Shown here one piece after another: positions 1 through 63,901 of a stretch of 63,901 nt of DNA (positions within the stretch are counted from its first letter, which is position 1; each line of letters starts with the position of its first letter). The notes beneath the pieces were generated by a model, which saw nothing but the letters and a program-made list of their open reading frames with translations, made no database searches and was not told the origin of the DNA. A program made the translations under genes and the position numbers. This DNA is from Endotrypanum monterogeii (lineage: Eukaryota; Euglenozoa; Kinetoplastea; Trypanosomatida; Trypanosomatidae): NCBI GenBank assembly GCA_000333855.2, contig CM007343.1, positions 319,951 to 383,851 on the forward strand, in the 5' to 3' direction.

Positions 1-24
1 TATATATATATATATGTATATATA
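1..24. repeat. (TA)n microsatellite at left edge
   Basis: TA repeat with one TG; it continues past the window edge and lies in the 3'UTR of the IP3 receptor gene. Confidence 0.85.
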
Positions 25-130
25 AAGATGCGGCACTTGACTTCCCCCCCCCCTCCTCCCCCTTTGCACAAACACTTTTTTTTTCTTGTATTAGAATGAT
101 GAGTATCCCTCCCCCATCTGTTTCTTCCAG

Positions 131-3100
131 CTAGAGTCGCCTTGACATTCTTTTCACCATCTCGTCCCTCTCGCGGAGTAGACACTTCAAGCGCCTTCGC
201 TCCTGCTCTGAAAGTTGCCGCATCTGCCGCTCTTTCTCTAGTTGAGCGCGCAGCGAGCGGTGATCACTATCCGCTGAAGATGAGCTCCCACCGTCCACCA
301 CAACCAGTGGACAGGAGTGAGTGGAAGCCGAGGAGAAGCTGGCGCCGAGAAAGGGTACTGTCGCGTGCATCGAATTCACCCGGGATACCGGGGCGGAATC
401 TAGCAGTGGCGATGTTTCTGGGTAGTGCCTGCTGCGCGCAGTTGGTGTATCGGTGCGCAGCGAGCGGTACCGAGAGGAGACGCTGCTCACATCATCGTTG
501 CAGCTCTTCGACGCTGGTAGCGTGACGCCGTCGTCGAGGTGCGCCGCACCGATACCGCGTGCTGTAAGCTCCAGTTGCTGGATCAGTGCCTTGAGTCGAA
601 GTGAATCGCTCTGCCATTCCTTGAGATAATTGTTGACCGTGTCGCGCGCCACCGTCAAGTCCTTCATTGCCCCACGGGCGACAGCGCGAGCAGTGTCCTC
701 AGCATTGATCCTTGTGTCTACGTCTCCATCGTCGTCCTCGCCGAGGGCGGTCGCCTGCGTCTGCGACCCATCCTCTCTGCACATCAAAGATATGCAGTCT
801 CCTTCCGGGAAGAAACCGAGACTACCGTGTTCGATGTGCCAACTAACGTAACTTTCCTGCCCCGTGTACTCGGATGGGTCTTTGCGGCGCAGATGATGAA
901 TAAAATAAAGGTACATCCACATGTTGTGCTCCGACGTCACGTGGCCAGCAAAGCCCGCACCACCGCTCTTCTCCAGTGTATCGAAGTCGAGACCGCAGAT
1001 AAAACACAACCCGTGCATGTCCATCTCCTTCTCGCGTTTCTCATCGCGCATCTGGCCAAATGTGTCGATAATAATACCGAACAGGACGTTGAGAAAGACG
1101 ACGGTGACCAGGGCATAGAAAAGCATGTCGTAGGCGAGCCGCACCAACATGCGTCGGTTGCCCCACCTCCAGGGCCGCATCACGTCACCAACCCCGCCAC
1201 CCGCACGCAGTCCTTGATCCATAATGTACATAAAGCATCGGAGAAGCGTCTCGCAGTTCGTGGACGATGCAGCGCCGGCATGGCCACTGCCGTCACTATT
1301 GGCATCATACTGATCCGCGAAGACTAAGTAGCCCACTATGCTGAATAGATAGAGCATGATGATACCCATCAACGACGTCAAGAGCAGCTGGCGGCCGTTC
1401 ATCGTGATGGCCGAAATAAATGTACGCAAAGCAGGGATACTGTACACCACAAGCATCAAGTTGAACGCAGCAAAGTAATCAGAGACAGTGCAGCTTAGGA
1501 TGGCGAAAACACACATCAGCAGTCTGAAGTGCATCTCGTACCATGTCAAGAAACTTGAAAGACGCTCACGAGCGGTCAGGCCGGCATAGGCCTCCTCCAA
1601 TTTGACGTTGAGTTGCACCCGCCCCGCTGCAAAGCGCTGCTTATTTTTGTATACACTGTAGAGGCGTACGGGAAAAAGAACGGCGACGTAGACCACACAG
1701 AGATAGACACACACGAGGGTCTGGAAAATGCACAACACCTGCATCACCAGGAAGCCCTTCTTTACCGTGGCTTTTGAGGTATCGTTGCCACCCTCCATCG
1801 CGATCAGAATCGTGTTCACCGCCACCGCCAGGACCATGGAGGCCCTGTCGTACCACACCAGCTCGTATGGTATCAGCACACCAGCTATATAGCTGTTATG
1901 GAAACCCTTTAAAAATCGCGTGCAGCGTTGCGCAATGCTGGGTCGCCCGCCGATCGTTTCATCGTAGTAGGGAATCGAGAATTGTGTACAGCTACGCAGC
2001 TTACGGTGAAAGGCGTGGCTCCACTCGACGGCGAATATGATCTCGTCGCACTTGTGGAGAAAATCTGCCAACTTTGTCGTTCGACTCGTACGATCAACAG
2101 CCCAAAGTAGCTCGTTTTTGCGCTCTCGGGTGAGGCTGCTGCAAATCGCTGGAATGCGGAAATACACCCGCTCGAGGCCGTCAGCGCGAAGAACTTCAAT
2201 GCTCCCGAGGTACCTCGAGACCGACTGCGCGCTCCGCAACAGCGACTCGACCCCTGCGGCGACTCCCTCCAGTGCTGCGTACGGCTGGACAGACCACAAA
2301 TAAATCACCCAGTTAAACATCGCCTCCACCCGGTCGCTCGTCTCGAAGGTATCTTGATCGTGGTGAATGTAATGAAGAGTGGAGGGGTGAAGCGCGTATT
2401 GCACCTCGAGGGCGACTGTGGTGAGCGGAATCTGACGAAGAATGCGCCGGTACGCCTCTGCCTCGCGGCAGCCCTCCAGAAGGGCAAGGAGGGTACTGCT
2501 CACGGCCACACGCAGGCGGTCCGCATCGTCGGGGGGAAGCGCATTCCAGAAGTCTTGGCCCACACGCCCACACCCTCTGGTGAATGCAGGAGAACCCCCA
2601 GCAGCGACGCGCAGGAAGGAGGGATCACCACCTGTTATGGATCCGGTGTTGTATGCAGTCTGCCAACTCGCAGACTCCTCCTGCAAGTACTCTACCACAT
2701 GTCGAATGACACGGCACGCACCGTACTCGATCAGCGACTGTTGGTTCAGCCGGCAAGGGCCCTGACAGGCCTCTGTGAGAAAATCGAATCCTTGAAGAAT
2801 GACGCCAAAATTGCTTGGTGTGACGAAGGCGCTCATCTCCTCCAAAAAAATCATCGTCTCGTGAATAATGTTGGCACTGTGCAGGTTGTCATGCTGGGCG
2901 CGGACATAGTTTTGGAGACCGCTGTGATGACCCTCGCAGAAAAGCTGCAGGAGTCGGAAGAGGTAAATAATAAGCTTCAACCGGCGACTGCCGCGCACAC
3001 GTCCCCACCCACTGACCTGCTGCGTCACGCCGCCCGCCGCCGCCGCCGTCCACAAGGGCTGGTGATCCTCGCCAAGTGAGGTGACACTTGTGTGGGAGAA

Positions 3101-6100
3101 GAAGAACTCTCGATCCACATCAAGGCCTTGGCCAGACGGCATCGGCCTCTGGGCGAGGATCAACGCATTCACAAGCTGAATGTTGGCCGCAGCCACCGCA
3201 CTCCTCGAGTGACCAATCAGCATCCCGCGCTTCATGAGGCAAAACTGATGCTCGGCATTCATCCGCTCCACCCAACGGAGGTTCTTGCGTAAAATGTCTC
3301 GGATGTCATGAAAAAAACTTTCATTCCGCGTCAGGAAATAATCGATCAGGCGATTCTGTGCGCGGCGGTTTCCACCCTCGAGTATGAGCACGCCAAGCCG
3401 CATGGCGTTGAGGGAGATCACGTCCTCCTCCAAGCCACAAAGTGAAATGACAACGCTCAGCATGCCGGTGTCATCGAATGTAGTCTGCAACGCGAGTCCG
3501 AAGTCCTCCAGCGAGACAGCCGCATCGGAGTCCCAACGCCGCCACGCTGCATCGCGACGGAGGTTGCTGTCTTCGGGCCCGCCAGCGGGAGCATCAGGCA
3601 CGCGGGCGCCAAGAAAGACTGGAAAGGGGCCATCCTTCGCCGAAGTCTGGGCCACCCCTGTACGACACTTCGATGCGGCGTTTGCGCTGCCAACACCGCC
3701 CTCCAACAAAGCACTGACCAGCTTGGGGTAGTGTAGCGCAGCGTCGAGCGCATTTGAAAAGAGATTCAGAAGCCCCACGAACGTGACAGGTCGGAAAAGA
3801 TTCTCACGCATCGCCTCCAAATTGCAGGCCACGGAGCGCTGCATGTCCTCATCGAAGGTGCAGCGAAGCAGCTGTTGCATTGCAATCATAGCCACCTCTG
3901 AAGGAAACTCCTTGATAGTTGGGATGAGGGTGTCACTGCAGAGAACACTGCGCAGAGAGGCACGGACAGCAGATACGCCGCGGTCCCTTGCGAGCACGCC
4001 GGGAAGAAGAAGCCCCAAGCCGTTCAGCCCGTAGATGTCCACCTCCTCCTTGAACTCTCCGAAGGTATCACCGGCAGTCCCATCTGCACCCTGTTGAGTA
4101 GGACTACCGACACCTGCCGCTTCCAGAGTCTCCTGTAGGCGCAGCTGAGCTTGAGATACCGCTTCATCCGAGAAAAGAACACGATACGCACAAACTTCGT
4201 CGTCACTACCACATTCACTGCGACCGCCATACTGTATTTGCTGTAGAAGCGCGCGGGTAGCGGCGCCTGATGAAGCCCGGGTCGCGCAGGCGGGCGCCCG
4301 CAGCGACCCTGCGTCACCGCGCGCACCCCCGCCCGTCTCTGCATCCACTTTTTTTTTTTGCTTTGGTTTCTTTCCAGTGGCCTTCACAGCGGCCGCATGG
4401 ATATTCGTAGCCGGAGTCCCCGGCTCGCACTGCTGTCTGGCAAGCCAGAGACGCATCCTCTCTTTGGTGTCCCCGCACGACTCTGCCAGTGCGTCGAGAC
4501 TCGGGACGTCGTTGTCGTTGAGGTGCGTGAGTCTGTACTCCAAGATGCCGAGCGCTCTACGGTGGTTCACGACCTCTTCCGCTGTCAGCTGCAGCGCAGC
4601 CATATGCTTCATTAAGATACCGCCAAAACGGGCAAAACTTGCTGCCAGCTCACTGAAGGCGTTGCCGATCACGTCCTTCTGAAAGCGCGTGTAGCCATCG
4701 GTGCTGAAGCAATTCAAAAAATAAGCTGCAATAGCAACAGGAATCGTTGTACAAGTCAGCGACCGATGAGCGCGCACGGCAGCAAGGCCACGACTCACGG
4801 CACGCACGCTGCCCCCGCGCTCCACGGCATCGCTGAGGGTGTTCAAAGCGCTTGTGAAAAGCCGCGCGATGCACCAAAACTGCTTACTCCCCACCCACTG
4901 CAAGCAGCGACGGCGACTGGCATCCGCGCTGTCGTTTTTCGGGATGAAGTACAACGCAACGAGAAGGCGTACGTAGGGGTTCAGAAGCTTCAGCGGTGCG
5001 ACAGGAGACTGTTTCATGGACCCATCCTCTGTCCCCTTCTCACCGTGACCACGATGCAGAGCCTTCATCAGCACGGACGGTAAAGACTCGAGAATGCGCT
5101 TTTGAAGAATGACGCTACATATATTCTCAGCAGGCAACATGCTGCGTGCCAATGTCAGCACGGTCGTGTGAGAGCCACAAATGCTGCAGACGAGGTTCAC
5201 CAGCGATGACATGAAGACCACCGAGGGCAACGTCGTGTTTAGGCGAGCGCGTGCAAGACTCGCCAGCGTCCCATGCTCGCGGAACAGCATCATCATGCGC
5301 CGACGCACAACGGGCGAAACAACGCTCTTGGAAAAAATGTACTGGCTAAGCATATCAATTAGCTCCGGGTCTGGTATCTTAGCGCTGAGCTCGCCACTCA
5401 CGTGCCCCACCAACGCCACGAGCAGATTCGGAGTCAGGTAATCCTCCACATGCGGATCAGTCCGCAGCACACGCACAATAATGTGCAGACAAACTGTCGC
5501 CATATGATCGCATGTGTCCACTTTCTCGATGAACAACTTCACGAATGGTTGTAGCAGCGACGAGTTGCTCTCTGAAAATGTAAAAAGATAGAAGAACTGT
5601 AGCACCGTGTTGAAGGCTGGGTCAGATGGGGTGAGGTAGGGCAGCATTTGGAGGAGCGACTCGTGCACTCTCCAGTGTGCCATCATCTCCGCTCGAATGA
5701 TCGTGCTCATGGGAATAGCACTGGTCTCAGAAAGTCCCAAGGCACGCCTTCGATTGCGTATCGTTCTTTTGTAAGCTAGCATGCTGACGGCGGCTGATGT
5801 ACTACTCCACAGCCTGTTGATACGTTGTCGGCGTCGCCGCAGACGCATGGAGTCGGACATTGCTGCAGACCCTTCCTGCGCAGCTCCGCACGACGCCTCA
5901 AGACCGGCCTGCTGTCCCTCGTTCTCATCTGATTGGTCTCCACTCTCCTCATCTTCGGAAAAGAACCACTCGTGCAGCACACCCCCAGAGGAACAGCTGA
6001 ATAAAGAAGCGCGCCGTTCTCGGAGGTGGGTGGCTCTGGTTGCCACCACTCTGGGTGACGAGGACTGCAAATTTTCTCCCGTACCCGACGCAGGGACACC

Positions 6101-9100
6101 AGCCTCCTCACCTGCTACATCACAGGGCGCGTCCTCTGAAGCCACCGCCACCAACGGCGAGGGACCGTTAAGGGTGTCAAGCGCTGCTTGAACAGGTGCC
6201 TCCCATTGCAACGCGTACGCCTTATCCCGACTTACACACTCAAATGCCTCACGCAGCTGCACCGCTACATCGCATATTCGGTCAAAGCTCCGCAGCACCT
6301 CAACGGAGGGCAGCGTATTTACTTTCAGAACCAGCTGAGCAATAGACCGCTTCACCACACAGAGCTGCACCAGCAGGTTCATGGCCTGCACGGTCAGCGC
6401 AGGGCAGTCGTAGCGTGTTAGGTCGAACAGGCGCGGCACCAGGAGAGTCGGCTGAAAGTATTCCACAATACAGCTCGTGTGGTAGTCAACATAGGCCTGC
6501 ACATCTGCTGCCAACACCTTGGCGGCGGTGGCACCGTGAGCAGAGGCCAGACTGCAAGAATTACCCTCCACGGAACGACCCGCCCCTTCTACGTAAGATT
6601 CGAGAGACACCCTCGCGGCCCCTGCGTCGCCGTCATCCGAGACAACTTCCTCCCGAGGCCACGCGGAAGAAAGCGCAGCTGGTGGCGACGATGCCTGCGT
6701 GTGGAGGAGCTTCGACATCCATGGGGAAGATGAACTAGTCGAAGGTACTTGTGGTCGTTGCCTCGAGAAGCTGAAATCAGCGCTATCACCCACTGGTGCG
6801 TCCAACGACACCACACGATCCTGGAGATCATGATAGCCGCCGCGATCACGCTGAGCTGCCAGTGTAGTGCCAGTCCCGTCTTGGAGTACGTTGACGTCGC
6901 GCCTGCGTCGCGCGAGAAGGGGACTTTTTTCTGTCATTTCAGCGACACCACCGCCGCCCTCGTCACTTTCTTGATCCAGCACGGTCTCGCGAAGTCGTCG
7001 CCTCATCGTCTGTAGATCTACCGCAGCTGGTGACCGAGACGATAGACTCGAGAGCTGCCCCTCTCTGCGGTCGTCCACATAGGTCTCGTAAAGATATACA
7101 ATTACACCATCGGCTGCCCGGAAGATCTCTTGCTGCAGGGCAAGCGCGAGCGCTTCACAGATCATCTCTCGAATTCGCATGATGTGAAGACTCTCGACTT
7201 TGTGCACAAGCCTTGAGCTCCCACTGCGGTCACTAACAGTTGTGCCACCGGCACCGATTGGGTTTGAGGTACTCTGTGCAGTGATGCATTCTGAGAAAGA
7301 AGCGGTCAGCTGGCTTGCGCTCCGCATCAACGACCCCTTCGCTTCTGGTCGATTCGCTTTATTCAGCAAACGGCACTCCAGCACATCTTGAGTGCCGTCA
7401 AGGAGCTGCATCAGCACCGGAAGTAGCTCAAGCACCTCCCCGTGTGAATACTGCCGGTAGCGGATCAGCTTCAGCCACATGCTCACTGCCGAGCGCATCA
7501 GCACACTACGGCCGATATCGTCTTGGACAAAAAAGGGGTTTGCCCGGAACAAATGCATGACAACCCTCTTGAGCGTCTGCGTCATTTCATCATCGGGCAG
7601 ACCCGAGTAAGTGCGACCGCGTTGCCGCAGCTGACTCGAGCCGAAAAGAACGGTGCTGACACGCAGCTGCACCGCTGGCGCAGAGATGCGGGGCAGTATA
7701 AAGCACTGCAAGGCAAGACGGATAAGGTGACTGCGCAGCTCATCGTGCATCGAGATGCGCCCGACTGCCTGCTCACCTGTCCACACAAACGTCTCGAGGA
7801 CATTCCTCAGGGCCACCGCGGGGAAGTGTTGACGAACCACACGTCGGCACTGCTCCGGACAGCCGTCGTAGCAGAGACGAGCAAAGAGGGCAATCTGGTT
7901 CTTCACAAACGAAACCTGCCTCTTGTCCTTCCAGCCGGTGAAGAAGTCCGCGAAAGGGATATAACCCTCTGGAGGGGACGACAGCACGACACCCACTGAC
8001 GACCCGGTCATGCATCTCGGCACGCCATCGCCACCACCCGGGTCAGGACCCACACCTCTCCTTGGCGCCGCCTCCCCACGCTCCGTCTCCCTATCGGTGA
8101 CGGCACCAGCGCTCTGGTGGGGTGAAATGTAGACCGCGCCCTCCACCTCCCCGGGCCGCACCACCACGGCGAAGCGACACAGCGAGTGCGGGTTTTCTAC
8201 CAGGAGCCTCTGGCACACGAATGCCTGTCGCTCCGGCACACCTTTGTATTTGATGGTGCACGCCGCCCCCAGAAAGTTCATGTAGGCACTGCTTCGGATC
8301 TCCTGCGAGACGTTGATGAAGTGCTCCAGCACCTGCCGCACAGCCCGCAGGGGGATGTATGGATTATCCGTGAAAAGCTCCTGCATCGTGTCCACCACGT
8401 GAAGCCGAAGACCGTCCATATGGAGAAGCACCGGGATGTAGGCGCTCCAATCACGGGCGAATGTTGCTGCGTTGCCTTTGATCATCTGTCGCAGGAGTCG
8501 CAGCGTAAGGCGCATCAGTAGGTGCAGCTCCCTATGGATCGGCAACATCACCTCTTTGACCTCCATCACACCCCCACCAACGTCCGCGCGACGGCTTCGG
8601 CGGTCACCCTTGACATCGAGGGTGTTTGTCGCTAACTCTGCATGGGACAAGGCACCGCCGCCACTGTTGCTTCTGCTGCGCCACATTCCAGACCATAGGC
8701 AGCCCATTTCGGCCTGCTGGTGCTGCGCCAACGACAGTTTCTCGAACACTTCACCAAACGTGTCGTAGTCAGCAGTCATAACAGCCGCAAGGTTGTTGGA
8801 TGTAGCAGCGCGGCGGGCATCAGGCCCGTACGCCTCGGCTGAGTCGAGGAGTTCAAAGGGCGCGCGAAGAACGTCGAAGAGGAGACGATGGAAACGTACC
8901 TCATGCAGGAGGGACTGCCGTGACACAATGGGGAGCCCCTCGCGCTGCAACACATTGGTCTCCTCCGACTCAGTACAAAACTCAATCAAGACGATAAGCG
9001 CACGCTGACAAAGACGAATGGTGTTACGCATGGATGCATACGACGGCACCTCATCCGTGCCACCGCGAACACCCCAGCAATCGATGCTATCACCCCGCTG

Positions 9101-11815
9101 CTCAGCCGCCGCGCTGCAGTTGCCTGTCGACATACTGGTGCACACGGTCGAAAGCGAAGTTCTTACCTTGGGCCCTCTAGAAGGGGAGGCCAACGGCGCC
9201 CTTGGCCCCAAAAACCCATCGCGCCGCTTCAGGAGCTCCGAGTCTGGGTCTGGGGTGTTATACAGCGACTTGATCCGGGCAGGGAGAGAATCGCGAGACT
9301 GCGTCTCAGCCTCCAGCCGCGCGGCCGCTTCTGGGTTACCCTTCAGCGCAGCAGCCTCAAGCTCCGCGCGTACCTGGCGCTTTTGACGCACCAGCGCCTG
9401 CATCTGTGCACGATAACGTGCCAACCACGCGCACTGCCCTGCAATGAATCGTGCATCGAGCTGCAGTTGATGTGGGACGTAGGAGACACTGATGGAGTCC
9501 ACCATCGACATCTGAGAATCTAGTGACAGGGATACATTACTGCCCTCCACACTGGCAAGTGTCACGACGTACATATCTGTGAGGGCATTTTTGAGGCATA
9601 GGCAGCTCTGCTCGATCAGGTATGTCGAGTCTGTCGCGTACATAGACTCAACACAGAACAGCGTTGCGATAAGTTCGCGGCGGGTGCGAGGAGGCGGAAT
9701 CAAACACAGCCGCGTCTCTCGCGTAGACGCAGCTATCCCCCCGGGGGCACGGTTGTTGAGCCAATCAGTAGCAGCGATGCTGACGGCTGTCGCACGCCTG
9801 CTGCGCAGCACTCTGGGGGTTGACTCCTCGGAAGATGATGAAGAGTAGGACTCCTCGGAGGAGTCGCTACTTCGAGAAGATGTTCCAGCACGCATGACCC
9901 CAGAAACACCTTGTTTCCATACCTCCTGCACGGCCCCGTGGTCGGATGAGGCTCCATCGTCATCACTCAAGTCTGCGAGCATTGCGTCGACAGCAGTCCC
10001 GCACACCGACACGTACATCCCCGATATGACATGCCGAAGCCGGTAGCACCACGAATCACCGAGCCGTAGCGGTCCACCCAACGAGGGATCCTCGTGTTCA
10101 AAGCACCACAGTGTGGTGCAGTGGCGGTGCGACTCGGCCGTAGACATGTCCGCCTTGACCGTGGGGACACCGCTACCGTCGTGGGAGGTTGACGCGAACA
10201 CAGGGAACGGCAAGTGCCGCCCATTACCCACATCGATCAGACCCTCGTCACGTAGCGCCTGCTCCATCTGATGTCGCTCCTGCTGCGGTTGGGTGTTGTT
10301 GGTGAACATAGAGCAGTTTTCGTAGTGCGCCGAGGCAGACCGGTTCACCGTCGTTAAAGGGGTGCGAAGGGACGCCTGCGAGGTGGCCCTGCCGAAGGAT
10401 GAAGTCTTATAAATCGCGCCGGCTGCACCACGCAGTGCCTCAACGCTGGCTGGAGAAGATCTGCGCTTCGCCGTGACGACCACCGCTGCGCCCGGTGTGC
10501 ACTCACGGTCGACATCAGGTAATCCAGCGATGGAGTGATGGCGAGCGCTGGACTCGGCCCCCACTCCCGGAACCCAGACGCTTTCCGCGTGTGTCGCGGT
10601 GGTAGAGGTACGTTCAGCCGCGGGCGACGCCGCCGTTTCTGATGTCATGGTGTCCGCGTTTGCCTCCGCTGTGTCGGCACCTTCGTGGCCGACTGCTGCT
10701 GGATCTGAGAACTGAGAGTTCTGTGTTGTACTTATCATGAGAAACGACTCACGCTGTCGGTGGAAAAGGGTCACCGGCACCCCGCATGCAATATATGGAA
10801 GCGTAATGCGCAGCTGCGTCCGCTGCAAGTTGGCGCGGTCAGTGCCCATGTCGTAGCGGTGCACCGTGAACGTGACCCCACCTTCCTCACACGCATTCAC
10901 CTCGTCGAGATACTCGCGCGTGAGAGCCTCCACAGCGATTTCATTGTTGCACCGCCCCTGCGCCATTGCAGCGTCCCCCGCAGCGTGCGCCGCAAGCCAG
11001 CCTCGAAAAGTTGGCGAGGAGGAAACTCCGACAACACTAGATGCGCGAGCACCGCCTGTCGCTGCGTATGCACTGAGAACAGACGTACTCCTCTTTTTGC
11101 AAGGCATAGTACTGCCAAGACGGAAGGTGCGACGCAGCAGCTCAATGCCTGCGGGGTTGTCCGCATACTCCTCCATGATCGGCAGCGCAGACACGTGCAG
11201 ATACATCGGATTTCCAGTCAACCGAATAAGCACGCTGTCAGTCAAACATAGCTTGTCGCCATCCGCGTGCATCTTGTAGCGCGAGACAAGCGTCAGCTCA
11301 CAGGAGGGGGTCTGCGCAGCTGAAGGTCTGACGAGCACAACGCTCAGGCAATCTGGATCATTCTCTGAAGGAAGTTCGTGGGCGACACTCAAGAACAACC
11401 CACTCGCCTCATGCACAAGGGAGAAGCTTTTTCCATACGTGATCTCCTCGACGTCGATAATGCTAGCTGCACTGCGCGGATCGTAAAACAGGTCTTCTGC
11501 CTTGATGTCGGAAACTGTGCTCGAGACACCATTACTGCCGCTCCTGAGGCGATTGCGGGTGTGTGGGCGGTCGGCTCCGCTAGCGTCTTTCACCGAGGAA
11601 GCCGCTGCACGGGAACTAAGCGTTGGCACTACACGGAACACACAGGAATCTGCGAAACCAAAAAATGGCAGTACCTCATCTGTCGTGTCACCGACCACTG
11701 ACGGAGCACGCAAAAACAAACGCTCCCCCACCAGGCCAGAAGCGGCGAGGTAACCGTCCCGGCATTTGAAATAGATGAGACTGTATAACTTGATGGTGCG
11801 CCGGCCACGGTCCAT
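131..11815 (-). CDS. Inositol 1,4,5-trisphosphate receptor-type intracellular Ca2+ channel
   Basis: A 3,894-residue IP3-receptor/ryanodine-receptor family channel, expected to release Ca2+ from an acidic or ER store. Seen: an N-terminal beta-trefoil/MIR-like region (about residues 30-240), an RIH-type helical block near 930-1000, an RIH-associated segment near 2940-3030 (containing LLQLFCEGHHSGLQNYV), a C-terminal membrane domain from about 3320, the selectivity filter GGGVGD at 3539-3544, a pore-lining helix ending FGIIIDTFGQMRDEK, and the CFICG...H(x4)HNMW zinc-finger linker from 3604 that is diagnostic of IP3 receptors. The tail ends in a predicted coiled coil. Long Ser/Glu/Gly-rich linkers make it much longer than animal receptors (about 2,700 residues, from memory). 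The open frame continues to 11884 but begins with TTG and reads through a 12-base T tract. The AGs at 11830-11829 and 11821-11820 precede the ATG at 11815, so I start there. The frame is intact throughout. Confidence 0.96.
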   Translation of the reverse strand: MDRGRRTIKLYSLIYFKCRDGYLAASGLVGERLFLRAPSVVGDTTDEVLPFFGFADSCVFRVVPTLSSRAAASSVKDASGADRPHTRNRLRSGSNGVSSTVSDIKAEDLFYDPRSAASIIDVEEITYGKSFSLVHEASGLFLSVAHELPSENDPDCLSVVLVRPSAAQTPSCELTLVSRYKMHADGDKLCLTDSVLIRLTGNPMYLHVSALPIMEEYADNPAGIELLRRTFRLGSTMPCKKRSTSVLSAYAATGGARASSVVGVSSSPTFRGWLAAHAAGDAAMAQGRCNNEIAVEALTREYLDEVNACEEGGVTFTVHRYDMGTDRANLQRTQLRITLPYIACGVPVTLFHRQRESFLMISTTQNSQFSDPAAVGHEGADTAEANADTMTSETAASPAAERTSTTATHAESVWVPGVGAESSARHHSIAGLPDVDRECTPGAAVVVTAKRRSSPASVEALRGAAGAIYKTSSFGRATSQASLRTPLTTVNRSASAHYENCSMFTNNTQPQQERHQMEQALRDEGLIDVGNGRHLPFPVFASTSHDGSGVPTVKADMSTAESHRHCTTLWCFEHEDPSLGGPLRLGDSWCYRLRHVISGMYVSVCGTAVDAMLADLSDDDGASSDHGAVQEVWKQGVSGVMRAGTSSRSSDSSEESYSSSSSEESTPRVLRSRRATAVSIAATDWLNNRAPGGIAASTRETRLCLIPPPRTRRELIATLFCVESMYATDSTYLIEQSCLCLKNALTDMYVVTLASVEGSNVSLSLDSQMSMVDSISVSYVPHQLQLDARFIAGQCAWLARYRAQMQALVRQKRQVRAELEAAALKGNPEAAARLEAETQSRDSLPARIKSLYNTPDPDSELLKRRDGFLGPRAPLASPSRGPKVRTSLSTVCTSMSTGNCSAAAEQRGDSIDCWGVRGGTDEVPSYASMRNTIRLCQRALIVLIEFCTESEETNVLQREGLPIVSRQSLLHEVRFHRLLFDVLRAPFELLDSAEAYGPDARRAATSNNLAAVMTADYDTFGEVFEKLSLAQHQQAEMGCLWSGMWRSRSNSGGGALSHAELATNTLDVKGDRRSRRADVGGGVMEVKEVMLPIHRELHLLMRLTLRLLRQMIKGNAATFARDWSAYIPVLLHMDGLRLHVVDTMQELFTDNPYIPLRAVRQVLEHFINVSQEIRSSAYMNFLGAACTIKYKGVPERQAFVCQRLLVENPHSLCRFAVVVRPGEVEGAVYISPHQSAGAVTDRETERGEAAPRRGVGPDPGGGDGVPRCMTGSSVGVVLSSPPEGYIPFADFFTGWKDKRQVSFVKNQIALFARLCYDGCPEQCRRVVRQHFPAVALRNVLETFVWTGEQAVGRISMHDELRSHLIRLALQCFILPRISAPAVQLRVSTVLFGSSQLRQRGRTYSGLPDDEMTQTLKRVVMHLFRANPFFVQDDIGRSVLMRSAVSMWLKLIRYRQYSHGEVLELLPVLMQLLDGTQDVLECRLLNKANRPEAKGSLMRSASQLTASFSECITAQSTSNPIGAGGTTVSDRSGSSRLVHKVESLHIMRIREMICEALALALQQEIFRAADGVIVYLYETYVDDRREGQLSSLSSRSPAAVDLQTMRRRLRETVLDQESDEGGGGVAEMTEKSPLLARRRRDVNVLQDGTGTTLAAQRDRGGYHDLQDRVVSLDAPVGDSADFSFSRQRPQVPSTSSSSPWMSKLLHTQASSPPAALSSAWPREEVVSDDGDAGAARVSLESYVEGAGRSVEGNSCSLASAHGATAAKVLAADVQAYVDYHTSCIVEYFQPTLLVPRLFDLTRYDCPALTVQAMNLLVQLCVVKRSIAQLVLKVNTLPSVEVLRSFDRICDVAVQLREAFECVSRDKAYALQWEAPVQAALDTLNGPSPLVAVASEDAPCDVAGEEAGVPASGTGENLQSSSPRVVATRATHLRERRASLFSCSSGGVLHEWFFSEDEESGDQSDENEGQQAGLEASCGAAQEGSAAMSDSMRLRRRRQRINRLWSSTSAAVSMLAYKRTIRNRRRALGLSETSAIPMSTIIRAEMMAHWRVHESLLQMLPYLTPSDPAFNTVLQFFYLFTFSESNSSLLQPFVKLFIEKVDTCDHMATVCLHIIVRVLRTDPHVEDYLTPNLLVALVGHVSGELSAKIPDPELIDMLSQYIFSKSVVSPVVRRRMMMLFREHGTLASLARARLNTTLPSVVFMSSLVNLVCSICGSHTTVLTLARSMLPAENICSVILQKRILESLPSVLMKALHRGHGEKGTEDGSMKQSPVAPLKLLNPYVRLLVALYFIPKNDSADASRRRCLQWVGSKQFWCIARLFTSALNTLSDAVERGGSVRAVSRGLAAVRAHRSLTCTTIPVAIAAYFLNCFSTDGYTRFQKDVIGNAFSELAASFARFGGILMKHMAALQLTAEEVVNHRRALGILEYRLTHLNDNDVPSLDALAESCGDTKERMRLWLARQQCEPGTPATNIHAAAVKATGKKPKQKKKVDAETGGGARGDAGSLRAPACATRASSGAATRALLQQIQYGGRSECGSDDEVCAYRVLFSDEAVSQAQLRLQETLEAAGVGSPTQQGADGTAGDTFGEFKEEVDIYGLNGLGLLLPGVLARDRGVSAVRASLRSVLCSDTLIPTIKEFPSEVAMIAMQQLLRCTFDEDMQRSVACNLEAMRENLFRPVTFVGLLNLFSNALDAALHYPKLVSALLEGGVGSANAASKCRTGVAQTSAKDGPFPVFLGARVPDAPAGGPEDSNLRRDAAWRRWDSDAAVSLEDFGLALQTTFDDTGMLSVVISLCGLEEDVISLNAMRLGVLILEGGNRRAQNRLIDYFLTRNESFFHDIRDILRKNLRWVERMNAEHQFCLMKRGMLIGHSRSAVAAANIQLVNALILAQRPMPSGQGLDVDREFFFSHTSVTSLGEDHQPLWTAAAAGGVTQQVSGWGRVRGSRRLKLIIYLFRLLQLFCEGHHSGLQNYVRAQHDNLHSANIIHETMIFLEEMSAFVTPSNFGVILQGFDFLTEACQGPCRLNQQSLIEYGACRVIRHVVEYLQEESASWQTAYNTGSITGGDPSFLRVAAGGSPAFTRGCGRVGQDFWNALPPDDADRLRVAVSSTLLALLEGCREAEAYRRILRQIPLTTVALEVQYALHPSTLHYIHHDQDTFETSDRVEAMFNWVIYLWSVQPYAALEGVAAGVESLLRSAQSVSRYLGSIEVLRADGLERVYFRIPAICSSLTRERKNELLWAVDRTSRTTKLADFLHKCDEIIFAVEWSHAFHRKLRSCTQFSIPYYDETIGGRPSIAQRCTRFLKGFHNSYIAGVLIPYELVWYDRASMVLAVAVNTILIAMEGGNDTSKATVKKGFLVMQVLCIFQTLVCVYLCVVYVAVLFPVRLYSVYKNKQRFAAGRVQLNVKLEEAYAGLTARERLSSFLTWYEMHFRLLMCVFAILSCTVSDYFAAFNLMLVVYSIPALRTFISAITMNGRQLLLTSLMGIIMLYLFSIVGYLVFADQYDANSDGSGHAGAASSTNCETLLRCFMYIMDQGLRAGGGVGDVMRPWRWGNRRMLVRLAYDMLFYALVTVVFLNVLFGIIIDTFGQMRDEKREKEMDMHGLCFICGLDFDTLEKSGGAGFAGHVTSEHNMWMYLYFIHHLRRKDPSEYTGQESYVSWHIEHGSLGFFPEGDCISLMCREDGSQTQATALGEDDDGDVDTRINAEDTARAVARGAMKDLTVARDTVNNYLKEWQSDSLRLKALIQQLELTARGIGAAHLDDGVTLPASKSCNDDVSSVSSRYRSLRTDTPTARSRHYPETSPLLDSAPVSRVNSMHATVPFLGASFSSASTHSCPLVVVDGGSSSSADSDHRSLRAQLEKERQMRQLSEQERRRLKCLLRERDEMVKRMSRRL

Positions 11816-11819
11816 GAGG

Positions 11820-11857
11820 CTGAGGAATCTAGGGAATAGAGCGCGAAAAAAAAAAAA
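11820..11857 (-). promoter_or_regulatory. Trans-splice acceptor region for the IP3 receptor
   Basis: On the minus strand a run of 12 T (11857-11846) is followed by C/T-rich sequence, then AG at 11830-11829 and CAG at 11822-11820. The first in-frame ATG is at 11815, giving a very short 5'UTR of about 4-13 bases. This arrangement decides the start codon. Confidence 0.6.
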
Positions 11858-12226
11858 GCACGCTACAAGGATAAGATGCAACAAACACCAACAGAATTTC
11901 GGAATGATTCGCCGTCAAGAATGAGATGCAAAAGATGAAATGATAAAAAAAAACAAGGGAGACAAGAGAGGTGCAAAAGCGGAATCAACAGAAGGAGTTT
12001 GTGTGCACGTAGCGATAACACCTCACTATAAAAGACACCCACACACAAACACCGCCGTCCCTCAAAGGACAAAAATAGAAATCAAAGGTACAACCTGCGG
12101 GTAGGGAGGGGGGGGGGGAATGAACGCTTTTATTTGTTGCCGTCGCCGATTCACCTCCCTCCTCTTCGTTATTGATGTTGCGCGTGTATGTATGCAGATT
12201 GAGAACAGAGTAAAGAGAAGACGTTT

Positions 12227-12314
12227 CACACACACAAACGATACACATATGCACACACACACGATGCACACACACGATGCACACACACACACACACACGA
12301 TGCACACACACACG
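12227..12314. repeat. Interrupted (CA)n repeat with CGATG interruptions
   Basis: CA-rich tract in which the unit CACGATGCACACACAC recurs about three times, so both a dinucleotide and a longer tandem period are visible. Confidence 0.85.
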
Positions 12315-13166
12315 GGCGCGTGGGATGCGATGATGGTGGTGACGACTGTGGGTTTTATGTAGGCGGAGAGAGAAACGTAGGTGAGGGCAAAAGAAGAACG
12401 AAAGGGGGTAACAGTGCGTCTCTTATTATCGATCTTATACGTATGTTTGTGTGTATAAGTATGTAATTTCTGGTCAGAGAAGACTCAAAAAAAAAAAAGG
12501 GGGAGGGAGGGAACGGACACAAGAGGAGTCAAAGCAGCAGAAAAAGGGAGGGGAAAAAAAGAAGAAAAGAGAGTCGTAATGGAGATATCAGCACCCGATC
12601 ACACACCCTTTCCATCACACCCCGCCACGAATGTTATGAAGATGACCTGAAGTAGCTTCGAGACGTAACTTTAAGGTGAAAAAACAAAAAGCAAAGAAGC
12701 GTGTGTGTGTGTGTGTGTGTGTGTGTTGTTGTCTATATTAGTGGGTCAACTACCTCACCTCTGTATACCTCCCACCCTGCGCGTATGCTCGCTCTCGATG
12801 ACCTCCTGGTCGCTATATAAAATCAAAATCATCCAAAAACTTGTGTGAAAAAGAAAAGGTGAAAGCTGACAAAAAAAAACAAAAAAAACCTAAGAAAAAC
12901 CTGAGAAAAACTTTTTTTTGCAAATGACAAAAGAAACACGATGAGATGGCACGAAACGAAAAAAAAAATCCCTCGACAAAGCCTGTATAACTCTTCGTCT
13001 TGTATTGTTTTGTGAGCGCGTGTGTGTGTCTGAGAGAGTCCAAGTCACAGTGAAAGAAAAGATTCCATGGAATACGCGCAGTGTGCCAAGATGACAAGGA
13101 AAGATGATGTCCTGTGTGTCTGCATTAGTACATTCGTTAGAAATTGAAAACAAATTTTATAAATAA

Positions 13167-13190
13167 ATATATATATATATATATATATAT
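13167..13190. repeat. (TA)n microsatellite
   Basis: Uninterrupted alternating AT over about 24 bases. Confidence 0.9.
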
Positions 13191-13737
13191 GTAGTGTTGG
13201 GAGTAGTGAAAATATGTATGTGTACATGGGTGTATACAAACAGACACACATGCATACATAAAGTTGTTTATTCATGTAGGGAAGAGAAATGTGTTCAACG
13301 TGAGGTGGCAAGCGAGTAATAAAAACAAATCAGATGAAAATAAGAAAGGACGTTGAAGATGATGCTCACAAGTTGCGAGGAAAGCGCGTGTGCGGGAGAA
13401 GAAGAGAACAGGTGCATCTTCATGATATTAAACCTTCTGCATTCCGGGTACGGCACGATAAATAAAACGGAGGTTCTCCAGTGTGCGCTATGATCTCACG
13501 AGCAGAATCCGGCAACCGCATAGCGCCCCTTCCCTATACACGCCGCTTTTATGCCTCGCCTTGTGTGTAGGGGGGGGAAGGTGTTTTATATGCATCGCTT
13601 TTTTTTTCTGATCCACTCTTCCTACCTCATCGTCGGTCACTTTGCGTGATGAGCGACTCTTCACTGTTCTGCAAAACAGTGCAAAGTTGTCGTTACAAGA
13701 TGAAAGAAAGAAGTAAAAAAAAAGGGTGGGTTCATGA

Positions 13738-13799
13738 ACACACACACACACACACATGCACACACACACACACACATGCACATGCACACACACACACAT
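13738..13799. repeat. Interrupted (CA)n repeat
   Basis: CA repeats broken by ATG triplets (CACATGCACA pattern), about 62 bases. Confidence 0.9.
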
Positions 13800-13926
13800 T
13801 GAACAGCAATGGTGTCAAAAGGAGGAAGATGACGACATGAGAAAGGGGCACAGCTGATCGTCACCAATGACAAGAGCACGTCTTCACAGCCGACACGACG
13901 AGGATAGCCCCAGAAGAAGCCTGTAA

Positions 13927-13952
13927 GTGTGTGTGTGTGTGTGTGTGTGTGT
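13927..13952. repeat. (GT)n microsatellite
   Basis: Uninterrupted GT repeat about 30 bases beyond the stop codon of the EngB-like GTPase gene, therefore in its 3'UTR. Confidence 0.9.
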
Positions 13953-13978
13953 CGTCATGTGTCTCCCTTGCAGGTGAT

Positions 13979-15550
13979 CTACACAATGGAGCTGAAATCT
14001 GATGTCGCACCGTGCAGTGGATCATCAGGTATTGCGAAACCACCTAGTAACTCCTGCACCTTGTCGATCCCGGCAATACGAAGTGAGCTGGTTAAAAGAA
14101 TTTCCTTGCAGTATGTGTAGCGTACTAGTCGGCTGCGTGTGTAGTCAGTCAGGCGAGCAAGAAACCGAATCGGTGCCGCGTCTGTCTTGGTGAGCACCAC
14201 ATTAAAAGGTATCTGATAGGCCTCGAGCAAGTCGCAATACTCGTAGTCTAGGTGTTGCAAACCCTGAGCAGAGGCGCAGAGGAACACACGCTTGATGTTC
14301 CGTGGTTGGTATTGGAGAGGCAGATCTGCACTATCATGGTGGTGATCGCTGCCCACATCATCCTTCCCCGTTTCTTTTTCTGTGTATTCCGCTGATTCTC
14401 GATTTCCCTCGTTCAGTCGCGGGTGGTGGACCACGGTGCGCGCACCGTGGCGACGATGTCGCTGCATCTTGTCAACCGCACCCGGTGCAGCACTAATCTT
14501 CAAGTACGCCCGCATCGCCCGCACCGCGTTCTCCGCGTCAATCGCAGGAGTGCACATCGGGTCATAATGACCATACCCGGGACAATCGACCAGCATAAAA
14601 CGGTTTGCAACATTATAAAAGCGCAGCGAACTTGTTGTCCCTCGCAGATGACCGTAGGGTGTGATCATCGCATTTACCACTGCGTTCACCAGAGAGGACT
14701 TCCCGCACGATGTTCGACCAATAAAGGCGACTTCGGGCAGCAATTCTTTCCGTGGCTCCATCCGAGACGGCGTCTTCCGATGGAAGTGGTCGCCCTGCAC
14801 CTGCCCCTGATGCGGCTTGGCTTTGCCGTTGCGCTTACCGTGCGCAGTTGACGTTGCCAACGTCGAACCTGCTGCCGCGCGTCTGAGAAGCACGGGAAAC
14901 TGCTGTGGGTGAGTGGCACAGCGCACCTGCTCAATGTTGCTGCCAAACGCAAATGTTTGCTGGGTCTTGCTGGAGGTATTAAAAACCGGTGATGTGCCAT
15001 CACCCTTAGTGATCCAGTGCTCCCATGAGACACCGCGCTTGAGCTTCCTCTCGATTCGACGACCATGCAAACCGAAGTATATCTCTTGCAAGATGGCGCG
15101 ATCAAGCGGCCGTTGGCGAAGTTGCTCCCGAAAGGAGGTGGTACTGGGCTGCAGCGTCTCACGAACGGCCCCCTCTACACCAAACTCCTCGATGAGCTTC
15201 TGCTGCTTGCGCAGGTGCGGCTTCGAATCACGCCACACCTTCTCCATTAACGCATCATTCCCCTCCCGGAAAACATCCAGCTGCTGCGTACGCAGTAACT
15301 CCGCGGCACTCTCCGGTGGCAAAAAAGACGCCACAGCAGGACTCACGCGACGGTTCTCCTCGTATTCTCTGAAGTAGGGCGACAACGAGGAGGAGCTGGA
15401 GGACGAGGACGAGCTGGCCGAGTCTCCAGAAAGAGAGAACAGAGGAGGAATGACGATCTTGTGCGGCGATCCCTCCTTTAGCAGCGAACGTGAATGGTGC
15501 AGCACTCCCCCAGGGAGAACTGTCAGACGCGCAGACAGCGTTGATCGCAT
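13979..15550 (-). CDS. EngB (YihA)-family GTP-binding protein, probably mitochondrial
   Basis: A 523-residue protein with a TRAFAC-class GTPase domain of the EngB/GTPBP8 type. Seen: P-loop GRTSCGKS at 278-285, a G2 Thr in GTTSS just after it, G3 DCPGYG at 322-327 (the family signature D-x-P-G-Y-G), G4 TKTD at 454-457, and a G5-like LLTSSLRIAGI. Bacterial EngB assembles the large ribosomal subunit, and mitochondrial orthologues do the same for mitoribosomes. The N-terminus (MRSTLSARLTVLPGG) is Arg/Ser-rich without acids, fitting a mitochondrial presequence. About 270 residues precede the G domain, including a poly-Ser run. Roughly 60 extra residues, rich in His/Glu/Lys, lie between G3 and G4. 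The start is an ATG. The nearest acceptor I see is the CAG at 15581-15579. Assignment to EngB is firm; the mitochondrial role is inferred. Confidence 0.9.
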   Translation of the reverse strand: MRSTLSARLTVLPGGVLHHSRSLLKEGSPHKIVIPPLFSLSGDSASSSSSSSSSSLSPYFREYEENRRVSPAVASFLPPESAAELLRTQQLDVFREGNDALMEKVWRDSKPHLRKQQKLIEEFGVEGAVRETLQPSTTSFREQLRQRPLDRAILQEIYFGLHGRRIERKLKRGVSWEHWITKGDGTSPVFNTSSKTQQTFAFGSNIEQVRCATHPQQFPVLLRRAAAGSTLATSTAHGKRNGKAKPHQGQVQGDHFHRKTPSRMEPRKELLPEVAFIGRTSCGKSSLVNAVVNAMITPYGHLRGTTSSLRFYNVANRFMLVDCPGYGHYDPMCTPAIDAENAVRAMRAYLKISAAPGAVDKMQRHRRHGARTVVHHPRLNEGNRESAEYTEKETGKDDVGSDHHHDSADLPLQYQPRNIKRVFLCASAQGLQHLDYEYCDLLEAYQIPFNVVLTKTDAAPIRFLARLTDYTRSRLVRYTYCKEILLTSSLRIAGIDKVQELLGGFAIPDDPLHGATSDFSSIV

Positions 15551-16015
15551 GTCCCTTTATATAACTTATGTTTTTTTTCTGTTGAGTGTCGACACCACGA
15601 CGACCAATTATGAGAAGATGTAGGGTCCAGGCGCACACACGTTCCAGTAGAGCCTCTATCCCTCTGAACCTATGGAGAGACGCTCAGAGCCCCGAGAGGA
15701 AGATATTCATACAATGAATAATAAGGATGCGCAAGGGCCGACAGCCGCTGGTGTTGGCGGTGGCGCTGCCGGCAGAGGAGAGTTCGGCGTGGGTCAACTG
15801 TGACGCACTCAAACCGTGATACGCACGTGGTCGCCACGTCACCAACAGAAAAAAAAAAGATGTTTAAGTGTGCCTCAGACAGAAATGGGGGAAGCGAGGC
15901 AAGATGAATGCAGTGAAGGTGACGTTAAGGAAATACGTGCATGACTGGAATGGATGGAAAGAAAGCAATATCAGTAAGTCATCAGAGAAAGGTGGACAAA
16001 GCTCACTCCATGTCG

Positions 16016-16043
16016 ACGCGTCCGCGTCTGCGTCTGCGTCTGC
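16016..16043. repeat. Short (GCGTCT)n tandem repeat
   Basis: About four imperfect copies of CGCGTC/TGCGTC in tandem. Confidence 0.7.
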
Positions 16044-16429
16044 GGGGCACAAGCGTGGAATCAAAACAGGCGGACGTCGAACACAGATACACATGCATGC
16101 GAAAGGTACAGAGGGAGGTGTAGCAGGCTTTCTCGTGTTTTTTTTTCTTCTCAGTTTTGCTCATGTATCCGTTGACCCTGACGAATAAACTAGGTGACCA
16201 GTGGAGAAGGAGTGATACAGAATAGAGTACAGCACAGAACTAGCACACACGCACACAACACAAGAGCATGTGATGAGTACGATCTGGTATACACTTTCAT
16301 TTCTCATGAGTCAAGACACATGAGAGGGTCTCTGTCCCACCTCCTCGCCAACACCTCCCTCACACCACGTGTGTAACTACGCGTTCTGTTTTCTTTTTTC
16401 TTGGCAGGCGACGGCGGCGTAGACGCGCG

Positions 16430-16870
16430 CTCTCGAATCCCTTTGATTCGGCATACTGACCTATGTTCTGAGTCCGATGTCCTGCATACAAACATATATC
16501 TGCATAGGCACTTGTGTACCCGCACATGCAGCACCGGGCCTCATCATATCCAGGTCTGCGCGTTGTGAGGGGGTTGGCAGGCCTCGGGCTGGTACCCTCG
16601 GGGACCCCGTGCTCTGCGCGAATTGTCACACGCCCCCGAGTTTCACGAGATGGCCGTGTGCGCACACTCTCCATACGGACGTCTCGTGGGCGGTACGGTG
16701 TAGCTCGGCATCATCTCGTCCTGCTCCACGCAGATGTGCCTCATCAACCCATCCCCGGTTGCACACTGGAGGTGTCGCGTATTCCGCGCACCAACATACA
16801 CCGGGGCGCTTATGGATTCGCAACCGCCTCTCGCCAACACTCAAAAGTCGCGTGAGAACATCCTTCAGAG
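16430..16870 (-). mobile_element. Possible degenerate SIDER-like retroposon remnant
   Basis: A block of about 440 bases with high GC and complex sequence sits in an otherwise simple-sequence spacer, within the presumed 3'UTR of the upstream (765-residue) gene. It has no conserved open frame on either strand. Leishmania 3'UTRs commonly carry roughly 500-base degenerate retroposons (SIDERs), and location and size fit. I could not align it to a consensus, so the orientation and identity are guesses. Confidence 0.3.
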
Positions 16871-17086
16871 GCCCTCCACCTTTTTTCTCTCGAAAGGGTG
16901 CGGCAGGAGAAGTGGGGAAAGGGAAAAAGAAAGCAAAGGGGGGAATGCATGCCGTACGTCCTGTCCCCGAGACCCGCAACCTCAACGGCGGCACGTACCT
17001 TCATGCAAAAGGTATACACACGGCACGGCACGAGTAGCAGAAGAAAAATCATCGTCGAGAAGACGGAAAGCAGGTCAGGTGCATCA

Positions 17087-17120
17087 ATATATATATATAT
17101 ATGTGTGTGTATGTGTGTGT
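17087..17120. repeat. Compound (TA)n(TG)n microsatellite
   Basis: AT alternation passes directly into GT-rich sequence on the plus strand. Confidence 0.85.
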
Positions 17121-17292
17121 TTGTTTATGGAGATGAAAAGCGGGGAGGACTAAATGAAAGACCAGAGGGGAAGGACTTTGAGATGGGAAACCTGATCAAG
17201 TTTAATATCTGTTTTTAAGTCATGAAAAAAAAAATCCGACAAAAAAATCAGCATCCGTCTCAGTCGCCTTGAGGAAGGAAGCAGTTAACATC

Positions 17293-17314
17293 CCCCACCC
17301 ACCCACCCACCCAC
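17293..17314. repeat. (CCCA)n tandem repeat
   Basis: Four to five copies of CCCA/ACCC. Confidence 0.8.
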
Positions 17315-17707
17315 TCCTCTCGAGGCGCAGACAACACACCACAAATCAAAAGGGAAAAAAATAAAAAATAAAACACAAATAGTTAAATTTGGCATACGAA
17401 AAGACACGATGTAAGGAAGGATGGCGAGGGAGGTAAGAAGGGGGGAACACGACATCCTCTCCCCTCCCTTTCTTCCGCAACCTCCCAACTCAAACACCTC
17501 GCTGCGCCGGTTATGTGTCTACACCCAAGGTTGAACGTTTGGTTTCTGTTCTTCCGATCTTCTGCCCCCCCCCCCAGAGGTGTCTTGTATCACCCCATTT
17601 TGCTTCTGGGGAAAGAGAGGAATACATATATATGCCAGCCACGTATACAGTACGCCGGCTACAGCAGATAAAATGGCACACAAGATGAGAAGGAGGGGAA
17701 GAAAATG

Positions 17708-17709
<2 letters not shown>

Positions 17710-17743
<34 letters not shown>
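17710..17743. repeat. (TA)n microsatellite
   Basis: Uninterrupted AT repeat, about 34 bases. Confidence 0.9.
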
Positions 17744-17745
<2 letters not shown>

Positions 17746-17895
17746 TAAACAAACAGGCGGCGTGGCATGATTTAGCGCGATGTGAAGGAGTGTCAAGTAA
17801 AGGTCGGCGCATACTGGGTGTTGACGTATTGAGCAATCCCTGCAAAGCGACAGGCGTAGAGGGTCTCCGAGATATTGACACCATCAAAGATGTCG

Positions 17896-20193
17896 TCACA
17901 TAGGATCGAAAGGCTCAGAAAGAAGGCGAAGCGCCTTATCAGGATCTGTCAAGCACTCGACATTGTATAACATACTGCCTGGTAATTCGGCCTCTCCACT
18001 GCGTACTGAGAGTCCCAAACCGTGAGCCCCTGACCGACCGACCAAGCGCGTGTTCGGGCACACCCCTACTTCGACCGGCGCGGAGTTCACGTCAACAATG
18101 CCGCCGGCGGCGAGAACGTCTTCGGCCTTGTACCACAAAGAACGCCCCCGTGTGTGCTTGGGTGAAGCGTGGGTGGCAACAAACCGCGAGATGGCCTCGT
18201 CTTCCTCACCCACCTTCTTCCCTGCAGACCCGTCGATGCCTGCAGCAATGGAAGAGGGGGGTGACACCACACTCCGGTGTTCACGGGGCTCCTCCTGTTG
18301 GTGCATTGTTGACTCTGGGCCTACACTACCGTGACCATCGGTCAATCCCCTCGACCCTCCCGATGCTGTATCGCCAGCGTGATGTAACGCCTCTGAAACA
18401 GAAGCACATCGCACTGCTTCAGCGATCTCGGGATGCTGATAGATGAGAGAGTCGTAGAGCAAGGCCGGGTAAAGCAGGCGACGACCGCTCGCACCATTCA
18501 ACGGTACACCAGGACTTTCGAACTCAGCCGTGAGGACCGCAGAAGGCACGAGATACGAGTCGGGAAAGAATACTTGTGATATGTGATACCAATACTCGAC
18601 ATCCTTGATAGAGACTGGTGTTGGCGTCTCTAAACTTCGTAATGTAGTGTTCGTCGAAGCAGCGCACGGCACATCTGAGGCATCCTTAGGTTCTGGCGAT
18701 AATGCTTCGGTGTCATCGGGAGCCCTTGGCGCAGTGTCAGATGTGCCGGCTTGACTGCCCACCGCACTCGCCGTCCTCACCCTATCCTCGGGTTCGGTAG
18801 CGCCAAAGTTGTCCCTCAAGCCTGCCGCCCTCGCGGTGTTCGGCAAAACCCCAGCCGCCTCTGGACGGAGCTCTAAGCCCAGCCTTTGGATATGTCGCAA
18901 GGTGAAGTACACCGGAAGTGTCCATCGTTGGACTCGCATGTCGTCCAGCACGTGGAGGAGCACCCTATCAAAGGAAGTCACATCATGGCAGTGATGTCTT
19001 GCCGTGTCAGACAAGAGCGTTAAGTTCACTTCATGGAGCGTATTCTCCGTGGCAAGTGCCTCCCTGACCGTGTCGCCGCTCTCAGGGTCGCTGTGGTGCG
19101 CCGAAGGAGAAAGAAACACAAAAACGAGTTTGCGATTCTTTGCAACAATAATGCACCGCTGCAGCACCTCCTTGGCGTTCTCTATCAGTGATATATGCAC
19201 AATCTTTGACATGAATGGAATCGGGACAGCGTGCTCGGTCTGCCCAGGCTGCGGTGTTGCACCAATGCTCCTCCATTGTCTGTAGGTACCCCACCAGTGT
19301 GATCGATACCCATGTCGGTGTACAAGAGTATTGAGGGAGTGCTCGCGCTGCCGAGAATACGGACGGCGGGTGCATATCGAGTACATACACCGGCTTCCTC
19401 GATTGTTGGCATCATTGCCGATAGGGTTGGGGAAACGCAGCTGCAGTTCCCGAGCACCTTCAGCGATGTGTTGCTGTTGAGACCACAGAGTGGGAAGAGT
19501 GTTGTCTCGAACACCGTAGTCGTCTACCTTCGTCCTGCCGAAGTCTTCAACCGCCAGCGAAGACATGGAGATGCCATCGCTATCCGACAAGTACATCTGA
19601 TCCATGTTGAAGACATAAAGCGGCTTTGTCACGGAAAGCATACAGATGGGGACTCGGTAGTTTGAGAGATCCTCTGCCAGGTGCGTCTGTCGTCCACGCC
19701 TCGCAGACAACGCCTTATTCTCTGCATGTAGCTCTTTTCGGGTACGCGACGAGGTCGCTTCCTCCGTATTGAGCTCAGAGCAGATCTTTGAAATATCAGC
19801 GATTGGCGCAGATCCCCTCGACGGTCCGCCCACCGCCACAGAGTCACTTGCGGCAGGGGCCCGCACAGACGTTGGTGTGGCTGCTCTGCTACCCATCTCA
19901 GGCACAGTGTCGGCAGCCCCTAACCCTCTGATCTTCTGGCCTGCCGCCTTCCCCGCCTGCACCGGGGCGAAGCGAGACAAGCGTGGGTGATGGGCGTAGG
20001 GATCAATCCGCAAAGGATTTACCACGTTGAAAGCGCGTGCGGCCCTCTGCACATTCTCAAAGTCGTCCTCATCTAGCCACAGACAGGAAGACGACAGCGG
20101 ATGCGAGGGCAGAAAGTTCTGCTGTGCAAAGCGTTCGAGAGCCGGGAAGCCCTGAGTGAACACCACCGACCAGCGGCGCGTACACTTGAGCAT
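17896..20193 (-). CDS. Conserved hypothetical protein with A/B repeats (765 residues), paralogue of the neighbouring 348-residue protein
   Basis: I do not recognise a named family. Two alternating motifs are visible. Type A (aromatic-x-x-D/E-x-L followed by P/E and Ala-Leu): VFNMDQM near 194, VHISLIENAKEVL near 331, LLYDSLIYQHPEIAEAV near 579 and MLYNVECLTDPDKALRLL at the C-terminus (about 741). Type B (aromatic/Ser-x-W/Y-W): HGYRSHWWGTYRQW near 293, VEYWYHISQVFFPDS near 530 and RGRSLWYKAEDVL near 681. The order A-B-A-B-A-B-A matches the 348-residue protein encoded just upstream, but here the motifs are separated by long Ser/Ala/Glu-rich stretches. The N-terminus MLKCTRRWSVVFTQGF resembles a mitochondrial presequence. 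The open frame extends to 20250 but begins with TTG, so the first in-frame ATG, 20193, is used. An out-of-frame ATG at 20246 would be bypassed only if splicing occurs downstream of it. Confidence 0.85.
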   Translation of the reverse strand: MLKCTRRWSVVFTQGFPALERFAQQNFLPSHPLSSSCLWLDEDDFENVQRAARAFNVVNPLRIDPYAHHPRLSRFAPVQAGKAAGQKIRGLGAADTVPEMGSRAATPTSVRAPAASDSVAVGGPSRGSAPIADISKICSELNTEEATSSRTRKELHAENKALSARRGRQTHLAEDLSNYRVPICMLSVTKPLYVFNMDQMYLSDSDGISMSSLAVEDFGRTKVDDYGVRDNTLPTLWSQQQHIAEGARELQLRFPNPIGNDANNRGSRCMYSICTRRPYSRQREHSLNTLVHRHGYRSHWWGTYRQWRSIGATPQPGQTEHAVPIPFMSKIVHISLIENAKEVLQRCIIVAKNRKLVFVFLSPSAHHSDPESGDTVREALATENTLHEVNLTLLSDTARHHCHDVTSFDRVLLHVLDDMRVQRWTLPVYFTLRHIQRLGLELRPEAAGVLPNTARAAGLRDNFGATEPEDRVRTASAVGSQAGTSDTAPRAPDDTEALSPEPKDASDVPCAASTNTTLRSLETPTPVSIKDVEYWYHISQVFFPDSYLVPSAVLTAEFESPGVPLNGASGRRLLYPALLYDSLIYQHPEIAEAVRCASVSEALHHAGDTASGGSRGLTDGHGSVGPESTMHQQEEPREHRSVVSPPSSIAAGIDGSAGKKVGEEDEAISRFVATHASPKHTRGRSLWYKAEDVLAAGGIVDVNSAPVEVGVCPNTRLVGRSGAHGLGLSVRSGEAELPGSMLYNVECLTDPDKALRLLSEPFDPM

Positions 20194-20355
20194 TGAGCAA
20201 TGGTGATGGTCGTGAGGGGAGAATGAGCACGACCGTCGTCTTTCATGCAAAAACTGACCTTCACGTTACCCCACCTCCTTTTTTATTTTCGTAGAACTTC
20301 AATTTCTAGAGACGTGTGTGAGGAGTAAGCGTCTAGGGAATTGGCTGAGGATATA

Positions 20356-20356
20356 G

Positions 20357-20417
<61 letters not shown>

Positions 20418-20418
20418 A
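20356..20418. repeat. Compound (TA)n(TG)n microsatellite
   Basis: Around 50 bases of TA, broken once by ACAT, followed by (GT)n. Confidence 0.9.
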
Positions 20419-20803
20419 GGGGAGGCGGGTACGCTCAGTATTGGAGTCGCACACAGCGTCGTGTCCATGCGCGCAAACGCGCACTGCAAATCGGGTGAGA
20501 CAACGACGGGAGATGTGGAGGTATTTAGATGTCCTAGAGCTGAGAGAGACGGGGAGAGAGTGCAAGTGAAAAGAGAAAACGGAAAAAGAAGCCTCACCAC
20601 CCTGCACCCCCTCCTGCCCAGCTGGAGGGTTGACAGAGGTCAGCACAAAAACATGCTTTGAGGGAAAGGTAAAAGAATAGAGACGTATACGCGCACACAC
20701 ATATATATGTATATCGAGACACAACTGTACCGGTACTAAAATGCAGTGTCGGCATCTGTGTCACCGTCCCTATCGGCCTGCGAACAAACTCGCGTCTACA
20801 AGT

Positions 20804-20806
<3 letters not shown>

Positions 20807-20834
<28 letters not shown>
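20807..20834. repeat. (CA)n microsatellite
   Basis: Uninterrupted CA repeat. Confidence 0.9.
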
Positions 20835-22425
20835 CAAAAGGAGGGGGAGGGGCAGGGAAGCTACCCTACACCAAAACCAGGTGCGCACGCACGCCTACTC
20901 TCTATGATCCCCTCTCTCAAGCATGTATGGCCATAACACGCATGGCCCTGCAAACGAGTACTTCCTTATGTGCCCCTTATTCCCCCAATAGCTTAGTGGT
21001 TGATGTGCATTTTATATTTTCCTTCCACCGCACCTTTCCCTTGATTGGGTTCACCGCGGGCTTTGCTTCTATGCAGCTTCCAAGGGAAATGAAGGAGAAC
21101 AGTAAGGCTGACACCGCCCTCCTCTCCCTCTCTCTCATCCACAGCACTACAACACGTTTCTTTTTTATGATACTTCTCCACCGTTGCCTCCATTTTCGTC
21201 TGCATGAACACATATCATTACACAGCACATGCATGTGCACAAAACACACACGGGGACAAATATGAACAGCGAAAGGTGGAGGGAAGAGGAAAGACAAGAT
21301 ACAACATTCAAATAAAAGCAAACACAATCACAACCACAACCACGAAAAAAAAAAAAACAAGCCACAAAGTAGGGTGGACACAACAGCGTACAGAAACCGT
21401 GCATGAACTTCATCCCGTGTAGGGAAAGGAAGAAAAAGAGCGAACTACCCCCACACTGTGTATTTTTGATGACGGTGAAGAGGGGTAGTGATTCACAACG
21501 TAAGGCCGACTCCCTTCTCCCCTTCCCTCACGCACACATAAACGAGAAAACATAAATAATGAGGGTGCATGAAGTAAGGGTGAAAAGGATAAACGAGAGG
21601 GCAAAAAAAAAAAAAAACCTCGGCAGAGCACGGAAAGAAAGAGGGAGAAAAAAGAAATGGGACGAGTGGTTCTTCTTTTCACGAAATACAGCAAAAAAAA
21701 AAAACGCGAAAAGAGCAGGAGGAGGTGGCGAGGAGGGAGGTGATTTTGATGCAGCAATGGACGACATGAGTGTTGTATCTGAGGGACAGAGGGATAAAAG
21801 GTGAGCAATGTTCAACCAGACGGTATCCAAGAAAAGAGGCGACTGACTTCTTCCCCAAGCGCCTCATCCTCCGCCACCCCCCCCCCTCCTCCCTCAGCCA
21901 CTACACTCCCACCTCTGAAGATGACTTGCAGTTGTTGCTCCTTTGTCCTGCTTCAGATTGTTAGCGTCACCACTAGCATCGCTCGACTTCTTTCTCAGAT
22001 ACCAGCTCCTTCTTCCTGCATCCTACACATCTCTTTGAATCTTGCCACTCTTCCCCCCTCACCCCGACGCAGCCACCACCACCACCACCACCCCCCTCCT
22101 GGCGCGGTAGTACTCCACTACACTGACAGCCATTGATGTATGCTATCCAGCCACTGCCGCTAGAGAGCCGAACTCAAGCCGTTTCACGCGTAAATGCGAA
22201 AAAAAAAAAGAAGGAGAACTGAAATCTGAACTCTGAGCACTGCTGTCCCTATCCGAAAGAAAGCGCGAATTGGGAGATGAAGATAGGTGAACCAACCGGC
22301 ATCCACAGAGACAGAGGAGCGGGAGGGGAAAAAAAAAAGATCAGACGATTCCCCTTCTGTTTTCGCTTTGGGAAGTGGGCAAAGGAGGAAGGGGGATAAG
22401 AGATGTGTGCTGCAGGTCATTGTCC

Positions 22426-22453
22426 CAACAACAACAACAACAACAACAACAAC
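22426..22453. repeat. (CAA)n trinucleotide repeat
   Basis: About nine copies of CAA in the 3'UTR side of the spacer. Confidence 0.9.
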
Positions 22454-22606
22454 GAAAAAAATTCTATGATTATCATCCCTCACGTGCAGACACACGGAGA
22501 CACATCCCCACGATAGATAGCGGAGTGCCAAACGGAGGAGGACGACGGAGTAACAAATGAAGAAGGGGAAAGGCAAACCTAAAAACCCGAGCATATGCAC
22601 AAACAC

Positions 22607-22651
22607 ATACACACACACATATATCTATATATCTATATATAGATAGATATC
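22607..22651. repeat. Compound (CA)n/(TATC)n/(GATA)n repeat
   Basis: CA repeat followed by TATC and GATA units, ending two bases short of the stop codon of the 348-residue protein gene. Confidence 0.8.
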
Positions 22652-22653
22652 GC

Positions 22654-23700
22654 CTACTGAATGAAAAGACCCGCTCGGGCGAACGCCTCATCCGGGTTCG
22701 ACAGCTGCTCGACGTTGAACAACTCGTACTGTATCGGGGACGCCGATCCGCTACTGAAAGGCACACCGCGTCGCTTTTCTGTCTCCTTGATGGGCCACTG
22801 GTAAAGCTCGGCATCGCGGCCGGTCAGCCAGTAGTTGCTGCGGAACGTCTTGGGAAACTTTTTGGTGCTTTCCGACATAATCGGCTCCCCGGAGAGCAAA
22901 AATGTTGGCACGTTCACCGGCGCGCGCTGAAGCGTCTTCAGCGCCAAGTGCGGGTCCTCCAACTGGTCCACATTGTAGATAAGATGGCGGTCGCCCGTTG
23001 AAGTCTCCTGCACCACCGGCACCTGATCCGGCAGCGGGACCAGCTTGAAGAACTCCATCTGGCGGCGGGTAAAATACAAACCGCTGTTGAACTCGTTCGA
23101 CTTGATGTGGTCCTGCAGTTGCTGAAATACCTCGCCCTTCTTGCTGTACACGCGGCGAGTGCCGCCACTAACAGGGTACTGTTGAAGCGCGTCGCCGCCA
23201 CTGAGCTGACTGGAATGGAAAAGTTTTATTTGCGACTTTGTCAGGAGGATGCTCGGCCGCGCGTTGGACTTAAATTGCAAATTATCCTTGTACGCCTGGC
23301 CACGAGTAATCCACCATCTGCTTTGGTAGCTGTGCCGCTGTGCACGGTCGTTGAGTTCAAACTGAAGGCGCTCACCATACACCTTGCGACTACTGTAGCT
23401 GCTGTGCTTGGGGGCCTCCATCACCTCTGGAGGAGAGAGGAGCTGGTCGAAGTTATACAGCTCCAGCTGCTTGTCCAACACAAGTTGCGTGGGCAGAGCA
23501 CCGGGCTCCGGCTTGATGCCTAGACGCTCCGCCTCCCAGTCCTCGATCCAGACATTGCTGGGACTGTTCCGAGCCCTCTGGTTACTCTCTAGAACATGGT
23601 GCTGCTGACTGAAGACAACGATGGTGCGATGAGCAGTGGAGACTACAGTGCCGTGTACCACACGAGGGACCGACCCGGACAAAAAAATGCGACGAAGCAT
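22654..23700 (-). CDS. Conserved hypothetical mitochondrial-type protein with 80-residue A/B repeats (348 residues)
   Basis: Family not recognised. Internal repeats are clear. Type A: LYNFDQLLSPPEVM (81-94), LFHSSQLSGGDAL (160-172), IYNVDQLEDPHLAL (241-254), LFNVEQLSNPDEAF (327-340). Type B: YQSRWWITRGQAY (125-137), FNSGLYFTRRQMEFF (from 204), FRSNYWLTGRDAEL (from 286). Successive A units start 79, 81 and 86 residues apart, and each B lies about 44-45 residues after its A. This gives three and a half repeats of about 80 residues. The N-terminus MLRRIFLSGSVPRVVHGT is a good mitochondrial presequence candidate. The open frame extends to 23868 from a GTG and encodes TA-repeat (Ile-Tyr) sequence. 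A C/T tract at 23756-23734 and CAG at 23718-23716 place the 5' end just before the ATG at 23700. Roles such as mitoribosome or RNA-processing subunit are possible but not shown. Confidence 0.88.
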   Translation of the reverse strand: MLRRIFLSGSVPRVVHGTVVSTAHRTIVVFSQQHHVLESNQRARNSPSNVWIEDWEAERLGIKPEPGALPTQLVLDKQLELYNFDQLLSPPEVMEAPKHSSYSSRKVYGERLQFELNDRAQRHSYQSRWWITRGQAYKDNLQFKSNARPSILLTKSQIKLFHSSQLSGGDALQQYPVSGGTRRVYSKKGEVFQQLQDHIKSNEFNSGLYFTRRQMEFFKLVPLPDQVPVVQETSTGDRHLIYNVDQLEDPHLALKTLQRAPVNVPTFLLSGEPIMSESTKKFPKTFRSNYWLTGRDAELYQWPIKETEKRRGVPFSSGSASPIQYELFNVEQLSNPDEAFARAGLFIQ

Positions 23701-23715
23701 ATTTTCCTTTTTTTC

Positions 23716-23756
23716 CTGGATATGTTTTTTTTTGGGGGGGGGGAGGGGGGGGGAAG
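23716..23756 (-). promoter_or_regulatory. Trans-splice acceptor region for the 348-residue repeat protein
   Basis: Coding strand reads an almost pure C run broken by T (23756-23734), a short A run, then CCAG with AG at 23717-23716. This is about 15 bases before the ATG. Confidence 0.65.
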
Positions 23757-23814
23757 TTATGCCTTCGCGTTGTGATCGGGTCAGAAACAACACGATAAAT
23801 GGAGCGGAGGAGAC

Positions 23815-23817
<3 letters not shown>

Positions 23818-23851
<34 letters not shown>
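23818..23851. repeat. (TA)n microsatellite
   Basis: Uninterrupted TA repeat upstream of the splice tract of the 348-residue protein gene. Confidence 0.9.
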
Positions 23852-23853
<2 letters not shown>

Positions 23854-23997
23854 TAAAGCACCAGTCACGATATCGAGCCACCAGATAAAAACAAGACGGC
23901 ACGCACGATTGCGGCGCGTGTTGTTGTATCTGCACGTTGGTCCTCTTCTTGGGTAAGAAATAACCCTATTTGCAAGTGCCGATTAGCTTTTTTTAAA

Positions 23998-24001
23998 GTG
24001 T

Positions 24002-24047
<46 letters not shown>
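23998..24047. repeat. (GT)n microsatellite
   Basis: About 50 bases of GT with one TCT interruption. Confidence 0.9.
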
Positions 24048-25104
24048 CTTTCTCTATGGGAAAAACAAATAAATGGGAAAAAGAAGAAGGGGGGGCTGTT
24101 TTCTATAAGGCAAAATAATTTTTAATGTATAAGTGGCGAGAGAGAGGCGCGAGGAGAAAAATTGAGGCGCAAAGAAGTTCAGCGGTAATCCTTAGCAAAA
24201 TAAAGAAGAAACACAACAATGTGAGGTGTGGGCAGAAAGGGCAATGGGGATGCTCGAGGTTGGTTGAGCAGTGGTAAGGATGCCGAGCTCTGAGCCAAGA
24301 AATGAGTCTTGGAGTGTGTATGTTTTGCAGTGGTGATAGTTGCTGTATTCTTGCTCTGATCTCACATCAATTCAGAACAACTCAAAAAAAAAAAAGAGGT
24401 GGAGGAAGAGGAGGGCGTGAAAGAAGTGAGAAAACAAGAACACAGGGCGGGAGCTGAGCGCGAACGAATAGACTGGCAAACGATTCATCACCCCAATCCT
24501 CTGTCAAGTGTGTGATGGTCATGAAGCACGTCATCAACCCACACTGGAGCTTTTTGTGTGCACACATCCACACACACTTAAGTCCTTCATAAACGGGTGC
24601 CCTTCATCACCTTCGCTTCCCTTATAGAGGAGGAGGGGGGGCAATTTTTTCTTCTCACGCTCGCTCGCGGCTTTCAGGTCGCCTAGTCAATAGTCCTGCT
24701 CCCTCGTTTGCAGTGAGGGAAAAGAGGAGACGAGAGGTGATCCACACAGGGGGGAGTTCACGATTTTCGGAAGGGACAGCAGTTGCTCGATGAGGGGCGG
24801 TGGCACAGCTGAGAGCAACGACGATGAGTGCCAGAGTGAAGATTTTCTGATGATGTATATCCGGGAGGACTGTATGTGATAAAAACGTAAAGCGTGTGGG
24901 GAATTTTTAAAAAAATGTGGAGAGGAACCGTCTATTCGATAGACAGCGCGAGAGACTGCCGGTAGCGGAATCACAGCACGGAAACAAAGCGAGTCGAAAG
25001 AAGTGTTGCATGCTCACCAGAGACACTAGTGATCGTGGAATATTGTAGCCGCGAAAAAAAAAAATTTAATAATTAAAAAAACGCAGACAGATACGTGACC
25101 ACAC

Positions 25105-25479
25105 TCAAGACCAATTATAATGCTTTCGGAACGCCTGCGTGTTCACTCGTGGTGGCCTCCCTGTGCGTCTTTTGTAGTGAAACGTGGCGCACGGGTCTGA
25201 CAAGCGTGAAGGGCGACCACCAGGACGCGACAACAGCGACCCCTGTGCGTTAGCTACGTATGTACGCCCCTGACGGTGGCTTGCTGGGTCTGGCAGGCTT
25301 CGTTGGGACAGCTGTAGAATTCCCTGCAGGTGGTGCAGCGTAGGGGCGTCACGGAGCTGTCGAATGTCTGACTGTTTCCACGTGCGCGACCGACTGTGGC
25401 CGGTGCGAGACGCAAGCAGCGGCGCGCTCGTAGAAAAATATGTCCCTGGTCGGCACAACAATAGAGAGCAGCGGAGCAT
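25105..25479 (-). CDS. Small basic protein, probably mitochondrial (124 residues)
   Basis: Not recognised. The N-terminus (MLRCSLLLCRPGTYFSTSAP) is hydrophobic, Ser/Thr/Arg-rich and acid-free, typical of a mitochondrial presequence. The remainder is strongly basic, with Arg/Pro/Gly-rich segments (FHYKRRTGRPPRVNTQ) and an end in KHYNWS. Size, charge and presequence resemble small mitoribosomal or other RNA-binding proteins, but no family signature is visible. Gene reality is supported by an ATG start and a good acceptor: a C/T-rich stretch at about 25565-25519 ends in GCGAG with AG at 25518-25517, leaving a 5'UTR of about 37 bases. Confidence 0.7.
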   Translation of the reverse strand: MLRCSLLLCRPGTYFSTSAPLLASRTGHSRSRTWKQSDIRQLRDAPTLHHLQGILQLSQRSLPDPASHRQGRTYVANAQGSLLSRPGGRPSRLSDPCATFHYKRRTGRPPRVNTQAFRKHYNWS

Positions 25480-26682
25480 TCTGCAATTGGCCCTGTCGCC
25501 ACTCCCCCTTCAACGCCTCGCGAAGAAGAACGGGGTATCAGACAAATCAGGGAGGGTAGGAAGTCGAAGAAGAGATGCGCACCCGCCACCGGTGGTTCAC
25601 TGCTCCGCTGAAGCAAAAGCGTGTGATCGTCCGATATAATAGAAATAAAAATTAAACGTGGGAGGGCGACTGATAATAATAAGCAGGGTCAAGCACAGAG
25701 CCGCATCACTCCATCCTTTTCTTCTCTCCCTTCTCCCACCCACGCTAATCAAAATAATAATAAAACGGCTAGCAGTGTGAGAACGAGATGTGCCTTTGTG
25801 ATGGAGCACAACAACACTTTCTCGTGTGTTGGACAAGAGGTGAAGTGGACCCAAAAAAGGAAAACCGACAGAGATGATAGCGGATATCCTCGAGTCTTGC
25901 GAGCATGCGACGTACCGGCAAGTACACCACACGTAAGTCATGCAAGCGCCACTTCAGCCGAGTCGAATATATGAAAAAGATAGTTTCTTCTTCACAGTGC
26001 GGCTAAGCCCTAACAGCATCCTCTGCAGCAATGCAGAAGTGTGTTTCTTTTGTCTTTGTTACTTGAATCTTTCCGCTACCTTTTTTTTTTTTGCAACTCA
26101 TCCCCGCGGTGGAGAATCGGCGCTAGCCGCTTTTCGTCTGGTTCACTACCCCTTCCAACCGTTTTCTCGTTTTATTTTTCTTGTCCAAATTCCCTTGATG
26201 CTTAAAGCCATACACACGTTGCGGGCACAGCATAAAAAAAATTAAAAAAGAGAAGGGAGGTGGATATGGAATCGTCGCTCGTGGGTGACAGATGCGAGGT
26301 ATTGCATTTCCCTCGGAAAATGATTTTGTTGCTGTATTGTTCGTCAAAGAAGGCAGTGTTCCTTGTGCCGCCCTTGTGCGTACTGTCTCTCCTCTGTCGC
26401 AGAGCGACCTCTGGATCGCAAAGATATCCTCTCCGAGAGCTGCTGCGAGCCTCTTGACGACAAAAGATGGCCTCAACATACATACAAACGAGCACACAAA
26501 ATCAAATCGGGAAAAATGAACACACACACACATCACTAAGGTTTCGCACCACCTTTTTTTCCCTCACACAGTGCCTAGACTATGCACGACCACTTCTGTG
26601 CGAGCTGGAGTGATGTACACACCTGACGCTGAAGAAGAGAACGTACTGACGCACACGCACGAGCAATACACGAATACCTGTG
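25480..26682. other. Intergenic spacer upstream of the 124-residue protein gene
   Basis: No firm gene. A 137-codon minus frame (26123-26536) begins with GTG and is CA/T-rich at its start. Its middle has moderately complex sequence, but no domain or clear acceptor is visible, so it is treated as 3'UTR of the 1,406-residue protein gene. Confidence 0.55.
25517..25565 (-). promoter_or_regulatory. Trans-splice acceptor region for the 124-residue protein
   Basis: Coding-strand C/T-rich stretch ending CGTTCTTCTTCGCGAG, AG at 25518-25517, followed by the ATG at 25479 without an intervening ATG. Confidence 0.5.
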
Positions 26683-29600
26683 TTATTGTCTACCAGTTGA
26701 TGCGGCCGCATCACGGCCGCCCCACAGCTCCAGCACAGTACGATGCTCCACTTCAAGACGATGGAGCCTCGAAAGGGAGAGTCCATAGACAGGTACATAG
26801 TCGCTCAGCGAAGCGCAGCGCATTCGCATCTGTGCACTCCGCAGACGCCATGCAGTCCCGTTCTCGAGGAACTCGTTGTCCATCGTGTTTATTGTAGAGA
26901 GGTACTCCTCATCCCTGCGAAGAAGACGGATCAGTCGAGTGAGTGGCACCTCCCATGCGGCTCGCAGAGCCTCGCGAGCAGCTCGCTCGGTGTCGGTGAC
27001 CACCCTGGAAGAAGTTGTTTCGCCTTTTGACGAGAAAGCGGTTGCAGTCGTCGAGTCACACTGCAGTCCGCCTCCGGGGCTAGTCGAACACACCGCAGGC
27101 CTAGACGTTGAGTCGTCGATGATCCCGTGATTGCACTCTGCCTGCAGTTCCTCGAGGATCGGGTCGATGTTGACGCTAGCGATCTGCACCAGTTCATGTA
27201 CCTTGGATCGAAGCGGTGTCAGGTAATCTCGCCAGGTAGTCTGGATGGTTGGCAGCAGAAGCCCTTGGCGAATACGCTGGCAGATGAGTTCGTCCAGTGT
27301 CAGAGACGGTGGGCTCTCAAACCTTGTGGAGAACACTGGGTTCAAAGTGTGCGACAGTGCAACCGGAAGAGGCGGATTCCTGTCTGTATAAAGTGAGTCG
27401 CTGACGCTACCTTGCCTGCTGCGATTGCTGCCATCGGTCAAGACGTGCTGCAGTGTATACAAGAGGATAGCATAGTTACAGCGCACCTGATGTAACACGC
27501 CGTCACTGGGTGGTGAATCCATGAAGGTGTCGGGAATCACGTTTGCCACGTAAGGGCCTAACTGACGGAGACACTGTATCTCTGCCTCCTCGGGTGAAAC
27601 ACGAGACTCAAATAGAAGACTCGACGAAGAAGCGCTAGACTCCACCTCTGTCACTAATTCGGGGTGTGCCGATAACGTCAGCGACAGCTGACTCGTGTTT
27701 GGTAATGAAGCTGCACCATTGGCTGCGGGGGCGTGCGGCTCCTCTAGAGCGGGGTGTGCAGCCGAGGGCACGCCAAAGGGATCGGAGTTGCACACCCTTT
27801 CATAGGTCGCCTTTGGCACTCTGTTGTCCGTCTCCGAGCTCGCCGATTGGACAACATCGACCGCCGCCGGATCTACCTGGTAACTTGAAGCGAAGTCCCC
27901 CTCCCCATCCTGCTGCGGTGACATCGAAATATTGCCCAAGGTGGGCAGGTCCTGGTGATCAGCGCTGGTCCTCATCAGTGCTGTCTGCGACGCGCTTGGC
28001 ACAGCTACCGTGATTACACCGGTCCGTCGCAGGTTAGCGCCCATCCGCACCAGCCACCTCGACCCTGTCTCACCCAGCCTCTGAAGAGTTTTCCCGCCTT
28101 GCAGCATCTTCTGGATACCCCCGCCGCCAGCCCCAGGGCTGTTTGAACCAACCGCGTCCACGCGGACGGCGTAGGTGTCGCCGAGAAGATCAGGCGTAGC
28201 GCGGGCTGTGGCACCCGTATTGCTCGCCAACGCCCCCTGAAGCGATTCCTTGGGACCGATGCCGCCGCCGCCGCCGTCGAAGTAAGACACAAGAAAGCGG
28301 TCTACGCTGTGCTCAATGAGCGTCAGGTACGTCTCCGTGCAAACGCCTTTGAAGGTGTAGTAGCTCTCCGCGCGTTCTTTGAAGGCGGTGAGACTCAGCT
28401 CCCAGTCGAGGATGTACGCTGGCGCGGGCGTCGGCCTTGCGATCGGTGTTGACAACGGGAGCCTTGCACTGACACCACCCCGTCCACCACAGTCGGCAAG
28501 AGTCGTAGCGGTGCTTGTAGGCATGGGCACTTGGGAATCGCGATGCGTAAACGCCTCATCTGAGCTGGAGAAAGACTCCTCGAACCGAGATCGCCACAGC
28601 GAGCAAGCCAGCGTAGGGGACACAAGCGACGCCTCCTGGATGACTGTGTTACAACCCGTCTCCGACGCAGAAGCATGCGCAGCCCCCACGCGGAAGGATT
28701 GCCAATCGCTGGGAAGTAACGGCAGCAAACCAGGGGACAGACTCTGACTCCCGTGCCTGTCCATACGGGGCACGTCCGACACCTCCACCGTACTGTCCAT
28801 ATGCAGGGGTGCCGCGCCGCGCGGCGCGGCATGGTGAGAGTGAGAAACAGTGTTTTGGTAAGGCTCTGGCTGTGTCGGTGCCCTAACTGGTGCGAGGGGC
28901 ATATTGAGAAGGGAGTTTGGGATTCGCGAAAGGGGTCGGCAGAACGGCCCCTGTCCTTGGCACGAATGTGGAAACACCGGAAAGGGGGGTGAGTCGAGCT
29001 GTGTCGGTGAACAATAGGAATCCGCTAGGATGGATCCGCCGGCTGCGGCGGACGGGGTCGCCTGCTCAAGAGAGCCACCGCGCGCGGAGACCGAAAAATG
29101 GAGGTGGGATGTCATGTCGTGGACTGGCCAGGCTCCGTTTGGAGTCATGGCCTGCGCCACACCTGCCCCGTCGACTGGCGCAGCTCCGCGGCCGGATGTC
29201 TTCGAAGGGAAAAAAAAGCTGCGGCGCAGGCTGTCGTTTCCGGGAGTACCAGTGTAGAAACTCTCGCTGTGCCTCCTTGGCCCGGCAAAGCCGGAGCTTT
29301 CTGTCGGTAGCAGCAGCGACCCCTGGAGAACACTGGCTCTGTCTTCCCCACTCCCCGGGAGTGAGGAACGCTTGAGAGTCGAGGAATGAAGCGACGAGGA
29401 GGAGTGAGCTAGAGGCGGTTCCTGGAAGCGCACATGACCCATAGCGCTAGCATTGGAACCAGGGACAGGGTCCGGGATAGGATGCGTGGGGATGCGTCGC
29501 TGCCCTTGCGGTGCTGTGCTCAGGGAAAACATTGACGGCCCCTCAGCATTCAGAGGAATGGGTGACACCCCGCTGCCGTTTGAAGACGCGTCACTTGGCC

Positions 29601-30903
29601 TCCAGATCAACAACGGTGGTGCGTGGCGGCCGTGAAGGCCCACCACGCCTTTTGAGGGATTGGGAGGAAGGCCACTCATGGGAGCGAGGGATGTCAAGAG
29701 TGGTCCCCCATTATCACCATTGGCACCCCACAGACTGGCCACGACGCCGCCGCCACCGCCTTGCTGGCTTACAGCGATTGGCGCAGTAACAGATACAGGA
29801 CCAGCACCGCCGCGGCTGTTCGTGGCCGATGTGCGTGGTGGGGGCTCGTGTGCAGATGCGCCAGTTTCCGAGCAAGACTGAGAGCCAAGAGGCCCAGGCG
29901 ACTGATGGTGTTCCAATGTGCACCTGCCGCCGTCTCGTGGAATTAAAACAGCAGCACTCTCAGAAGTCCCCGTCGCCACAGCAGCTGGACTTGGAGGAGG
30001 CCAACACAAATCCGTAAGAGAGGGGGTAGCTGCAGTCGCGGGGAGGCTGCCCGCCAGCCTGGTCGAGGCGGGCTGCAACGATCCAGCTGAGACATCACTG
30101 CTGCCTCGGTTTGTCAGCTTTGCAACATCGTGCGAAGAGGTCGAGGTAAACATCGCTACGGGTGCGTCGAGTGTGTTACCCGCACGAGCTTCTTCAGCCA
30201 GCATTGGAACGGGCTGCTCGGTGTGACGATAAGACAGCTGGGACTGATGAGACGAAGACAGATACAGCTGGGGCAGACTTGGGCATTGCCTTGCTTCTCC
30301 CTCTGCACCGCTCATGAGTGCTGGAGCGTCAGGGCTTCTGCTCAGGCCAGCCCCAAGTACGTGCTGCATGGGGAAAGCAGCAGTCTGTCGAGATGTCCAC
30401 GACTCTGAACTAGCAGACGCCGCTGGTGTTTTCGTGGTGTGCACCGGTGACCCTAGGGGTGGCGGAGACACTGGCGGTTGTGAGGTAGAGAATTCCTGAC
30501 TGTGTCGCTGCAGCGAGGGCAGTGCGGTGTGCAAATGAGGGAACCCGTTGGGATTCTCAGCACCACCGGTTGGTACTGCTGCAGCTGTGCTGGGTATCTC
30601 ACAGGCAGCGCACTCGCTGACCACCGAGGGCAGTAATGCAGGGGAATGAGAATGCTCACATTGCGAAAAACTGAGCGGTATGGGACGTTCGTCAGGGAGT
30701 TGTTTTGTCCAAGGCAACGACACCGTAGGGGATCCCTCGAGCGCGATTGGCCGACTACCAGGCGCAGTGGAAGTGCTGTCGTGCGCAGAGCTGTCATCCT
30801 TGGGCTCACACATCATGCCAGACATATGCGCAGCCATCGACACCCCGGCAAGCTCCTCAACGGCGGTGGCGACCGAAACAACAGGAGGCAGCGTTGCCCA
30901 CAT
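26683..30903 (-). CDS. Large hypothetical protein, disordered N-terminal two thirds (1,406 residues)
   Basis: No family recognised. The first roughly 850 residues are Ser/Pro/Gly/Ala-rich and look disordered, without repeats of fixed length. Two denser blocks follow: one starting YILDWELSLTAFKERAESYY with CTETYLTLIEHSVDRFLVSYF, and a C-terminal helical block of about 250 residues with LRQLGPYVANVIPDTFMDS, LHQVRCNYAILLYTLQHVL, LTDELICQRIRQG-like sequence and REALRAAWEVPLTRLIRLL. No catalytic motif, signal peptide or membrane segment is apparent. The shape (long disordered arm plus helical C-terminus) is common in trypanosomatid scaffold or cytoskeletal proteins, but this is only a resemblance. 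The open frame continues to 31005 where it begins with GTG; the first ATG after a poly-C tract and AG at 31020-31019 is 30903. Confidence 0.85.
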   Translation of the reverse strand: MWATLPPVVSVATAVEELAGVSMAAHMSGMMCEPKDDSSAHDSTSTAPGSRPIALEGSPTVSLPWTKQLPDERPIPLSFSQCEHSHSPALLPSVVSECAACEIPSTAAAVPTGGAENPNGFPHLHTALPSLQRHSQEFSTSQPPVSPPPLGSPVHTTKTPAASASSESWTSRQTAAFPMQHVLGAGLSRSPDAPALMSGAEGEARQCPSLPQLYLSSSHQSQLSYRHTEQPVPMLAEEARAGNTLDAPVAMFTSTSSHDVAKLTNRGSSDVSAGSLQPASTRLAGSLPATAATPSLTDLCWPPPSPAAVATGTSESAAVLIPRDGGRCTLEHHQSPGPLGSQSCSETGASAHEPPPRTSATNSRGGAGPVSVTAPIAVSQQGGGGGVVASLWGANGDNGGPLLTSLAPMSGLPPNPSKGVVGLHGRHAPPLLIWRPSDASSNGSGVSPIPLNAEGPSMFSLSTAPQGQRRIPTHPIPDPVPGSNASAMGHVRFQEPPLAHSSSSLHSSTLKRSSLPGSGEDRASVLQGSLLLPTESSGFAGPRRHSESFYTGTPGNDSLRRSFFFPSKTSGRGAAPVDGAGVAQAMTPNGAWPVHDMTSHLHFSVSARGGSLEQATPSAAAGGSILADSYCSPTQLDSPPFPVFPHSCQGQGPFCRPLSRIPNSLLNMPLAPVRAPTQPEPYQNTVSHSHHAAPRGAAPLHMDSTVEVSDVPRMDRHGSQSLSPGLLPLLPSDWQSFRVGAAHASASETGCNTVIQEASLVSPTLACSLWRSRFEESFSSSDEAFTHRDSQVPMPTSTATTLADCGGRGGVSARLPLSTPIARPTPAPAYILDWELSLTAFKERAESYYTFKGVCTETYLTLIEHSVDRFLVSYFDGGGGGIGPKESLQGALASNTGATARATPDLLGDTYAVRVDAVGSNSPGAGGGGIQKMLQGGKTLQRLGETGSRWLVRMGANLRRTGVITVAVPSASQTALMRTSADHQDLPTLGNISMSPQQDGEGDFASSYQVDPAAVDVVQSASSETDNRVPKATYERVCNSDPFGVPSAAHPALEEPHAPAANGAASLPNTSQLSLTLSAHPELVTEVESSASSSSLLFESRVSPEEAEIQCLRQLGPYVANVIPDTFMDSPPSDGVLHQVRCNYAILLYTLQHVLTDGSNRSRQGSVSDSLYTDRNPPLPVALSHTLNPVFSTRFESPPSLTLDELICQRIRQGLLLPTIQTTWRDYLTPLRSKVHELVQIASVNIDPILEELQAECNHGIIDDSTSRPAVCSTSPGGGLQCDSTTATAFSSKGETTSSRVVTDTERAAREALRAAWEVPLTRLIRLLRRDEEYLSTINTMDNEFLENGTAWRLRSAQMRMRCASLSDYVPVYGLSLSRLHRLEVEHRTVLELWGGRDAAASTGRQ

Positions 30904-31018
30904 ATGTGGGAATCGATACACCAAAAGCAGATCCAGCCAAACACGCCCGGCACGCACGAATCGCCCAGGAAAAAAATCAAGTATAATGAGAGGCGTTGAG
31001 AACACGGGGGCAAGAACG

Positions 31019-31038
31019 CTAAGCAGGGGGGGGGGGAT
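31019..31038 (-). promoter_or_regulatory. Probable trans-splice acceptor for the 1,406-residue protein
   Basis: Coding strand: a run of C followed by TGCTTAG, AG at 31020-31019. There is no ATG before 30903, giving a 5'UTR of about 115 bases. Confidence 0.45.
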
Positions 31039-33418
31039 TGCTGAATCGAAAGATGAGGGATACAGTGATATAAGGGTTGAAGGGAAAACAAATCCACCTC
31101 TGTGAGTGGGATGCGCTCGCCAAGTGGCCAGAAAGTAGGGGATAGAGACCGAGAGAGAGCAAGAAGGAGAGGGAGGGGGAGTTCAACGAAGCAACAACAG
31201 GAGAACCAGCAGCAGCAGCTATCACAACAGAAGACAGTGAAGGGGAAACGGAGAGAAGAATGAGAAGTATATCAATCTGCACAGCACACGTCGAAAAGAC
31301 AGAGAATTGAGACCGCAGACGTCACCAAACAAAAGGGAAGGGGAGGATGGGGGGTGTCACTTGGTTTTTTTTTTCAAGAGACAGTGAGACAAGAAGAGGG
31401 GGGGGGAGGGGGGAAGCAGAAGGAAAAAGCAGAAAAAATCCTTCACCACACTGTGACGTATTGCGCTGACTAAAAGGCATAATGTGTCCCACGTGTTTGT
31501 AAATGTTCGTTTGTACGTATTTTTGGTGCATATGTGCGGGTAGCGAAGATGATGTTTGATGGCGTAAGTGCATGAAAATACTTCTCCACCCTATTCCAGC
31601 GCGAGTGTGCAGAAGAAATAAAGAAAAGTTGGGGGAGGGGGGGGAGAGGGGAAAAAATGAAAAGAGAAAGAAGAGGACAAGAAGAAAGAAGTGAAATTGA
31701 CATCAACGCCACAATCCACGGCAGCGTCGCGAAGGCAGCATCTGCGCGACCTCACCCGGCGTGTGCGTGCCTCAGTGCATTTCCATTCAGAATGTGCTGC
31801 TGCTGCGCCAAACGCTCACAGCGGCAGGAGCAGCACCCGTAGTGCCCGAGAGCACTGATGTGCTTACTTGTGCAGCCGCTACTGCTTCCGCGAGGGAGAG
31901 ACGGAGGGAAACGGGGCGAGGGGCGCGAGGAAGGAGATGCTTAGAAAACGTGGCAGGCGGAAATGGCGAGAGGGAAGACACACAGAGAGTCACCCGGTGC
32001 CCCTCCTCGAATAAAATTGTATAACCACCGGAACATTCATTGACAGCGAAGACAGAGGCCTCTCACCTGCACAGAGTACAGAAAAGAGAACACGACTGTC
32101 ATCCGATCGCGTCGGAGTGCCACGTCCCAAAGTATGAAAATAAAAATAAAAACACAAGGATGAAGCGATGCAGAGAAGTCCAAGAATCGGTAGAAACAGC
32201 TGTGCCTCTGCGGGAAGAGGAGAGAGGAAGAGATGGCGCACGCGTTTAAGGGGTACAGGAGGAGACAAGAGCAAAGAAATGAGAAAGGAAAACGACGAGC
32301 GAGTCGTGCGCTGCGGGTGATCACAAAGTCAACGCGCGCACCTTTGTATTCCATGGAAGTGTCATCTGTTAGCAGCACTCGAGACCCACAAAAATCGTCG
32401 TCATTAGACAGCGAAAAATGAAAAAAAGAAATAGAGAAAAAGAATTAAGCGAGCGAGGCAAATGGCGTTTCTTTATTTTGTTTTCCCCACACCTGAGTGA
32501 CTCTCGAAGAAATAATGCTCGTACTCCAGCCCGCACTCGTATTCATTGCCCCTTTGTAGGCTCATTGTCAGCAACGAGGGAGGAGGAAGGGGGTTCAGCC
32601 ACGTCTACACTACGGAGTGAGCAAGTCTGAATAGTTCAGAGACCGAAAATGAAAAGAAAAAAGTCGAGAAGCACGGTCGTGCAACAAAAAAAAAAATTAA
32701 GTGATATCGAATAGGAATAGGGGGAGGTGAGGGGAACAGGCAGCACACCTCCTTGCCCATACATCATTGCAATCTAATGGAGAGCGCTCCCTGTGCAAGT
32801 TGCAGATGCCGATTCTCTGAAGTGCAGAATGAAGGATAGGGAGGGACAGAGGAATGATGAGCGGAAGAGGTGCGGCGAAGCGAACAACAAAAAAAAACAA
32901 CGACTTTTTTTTTTCAAAGAAGCACTGCTGGGTGAACTATATTACAAATGACGGTCACTATATGAGAAATGGACGTAGAGAGTTAAACAGTAACCCGCAC
33001 GTTATCAAGGAACATGGGTGAATGAGTGAGGAGCCTGGACACAGAATGAAGCATGTGCGCGAACGATAGCAATGTTTTTTTCTTTTTTTTATGTGCACAG
33101 AAACAACACGAAGGCTCGTACTCTGTCCGCTTGCATCCATATCACGTTTTCCGTCATAACACACCCTTTTCACTCATGCGCATGTGAGGCAGCCAACGAT
33201 GGGCCAAATACTGCTTGATTGAGTCATGGTAATTTTTTTTTATCCTGTTCACTAGCATATTTTTTTTTTTCAAGTGAGGGCGAGAAAGGGAACAAGATAG
33301 GCCCTGCTGACGTGGATGTGGATACCTGATATATGCCTGAGGGAAGCAATACGATATTCTGTGCGCGGCCCTTCCTTAGCTCAACCCCCGGCGTAAACAC
33401 TGTACGTAACGTTTCACC

Positions 33419-33419
<1 letters not shown>

Positions 33420-33456
<37 letters not shown>

Positions 33457-33531
33457 ATATAATTGTGTATGTGTATATAAGTATATGTGTATATATATGT
33501 GTATATAAGTATGTGTGTGTGTGTGTGTGCA
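33420..33531. repeat. Compound (TA)n(TG)n repeat cluster
   Basis: TA run passing into TG, then several alternations of TATA and TGTG blocks over about 110 bases. Confidence 0.85.
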
Positions 33532-35385
33532 GCTAGACCCAACGGTGGCGCACGGACGATGCAGTGGCGCTGGAAAAGGGTGGGAAAAAGTACATAAGCA
33601 CATTATCACTTGAGGATATATATATATATATATCCCGAGCGTAGCGCGAGGGAAGGCAGAAAAACAAAAAAAGAGAGTAGAAAACCCTCACAGACAATAG
33701 CACCAGTCGCAAATGATCTGGCGATAAACAAGGGAAGAAAAAAAGAGAGCAGCAGCAGTGGCAACCAGCCAAAACCCCAAACCAGAAAAATATATTTATA
33801 TGTTTGAGAGAATCCTTGGCAGCACTCCCTCCCTTTCTTCTCTCTGCTTGATCTCTTCCCGCTCATTCATCGATGCTTTTGTTCCTTGGCGTCGACTGCC
33901 CCTGTCAGCCATACATGGCATCATCAGTGATGAGCGGGAGCAAGGAAGAGAGAGGGAGGGAGGGAGGGAGGACGAGGACAATTGGGAAAACCGCCCTCTT
34001 TGCCCCCCTTGCTTTCCACCGATCTCCCCCCCCTCCCGAGGCCAGTGGATCAAATACTGCGCTCCAAGCAGAAAATATTCTTGATTATCCAACGTGAAAA
34101 AAATCAAAAAGGAAATCCAACATCAAAGTAAAATTTTCTATACTTCTCTCACCCCACCACTTCCTCTTCGTTTTGTTTTTTTGTGTTTATAATGATGATA
34201 GAGGGGGAGGAAGGAGAAGGAGGAGGAGTACGGGAGGACACGCGATAAAAATAGGGGTTACTGCGTCTACAACACAAAAGGAATGGTGAATAATATATAC
34301 ATATATAAGGCAAGAGAAAAAAAAAAAAAAGCAAATCTGAAAAACACGCACACAAGGAAAACATCATGAAATGCATAAAAGATACCCTCTACGATATATA
34401 TAGATATAGATATATGTATACAAAGAGGCGAAGTTGATGTCGTACACTAGAAATCATAACGTGGTGTAAGCCACCTCACAGCGTGTATCATACACAATTC
34501 CTCTCATTTTTTTTTTAATACGCATATACGTGTATGTACGTGTTTCTATTCATCTGCCGAAGGGCATACACACACACACACACGGAAAAAGGGGGAGAAA
34601 CAATAACGAATTAATATTTCGTTTTTAAAATGAGACACTCCCTTATGAAAAGGGGAAAAGCGAGATGGGGCCTACAGAGAAGTCGTGAAACAAACATGAC
34701 AGGTGATCATGCATAATACGTAAAGCGCATATTCTCTAATGTCTTTGTACGGATGGCGAAAAAAAAATGAATAATAGCGAGCGAGATGATAAATAAAAAT
34801 TGGGAGGGGAAAAAAAAAACTCGTGGCGTTCAGGACACTTGATCCTTTGCCCAGGGACAAGGCGCAAGAAAGGGGAGGAAGGAGGGGCGCATACGTAATA
34901 AAAAGATACAGGGAGGGAGATGGGAAAGACGAGGGTACGGCCCGGACGAATACGCTCAACGCATCTATATTAACAACACAGATGAAGAGCGGCCGCCCTA
35001 CAGCCATCACAGTTGAGAAAGCATAGCCTACATATGCAATATATGTGGGTGTAGAGGGGAGAGGGGAGAGCCCGTTCGAAAAAGTTATAAAAACAAAAAA
35101 CGAAAGTGTGGATATACGTGTAAACGCAGATACGACACTGATAAACTGTGGAAACAAAAAAACAAAAATAAGGGAACTGCCAATAAGCACAGTAAGTGAA
35201 GACATACACAGCGACAAACGTATGCCCAGGAAGGTCACTGTGTGTGTGTGTGTGTATACACCATTGCATGACGGTGCCAAGCCTTAGGACTAGCGAAAGG
35301 CGGGAAAAGAATGAGCCGGGACGAATTTATTTGTTGTATAGGAGAGAGGCAAGACAATACATCGCGCGACGTCCCTCAGGGGACA

Positions 35386-35418
35386 ACTAATAACAATAAC
35401 AATAACAATAATAATAAT

Positions 35419-35450
<32 letters not shown>

Positions 35451-35451
35451 T
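35386..35451. repeat. (TAA/CAATAA)n and (TA)n repeat
   Basis: TAACAA/TAA trinucleotide-type units pass into pure TA, ending about 80 bases from the stop codon of the esterase gene, so in its 3'UTR. Confidence 0.85.
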
Positions 35452-35531
35452 ACACATTTTCGAGCATACATCTGAACCATCTCCCACGATACATGGCGCA
35501 TGAAACAACCTCCACGATCGACGGGAGGGCG

Positions 35532-37970
35532 CTACAAAATGATAAGCAACTCCTCAGCAATAGCCTCGACGACCGATGGCGAGCGGCCAAAAAAGGCCCA
35601 GTTCCCAAGACAGGAAACGTGGCCGGTTGGGAGAATGCTGTCCATCCGAATCGCACGCACCTGCCAACTCATCTTTCGGCGCAGTGTCGCAGCGATAGCG
35701 CGAGGCGCACGGCGGTAGCGCGGAATACGTGTTTCGGTGCCCGACGAGCGCGGCGTTCTCGGAAGTGTCACCGAGACAGCCTGGGGGGAGCGCTCAGATG
35801 GCACCATCACACTTTTCTCCGGTTCCTCAGCCTTCGCAGTCGGCGTGTCGAGGCCCGACGTCTGATGCGCGCGCGAACTTGCTGCTTGGACCCTCAGTCG
35901 ACGCCTCAGTGCTGCATGCAGGGTGGAAGCGGCACCGCGGACGTGCTCGTAGACCCGGCGAGGATCGCGTAGTGGTAAGAGGGCTGTGTTTCTTTCAATG
36001 CCGCTTGGCTTACCGAGGCTACTCATCGAAGCACCGGGGCTGGTGCCACCACGCATGAAGAGGCCTAGTAGCCCCGAGTACAAGGAACCAGTGCTGCGCC
36101 GACATAGCTGACGAAGAGGCTGCGAGCACCTCATGCCCGCCGTCGAGGTGAGTGCAGACACCGATTGCTCCCCGGAATCGGTGTCCTCAGCGATATCTTT
36201 GAAGACGCGGTCAGCCCACGATCCGGCGACGTCCTCGACGCGCACTGCCTTTTTATTATGCGCCTCTGCAGTGCTTCGGATGGTTAAGGATGCAGCGAGA
36301 GAAGAAACCTGCAGCCCTGCCAAACTATCACTGTCCAGCATCGGAAAGCAAGAGTGTGACGAGAGGGACGATGACAATGACGTGACTAGGCCCGAAGCAC
36401 AAGAAGATGTGGCCTGAGATTTCCTGCGTTCTCTCAACAAATCGCTGCCCCCGCTGCCTCCCTCCGCAACGTGCAAGGGACTGTCCGTGTTCTCGCTTGC
36501 AGACGAATATGACGCCGACCTTACGTTCGTGTTGGTAGTAGCAGACAAAGGCGATGCGGGGGATAAAAGATCGTCTAAGGTGTACGACTGCGTTCGCTTC
36601 GATATTGGGCCCTGGAAGCGGCACCCTTCGCCTTTGCCAGTGCAGCAGTGTGCCCCTTCCTCTTCTATGTCATCAAAAGAGCGCAGCAAAATCGGTTTCG
36701 ACACCTCTGCCGTGTCGCTTGCAAAGGCTGCCGCGCAATGGACGGAGTGGGGCGCCACACCAATAAAAATGGTGTGGTCTGTGTCGACACTTTCAAAAAT
36801 GAGTGAACACGTGCCGAAGCCAACGAGCATGTCGCCGTGTGTGTTCGCGAACAGCACACGGCGACGAAACAACTGCAACACACGCAAATGAGGCTCGTCG
36901 AGGAGGCGTCGCTGCAGAACCTGCTTTGAATCGGACAAGAGAAGTTCGTCGTACGTCTTGCACAGATTCATGCGAGCGAGGCACCAAGCACCCACGTACA
37001 TGGGCCACCAAAGACACTCCCTCGCACCGCAGTGTGGCGTGGCGACGGTCAAAAAATTCTCGAAGGTCACGTGCAGAGAATGAAAGCGCTGGCGCAGAGC
37101 CACGACGGCGTTGGAAAGAACAACGTCAGTTTCTCTCGTCTCCAACTCATCTACAAGGAGGAGAAAAAGAAATTCGCGCTGAAGTATCCCCCCAAAGCTG
37201 TGCGCCATGACAGAAAAACATATAGGAAGCGCTGCCGAAGCCTCGGCCGAAAGGCGTGCAGCGTCATCTGTCCCCATCGCGCGAGCATAACTCGCCCACA
37301 TCTCCTGACGATGCTGCTCCTTCGACTGCACCTCGTCTAGCCACATGTGGAGAGCGGGCACCACCTCTGCCAGCATTCTGCGCGCACAAACGAGTGTCCC
37401 GGCATCGGTGTTCAAGTACTCGTTGCTGCCTGGTGAGAAGCACTGAAAGTTTCCGCTTCGATACAGACGCCCATTCGTGCGGTTCGGGTACTCTATGCTC
37501 AAGCGATACGAGGCCCTGTACGCAGCGCATCGCGCGCGGTGCTCATCCGTCGGAACACTCCCATCCATGCTCGTCGATTCGTCTGCCAAAGCGGAAACGC
37601 TCGGTGGAACGTGTGTAGTATTGTGCATCGATTTCGATTGCTGCGAATGTGGTCCTTGCGTGCGCTGGCACTCAACAGCTATTCGTGTCTCTGTCGCTTC
37701 CAGGACACTCACCTCATGGCTAACGAACGAATCAGTGATGAGATTTTCAAAATCAGCTGCGCTGCCGAGTACACCGTGTTGACACACGATGAAGTGATAC
37801 GGATCCACAACGCGGGCGTAAGGTGCAGCAGGAGCTGCGTTGCCCGTGGCGACACTGTCCAGCAGCGGGGGACAGGCTAGGCGGGCGTGCACACGTCGGA
37901 AAACATCCTGTGGTCTCGGGCTCGATGAAGTACACGATTCAGGGGAACTGCGAAGCATGACTTTGGTCAT
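35532..37970 (-). CDS. DUF676/ROG1-type putative serine esterase (lipase-like)
   Basis: An 812-residue alpha/beta-hydrolase. Seen in order: the first core strand and oxyanion region FIVCQHGVLGSAADF, a nucleophile elbow MAHSFGG (Ser258), then NFLTVATPHCGARE, a run ending LRVLQLFRRRVLFANTHGD with Asp in HGDMLVGFGT, and a candidate catalytic His in the following DHTIFIGVAPHSVHC segment. The ATPH-G and FANxxGDxLVxF-T patterns are those of the DUF676/FAM135/ROG1 group of putative lipid esterases. The elbow carries Ala where most relatives have Gly (G-H-S-x-G). The C-terminal half is Ser/Arg-rich and probably disordered. No signal peptide or membrane span is seen, so a cytosolic or membrane-peripheral lipid enzyme is likely; the substrate is unknown. 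The frame extends to 38027 from a TTG; ATGs at 37970 and 37958 are both plausible starts. Confidence 0.88.
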   Translation of the reverse strand: MTKVMLRSSPESCTSSSPRPQDVFRRVHARLACPPLLDSVATGNAAPAAPYARVVDPYHFIVCQHGVLGSAADFENLITDSFVSHEVSVLEATETRIAVECQRTQGPHSQQSKSMHNTTHVPPSVSALADESTSMDGSVPTDEHRARCAAYRASYRLSIEYPNRTNGRLYRSGNFQCFSPGSNEYLNTDAGTLVCARRMLAEVVPALHMWLDEVQSKEQHRQEMWASYARAMGTDDAARLSAEASAALPICFSVMAHSFGGILQREFLFLLLVDELETRETDVVLSNAVVALRQRFHSLHVTFENFLTVATPHCGARECLWWPMYVGAWCLARMNLCKTYDELLLSDSKQVLQRRLLDEPHLRVLQLFRRRVLFANTHGDMLVGFGTCSLIFESVDTDHTIFIGVAPHSVHCAAAFASDTAEVSKPILLRSFDDIEEEGAHCCTGKGEGCRFQGPISKRTQSYTLDDLLSPASPLSATTNTNVRSASYSSASENTDSPLHVAEGGSGGSDLLRERRKSQATSSCASGLVTSLSSSLSSHSCFPMLDSDSLAGLQVSSLAASLTIRSTAEAHNKKAVRVEDVAGSWADRVFKDIAEDTDSGEQSVSALTSTAGMRCSQPLRQLCRRSTGSLYSGLLGLFMRGGTSPGASMSSLGKPSGIERNTALLPLRDPRRVYEHVRGAASTLHAALRRRLRVQAASSRAHQTSGLDTPTAKAEEPEKSVMVPSERSPQAVSVTLPRTPRSSGTETRIPRYRRAPRAIAATLRRKMSWQVRAIRMDSILPTGHVSCLGNWAFFGRSPSVVEAIAEELLIIL

Positions 37971-38192
37971 CAACGCACACACGTACACACACACACACAC
38001 TCTCGCTCTCTCTTCCGGAATCTCCAATAGTCTGTGTGCACGTCAGAAGTGATAACCTCCTCTGCTGATGAGTGCAGCTGCTGCGAGGTGCACCCGTGTG
38101 GGTGGCGGCAGCGACTACAACACGCGCTGTGAACAGGTGTGAAGAAGAAAGGAAGATGCCCCGACTCAACAAGAACAAATCCTTGAAGTATA

Positions 38193-38193
<1 letters not shown>

Positions 38194-38250
<57 letters not shown>
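38194..38250. repeat. Compound (TA)n(TG)n microsatellite
   Basis: About 33 bases of TA followed by about 24 bases of TG. Confidence 0.9.
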
Positions 38251-38691
38251 CGGGAGTTTGTGTTTATAAGAAGAAACAAAAAACTCCGAGACGACGAGAT
38301 ACACCCTGCACAGGATCGTTAAGGCGAGCACATCCGAAAACAGGAAAAAAAAAAAAGAAATAAGATACAATTAGTCGAGAACCTGAACTGTATGTTACGG
38401 CTTGCGTGAAAGGAGAATAGTGGAACGGGGGGCACTATAGGGTACACCAAGCAAAACTCATGAAGACACACTGCAGAAATGAGATGATGGAGGAGCAGAG
38501 AGCTAAGAAGAGGAGGAAAGGAAAAAGGGAAAGTTTGAAAAAAAATTCGAAAAGGCACCGAATAAGGAAATTTTTGTTTTTTTTTCTTCGTTGATTCGTC
38601 GAGGAAAGGAAAAATAGAATTAAAACAAAAAAGAGACGTAAGATAAGGAGAAAAATCAAAAGAAGTTAAGAAATTGCGTGCGTCTGTTTGT

Positions 38692-38693
<2 letters not shown>

Positions 38694-38723
<30 letters not shown>
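38694..38723. repeat. (GT)n microsatellite
   Basis: Uninterrupted GT repeat. Confidence 0.9.
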
Positions 38724-38724
<1 letters not shown>

Positions 38725-39046
38725 TGTGTATGTGCGTAAGTAAGTGAGTAGGCAAACAGTATTTTTTTTTTTTCTGTGTCGGTCTGTGGTGTCGCTGTTC
38801 CACCTAATGTTTAAAAAAAAAATAAAGCCAAAGGAAGAGGAGTATAGTGACACAATCACGCTTCTGGTTGTATTGGTGGGAGAGTCGGATCCCTCACAGC
38901 ATTTTGTTTGTGCGTATGTCGAAGACAGCGGTACATGTGCACGTGTGTGTGTGTGCGTGTGTGCGTGTGTATGTGTGTATGTGTTTAGAACGAAGTGAGA
39001 GGAGGACAATGATTTCGAAAGCGACAGTGAGAGATTCGAAAGGTGT

Positions 39047-39092
39047 ATATGTATATTTATATATATATATATATATATATAAATATACATAT
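39047..39092. repeat. Perfect 46-base AT-rich palindrome
   Basis: Arms ATATGTATATTTA and TAAATATACATAT flank a TA core. Base-by-base complement symmetry holds from 39047 to 39092, with the centre between 39069 and 39070. Confidence 0.9.
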
Positions 39093-39651
39093 GTACAAAA
39101 GAGGAGTTGCAAAACCGTGCCATCTGATAGATCGGTCTTAGACTCCGCGCAGCTATCGGTGCCAGCACCTGTGCCACGAGCCCGGGCGCACACAGTGGAG
39201 CAACTCAGAGGTAAAGCAGTCACTTCCCCAAGAGCAGAGGGAAGAGAGGGGAGGGCAGACAGCACACATTAAAAGCGCATCCCCCCCCCCCTCCTGCCGC
39301 ATGTCAAAGATTCTCTGTGCATTCTCTTGTTTTATGTTCATTCCACTTTTTCTTGATGTCAATTGTTACGAAGTTAAACTCAATCGATGCACACAATGTG
39401 AGCGGCAAGTACGGGGGGAGGGGAAGACGATGAGTGAACAGAGAGGGCAGGTCTGTGGGGGCAGGGGATAGTCAGCATAGTCGAGCAATCTGGAATGTGC
39501 ACTTGCGTAGCTGCTGCCATCATGTGCGCCCTCCCCCCCTCCACACACACACACACAGACGAGGATCACTGTTACTGTAAGACACACGACAAAAGGAAGC
39601 AAGAGCGAAAGCGCCCCACGCAAAGAAGACTCTCTTTTCACTGCAGTCGCT

Positions 39652-42300
39652 TCACTGATCCGTCGATACAGCAAGCTGAGCATCGCGCACCACCAGTGAT
39701 CGACACACCGTACATTGTCGCACCTCCACCTGTTGCATAGACCAGGACGATGATGACACTGAAGAAGATAAGGTGCAAGACGAGTCGGGGGGCAAGGGGC
39801 GCAGATACCCACGGATCGCACACTCGGTACACAACAGCAGCGACTTCTCAAAGAGGGTCGACGAAACGCGAGTACAGCCAGAGCGCGGGCCAACCACGCC
39901 CCGTTCCCCTTCCCCTTCCCCGCCCCGATTGCCTGCCGCCGCAATCGCCATCTGCGGCCCCTCCGCCTTTCCGCTACACCGCTCACACATGCAGAAAAAG
40001 CGGTACGTCCCGAGCAAATGACGGCGCCGCTCGGCAGTGTTCTGCTGCTCCACGTCTGTGTAGCAGATCGTCAGGGGCTCGTCTGGTGCTATAGCTCGCA
40101 GTGCATAAAAGGTGGCAGTCCGGCCGCCGTGATGCATGACGCGGCACAAATTCGGCGCACAAGAATGATTAAAGTATGAAGCCTCGGGGTACACCCCAAA
40201 CCCGATGCAGTGGTTCTCTGTGTCGTACACCCCAAAACTGTTGCACTGTGCAGCGGCGCACAGTCGCTGAAAGTAAAGCTCCGACACCTGCAACACGTCG
40301 CCAGCGTCCTCGTCATGCGACCCAGAGGACTGCGATGCGGTGGAAACGCCACCAGCAACATCACAGCACGAGGCAGTGGTGTTTCGCTTGTGAAGAAGAT
40401 GCTGGAGGACTGGTAGCACGCGCTTCACAAAGGCGCGATAGTACCGTTGGTAGATGCTACGGTGTTGCTTGGAGAGGACAGAGAAGTTGGTCTCCAACTG
40501 GGCGAGCTGAGCATAGGGAGGAGTTCGTTCAGAGATGTGCACGGGTGGACCGTCTTCGAGACCGCTGCCGCTGCTGGCTTTCTCACTGGAGTGCGTGCGT
40601 GTCAGCAGCACATTGAGTGCACTGGCTTTACCTTCATCGCCCGCATCTGCGTCGCTAGAAGCTTCATCCCCAGTGTAATTACCCAAGGAATCTTTCAAAG
40701 ATGACGCTGCATTGGCGATGCGTCGAAGCTCCGGGTCAGGGTCCAAGACCTCCACCGTGCCTGTAAGGCCCGCCTTGGCGCGTATCTCGTTGATCAGCCA
40801 GACCTCCTTCGGAACGACCACGGAGTCTCTCGCCGTCACAGTCGAACCTTCCATCTGCGGGCGCAGGCTGACCTCTTCGGTTCCATCCAATACAGCGCCC
40901 TCAGCTGTGGACGGCAGCGAGCACACACCCGAGGCCCTGGCTTCGGCTTCAACCTCAACAGAATCGGAGCCGTCACCGACAACCTGAGCTGCTCCTGCAC
41001 ATGTCATAGCATTACCTTCCCAGGAAAGAGCGGCATTCTCAGCTACAGGGGTGAAGTGTGCTTGGTACCCTGCTTGGTGCGCACGTGCGATGACGATGGC
41101 ATTGCATAAAAGCGCCTGGAACTCGAGCATGCGGGGTTCGCTTGTTGATCGTGCCCAGCTCAGTTGCTCGTCGCCGGGCATCACGACAGAGGTAGACGCG
41201 CCACCCCCGCGGCCCTGGGGACCAGCGTTGGCGGAGGAGCTGGCAGCACCCATTGTGTAGTACTCGGCCATAAGACGAGGATACAAACTCCGAAGTATGG
41301 CGCACTCGCCACCGCGCTCATGCGCATCGCGATAGGCCCGCCAACACGCCTCCGAACAGTAGCAAAGCACACCACAGCCGGTGCACCCGGACATCGCGGC
41401 CTCGCCACACCTTGCGGCGGCTGCGTCAGGCGAAGAGGACATGAGCGCCTCCCACCCCTCGCGGCGCACAGCCGGCAGACCTTGCTCGACGCGACGACTA
41501 CGCTGGATTTTTCGCTGATACAGGAGCTCCTCCCGCAGCCCAAGCGCTTTCTCCAACAAACGTGTCCGCAACTCCACTGCGCTGCCCTTGCGGGTGTTGT
41601 TGGACTTCAACGGCTTCTTCGGCGTACGTAACATCGCGTCGTCCATCGTGGCAGCGAAATCAACAACCCTCCCGTCGCTGTGAGTGCTGCCAGGACACGC
41701 GGCACGTTCCTCGGCGGCGCTGAGGACACGGTCGAGCTCATCTTGCTCTAGAGTGATGTCCATTGCCAGCTCCGCAAGGCTGCCACGGTTGCACAGCCAC
41801 CGGCCCGCAGGTATTTCTTGGAAGCAGACAGAACACCACGCAGGCATCGTGGTGCGCCAACGTGGCGCTGTAGTCAACGAGTTACTTTCGTTCAAGTCAT
41901 CCTCGCCATGCAGAGCGTGCGTGTAGTGTGACGCAAACCCCGACACACCCGCTGCCGCGGCCAGCGGTGAGCCTTTGGCTTGACTCCTGCCACCATGGGC
42001 TCCTGCTCTCTTTGGCGAGGCCTGGCCACCACGGGCCGCATGTGAGGCTCTGGTCGCCACACCGGGCATCCCCCACGAGGCCCTCGAGGAGAGATACAGG
42101 GCGCTTGGGCAGTAGCTCGGGTTCATGACAAGCACATACGGAGCTGCTGAGAGCACGAGCTCACCGGGGGAAATAGAACGCCGCGCAGTGGCGTGCCGGC
42201 CCGCCTCCTCCTTGGAACTACAGATGAAGGTGACACAGCTCTCCCTTGGCGCACGCGGAAGCGTGGCAGACGGCAATCGTGAATCACCCTCCGCGTACAT
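39652..42300 (-). CDS. SET/MYND-domain protein, SMYD-like (882 residues)
   Basis: A putative protein lysine methyltransferase of the split-SET SMYD type. Seen: an N-terminal SET-N segment (GRHATARRSISPGELVLSAAPYV), a first Cys pair (WCSVCFQEIPAGRWLC) separated by a long insertion from a MYND-like cluster (CTGCGVLCYCSEACWRAYRDAHERGGEC), then the SET core with YFNHSCAPN (Asn711), RAIAPDEPLTICYTDV, and the post-SET Cys cluster FFCMCERC. The invariant NHSC-PN motif and the YTD-type aromatic are retained, so activity is plausible. Ser/Gly/Ala-rich insertions make it about twice the usual SMYD length. A Ser-rich tail with CTVC follows. A smaller relative lies upstream at 47598-49004. The frame extends to 42312 from a TTG. 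A C/T tract and TGTAG with AG at 42317-42316 precede the ATG at 42300. Confidence 0.9.
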   Translation of the reverse strand: MYAEGDSRLPSATLPRAPRESCVTFICSSKEEAGRHATARRSISPGELVLSAAPYVLVMNPSYCPSALYLSSRASWGMPGVATRASHAARGGQASPKRAGAHGGRSQAKGSPLAAAAGVSGFASHYTHALHGEDDLNESNSLTTAPRWRTTMPAWCSVCFQEIPAGRWLCNRGSLAELAMDITLEQDELDRVLSAAEERAACPGSTHSDGRVVDFAATMDDAMLRTPKKPLKSNNTRKGSAVELRTRLLEKALGLREELLYQRKIQRSRRVEQGLPAVRREGWEALMSSSPDAAAARCGEAAMSGCTGCGVLCYCSEACWRAYRDAHERGGECAILRSLYPRLMAEYYTMGAASSSANAGPQGRGGGASTSVVMPGDEQLSWARSTSEPRMLEFQALLCNAIVIARAHQAGYQAHFTPVAENAALSWEGNAMTCAGAAQVVGDGSDSVEVEAEARASGVCSLPSTAEGAVLDGTEEVSLRPQMEGSTVTARDSVVVPKEVWLINEIRAKAGLTGTVEVLDPDPELRRIANAASSLKDSLGNYTGDEASSDADAGDEGKASALNVLLTRTHSSEKASSGSGLEDGPPVHISERTPPYAQLAQLETNFSVLSKQHRSIYQRYYRAFVKRVLPVLQHLLHKRNTTASCCDVAGGVSTASQSSGSHDEDAGDVLQVSELYFQRLCAAAQCNSFGVYDTENHCIGFGVYPEASYFNHSCAPNLCRVMHHGGRTATFYALRAIAPDEPLTICYTDVEQQNTAERRRHLLGTYRFFCMCERCSGKAEGPQMAIAAAGNRGGEGEGERGVVGPRSGCTRVSSTLFEKSLLLCTECAIRGYLRPLPPDSSCTLSSSVSSSSWSMQQVEVRQCTVCRSLVVRDAQLAVSTDQ

Positions 42301-42315
42301 GTGCGATGTCAACGT

Positions 42316-42351
42316 CTACAGATGTTTAAGGAAAAATGGGGAAGAGAAAGC
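42316..42351 (-). promoter_or_regulatory. Trans-splice acceptor region for the 882-residue SET/MYND gene
   Basis: Coding strand reads CGCTTTCTCTTCCCCATTTT and on to CTGTAG, AG at 42317-42316, 16 bases before the ATG. Confidence 0.65.
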
Positions 42352-43040
42352 GCGGGTGTGAACAACACCTCGCCCCGTGTCTCTCGCGCGGCTGTGGTGC
42401 ACACAAAATGTGCGTGTGACTCAACGGTAAGCGAGGCTCAGGGCGACCCGATTTGGGGGGCGTAGGGTCTCAGGAGTGTCTAGAGGGAGGGAGAGGGAGG
42501 TCAGAAAGTATTTTTCGATCATATAAGTGCACGTGCGCCACACGGCAAGAGGTTTGAAATGCAAAAGCAAAAGAATGGAGAGCGTAGCAATGGGAAGTAC
42601 GAGAGAGCTGCTCCACTGGCGAGGAGGAAGGGGGATAAAGGGGGGAGGGCGTTCCGAGAAAGCGCCGTTAGTACATAACCGCTCAGCTTTCTGCAGTGCC
42701 CGTAGAGTTGGGGACGAAGCGTCGAGGATTATCCCGAGGCAGATGGGGGCACACACTTGCGGAGCAAAGAGAGAAAAAGACGATAAGAAAAATATAGTGG
42801 GCCACTTCACCTACGGACGCCCATTGAAGATCGTTCGAGGGACATATGAAGTGTAGGCTCCCTCCAAGCAAAACACCTACATACACAGAGAGAGACATAC
42901 CGGAGCACAATGCGGACAGGCATTTGAACGAATCAAAAAGTGGGGATAAACAACAAAGTACACGCGTCACCATCCCTCTCTGTTGTTAAGCGACTTCCTT
43001 CACATACGCTTTTGTTTTCTATCCAACGACAAATCTTTCC

Positions 43041-43066
43041 AGAGAGAGAGAGAGAGAGAGAGAGAG
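43041..43066. repeat. (GA)n microsatellite
   Basis: Uninterrupted GA repeat; on the coding strand it is a CT tract about 60 bases after the stop codon at 43127. Confidence 0.9.
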
Positions 43067-43126
43067 CAGTACACGACCATCAGAAGACGACCAGTCAGCG
43101 GCAAAGCCGAACCACGCCATTAATTT

Positions 43127-44197
43127 TCAGGTTGCTGAAGTCTCTGACTCCGTCGCAGACTCAGAGGAGGCTTCACTCACCCTCAGCTGCTCCTCCAGCT
43201 CCAGCAGCCGCAACGCGTCCGAGCTGGGTCTCTCGAAGGCTGAGTGCGTTAACCGAAACACACGTTCGTCGTACTCCCTCCTCCCTCTATTTTCGGCGCG
43301 GTGCCGTATAACGTGATTCGGCAAGTCATGGGTATCAGCGAGCCGGTACGCATAAAGCTTGCTCCGGGGTGATGTGTCTAGCACACGTAAAAGATTTAAA
43401 ATGTGCTGCGGGTCAGCTCTCCACAACGGCCGGCCTGTCTCGTAGTAGTACGTGATAGACATGCCAAGCAGAACGCACGGAATCGTGAGCATGGCGGTGT
43501 AGCGTATATAGTGGCGACGGAACTCATCGGGGTGGTAGCGATACTCCCGGTGGATACGCTCACTCATGTTCTCAGATACCTGCTTGGACATGGCATCCTC
43601 GCTCCAAGAATCACGCAGCTGTTGCGCACCCCAGGGCGCCCTCTTCTTGATCCTCAAGTCGTGGGAAGGAATACGCTTACTTTTCCCTATCGAGGCGGCT
43701 GACGGCATCTGGCGAGTGCGGCTTGGGTCCGACTGACGATCACTGCCACGTGCACGCCTTTCCGTTGCTGGCCAGGGCGCCATAGCCTCGGCATAGGGCG
43801 AGGCGCCGACTCGAGTGCAGTTGGCTTCCATCCCAGAACTTCTCATCACTCCACGCGGCACTTCAGTGGATGGTGCAGACAAATTTGAGGTGGAGGCGTG
43901 TGCCGGATACTGTCTCGACTCCCCTGCAGCGGAAGCAGTGGAGGTCACTGACTCTGCGGACGGCTGCACCGACCTTGACGACGCCACACGCATCGTGCAT
44001 TGTGTCGCACCGAGAGACAGCGAGGGTGCATTGCAACGGAACCCGACTCCTCTGTGTAGGCATCGCCCTGACAAAGGAACGAAACTGAAGAGTCGCAAGG
44101 GGCAAGTCAATCGCATGGGCAGTGGTTTCATGCCGACGTGCGACAGGCGCTGCAAAGTCCTCGATGGCGGGTACACCCCGCCCCTGCAATGCATCAT
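43127..44197 (-). CDS. Single-span membrane protein, probably mitochondrial (356 residues)
   Basis: Not recognised as a named family. The first 60 residues are rich in Arg, Ser, Leu and Cys with almost no acids (LPMRLTCPLRLFSFVPLSGR), compatible with a mitochondrial presequence. A Ser/Ala-rich variable region follows. The conserved-looking part begins around LRDSWSEDAMSKQ, with an amphipathic Tyr/His/Arg stretch (EYRYHPDEFRRHYIRY), one transmembrane helix (AMLTIPCVLLGMSITYYY) and a charged tail ending in acidic Ser-rich sequence. Topology with a single helix after a basic-aromatic segment resembles inner-membrane assembly factors, but nothing proves it. The start is the first ATG after an AG at 44222-44221; ATG at 44131 is an alternative. 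Confidence 0.8.
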   Translation of the reverse strand: MMHCRGGVYPPSRTLQRLSHVGMKPLPMRLTCPLRLFSFVPLSGRCLHRGVGFRCNAPSLSLGATQCTMRVASSRSVQPSAESVTSTASAAGESRQYPAHASTSNLSAPSTEVPRGVMRSSGMEANCTRVGASPYAEAMAPWPATERRARGSDRQSDPSRTRQMPSAASIGKSKRIPSHDLRIKKRAPWGAQQLRDSWSEDAMSKQVSENMSERIHREYRYHPDEFRRHYIRYTAMLTIPCVLLGMSITYYYETGRPLWRADPQHILNLLRVLDTSPRSKLYAYRLADTHDLPNHVIRHRAENRGRREYDERVFRLTHSAFERPSSDALRLLELEEQLRVSEASSESATESETSAT

Positions 44198-44220
44198 CGA
44201 TCCTCAAGGACCTGCCGTAG

Positions 44221-44262
44221 CTGAAGAATTTTTTTTAAAATAAAGACAAAGACGAGAAGAAG
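44221..44262 (-). promoter_or_regulatory. Trans-splice acceptor region for the 356-residue membrane protein
   Basis: Coding-strand tract CTTCTTCTCGTCTTTGTCTT, then A/T sequence and TTCTTCAG with AG at 44222-44221. The 5'UTR would be about 23 bases. Confidence 0.6.
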
Positions 44263-44977
44263 ATGACAGTTGCGTGACAACGGCAACGCATACACGCACA
44301 CACACTCGAGCAAAACAACTAGTAGCAATGCAACAATGGATCTGTGTCATTGCAGTCGATTAGGGAAGTGCGAAAGTATCGGGAGACAGACTGAACAATA
44401 CGGCTTCCGCTCTCTCCCTCCACCCTGCCCCAACAAGCACACATGCGCCCAACCCCTGCCTCATAGAGTGAGGAAGGCAGTCAAAACAACCGCACTTGAA
44501 TCGCTTTACTTTCTCCCTCCCTCATAGATGCGGGAACAAAAAAAAAAAAAGAACCACTGCGGCAGACAGAGATTCGCTGATAAGTCAAGAGATGGGAGCT
44601 GATCGTGGCCAACTGTGTTGGCTAAAGCGACCGTTAAGGCACATGACGCGCTTGCATCCTCACCCCCACCACTCAGCGCATACAAAAGTCGGCGAGAAAA
44701 CGATGACAACAAAAACAGAACGCACACGCAGACAAACAAGCGTACACACCAAAGAAGGATGGTCTCGTGTGAGGAGCTCCACACATGGACAACACAGAAG
44801 AGTATTGACGAAGAAAAAAAAAAAGAGGCAGCAGATGCTGCGGTATGAAGACAAGGGCCCACACGAGCGCACGACCGAAGACATCAGCCAGGCTACCTGT
44901 TGCTTCAGACACGCAGCCAGGAGAAAGACGCAGGAGAAAGACATGCGCTGAGTGATGTTCGCGCTCGACTGGAGACG

Positions 44978-44980
<3 letters not shown>

Positions 44981-45018
<38 letters not shown>
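44981..45018. repeat. (TA)n microsatellite
   Basis: Uninterrupted TA repeat in the 3'UTR of the dehydrogenase gene. Confidence 0.9.
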
Positions 45019-45019
<1 letters not shown>

Positions 45020-45134
45020 CGCCGGAAAACAAAAGGGAAGCACAGAATCAGATCCGGAAGAGGGAGGGGGACGCTACCTGATGAAACCTCAAACGCACGG
45101 GCGCCACGCAAGAGCATATAGCCATCACCGACTC

Positions 45135-46685
45135 CTACAACAGGGGCAATACCTTGTAGGGGTTCAAGATTCCGTTCGGGTCCATCATCGCCTTGACATC
45201 CCTCATAAGCTGAATGGACTCCTTCGTGCGGCAAAGATGAAGGTAGTCGCGCTTTTGCAAGCCCACACCATGCTCGGCTGAGATGCTGCCATTGTGCTTA
45301 GCGCAGTACTCGTAGACGGCGGGGTACAGCGCCGCCTCGAGCTGCTTGCCATGCGAACTCGTCGAGTCGATGACATTTAAATGTACATTGCCATCTCCGA
45401 AGTGTCCGTACCCAACAACCATCACCTCATCAGGATTGATTTTATGCTGTATGTAGAGCAGCTCACGTGTGTACTCAACGATGCCATAGAGTTTGTCAAT
45501 GGGGAATGAAACATCGTACTTGTATATGAGGCCGCGACTCGCCAAGTGCACCGGGACGCCTTCACGCAGAGCCCATAACTGTTCGGTCTGCGCAGCGGAT
45601 TGCGAGAGGATAGGTTCGTAGTGACCACCGCCACTCAGTCGATCGCCAAGCTTTGCCTGTGCCGCCTCCACGAATCCGGAAAGCTTATCGAAGTCGTGCT
45701 CCTCGTTGCTGCCATTCGTCTCCACTAAAACACAGAAGTATGCGGTGGTGAAGTCTACACCGCTGCGAAACACGTCATTCTTGCATGTGCGGTCGTATGG
45801 CACATCCTTGGCTGGACTCATCGACAGCGACTCCGCATCCATCACCTCGAATGCCGACAAACACTCGGCAAGGTAATCGTTCGCCAGCTGGTAAAGCTCT
45901 AGAACAGACTCGAAATTTGTCAAGCGGAACAAAGCAAGCTGCTTCGACTTAGGATAGGGATACAGCTTGATGACGGCGCGGGTCACCACGCCCAGGGTGC
46001 CTTCGCTACCAATGAAAAAATGCTTCAGGTCGTAACCCGCGTTGTCCTTGCGCAGTGTAGACATCATCTTCAGCACATCGCCCTTTGCGGTCACCACCTC
46101 AACGCCCAGCACGTTCGCATGCATGGAGCCGTAACGCGCAAAGTGAATGCCACCAGCATTGGTGCTCACGTTTCCACCGATCATCGAACTACCCTTTGAG
46201 CCCATCATCAGCGGGAAAAGAAGCCCCTCCCTCGCGCAAGCCTCCTGGCACTGCTGAAGGATGACGCCAGCCTCAGCCTCGACCGTCATCGTGTTTTTGG
46301 ATACAATCGGTGCCGCGTTCATCAGATGTGTGGAGAGGACTAGCTCATCGTGCACAGGCTCCGACCCGTAGACCATGCCTGTATTGCCGCTCTGCGGAAC
46401 TACCGCCAGCCTTTCCGCTTGACAGTATCGCAGTATTTCGCTCACGTGTGCAGCACACGTCGGCATCAGCACGGCCGGTGCTGCACCTTGTACCTGTCGC
46501 AGCCAATCCGAGTTGAACGGTGCAAGCGCCTCCGCGTCCGTCAGCATCTTTCCCCTCCGCTGGGAGGTGCCGCACGGCTTGTCCAGAATGCTCTGAAAGT
46601 ACGCCAGATGCTGTGAGGTGACCTTCGCGAAGCGCGGGCTGCGCACCGCATACTTTGCAGCTCTCTCGAGTGGTGTGAGGCTCAT
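45135..46685 (-). CDS. D-2-hydroxyglutarate dehydrogenase (FAD-linked)
   Basis: A 516-residue FAD enzyme of the vanillyl-alcohol-oxidase fold that oxidises D-2-hydroxyglutarate to 2-oxoglutarate and passes electrons on, in mitochondria. Seen: FAD-binding PP-loop region with PQSGNTGMVYGSEPVHDE (near residue 99), GGNVSTNAGGIHFARYGS (near 168-185), SLRKDNAGYDLKHFFIGSEG, the metal/substrate segment GYGHFGDGNVHLN (near 424-436) and EHGVGLQKRDYL (near 467). The block LRKDNxGYDLKxxFIGSEGTLG with a following LSAFEVMDA distinguishes D2HGDH from plain D-lactate dehydrogenases. Length matches the human enzyme (about 520). The N-terminus (LERAAKYAVRSPRFAKV) is amphipathic and basic, fitting mitochondrial import. 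The open frame reaches 46847 from a TTG; the ATG at 46685 follows a CCCAG acceptor (AG 46706-46705). Confidence 0.93.
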   Translation of the reverse strand: MSLTPLERAAKYAVRSPRFAKVTSQHLAYFQSILDKPCGTSQRRGKMLTDAEALAPFNSDWLRQVQGAAPAVLMPTCAAHVSEILRYCQAERLAVVPQSGNTGMVYGSEPVHDELVLSTHLMNAAPIVSKNTMTVEAEAGVILQQCQEACAREGLLFPLMMGSKGSSMIGGNVSTNAGGIHFARYGSMHANVLGVEVVTAKGDVLKMMSTLRKDNAGYDLKHFFIGSEGTLGVVTRAVIKLYPYPKSKQLALFRLTNFESVLELYQLANDYLAECLSAFEVMDAESLSMSPAKDVPYDRTCKNDVFRSGVDFTTAYFCVLVETNGSNEEHDFDKLSGFVEAAQAKLGDRLSGGGHYEPILSQSAAQTEQLWALREGVPVHLASRGLIYKYDVSFPIDKLYGIVEYTRELLYIQHKINPDEVMVVGYGHFGDGNVHLNVIDSTSSHGKQLEAALYPAVYEYCAKHNGSISAEHGVGLQKRDYLHLCRTKESIQLMRDVKAMMDPNGILNPYKVLPLL

Positions 46686-47597
46686 GGTCGAGTTGGGGGG
46701 AGACCTGGGAACGACCCAAATCAGAAGGCCAGCGATGTAGTGTGCTGATGTATATGCGTGTATGTGTGAAGAGCGTGTTCGAGGCCCGAAAGGGGGAAGA
46801 GGACCAACGAAGGGCACGACTGTATGAGAAGGCGCCCGAGACCCCAATCAAAAGATATACAGGCAGAGACCTTCCAGAGTGAATGAGATGAGCGAACGCG
46901 GGAAAGAAGCACAACAGCGGCACACACGCCCACATCGAGAAATACGGAATATGAAACGCCCATTTTATCCATTCTGGGCCACGTTTTCTCGTATGTTAAC
47001 CCTCTGCTGATCATCCACTTGTCTTCCGTGTGCATGTGTGTGACCATTGTCGTTTTACAAGGGTGACTGAGCTAAAAACTCTCGCGAACTGCAAGAAGGG
47101 GGGGGAGGGGGAATTTCTTTTTTCCCGAGGTACGTTGGCATCATGCCCGTTCTCGCACGCCCCTCCCCACCTCCCCCTCTTTACTGGTTGTTTCTCGTAG
47201 TGTGTGTTACTGTGGTCGGATTTCTCTCTGAGAATCATGTATTATTCGTCATGCGACCCCATTTAAAGGTTATTATTATTCTGGGATGCCGTCGATCAGA
47301 TTGGTGTGGTCGTTTGGGCATTCTGCTTTCCCCCACCTCCCCTGCTGAATGTCAACACTGGCAGGCAGGGGGAAGCTGATGAAGCTTGTATCCACGAACG
47401 CACAAGCCGCTGCATGTCATCGATTGGTGAATAGTAGGCCCCCCCCCCATACACATACACATATCAAAAAGGACGTGCCCACAGCTTAGAAGACTAGCGA
47501 CAAAAAAAAAAAGAAATGATCACCTGGCAATCGAGGGGAAGGGGTGGGGTGTAGCCCTTCACCCCAATGCGGGGGCTGCCGCCGATGACGGGATAAT
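46686..47597. other. Intergenic spacer between D2HGDH and smaller SET/MYND genes
   Basis: No gene seen. Holds the splice region of the dehydrogenase and the 3'UTR of the SET/MYND gene, with C/T tracts near 47097-47115 and 47160-47182. Confidence 0.7.
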
Positions 47598-49004
47598 CTA
47601 GGAAAAATCGACTCCCCTCGTCGAGGCAGAGGACGCCGTCTCCGTCTCCTCCATTGCACAGCGTGGGCACCGACAAGTGAAGAAGTAGTTCCTCAGCTGT
47701 CGATGTCGCTCCGCACGAGAGCTGACCTCCGAGGTAAGCGGGATGTACGTGATGGTGATCTGCTCGCCAGCCTGGATGGGCCGCGTTGCCTTGAGCACAA
47801 TTCCGTGCGTCCCATCCACGTTGCTGACGGAGGCGTTGGGCACGCACGAATGGTTGAAGCAAGACAGCAGAGAATAGAGACCAGCCCCCTTCATCACCCA
47901 GTCAAACACGCCCGTCGAGGCCGGCCTGTGTGATAACAGAACATAGTCATTGGCAGCGTGGGCATTCAATGCCATCTGACCCACCAGCGTGCGGAGAGTG
48001 TCGCTGCCCAGGAGCACGAGCACAAGTGCCTCTGCCCACAGAAGCCCCGGCACCAGCGCACCTCGCTTTTGCTCCTCCTCGCCAAACGAGAGCGCGTACT
48101 GGGAAACAGAAGACAGCGTCGCGCTGCTCGCCACGAGTAGCTGTTTGACACACGAGTCAGCCAACAGCACGCGCAACTTATACATCCAGGAGTCAAGCGG
48201 AACATGTTCAAAGGTCGCGCTATCTGGAGGGCTGATGAGTCGACTGAGCGGCTTGACCACTTGGGTGAAGAGTTGATAGTTAAGCGAGGTAGTCGACCAC
48301 GCGGCCCCACCGGCAGAGTCGTCACACCGCTGCTGCTGATGCTGCTGGAGAACGTAATCAGCCTGGAGAACCTCGTGCGTTAGCGATTGATGCTCGATAA
48401 CGGAGCACAGACGATGGATGACCCAGGTGACACAGCGGGCGAGCGCCTCCAAGGTTATCCCGGATGATGTAGAGGACGGCGTGCCCGAGGAGGTGGCTGA
48501 CGAGAGAGACTGAGAGGGCGTCACCGTACCAGCTCCCTCATCGTCAAACCTCCCGTCACAACCGGGACTTGCCCGCAGCTCAGGCAGGCAGGAACACAGC
48601 ACACGGTGCGCGCGCTCACTGCCCTGACGGCACCCGAGCGAACAGAAACAAGACCCACAATCTGAGCATCGCGACCACGACTCGGGAAGCTCAGCAACAC
48701 CAGTGCCAGATTGAAGTGATGTACATGACGTCACAAAAGGCGCCTTCGCGCCGCTCACGGAAGGCGGCTGGTGGTGGCTGCTGAGGCGAAGGCACTGCCA
48801 ACAGAAAGGGATGTTCAGAGCCAGAAGCGAGGGTGACGGCCATGACACGATGGGCAATTCTTCGATCAGGGAAAAGCCCTCCTCCATGTCCTCGGTTGCC
48901 CTCACATGTTTCCCCTCCGCAGCTGTCACAAAAACCTTACACCGGACCTCCAAACGGTCGAAGATTTGGTTCAGCTCACTCGCAGCCTGCACATCAGGGT
49001 CCAT
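47598..49004 (-). CDS. SET/MYND-domain protein, SMYD-like (468 residues)
   Basis: A putative protein lysine methyltransferase. Seen: SET-N segment (GKHVRATEDMEEGFSLIEELP), a Cys pair FCWQC, then after a short insertion the rest of a MYND-type zinc cluster (CSDCGSCFCSLGCRQGSERAHRVLC), a helical region, the SET core with LLSCFNHSCVPNASV (Asn384) and GEQITITYIPL, and the post-SET FFTCRCPRC. All signature residues of the NHSC-PN motif are present, and the length is normal for SMYD proteins. The gene is a relative of the 882-residue SET/MYND protein, separated by two unrelated genes. The frame opens one codon earlier with GTG; ATG at 49004 is used. A C/T tract with AG at 49123-49122 lies upstream. 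No AG occurs between a second C/T tract near 49020-49070 and the ATG, so the farther acceptor is the likely one. Confidence 0.92.
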   Translation of the reverse strand: MDPDVQAASELNQIFDRLEVRCKVFVTAAEGKHVRATEDMEEGFSLIEELPIVSWPSPSLLALNIPFCWQCLRLSSHHQPPSVSGAKAPFVTSCTSLQSGTGVAELPESWSRCSDCGSCFCSLGCRQGSERAHRVLCSCLPELRASPGCDGRFDDEGAGTVTPSQSLSSATSSGTPSSTSSGITLEALARCVTWVIHRLCSVIEHQSLTHEVLQADYVLQQHQQQRCDDSAGGAAWSTTSLNYQLFTQVVKPLSRLISPPDSATFEHVPLDSWMYKLRVLLADSCVKQLLVASSATLSSVSQYALSFGEEEQKRGALVPGLLWAEALVLVLLGSDTLRTLVGQMALNAHAANDYVLLSHRPASTGVFDWVMKGAGLYSLLSCFNHSCVPNASVSNVDGTHGIVLKATRPIQAGEQITITYIPLTSEVSSRAERHRQLRNYFFTCRCPRCAMEETETASSASTRGVDFS

Positions 49005-49121
49005 CACGACGCAGTGGGGAGGAGAGCAGGAACAGACAAAGAAAAAGGGAGCAGAAAGGAGGAAAACAAGAACCGACGTTAGATATATAAATGTATATAT
49101 GTGTTTGCTTCCCCGGTCGAT

Positions 49122-49170
49122 CTTTGCAGTAGGTCGTTAGGGAAGGGGTGGCAGGGAAAGGAGGAGCAGG
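49122..49170 (-). promoter_or_regulatory. Trans-splice acceptor region for the 468-residue SET/MYND gene
   Basis: Coding-strand tract CTGCTCCTCCTTTCCCTGCC and CCCTTCCC, followed by CTGCAAAG with AG at 49123-49122. The 5'UTR would be about 117 bases and itself contains a second C/T tract. Confidence 0.5.
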
Positions 49171-49630
49171 CAACTGCCCCCTCTACACTTTTGAGACGGG
49201 AAGAAAAAGACGGATGCAACGGGTGGTGGGGTCGGTAAGAAAATGGATCACAAAGAGAAAAAAAGAGAGAGGAATAGAAGAAAAAAAAAAACACTGTTCC
49301 CAGAAGGCCAACGCGTATCGGTTAAATGAAACCGCACGACAAAAAGGAGACACGCACAAGCACATATTCTTCGACGTGAGGAAGAATGGAGAGGGGGGGG
49401 GGGGGCTGCGAGGTGATACGCCCTCTCCCCGGTTCCTCGTTGAATGGCGTGCTTAACGCAAACGTAGATGGTGTGACATTCCCCAAATACCCCACCACCC
49501 TCTTTTCCGGCAAGGGAGCCCCCCCCCCCACTCAAAGTGAAAGCGGCAACTAGAAGAGCAAGAAGCACATGTCAAATACGTATGCGTGTGTATGTGTGTG
49601 TTGAGGTCTGTGAGCCTGTTCTCCCATCTC

Positions 49631-49670
49631 ATATATATATATATATAAACATATATATATATATATAAAC
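49631..49670. repeat. Exact two-copy 20-base tandem repeat (TA-rich)
   Basis: Two identical copies of an (AT)n-TAAAC unit, 49631-49650 and 49651-49670. Confidence 0.9.
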
Positions 49671-50438
49671 CCTTTCTTATCGCTGATCATTTACCCGCAC
49701 GTAAGCTACGGTAGCAGCACACCCCGCCCAATCCATGGTTTAGTGACGTCGTAGCTTCTTCGTGAAATTGAGAGTGCACTCCCCCCTCCCCTCCCCCCCC
49801 GTTCACGGCCCGAGAGTTGCGTTACCCCATTATGATTATTAATTTTTTTTTTTTTTGCGAAGTGGCTCACAGCGCTGATTTGCACCACAAAAAAAAAAAG
49901 TACCCCATGCACGCATTCACAGAAAATGGACACAGTCACGTACGATCCCAGAAATAGAAGCCAAAGGGAGAGGGGGGAAATGCCAAGGGAGGGAAAGGGG
50001 AAGAGGGGCAAGCGCATGAGGACGCATGGAAAAAAAAGAAAAAGCCACTGCTTACTGGGTGTGTGGAGAGAAGTGAAGCGAGAGGGTCGTGCCTGCATCG
50101 AGGGGGCGAGAAGGAAAAGCCGGAAAAAGGAAGGACGAAGAGGTGGAGTCCCCCATGCCTGGGGGCACGGCAACAACACCAATACATATGTACAGGATCG
50201 CGACCCCGCTTTACCCCATCCCCGCGTCACAGTGAACTCCTCTCATCATTTGCACTTGACGTGTGTTCTCTATGGGAACAGCGGCGCACACCCAGAGTAG
50301 TGCAGAGCGACTGCAGCAAACCCTCCATAATATTTTTTTTTTTTAAAAGCGTAGTCAGACCTAAACACACATCTCCCCCTTTTTTCCCTCTCTTCATATC
50401 GCTGGGGCACTCTTCCTCCCTCCCTCAGTTCTGTCGCG

Positions 50439-53400
50439 CTAAGCTTGCGCCTGTGGGCCCCTCGATGCCTCGAGGCCACCAGGGCGACTCCCCACTATGT
50501 TCCGACACAGCAGATTCATGCCCTCGGCTGTCTCAACATCCCTCAGCCCTGGCTCCAGCTCCACCATCTGCTTCAGCACCCCAACGTACTCGGGAAAGCG
50601 ACGGTTCGCATACATGTTCATCTCCGTCACCATTGACTTGAGATCAAACTTTCCCTTCAGACGGTGGCGACGAACCCACGCACAGATGCGGGCCTGGAAC
50701 GCGGAATCGACCTCACTGTTTCTGTGAAGAGAGTGCATCACCTCGACGCCCTCGCCGTGGCGCTCACTCACGATGTGGTGCGCCTCCTTCAGCATGGACA
50801 GCACCACACAGAAGTTGAGCAGAAACTCCACCGTCTGCTCACACGTGACTTGCACATGGCGCGCGTGAAACGGGTCGGAGGGAAAGCAAAGATATCGCAG
50901 AGTTGCAAAACAGAGCTGCTCCATGGAGGAGGCGTAGTGGACAAGCATCTGATTGACAAAAGGAATGGGCGTCACAAAGCGCTCAAGAGCGTAGAAGATG
51001 CTGATATCGGCATCCGCCACGACATTCGACGTGGCACCAAGGCTCAGACGCTGCGACAGCGACGGCGGGCTTGAAAACATATCAAGGCTGAGGTGACTCG
51101 TCCCACCGAAAACAGCATGATCAGAAAATCCGCCAGCGAAGCTGTTGGGCGTGTTCAGGGACGGTTCATCCAAACTCTCCGGTAAACACCCGAGAAGCAC
51201 GCTGTTAATTATGTTCATTGCGGCATCATGGGTGGCGACGCCGCTGGCGCCAAAGAAAGCCTGCGCTGACACACCGGTGTGCTCCGACATTCTACCCATA
51301 ATGAGGCCATCGGGAGTGCCGCTGCCGTTGCGCTTGGCTATTGGAGAACTCCCCGGGGGGACACCTCTCAAGTGCTCTGCGCTAGCATCACGTTTATGCT
51401 CGATAGGGTCACTCCGCATATTAATATACGTTGGGGGAGCGAACATCGATCCAGTATCTGTCGACACATCCAAAGAACCCCGCGTGGACAGCGGCAGAGA
51501 AACGCAAGGCGCGACAACCGACAATCGGCCCTGGGCACCCCATTGGCTGGATGCGTTAAACCAAAAACTCCCCCCCACGCGCTCGACTCCGTCGAGGCCC
51601 TCGTCACCGCTTTCCTCGTTCACTCGTTCATCCTCATCAGACGCGGCAGGCGACGTGGTGTCCGCAGCATCTACTGCCGTGACGGCTTTGTTCCATGGCA
51701 CGTAACCGCCGTCCCCGATACGCATGGGGATCGCGTAAAGAACCGCATCCGCGTCGACCCAGCGCAGCTGACTAACGTAGAAAATAGAGATGTGGCACGG
51801 AGGCGTGTGACTGTTGAACAGACCCGACGCATCCGACCCACGTAGATAGAAATATAAGTGAAGACTCGTTTCACAACATGCAAGATCGCAGGCGCGAGGG
51901 CCAATGAGGGGCGTTCCAGCCATGATGAGCTCAATCAAATGCTCCCGTTTGGTTCGTGCCTCACTCTCCAGGACCGTCACCATACGCGAAAAGATGGGAA
52001 GAAGCACCTCCACAGCGGCCGCTCGCCACAGCGCCTTGACCGCGCGCAATGAGCGCTCGGTCAAGAATGGCTTGATGCTGTTAAAAGAAATAATGAGCGC
52101 CGTGGCGTCGGTTGAGATAACTCGCCAGCGCCTCTGCTGATCCACACGGAGTTCATGTGGCAACATGAGAACCTCGAGGCCAACCGTGTCGCCAAAACTC
52201 TCTATCTGATCATGCTCGTTGAGAGTCATCCACTGCCCGTACACAGCACACAGGCTCCCGAATACGACGACGAGAAATGCGTTGTCCGGCAAAGTAATAA
52301 TGTCGCCCTCCCGAAATTTTCGGACAAGGCCCATTGAGCTGATCGCCTTGATCTCATTCCTGCGTAGTCCCTTTCCCAGCGTTGATGCAGCCACAGCGCG
52401 CAGCACGAGGTTGCTAGCCTTTTGTGATGCATCGTTCTCCCAGGTAAGTGGTGCGTGCGATCGCATATGTGACACCATCTCCTCAAGCATCTCCGTCGCG
52501 CGTGTGCCCAGGACATGCGCCGAGTGGAGCTTCTGTACTGTCTCCTCGAGAGCGTTGGCGACAGAAACGACTGCACGGCTGCTCGCAACGTTGTTTGTCG
52601 CCTCCGGGAAGTTCGCGTAAAAGAAGCCAATAGCACGGTTGGCGGCTGCGATCTGTGTGTTTATCCACCGCACCACCCGCTGCGCCTGCATCTCTGATCG
52701 GATGAACTTAAACTTGAGAGGCAATATTGCAGTCAAGCACTTGACAATAGCGAGAAGCACGACAAATGCATTCTCCTGCGCACGGCGGTGCGCCGCTGCG
52801 AAATATCCAGGACTACAAATAAAGCGTTCCACCAGTACAACCCATAGGGGCAATAAACGACGCATGAGATCGGCAACCATAAGATCTGTCTGTGTCTTCT
52901 CAGCCTCACTGACAGAGTCGTACACACCACCACGCATATCTGGTCGCTGTGCGCTCGTCACTGCAATTCTCAAGCGACCCCGGTGATGGTCATTATCGTC
53001 CCCTTGCGGAGCTGCACTGTCCATGGAGTTGCTGACTTGAACATTGGTGTCATTGGCGGAGACCGCCACATTCGCGAACGGAGAAGCCCCTGTCGCACTT
53101 GACTCGCAGAAAGAGATCTTGTGCATTTCCTCTGATCTCTCCGGAGTGAGCGTGGGCGCGCTATCCACAGTGATGTCTGTGGCGGAACGCCTGGACGGCA
53201 CCTGCGATGCCCCAAGTTGGGGCCACTCACGTGTCGAGTCGCGACTAGGACGACTCGCTGCAGAATACTGCTGAGGTTGTTCCGGCTGCGCAGAGAGCTG
53301 CTCCACAATCGGAGCTTCCTCGTGCTGGCGGTGAGTACTATGGTGGCGGTGATACAAGTATAACTGCTGCACATTCAGCAGCTCACCCTTCTCGATGAGT

Positions 53401-55022
53401 GTGGCAATGAGAGCACCCAATTGCATCACAACCGTCTCTGTGATCAGCTCATTATCCCTTTGCCGCCACAGCGCCGCCTTGAAGACAGACATCAGCATTC
53501 TGTTGACTATTTTATCCTCGTCCTCCTCCGGCAACACACCAGAGTCGCGGAATGGATTGCAGATGTGGGAGCGCACAAAACCCTCCACATGCACCCAGCT
53601 TGCGTTTCGATACTTGGGGTCGCGCTTCACACCCTCCAGAGCGTGCTCCTGGGAACTGCGCATGAGCTCCATCGCGTACTCCATCTTTGCAACGCGATAC
53701 TCCTGCTTCGCCTTGAAGCCAAGTCGCTCCATGACATTCGCCGCGGTAGTCGCGTTCACCAGCAGCGTTAGCAACACGATCCCCGAGGTGACCTTGAGTA
53801 TGTCAACACCCTCTTTGAGACCCTCCTGTTTCACAGCGAGCGCCAGCGTGGCCGCTACACCGCCACGGAGTCCGGCGTGCACCATGAGCACAATACGCCT
53901 CTGATCGAACCTAAACGAAAACATATTCAGCACCGGCGACAGAATTTCCAGCATCAGCAAGCGCGACAGCATCATTGCAATGTAAATTGATACAATCACA
54001 AATACATCCAACAGCTGCACGGTGGGCAGCACATCTGCTACTAGGATTACCCCAACCAGGGAAAACAGCACTGTGTTACAGAGGTGCACCAGAAACTCCC
54101 AGGTGGAGGAGATGATGTTGCCCTCGCGTCCGGGGAAGAGAGAAGGGCAATAATAGCTAAGAAATATGCCTTGAAAAAATAAAGTCAGAACACCACTCGT
54201 CCCCACCAACTCCGCAGAGATGTAATAAGAAACATAGGTAACAGATACGGTGATACATGCCTTCGTGAGTCCGTCACCCGTGTGACGCAGCCAGAAGGAC
54301 TGGAGAAAGCCGAACAGCGGCCCGAGCACAATGGGCAAGAACGCCAGCCTGATGCACTGAACAACGATCATCCCAGGGGATTTATCCACGTAGCCGACAC
54401 GCGCCGCCGGTAGAAGAAGACTGAACATTATGATCGCTGTTCCATCGTTCATGACGGCCTCTCCGTCCACCATGGCCGTCATGCTTTTGTCCACTCCCAG
54501 CTCCTTTAACAGAGCAACGACAGCAACGGGATCCGTGGCAGAAAGCAGAGACCCCAGCAACAGTGCGGTGTACCAAGACCAGGCCTGGAAACAGCCCTTC
54601 ACTGGCAGCGCCAACAGTGCTGTGTTCATGACGACACCTACAGTTGCGAGCAACAGCACCTGCGGAAAAATACGGCGCAGTGCATGAATGTTGATGGCGT
54701 AGCTGCCCTCAAATATAAGCACCGGGAGAAATATGTAGAAAAGAAGCTCAGGTGGCATGTCACCAAGCGCACTTGAGACTTCGGGGTATAGCCAACAAGC
54801 AACCGCACCCACCACAATACCGTATAGAAACAAGACCACGGTGTAGGGAAGCGGGATGCGGTGCCGGTGCGTCATGAAAAAAGTGCCGCCAAGGAAGATG
54901 AGCATCGTGACAAACAAAATCGTTACCGACAACTCCTCAAAGGACTTGGAGCTAAGGCACCCGACTTTATCTGTTTTTTCTGCATCATCGGACCCAGCAA
55001 GGGGTGTGGCTGCGCGAGCCAT
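50439..55022 (-). CDS. Large Na+/H+ exchanger, SOS1/CPA1 type with cyclic-nucleotide-binding-like tail
   Basis: A 1,527-residue cation/proton antiporter expected in the plasma or an organelle membrane. Seen: about a dozen hydrophobic segments in the first 470 residues, starting ELSVTILFVTMLIFLGGTFF; LLGSLLSATDPVAVVALLKEL; the CPA1 signature DGEAVMNDGTAI with Asn192-Asp193 as the ion-site pair; and HAGLRGGVAATLALAVK. A cytoplasmic tail of over 1,000 residues follows. Around residues 885-1000 it holds a cyclic-nucleotide-binding-fold-like segment (LRRNEIKAISSMGLVRKFREGDII and NAFLVVVFGSLCAVYG), then Ser-rich linkers and a C-terminal helical block. This layout (exchanger, long tail, CNBD-like module) is that of plant SOS1 and related protist exchangers. 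The frame extends to 55202 from a TTG; a C/T tract and TCAG with AG at 55025-55024 put the ATG at 55022. Confidence 0.93.
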   Translation of the reverse strand: MARAATPLAGSDDAEKTDKVGCLSSKSFEELSVTILFVTMLIFLGGTFFMTHRHRIPLPYTVVLFLYGIVVGAVACWLYPEVSSALGDMPPELLFYIFLPVLIFEGSYAINIHALRRIFPQVLLLATVGVVMNTALLALPVKGCFQAWSWYTALLLGSLLSATDPVAVVALLKELGVDKSMTAMVDGEAVMNDGTAIIMFSLLLPAARVGYVDKSPGMIVVQCIRLAFLPIVLGPLFGFLQSFWLRHTGDGLTKACITVSVTYVSYYISAELVGTSGVLTLFFQGIFLSYYCPSLFPGREGNIISSTWEFLVHLCNTVLFSLVGVILVADVLPTVQLLDVFVIVSIYIAMMLSRLLMLEILSPVLNMFSFRFDQRRIVLMVHAGLRGGVAATLALAVKQEGLKEGVDILKVTSGIVLLTLLVNATTAANVMERLGFKAKQEYRVAKMEYAMELMRSSQEHALEGVKRDPKYRNASWVHVEGFVRSHICNPFRDSGVLPEEDEDKIVNRMLMSVFKAALWRQRDNELITETVVMQLGALIATLIEKGELLNVQQLYLYHRHHSTHRQHEEAPIVEQLSAQPEQPQQYSAASRPSRDSTREWPQLGASQVPSRRSATDITVDSAPTLTPERSEEMHKISFCESSATGASPFANVAVSANDTNVQVSNSMDSAAPQGDDNDHHRGRLRIAVTSAQRPDMRGGVYDSVSEAEKTQTDLMVADLMRRLLPLWVVLVERFICSPGYFAAAHRRAQENAFVVLLAIVKCLTAILPLKFKFIRSEMQAQRVVRWINTQIAAANRAIGFFYANFPEATNNVASSRAVVSVANALEETVQKLHSAHVLGTRATEMLEEMVSHMRSHAPLTWENDASQKASNLVLRAVAASTLGKGLRRNEIKAISSMGLVRKFREGDIITLPDNAFLVVVFGSLCAVYGQWMTLNEHDQIESFGDTVGLEVLMLPHELRVDQQRRWRVISTDATALIISFNSIKPFLTERSLRAVKALWRAAAVEVLLPIFSRMVTVLESEARTKREHLIELIMAGTPLIGPRACDLACCETSLHLYFYLRGSDASGLFNSHTPPCHISIFYVSQLRWVDADAVLYAIPMRIGDGGYVPWNKAVTAVDAADTTSPAASDEDERVNEESGDEGLDGVERVGGSFWFNASSQWGAQGRLSVVAPCVSLPLSTRGSLDVSTDTGSMFAPPTYINMRSDPIEHKRDASAEHLRGVPPGSSPIAKRNGSGTPDGLIMGRMSEHTGVSAQAFFGASGVATHDAAMNIINSVLLGCLPESLDEPSLNTPNSFAGGFSDHAVFGGTSHLSLDMFSSPPSLSQRLSLGATSNVVADADISIFYALERFVTPIPFVNQMLVHYASSMEQLCFATLRYLCFPSDPFHARHVQVTCEQTVEFLLNFCVVLSMLKEAHHIVSERHGEGVEVMHSLHRNSEVDSAFQARICAWVRRHRLKGKFDLKSMVTEMNMYANRRFPEYVGVLKQMVELEPGLRDVETAEGMNLLCRNIVGSRPGGLEASRGPQAQA

Positions 55023-55023
55023 C

Positions 55024-55062
55024 CTGATCACCCGGAGGGGGAGGGGAGGGGGGGGGAGGAAG
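55024..55062 (-). promoter_or_regulatory. Trans-splice acceptor region for the Na+/H+ exchanger
   Basis: Coding strand: an almost pure C/T tract (55062-55034), CGGGTGATCAG with AG at 55025-55024, one G, then the ATG. If used, the spliced 5'UTR is one base plus the spliced leader. Confidence 0.6.
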
Positions 55063-56485
55063 TTATTCGATGGAGGAATCAAACAGGAAGCTATTCTCTT
55101 CAAACCGACAGAACGCGTACACGCCGAGAGGAATAAATCTTGCAAAAGACAGAAAAAGGGCGAGAGGGCTGTGAGGAGGCAGAAGTGAACGAAAAAGCAC
55201 AAGAGCTAACTGTCAGTGAGAAAAAAAAGAAAAATATATATATGTGTGTATATATGTGTGTGAGGGGGGAGGGGGGGAGGGGGGTCCGTAGTTTATATAT
55301 CGATACCCAAACTTATATAATCGGTATCGACATGAAAAGATACGCATATAATGTCAACTTATAGATATATACAAGATTTTCTCTATAGAACGTGCAACGA
55401 AGCGTGACGGTGGAGAAACAAAAGGAAAAAAAAAGAACTACACAAACACACAGAAAGATACAGAGACAAACAGGCAACGATTCACCCCTCACCCGCGAGG
55501 ATCATTTAAAAAAAAAAAAAGGGGGAATTTAAAATCAATAAAAAATAGATGCGACAGGAACTTGTAGAAGATGAACCCCGTAGAAGCCAAAGCTCAAAGT
55601 ACCTACTTTTCGTGATGGCACGCGGGGAAAGGTGGAGAAAAGGGAGGAGAATTTAAATATGCCGTATCTTTTTTTTTTTCTTGTCAATTCCACCCATATA
55701 CGAAACTACACCTATCCTCAGGTGTACGTGCGCACCCACGCACGCGGACACAATGACCAAAGAAAAAAGAGAAAAGAATGGGTGGCACAATGACGACGCG
55801 CTGTGATGATCCCACAATATGCAAAACGAAACCCGTGAGATAGTGATGACTTGCAAGAGCACAGACACACCGAGAGAGAGAAAGAGTTAAAAAAAAAAAA
55901 AGAAGAAATATCTCTGCAAATCCGGGATAGGGAGGGATCTGGGGAATCGAGTAACGCTCGACTTGATAAAATCTTCAGAGGAAGAGGACGGATGCCCCTC
56001 CGCAAAGCGTAGGGAAAAGGGGAGAGAGAGAACGGCAACAGGAAATCGAGCAAACAAAAATAAAATCTGCACAGAGATCGTCCCACTTGCGGCGCGCGTG
56101 ACCCTGTTGTCCTAGTAGTAGAATAATAAGGATCAAAAATGCCGCCAAAGATGTGCGCTTCGGTAAAAGAAGGGGGGGAATGATACCACCAGCAGGCAGA
56201 GAGAGAGAGAGCGGTGGAGATACGAGATCTCTCCTCCGGACCGATTCGGCTTGATGGCCCTGGGTGAGCGAGAGCAGCAAGTAAGCCCACTTACCTACAC
56301 GAAACCTAAGTGCAGGTATGAGGAGGAGGGGAGAGAAATACTGCATGGATGCATATGGAATAGATGTTTGATGGGGAATCACAGCGATCATAAAAAGAGC
56401 GCAAGAGAGAGGGTGTGTGCATGTGGATAAGGGATACGCCCCAGTTAGGCAGAGTCGCATGAGCGCATGTATATGTGGTGTAAAT

Positions 56486-56487
<2 letters not shown>

Positions 56488-56521
<34 letters not shown>
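56488..56521. repeat. (GT)n microsatellite
   Basis: Uninterrupted GT repeat in the 3'UTR of the 110-residue protein gene. Confidence 0.9.
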
Positions 56522-56523
<2 letters not shown>

Positions 56524-56739
56524 GTGTTCACACGTTACGCGCGTGTTGCGGGGAAGCATGTGACGTGAGTCGAGACATCCGAAGAGAGTAGAGAGAAGAC
56601 AGTAGCATAGAGGAAGAGGGGAAGATATTCACGCGCGCAGGTCAGCAAACACATATGAACAGATGCGAACGGTACATAACAGTGTGTTGCCAAGAAACTG
56701 CACGACGTCCGTTTTCACTTTGTTAAAGACGTAATGCTG

Positions 56740-57072
56740 CTAGCTGACCCACTCATCCGCCATCTGACGCTCATCTATGATCAGGTACCAACGACTCTCT
56801 GGGAGTTTCCGGGACACCAAACGATAAAAGAAAACCAGATGGTGCACCAATGGAGACACACGACGATGAGACCATGAGGTCAGCACGCTCTTCAAGGATA
56901 TACAGTCGTGACGCGCAAACTCACCCACACTACTCAGCAGCCGAGCAAGTACGGTGCGGCCAGCCGCCATTCCCGAAATGATCGAGTCTGTCTCGGTGCA
57001 CGAACCCTGCACCCCACAACGGCGCTCGGCTTCGACGAAATCCCTAAATATCTCAGCTACCCCTCTCGTCAT
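56740..57072 (-). CDS. Small hypothetical protein (110 residues)
   Basis: Family unknown. The sequence has balanced composition, unlike the surrounding simple-sequence frames: TRGVAEIFRDFVEAERRCG, ISGMAAGRTVLARLLSSVG, and a basic, aromatic second half (VHHLVFFYRLVSRKLPESRW) ending ERQMADEWVS. It is predicted mostly helical, with no signal peptide or clear membrane helix. Reality is supported by a textbook acceptor: a C/T tract at 57131-57108 ending ATTCCCTAG (AG 57107-57106). The frame opens with GTG at 57090; the ATG at 57072 is the first in-frame ATG. A short upstream ORF precedes and overlaps the start. Confidence 0.6.
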   Translation of the reverse strand: MTRGVAEIFRDFVEAERRCGVQGSCTETDSIISGMAAGRTVLARLLSSVGEFARHDCISLKSVLTSWSHRRVSPLVHHLVFFYRLVSRKLPESRWYLIIDERQMADEWVS

Positions 57073-57092
57073 CGACACCCGCTGTAACACAT
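57069..57092 (-). promoter_or_regulatory. Upstream ORF (7 codons) overlapping the start of the 110-residue gene
   Basis: The first ATG after the splice acceptor is at 57092. It opens a 7-codon frame (MCYSGCR) whose TGA stop overlaps the main ATG as ATGA at 57072-57069. This is a termination-reinitiation-like arrangement that may limit translation. Confidence 0.55.
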
Positions 57093-57105
57093 TTTCTTCT
57101 CGGAC

Positions 57106-57131
57106 CTAGGGAATTGTAAAGGAAAGAAAAC
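57106..57131 (-). promoter_or_regulatory. Trans-splice acceptor region for the 110-residue protein
   Basis: Coding strand GGTTTTCTTTCCTTTAC, then AATTCCCTAG, AG at 57107-57106. The 5'UTR is about 33 bases and contains the upstream ORF. Confidence 0.6.
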
Positions 57132-57349
57132 CTGTTATGAAGAGGTGACCCCGCTTTGCACCTGTCGGTCCGCAGCGCACGGACCCCTTGCGGGATCAGT
57201 TGGCACTCTTTCACTGTGCAAATATATATATTTTTTATCCGATAACTTCTCGAGACACAACAGCCCATGTCAAGAATACAAAAAAAAAAAAAGGGGGGGT
57301 AACACTCACCCCCCCCCAAAAAAAAAAAACGAGGAAAAAAGGCGGTACA

Positions 57350-57387
<38 letters not shown>

Positions 57388-58110
57388 AAGAGGGGCTGCC
57401 GAGGACGAAGAGAAATGCGCAGGTGCATTCGAGAGGAAGGCACACCGCTTCTCCAAATCCTTGGGGAATAAAAACTCGGCTTTTTGTTTGTTGTTGTTTC
57501 CGTTGTTGTTTTCGTTGTTGGAAGGGGTCAGTATGTTGTCGAGGGATGATTTTTCCTGTTAGCTGTCTTCTTAATTTTTTTTTGGGGGGGGCGCTGTGCG
57601 AGAGTTTATCATGTTTCCTATAGTAGCCTCGTCTCACCCTCCCTCTCCTGCCTTCGCCATCACCACCACCCCCTTTTGTTTCCCCAGAAAATGTTATCGT
57701 ACTCGTGTGTGGATGTAATCACTGCCGCATGCCCCTCGCGGGCACACAACTACACGTGTTTTGTTGTAGCTGCAGTGTGTTTATCCCATTCCCCCTGGAT
57801 GCAGCTGTCTCCTCTAATATGATTGCGTGGGGAAGACGGAAGAAGTAGAGCGAAGAGGGGAACGTCCGCGACACACAGAAACATACGCATAGACAGACAG
57901 ACACTAAGAAATCGAATAAGGGACACGGATATTTGTACCTGCTAACACGAAGACAGTGAGAGGGGGAGACGCAGACCTGGGATGCCCACACGCATCCAAA
58001 CACCAAACCACTACATATCGCCTTTGTTTGTGCACTGTTCCAATCGATTCTCCCTGTTCTTATGCGCGTCTGCATGAGTGCGCGCTTTAACATCCATCCA
58101 TATATACATA

Positions 58111-58143
58111 CTTTATATATACATATATATATATATATGTTTA

Positions 58144-58178
<35 letters not shown>
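58111..58178. repeat. (TA)n repeat cluster
   Basis: TA repeats with ACAT, GTTT and TGTA interruptions over nearly 70 bases. Confidence 0.85.
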
Positions 58179-58180
<2 letters not shown>

Positions 58181-58553
58181 CAATATTAATTTATATGGAG
58201 ACAAGAGGGGTGCAAAGCCCCAGTAGTAAAAAAAAAAAAACTGGAGCCTTGAGGTCAGAAACTGAGGATAAGAGGGTAGAAATAGCGGAAACAGTACAGG
58301 GGAGGGAAGGATGAAGGGCAGAGTTAAACACACGAAATATTAAAACGTGTGCATATCCCACCGCGCCCGCGCGCCAACGGGCCCTGCTGGCGATAACAGA
58401 AAGGGGGGTGCAATGAAAACAAGATGAATTACGGTGACAAGGCTGCAAGCGCAAACAAAAAAGAAACAGAGGGGGAGGACGTGATCCAAGAGACGGGCTC
58501 CGACAACCACTGCGAAAAATAAAAATAAAAAAATTACTATAAAAAACGATATA

Positions 58554-58586
58554 TGTGTGTATATATATATATATATGTGTGTGTAT
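58554..58586. repeat. Compound (TA)n(TG)n repeat
   Basis: TGTG, TA run, then TGTGTG. Confidence 0.8.
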
Positions 58587-59370
58587 AATACAGGAAACAA
58601 AAAGCAGCTGCAAGCATATAAAACATCGACAGCAATGCAGACAAGAGCAAGCGAACGGAAAAGCAGAACGACACTTGGAGGGAAGAGGTACTAGATGGGG
58701 GTGTAGACTGGAAAAGATAAAATGAGACGAGAAAAAAACACAAGGTGTTTGGCGAGGAGGAGGTAACATGAGGTGGGTGGAGGATAGTGAGGCCACCTAT
58801 CCTGCTGTACGCCAAGGTCTGTGTATTGAACTCCATCACATAACACCTCTTTCCCCACGGTTCTGGTACCACCAACACAGCTTGTCAAAGCGAAGACTCT
58901 CTAGGCACCCGATCAATCATATCAATGAAAAACAGGAAGAAAAATTAGAAAAGCAAACAAAAAAGGAAGGAGGATAACACACACACACACACACACACCG
59001 ACAGAGAAGCACAGTAACGGTAAGAGCAACGGGGATCACAAGCAGATGCGGTAGGTTGGGAAGAGAAAGGGAGTTTGTGGGTTTACCTCTGCGCTGGGAC
59101 TGTCTCTGGTTCCATAATGTGTTCTTTTTTTTTCAAGATTCATGACCATGTTTTTTTTTCTTTTTGCTTGCACCTCCTTTTCTACGAGTGAGTCGTAAAG
59201 GCAGGATTCTCTCTCCCCTTTCAGTTCTACTTACTTCCCCCATCCCACCGCTGTCAATTTTTTTTGTTCTTCACCGACTAGATGCCCCCACGCTGTCCTC
59301 TCTTTCTAGTAAGAGACGCTATCCGACTGGATGTACCGACATACATGTTTTCCATGGGGCCATCTCTCAC

Positions 59371-59371
<1 letters not shown>

Positions 59372-59404
<33 letters not shown>
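59372..59404. repeat. (GT)n microsatellite
   Basis: Uninterrupted GT repeat. Confidence 0.9.
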
Positions 59405-59405
<1 letters not shown>

Positions 59406-59620
59406 TACAGCCCTTCCGCATATCGTGCCGCCTTCCCTCCCCTCCCCTCCCCACACACTACGTACGCTGAGAACGAGCACAATCTTAGCACAGCATGTGC
59501 ATTCCTTTTGGGGGAAAAAGGAGCGATGGAGGAAGTGATGGGCAGGGGAGAAAAATGTAAGAGAACGATCCAGCACATGCAAGCACAACACGTTACTCAA
59601 AGGGAAGCACAGCGCAGAGA

Positions 59621-59648
59621 AATATATATATATATATATATATATATA
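59621..59648. repeat. (TA)n microsatellite
   Basis: Uninterrupted TA repeat. Confidence 0.9.
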
Positions 59649-60633
59649 CGTCTGTGGCGGGAGAAAAGACAATGTACTTGGAAGAATAAAAAAAAAAAGC
59701 ATTGACACCTACATAGGTATATACTTATCTACTCCCCACAGAAATAGGTATGCGGTACTCCATAAGGACATACTTCAGCCAGAATATAGTTGGCTGTCTC
59801 TTCAACATGGCCTGCCAGCCTGTGCATCCGTTAGATCAAAAAAAAAAAAACTTCGGCAAGTGGCCTGCACTGAAGACGTAGTGAGGGCCTAGGAAAGAGC
59901 GTCCTCTTTTTTTTTTTCTCCCCCCTCCCCCCCCCCATCATCGAAAATGAAAAGACATGCGCAGGGGGAAATACGGGGGAGGAGAAGGGGTGGGAGAGCA
60001 GACCGTGAAAAAAATGAGGAGAGAGAAGGGAAGAGAAAGAAGACATCCCAAGACAAAACCGAACGACGAAAAAAAAAATTTTTTTAGAAAAAAAAAGTGT
60101 GGGAGGGGAAAAAAAAGGAAAGGGAACGGGAGAGAGATGACTTTACCATCCCTCAAGAGGTTAACAACAAGAGCAGACGCGGTCGGCATTGAAGCAGGGG
60201 TCCCCCCCATACACACACACACACACACGCGCGCGCGAGCGAGCGAGCGCGCTCAAGTAAAAAAAAAAAGGAGAGAAGAATCCCAGTACTGAAGGACAAG
60301 ATCCCTGTTACTAAACAAGGCCAAAGATGACATAACATCCGAAAAAATGATGGGAGAATCCACCAAAAAAAAAAAACATACTTGATAGAGAACAAATCAC
60401 CTGGAGAGTGCATGTATGCCTCAGAACGAGGCAGTGGAGTATTTTTCTCTACTTTGAAGAGTCCAGTTGTATATGTACACGTGCGTGTACATATGTATTT
60501 ATGTGCAAAAAAGGAGAATAAGGGGATAATGCGCGGTCGTATCGTCATGGGCCCACCAGATCATAAAGCGTTTTTTTTTTTTCAATCCTGCGTTTGCAGC
60601 TGACATACAGGCAATTGTTCAACTGTTTTGGCG

Positions 60634-61821
60634 TCAGCGGCGCTGCACGTTGGGCACTCCGATTCGGGGAACCTTTCTGCTAATCTCCATCTTGATGAGC
60701 CCACGCGGCAGCATGCGCATAAAATAAAACACTACAGTTATGGTAACGCAGATGAAAATCAGACCCAGCAAAAATGCGCCCAAGGCAATGATGCCCCTGC
60801 ACGTAGCTTTGCACGCAAATATTTTCACTGGACCACCAACCGCCGTCGTGGCGACATGAGCTGTGTACGCCGAATCCGAGCTGCTCGGAAATAGAGCACT
60901 GATGTTCTCCGTGTTGATGGACAGCAGCCAGCTGGCATACTCGTCCGTGTCTAGGAAGCGGCCAGTCATGGCCATGGTGCCGGCACAGTTCGACACGGTA
61001 CTCACGAGGAGACCACCACTGCCGTCGCCAATGCTTTTCCGTGTCGGGTCCTCTGGGATCACAGCCGCATCATGGAACATCGGCGTGCAGACAAGGCGTC
61101 GCGAAGTAGTCATCACCGCGATCGCCTGTTCGACCGCTGCAATAAGCTCTAGACTGCTTCTTTGCAGAACTGTAGACCAGCTCGCTGGCGAGCCGCTGAA
61201 AAGCAGTCGCACAGCATACGTTACATTGTCTGTTAGAGGTATCTTGGTTAGGTCAGTGGCGTTTGGGTCATAAAAAAGCGCGTCGATCAATGTTACGGTA
61301 GTTGGTAGAAGTTCTTCAACCTCACTCAGTAAGCGCTGTTCGATGAGAATCGACACGGCAAGCTCTGTCGCGATCAAGTGAGTGCCCCGCAATCTATTTC
61401 CCAACTGCACTGGTGTGAGGGGGGCGCCCAACAACGGCTTGTAATCATACCAGATGAACATCGCAGATGCATTCACGGACAGATCCCTGACGGTCACCTC
61501 CACATCTGCACCAACCGTGTTTTGCAGGTCCAGCTCCAGTCCCAATTGCACAGCGGACTTCACTTCAGGACGCAGATTGGCGAGCATCAGGAATGTCTGC
61601 CAAAACAAAGTCGAGCCGCTCACAGCCGACACCATCGGCCACGACGGTTGGGCATACGCATACGTGACGTCAAGGGAAACGGGCAAGGAGAATGACTGGT
61701 CGGGGAGGGGCAGTAGGATTAATAACAGCAGCAGCAGTGGCAACAACAACAACCGATGCCGCTGCTGTGAATGAAGTGTCATAAGCCAAGAAAAACGTAT
61801 ATGTACAGCCGACGTATACAT
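60634..61821 (-). CDS. Type I membrane protein with cleavable signal peptide (395 residues)
   Basis: Not recognised as a named family. Residues 14-45 form a strong signal peptide: HSQQRHR followed by a run of Leu/Pro (LLLLPLLLLLLILLPLP). An ectodomain of about 300 residues follows, with several N-glycosylation sequons (NAS, NAT, NVT, NIS) and a handful of cysteines. One transmembrane helix (GIIALGAFLLGLIFICVTIT) leads to a short basic cytoplasmic tail (RRMLPRG-like, SRKVPRIGVPNVQRR). The product is therefore a secretory-pathway or cell-surface protein. ATGs at 61821 and 61782 are both usable; starting at the second gives a more ordinary signal peptide. A C/T tract at 61979-61955 with AG at 61945-61944 is the probable acceptor. 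No repeats or GPI signal are seen. Confidence 0.85.
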   Translation of the reverse strand: MYTSAVHIRFSWLMTLHSQQRHRLLLLPLLLLLLILLPLPDQSFSLPVSLDVTYAYAQPSWPMVSAVSGSTLFWQTFLMLANLRPEVKSAVQLGLELDLQNTVGADVEVTVRDLSVNASAMFIWYDYKPLLGAPLTPVQLGNRLRGTHLIATELAVSILIEQRLLSEVEELLPTTVTLIDALFYDPNATDLTKIPLTDNVTYAVRLLFSGSPASWSTVLQRSSLELIAAVEQAIAVMTTSRRLVCTPMFHDAAVIPEDPTRKSIGDGSGGLLVSTVSNCAGTMAMTGRFLDTDEYASWLLSINTENISALFPSSSDSAYTAHVATTAVGGPVKIFACKATCRGIIALGAFLLGLIFICVTITVVFYFMRMLPRGLIKMEISRKVPRIGVPNVQRR

Positions 61822-61943
61822 TTTTTTTTATTTTTTTTTTTTTCGTTAGGGGGGGGGGGGGGGGAGGGTGGGGGGCCAACGCTTCACTTCTTTGTTCGGC
61901 AAGTGGGGGTACGATGCCCAGCCCCTTTACCCCCAAGATACTT

Positions 61944-61979
61944 CTTTGTTTGTTCAGGAGGGAGAGGAGGGAATGGGGC
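61944..61979 (-). promoter_or_regulatory. Probable trans-splice acceptor for the 395-residue membrane protein
   Basis: Coding strand CCCATTCCCTCCTCTCCCTC, then an A-rich link to AAAG with AG at 61945-61944. A second, pure C run (61864-61849) lies downstream in the 5'UTR and has no AG before the ATG. Confidence 0.45.
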
Positions 61980-62317
61980 AACGAAGCAAGGAAAAGACAT
62001 GCATAGCCGCATGTTGATGTTCAAGGGGAGTAAAAAGACGGGGAGGGGCAGAAACAGATGCGAGTTAAATAGGCATGAAGACGATCAGCATGGAAGCGGA
62101 GAGCCCGCTGCGACACACAGATATAGCGGACTGAACGATCGGCGACGAGTGTAGCCCAATGGACACGCGCGAGGCTGTAGACGCGGGGATTGGGGAAGAG
62201 GAGACCAGCGCTTCCAGAACATGCCGACGGAAGAAAAGATGCACGAGTCGACCCGGAGCCAAGGCACATTGCTGATTTCTCTCCAGTCTCTTCTTTATTT
62301 TGTGGCTCATATGATTT

Positions 62318-62352
62318 CCCCGCCCCGCCCCGCCCCGCCCCCCCCCCCCTCC
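62318..62352. repeat. (CCCCG)n repeat followed by poly-C
   Basis: Four to five CCCCG units then about 13 C. On the minus strand this is a run of five or more G-tracts. Confidence 0.9.
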
Positions 62353-62515
62353 GGCGTTCGTCTGCCTATCACGGGGTGAGTGAACATACCGAATCGGGGG
62401 TGAACACAACAAAGACCACTCAAGAGGGAGGGAGAGAAAAGTAAGAATGGCAACGAGAAGGGAGGCAGGTGATATGCACGAACACAGAAAACGATTTCAG
62501 GCTGCCCTAGTCTTT

Positions 62516-62517
62516 TG

Positions 62518-62551
<34 letters not shown>
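62516..62551. repeat. Compound (TA)n(TG)n microsatellite
   Basis: TA run followed by (GT)n. Confidence 0.9.
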
Positions 62552-62754
62552 GTAGGGGGTAGAGGGGGGGGGAGCTCCTCCTCCTTTGCACCTCTCCCTG
62601 TGTGCCCACCACAACCGACTCTAAGAAGTGACTCGACTGTCGGAGAACGCAGACCACCACACCTCCCCCGCCCATCGCTCGTAATGAGATCGTTGGAATT
62701 GGGATTCTTTCGCGCAGCCGCTAGTAGTGATTCCTTTATCCCTTCCCATTCTTA

Positions 62755-63180
62755 GAGCCCCCTGTGGCGGGCTTCGCTATGGGTAGCCCACAGGTGTTGG
62801 GCATGCCCCACCTGTCCGCCCCCCTCCCCATCGCCCTGAGCAAATCGCTGCAACGATACCCCTCCTCAGTCATGTGTGAAGCACCTCCTCTCGCCACGAC
62901 ATCTCTCCGATGCCACTTAAGCACATGCCCCACACCCACGGTCTGAAGCTCCCAGAGTTGACCTTCTCTCCAGGTACGGCCCTCGAGGAGAGGAGGGAAG
63001 GGGGGAACGGACTTATCCCGTGTCTGTTGTCGGGTTTTCCCGTCTTTTTTCTTTCTCAATCATCAATGTCGCCCATCGTCACCGCCGCCTCGGCCGCAGC
63101 CTTCCGCAGCGATCAGCAAGAACATGGGCTTCACCTGCCCTCGCTACAGCAATGGTCATACTTACGGGAACGCGTTGCGG
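62755..63180 (-). mobile_element. Possible degenerate SIDER-like retroposon remnant
   Basis: A GC-rich, complex, non-coding island of about 430 bases among simple sequence. On the minus strand, blocks such as GTGGCGAGAGGAGGTGCTTC and GGCGGACAGGTGGGGCATGC look like sequence I associate with Leishmania intergenic SIDER2 elements. This is recollection, not alignment. Frames inside start with TTG or have no acceptor. Confidence 0.35.
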
Positions 63181-63333
63181 GAGATGAAGGGGAAAAGATG
63201 AGTGAGTAGGGTCTTTACATCTAGTTATCGAGTGCAGACTTCGTATTTTCAAATCGAAAAAAGGAGGGAGGGGGAGAGGAAGAGGTGAAGGTAGAGGAAG
63301 GATGAGTCTCCAGCAGTAATGCATTGATATCGC

Positions 63334-63513
63334 CTATTTGATAAAGTGAGCCCAGCTTCGTACAAATTGGGTACCTCGCCGGTAGCACTGCTTTGTAGGA
63401 CATCGGCTGTTCCTTCGCATCTCGGACAGCTCAATAATCTCGGAGCTCGCACCTCCCCGGATACGTGGCATCGCTGCCACACCACCACGTGAAGGTGGCG
63501 ATACCGTTCGCAT
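63334..63513 (-). CDS. Possible short protein (59 codons), uncertain
   Basis: An ATG-started frame at 63513 encodes a basic peptide ending CPTKQCYRRGTQFVRSWAHF plus IK. Upstream the coding strand has CATCTTCCTGATTTCGGCAG, a weak acceptor. Composition is not simple-sequence. No family is recognised and codon evidence is too short to judge; it may be spurious. Confidence 0.25.
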   Translation of the reverse strand: MRTVSPPSRGGVAAMPRIRGGASSEIIELSEMRRNSRCPTKQCYRRGTQFVRSWAHFIK

Positions 63514-63771
63514 ACAGCTGCGCTGGGAAATATTGCGAGGCACTAGCTCCTGCCGAAATCAGGAAGATGTGTCAAACATGCTACCGAAAGTTAGGCGATT
63601 TGCACATTTTTGGAGCCACAGAAATAAAAAAAAAACAGTAACAATAATACGAGCAACGAGTCAAGAGAACGCATTCAGCGCCACCTCTCCCCCCCCCATC
63701 CCCCATCAGTGGCACACATATACATTACTACCCCCGAGCATTGCTAGCCCAAAACAAGCAAAGCCCAGCGG

Positions 63772-63775
<4 letters not shown>

Positions 63776-63812
<37 letters not shown>
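63776..63812. repeat. (TA)n microsatellite
   Basis: Uninterrupted TA repeat close to the right edge. Confidence 0.9.
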
Positions 63813-63815
<3 letters not shown>

Positions 63816-63831
63816 CACACACTACTAACAC

Positions 63832-63895
63832 CGTACTACTAGTAGTACGTCGTGTCGACGACGACACACGTCGTCGTGTCGACAACTAACTTAAG
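63832..63895. repeat. Palindrome-rich terminal segment
   Basis: An 18-base perfect palindrome (63832-63849, centred on ACTAGT), two GTCGAC sites (63854-63859, 63878-63883), an 8-bp stem CGACGACG/CGTCGTCG with a 5-base loop (63856-63876), and CTTAAG (63890-63895). Confidence 0.85.
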
Positions 63896-63901
63896 TTTAA
63901 G

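Follow-up and report, generated by a model that had tools for sequence, protein, structure and literature searches.

The window, a 63,901-nucleotide stretch of Endotrypanum monterogeii contig CM007343.1 (C23; genome 30.7 Mb), carries two consecutive minus-strand genes separated by a gap of 2.46 kb and encoding proteins of 348 and 765 residues, at the positions and lengths given in an earlier sequence-only reading of this DNA (Table 1); the sole listed open reading frame of at least 150 residues between them, of 174 residues, lies on the plus strand. The counterparts in Porcisia hertigi, at 94% identity to the 348-residue protein (JKF63_04850) and 56% identity to its 765-residue neighbour (JKF63_04849), bear consecutive locus tags, and the records of the two proteins give identical contig sizes in P. 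hertigi (878,396), L. braziliensis (797,329) and L. tarentolae (742,662), which indicates that both genes share one chromosome in these species; there, too, the two probably adjoin each other.

Table 1. Genes, units and inserts of the Tc-38 pair (positions in the window; residues in brackets)
Feature	Position	Strand	Evidence or content
RBP38/p38/Tc38 orthologue, 348 aa	22654..23700	-	PF20054 E 2.2e-32, 3 stretches; 27 homologues
p38 unit 1 (27-95)	23416..23622	-	A at 82 YNFDQL, preceded by degenerate B NVWIEDW
p38 unit 2 (99-175), basic	23176..23406	-	B at 125 YQSRWW, A at 161 FHSSQL
p38 unit 3 (176-262)	22915..23175	-	B at 204, A at 242
p38 unit 4 (267-346)	22663..22902	-	B at 286, A at 328
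Tc-38 domain protein (neighbour), 765 aa, four units, six inserts	17896..20193	-	PF20054 E 2.3e-13; ArdC-N E 7.4e-8
Neighbour unit 1, first part (8-76)	19966..20172	-	VVFTQ start aligns with p38 VVFSQ; p38 unit 1 87.1%
Neighbour insert 1 (77-177)	19663..19965	-	AT-hook-like [KR]GRP site in 10/15 family members
Neighbour unit 1, second part (178-205)	19579..19662	-	A motif FNMDQM at 195
Neighbour unit 2 (267-352), basic	19138..19395	-	B YRSHWWGT at 296; strongest p38 unit match
Neighbour unit 3, first part (405-450)	18844..18981	-	hhalign 94.5%
Neighbour unit 3, second part (533-550)	18544..18597	-	degenerate A WYHISQV
Neighbour unit 4, first part (551-590)	18424..18543	-	position set by eye
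Neighbour unit 4, second part (665-711)	18061..18201	-	B-like GRSLWYKA at 683
Neighbour unit 4, last part (738-762)	17908..17982	-	A motif YNVECL at 743; 90.1% over 19 columns

The smaller protein scores 111 bits against the Pfam family PF20054 (Tc-38; curated cut-off 23.2 bits), is 65–94% identical to its named trypanosomatid matches, and matches four named Trypanosoma records at 65–73% identity over 93–100% of the query; several of its homologues are named 'mitochondrial RNA binding protein'. By sequence similarity it is the Leishmaniinae orthologue of RBP38/p38/Tc38 (Tb927.8.2740; LmxM.23.0760; PF20054), of the same length class and without notable difference, and we refer to it below as p38. 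LmxM.23.0760, the L. mexicana counterpart, is described as a marker of the antipodal sites (PMC6529878), and T. cruzi Tc38 as a mainly mitochondrial protein that binds TG-rich single strands (PMC2654453). The neighbour also passes the Tc-38 cut-off, at 50.1 bits, and matches PF08401 (ArdC-N) as well, so that the earlier proposal of a pair matching no known domain and forming an undescribed family has to be given up: the Pfam entry and the Tc38 literature (PMC5512222, PMC2654453, PMC6529878) make this a known family with the 348-residue protein as its namesake, and its link to ArdC appears in PMC5512222 and in a review (PMC10719067).

The repeats themselves are real. Motif A, first read as aromatic-N-x-D/E-Q-L-x-x-P, occurs four times in p38, with its aromatic residues at 82, 161, 242 and 328, each one residue later than first placed; the strict form fits three of the four, the exception being FHSSQL at 161. 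The three copies of motif B (Y/F-x-S-x-W/Y-W/F) lie where they were reported, at 125 (YQSRWW), 204 (FNSGLYF) and 286 (FRSNYW), but that at 204 has L in place of the stated W/Y. Across 20,000 shuffles of p38, neither the four loose A words (0.005 expected) nor the two words of the form S.[WY][WF].T (0.005 expected) were reached even once. The period of about 80 residues is likewise borne out; the order A-B-A-B-A-B-A is not, as a degenerate first B was missed near residues 46–59 (NVWIEDWEAERLG). The best PF20054 stretch on p38 covers residues 27–91, and in the AlphaFold model a strand (50–53) and helix (54–59) at this first B match the strand–helix elements at 129–138, 208–217 and 290–299. Because this B precedes the first A, the string resolves into four B-A units rather than seven elements: four tandem ArdC-N-like units are seen both by profile and in the predicted model, and all six pairings of p38 units match in hhalign (64–96%).

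In structure searches the units share the ArdC-N fold, the match for the 765-residue neighbour supporting unit 2 only, and Foldseek with the neighbour's model returned four weak, unrelated matches. Motif A corresponds to the ArdC 'squiggle' V121-FNADQ-126 described in PMC7213743, and motif B aligns with YRSAYWFTYRQ of the ArdC PDB chain in a weak profile match (E 0.12). PF20054 was matched in all 27 p38-type and all 15 neighbour-type sequences, as was ArdC-N at E-values up to 1; against the ArdC-N cut-off of 22.6 bits the neighbour lies above (33.1 bits) and p38 below (19.6 bits), both matches falling at unit 2 (residues 101–153 of p38), and the best match of any p38-type relative reaches E 4.6e-9. 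The N-terminal single-stranded DNA-binding domain of ArdC (plasmid R388; PDB 6i89; PF08401) has the same unit fold, with motif B and the squiggle motif A; ArdC, however, joins one such domain to a metalloprotease, whereas each Tc-38 protein of the pair has four domains and no protease match. Tandem copies, as in the Tc-38 proteins here, are also found in XPC/Rad4 (BHD1–3), and PMC5512222 is reported to unify ArdC-N, the XPC/Rad4 BHD domains and Tc38, proposing a transfer into kinetoplastids. Rad4/XPC BHD did not appear among the structure-search matches, which does not count against kinship.

Family-to-family comparison joins the two proteins of the pair with a probability of 97.8% (hhalign, E 1.1e-12) in one stretch over units 2–3. 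Taken unit by unit, with borders set by eye, each neighbour unit pairs best with the p38 unit of the same number (4/4; 87.1, 98.1, 94.5 and 90.1%), the next best being p38 unit 3 with neighbour units 4 (75.3%) and 2 (51.3%); when the columns of the neighbour units were shuffled as a control, none of 192 comparisons exceeded 3.6%. When the p38 unit HMMs were run over 15 unsliced neighbour proteins, the best match fell in the corresponding region in 15/15 for each of units 1, 2 and 4 and in 12/15 for unit 3, the window's own neighbour being among the three misses; this agrees for 57 of 60 sequence–unit pairs, most unit 1 and unit 4 matches being singly non-significant. Judged by these profiles, the neighbour is a diverged p38 paralogue that has kept all four units in their original sequence of 1 to 4, and the homology and common element order first proposed for the pair hold. 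Within the neighbour's own sequence the order is much less apparent than was claimed: shuffles reached its two A words in 1 of 20,000 trials and its one B word in 104 of 20,000, and single-sequence patterns therefore show only the A motifs at 195 and 743 and the B motif at 296 (plus the looser GRSLWYKA at 683), the remaining repeats being visible in profiles only. The A motifs of units 2 and 3 are degenerate, the six hhalign pairings among neighbour units give no match (at most 0.9%), and the long inserts already remarked upon are indeed present, six in number.

The neighbour evolves faster than p38: compared with 14 relatives, its core is 57–79% and its inserts 13–42% identical, while residues 27–348 of p38 are 91–97% identical in the three relatives compared. 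Of its 14 listed matches, the 11 that are named all come from Leishmania, Porcisia, Leptomonas or Novymonas; with about 7,995 candidates scored, no Trypanosoma orthologue stands among the 14 matches listed for the single sequence or the 14 for the profile, and in a tree the protein falls outside the RBP38/p38 orthologue group. Searches by gene identifier, some of them guessed by analogy, turned up no publication about the protein, and the names Tc-38, Tc38, p38 and RBP38 do not occur in a 2026 kDNA screen paper; as far as this literature search reaches, the neighbour is an uncharacterised paralogue within the known Tc-38 kind. The protein is acidic overall. Both families have a basic unit 2, with net charges of +5 to +11 in p38 (26/26, median +7) and +5 to +12 in the neighbour (15/15, median +8), and the other units have median net charges between −6 and +2; the WW motif of the neighbour's unit 2 is kept across its 15 sequences, save one (P0043, YW).

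Structures of kinetoplastid mitoribosomes have been solved, and the suggestion that the pair might be subunits of the mitoribosome or the RNA-editing complex found no backing, as neither protein, searched as a single sequence, matches a PDB chain at E-values up to 10; the sole match of the p38 profile is an engineered protein (E 0.59). Identity of the neighbour with p93 was dropped because the review places p93 at a separate locus, Tb927.3.1180 (PMC10719067).

Our best explanation, held with good confidence, is that p38 is a four-unit ArdC-N-like orthologue and that the neighbour is a diverged paralogue most likely also working on kinetoplast DNA; it takes as shown the homology of the two, the order of their units, the match in fold, the distribution of charge and the conserved motifs, and extends from them to the neighbour's location, kDNA binding and tandem origin. 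On this explanation p38 would be a mitochondrial protein of four tandem single-strand-binding units, whose T. brucei orthologue binds the minicircle origin (universal minicircle sequence, hexamer), and each unit, like that of plasmid ArdC, would run from a helix through a strand–helix (motif B) to strands that close with the squiggle turn (motif A). The neighbour would likewise act on kinetoplast DNA, with its basic, WW-bearing unit 2 as the main nucleic-acid contact and its inserts as tethers. The mitochondrial location suggested from both N-termini is likely for p38, being reported for its orthologues; for the neighbour we infer it as probable. The supposed unknown family thus gives way to motifs that are published ArdC-N elements, and what is left is a kDNA replication protein next to which lies an uncharacterised paralogue that offers a DNA-binding unit open to testing and a short motif that is conserved, a finding that bears on kinetoplast replication being built from plasmid-type DNA-binding domains.

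That short motif, [KR]GRP in insert 1, has a shuffle chance of 0.1–2.2% in each of the proteins that carry it, which as orthologues are not independent; of the 15 sequences, 13, 13, 13 and 11 conserve R, G, R and P, respectively, at the aligned position, in a region of uncertain alignment. It is absent from this species, P. hertigi (KGRQ), L. tarentolae (RRKP), L. enriettii (RGRS) and Novymonas (RGRS); the protein in the window reads KELH at the aligned site, with RRGRQ (residues 165–169) about 15 alignment columns further on, and lacks the GRP core with basic flanks that marks an AT-hook. Pfam AT_hook matches 2 of the 15 family members, at best with E 0.2. T. brucei kDNA is given as more than 70% AT (PMC5737332) and some homologues of TAC53, another kDNA-associated protein, have been noted to carry AT-hooks (PMC12453217), which makes it plausible that the motif is an AT-hook of the neighbour family, one that in many relatives would suit AT-rich minicircles. 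A bolder version, which we put forward only as a speculation that is probably wrong in some part, would make the family, in Leishmaniinae, a second factor for the kinetoplast origin or the minicircle, unit 2 holding single-stranded DNA and the AT-hook gripping AT-rich bent duplex. Next to p38 the protein would link the unwound and the duplex parts of minicircle DNA, and the Porcisia lineage would have lost the AT-hook.

The degenerate A motifs of the neighbour's units 2 and 3, its acidity, the contrast between its variable inserts and conserved core, and the missing AT-hook-like motif in this species would all suit a protein that no longer binds DNA and has become a scaffold or regulator, its degenerate units and disordered inserts making the contact with p38 or other proteins of the kinetoplast. 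We regard this as unlikely, given that unit 2 retains its positive charge throughout the family and its WW motif in all but one member, and exceeds the ArdC-N cut-off. Less probable still is that both proteins act chiefly on mitochondrial RNA, in its stability, rather than on DNA: RNA binding does figure in the name first given to RBP38 and in those of several database entries, but later work is reported to locate the orthologue to the antipodal sites and the strands of the minicircle origin (PMC10719067, PMC6529878), and T. cruzi Tc38 to bind TG-rich single-stranded DNA and minicircle sequence (PMC2654453).

The pair is not alone in the genome, in which five other open reading frames exceed the PF20054 cut-off as whole proteins (on C32, C28, C29, C16 and C23:718712) and a Tc-38-like one on C35 falls below it; the five differ from the pair in length and in number of PF20054 stretches, and do not lie beside p38. 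Adjacency, common strand and collinear units make a tandem duplication, as first proposed, a plausible origin of the neighbour, one that may or may not be ancient: a four-unit tree sets the two families fully apart, yet a topology that nests the neighbour among the p38 sequences of Leishmaniinae is not rejected (p-AU 0.42). There is nevertheless some chance, though we lean against it, that the neighbour is an older, independent Tc-38 paralogue lying beside p38 by accident. A unit-2 tree groups it not with p38 but with three segments of two paralogues (one on C32, the other on C23 at a distance of about 375 kb; fork at 92/87), and the p38 profile scores the 604-residue C32 protein higher (32.4 bits) than the window's neighbour (23.7 bits). 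Yet that tree was built on few columns, its branches are long and its bootstrap had not settled; the collinearity of the four units extends to the VVF[ST]Q start, and of the 14 other sequences in the neighbour's family, 12 score higher with the p38 profile than the C32 protein does.

Beyond p38 and its 765-aa neighbour, the same genome holds six more ORFs of the Tc-38 repeat family (Pfam PF20054), all strongly diverged; five score over the Pfam cut-off and the one on contig C35 falls below it, while the 604-aa ORF on contig C32 carries three PF20054 stretches. Within the neighbour family, a motif that is AT-hook-like by sequence, RGRP, is kept although the surrounding insert 1 changes fast; it is absent from insert 1 of the window's own Endotrypanum monterogeii protein.

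Features of the window and related ORFs of the genome
Feature	Position	Strand	Detail
IP3/ryanodine receptor-type calcium channel, 3917 aa	131-11884	-	Ins145_P3_rec, RIH_assoc, Ion_trans
GTPase-domain protein, 523 aa	13979-15550	-	MMR_HSR1, E 4.6e-11
Neighbour insert 1	19663-19965	-	site of RGRP in many relatives
SET-domain protein, first of two	39652-42312	-	SET domain
FAD-linked oxidase gene	45135-46847		flanked by both SET-domain genes
SET-domain protein, second of two	47598-49007	-	SET domain
Tc-38 ORFs L012-L017	contigs C35, C23, C28, C32, C29, C16		310-822 aa

After the pair, the next long minus-strand ORF encodes the GTPase-domain protein.
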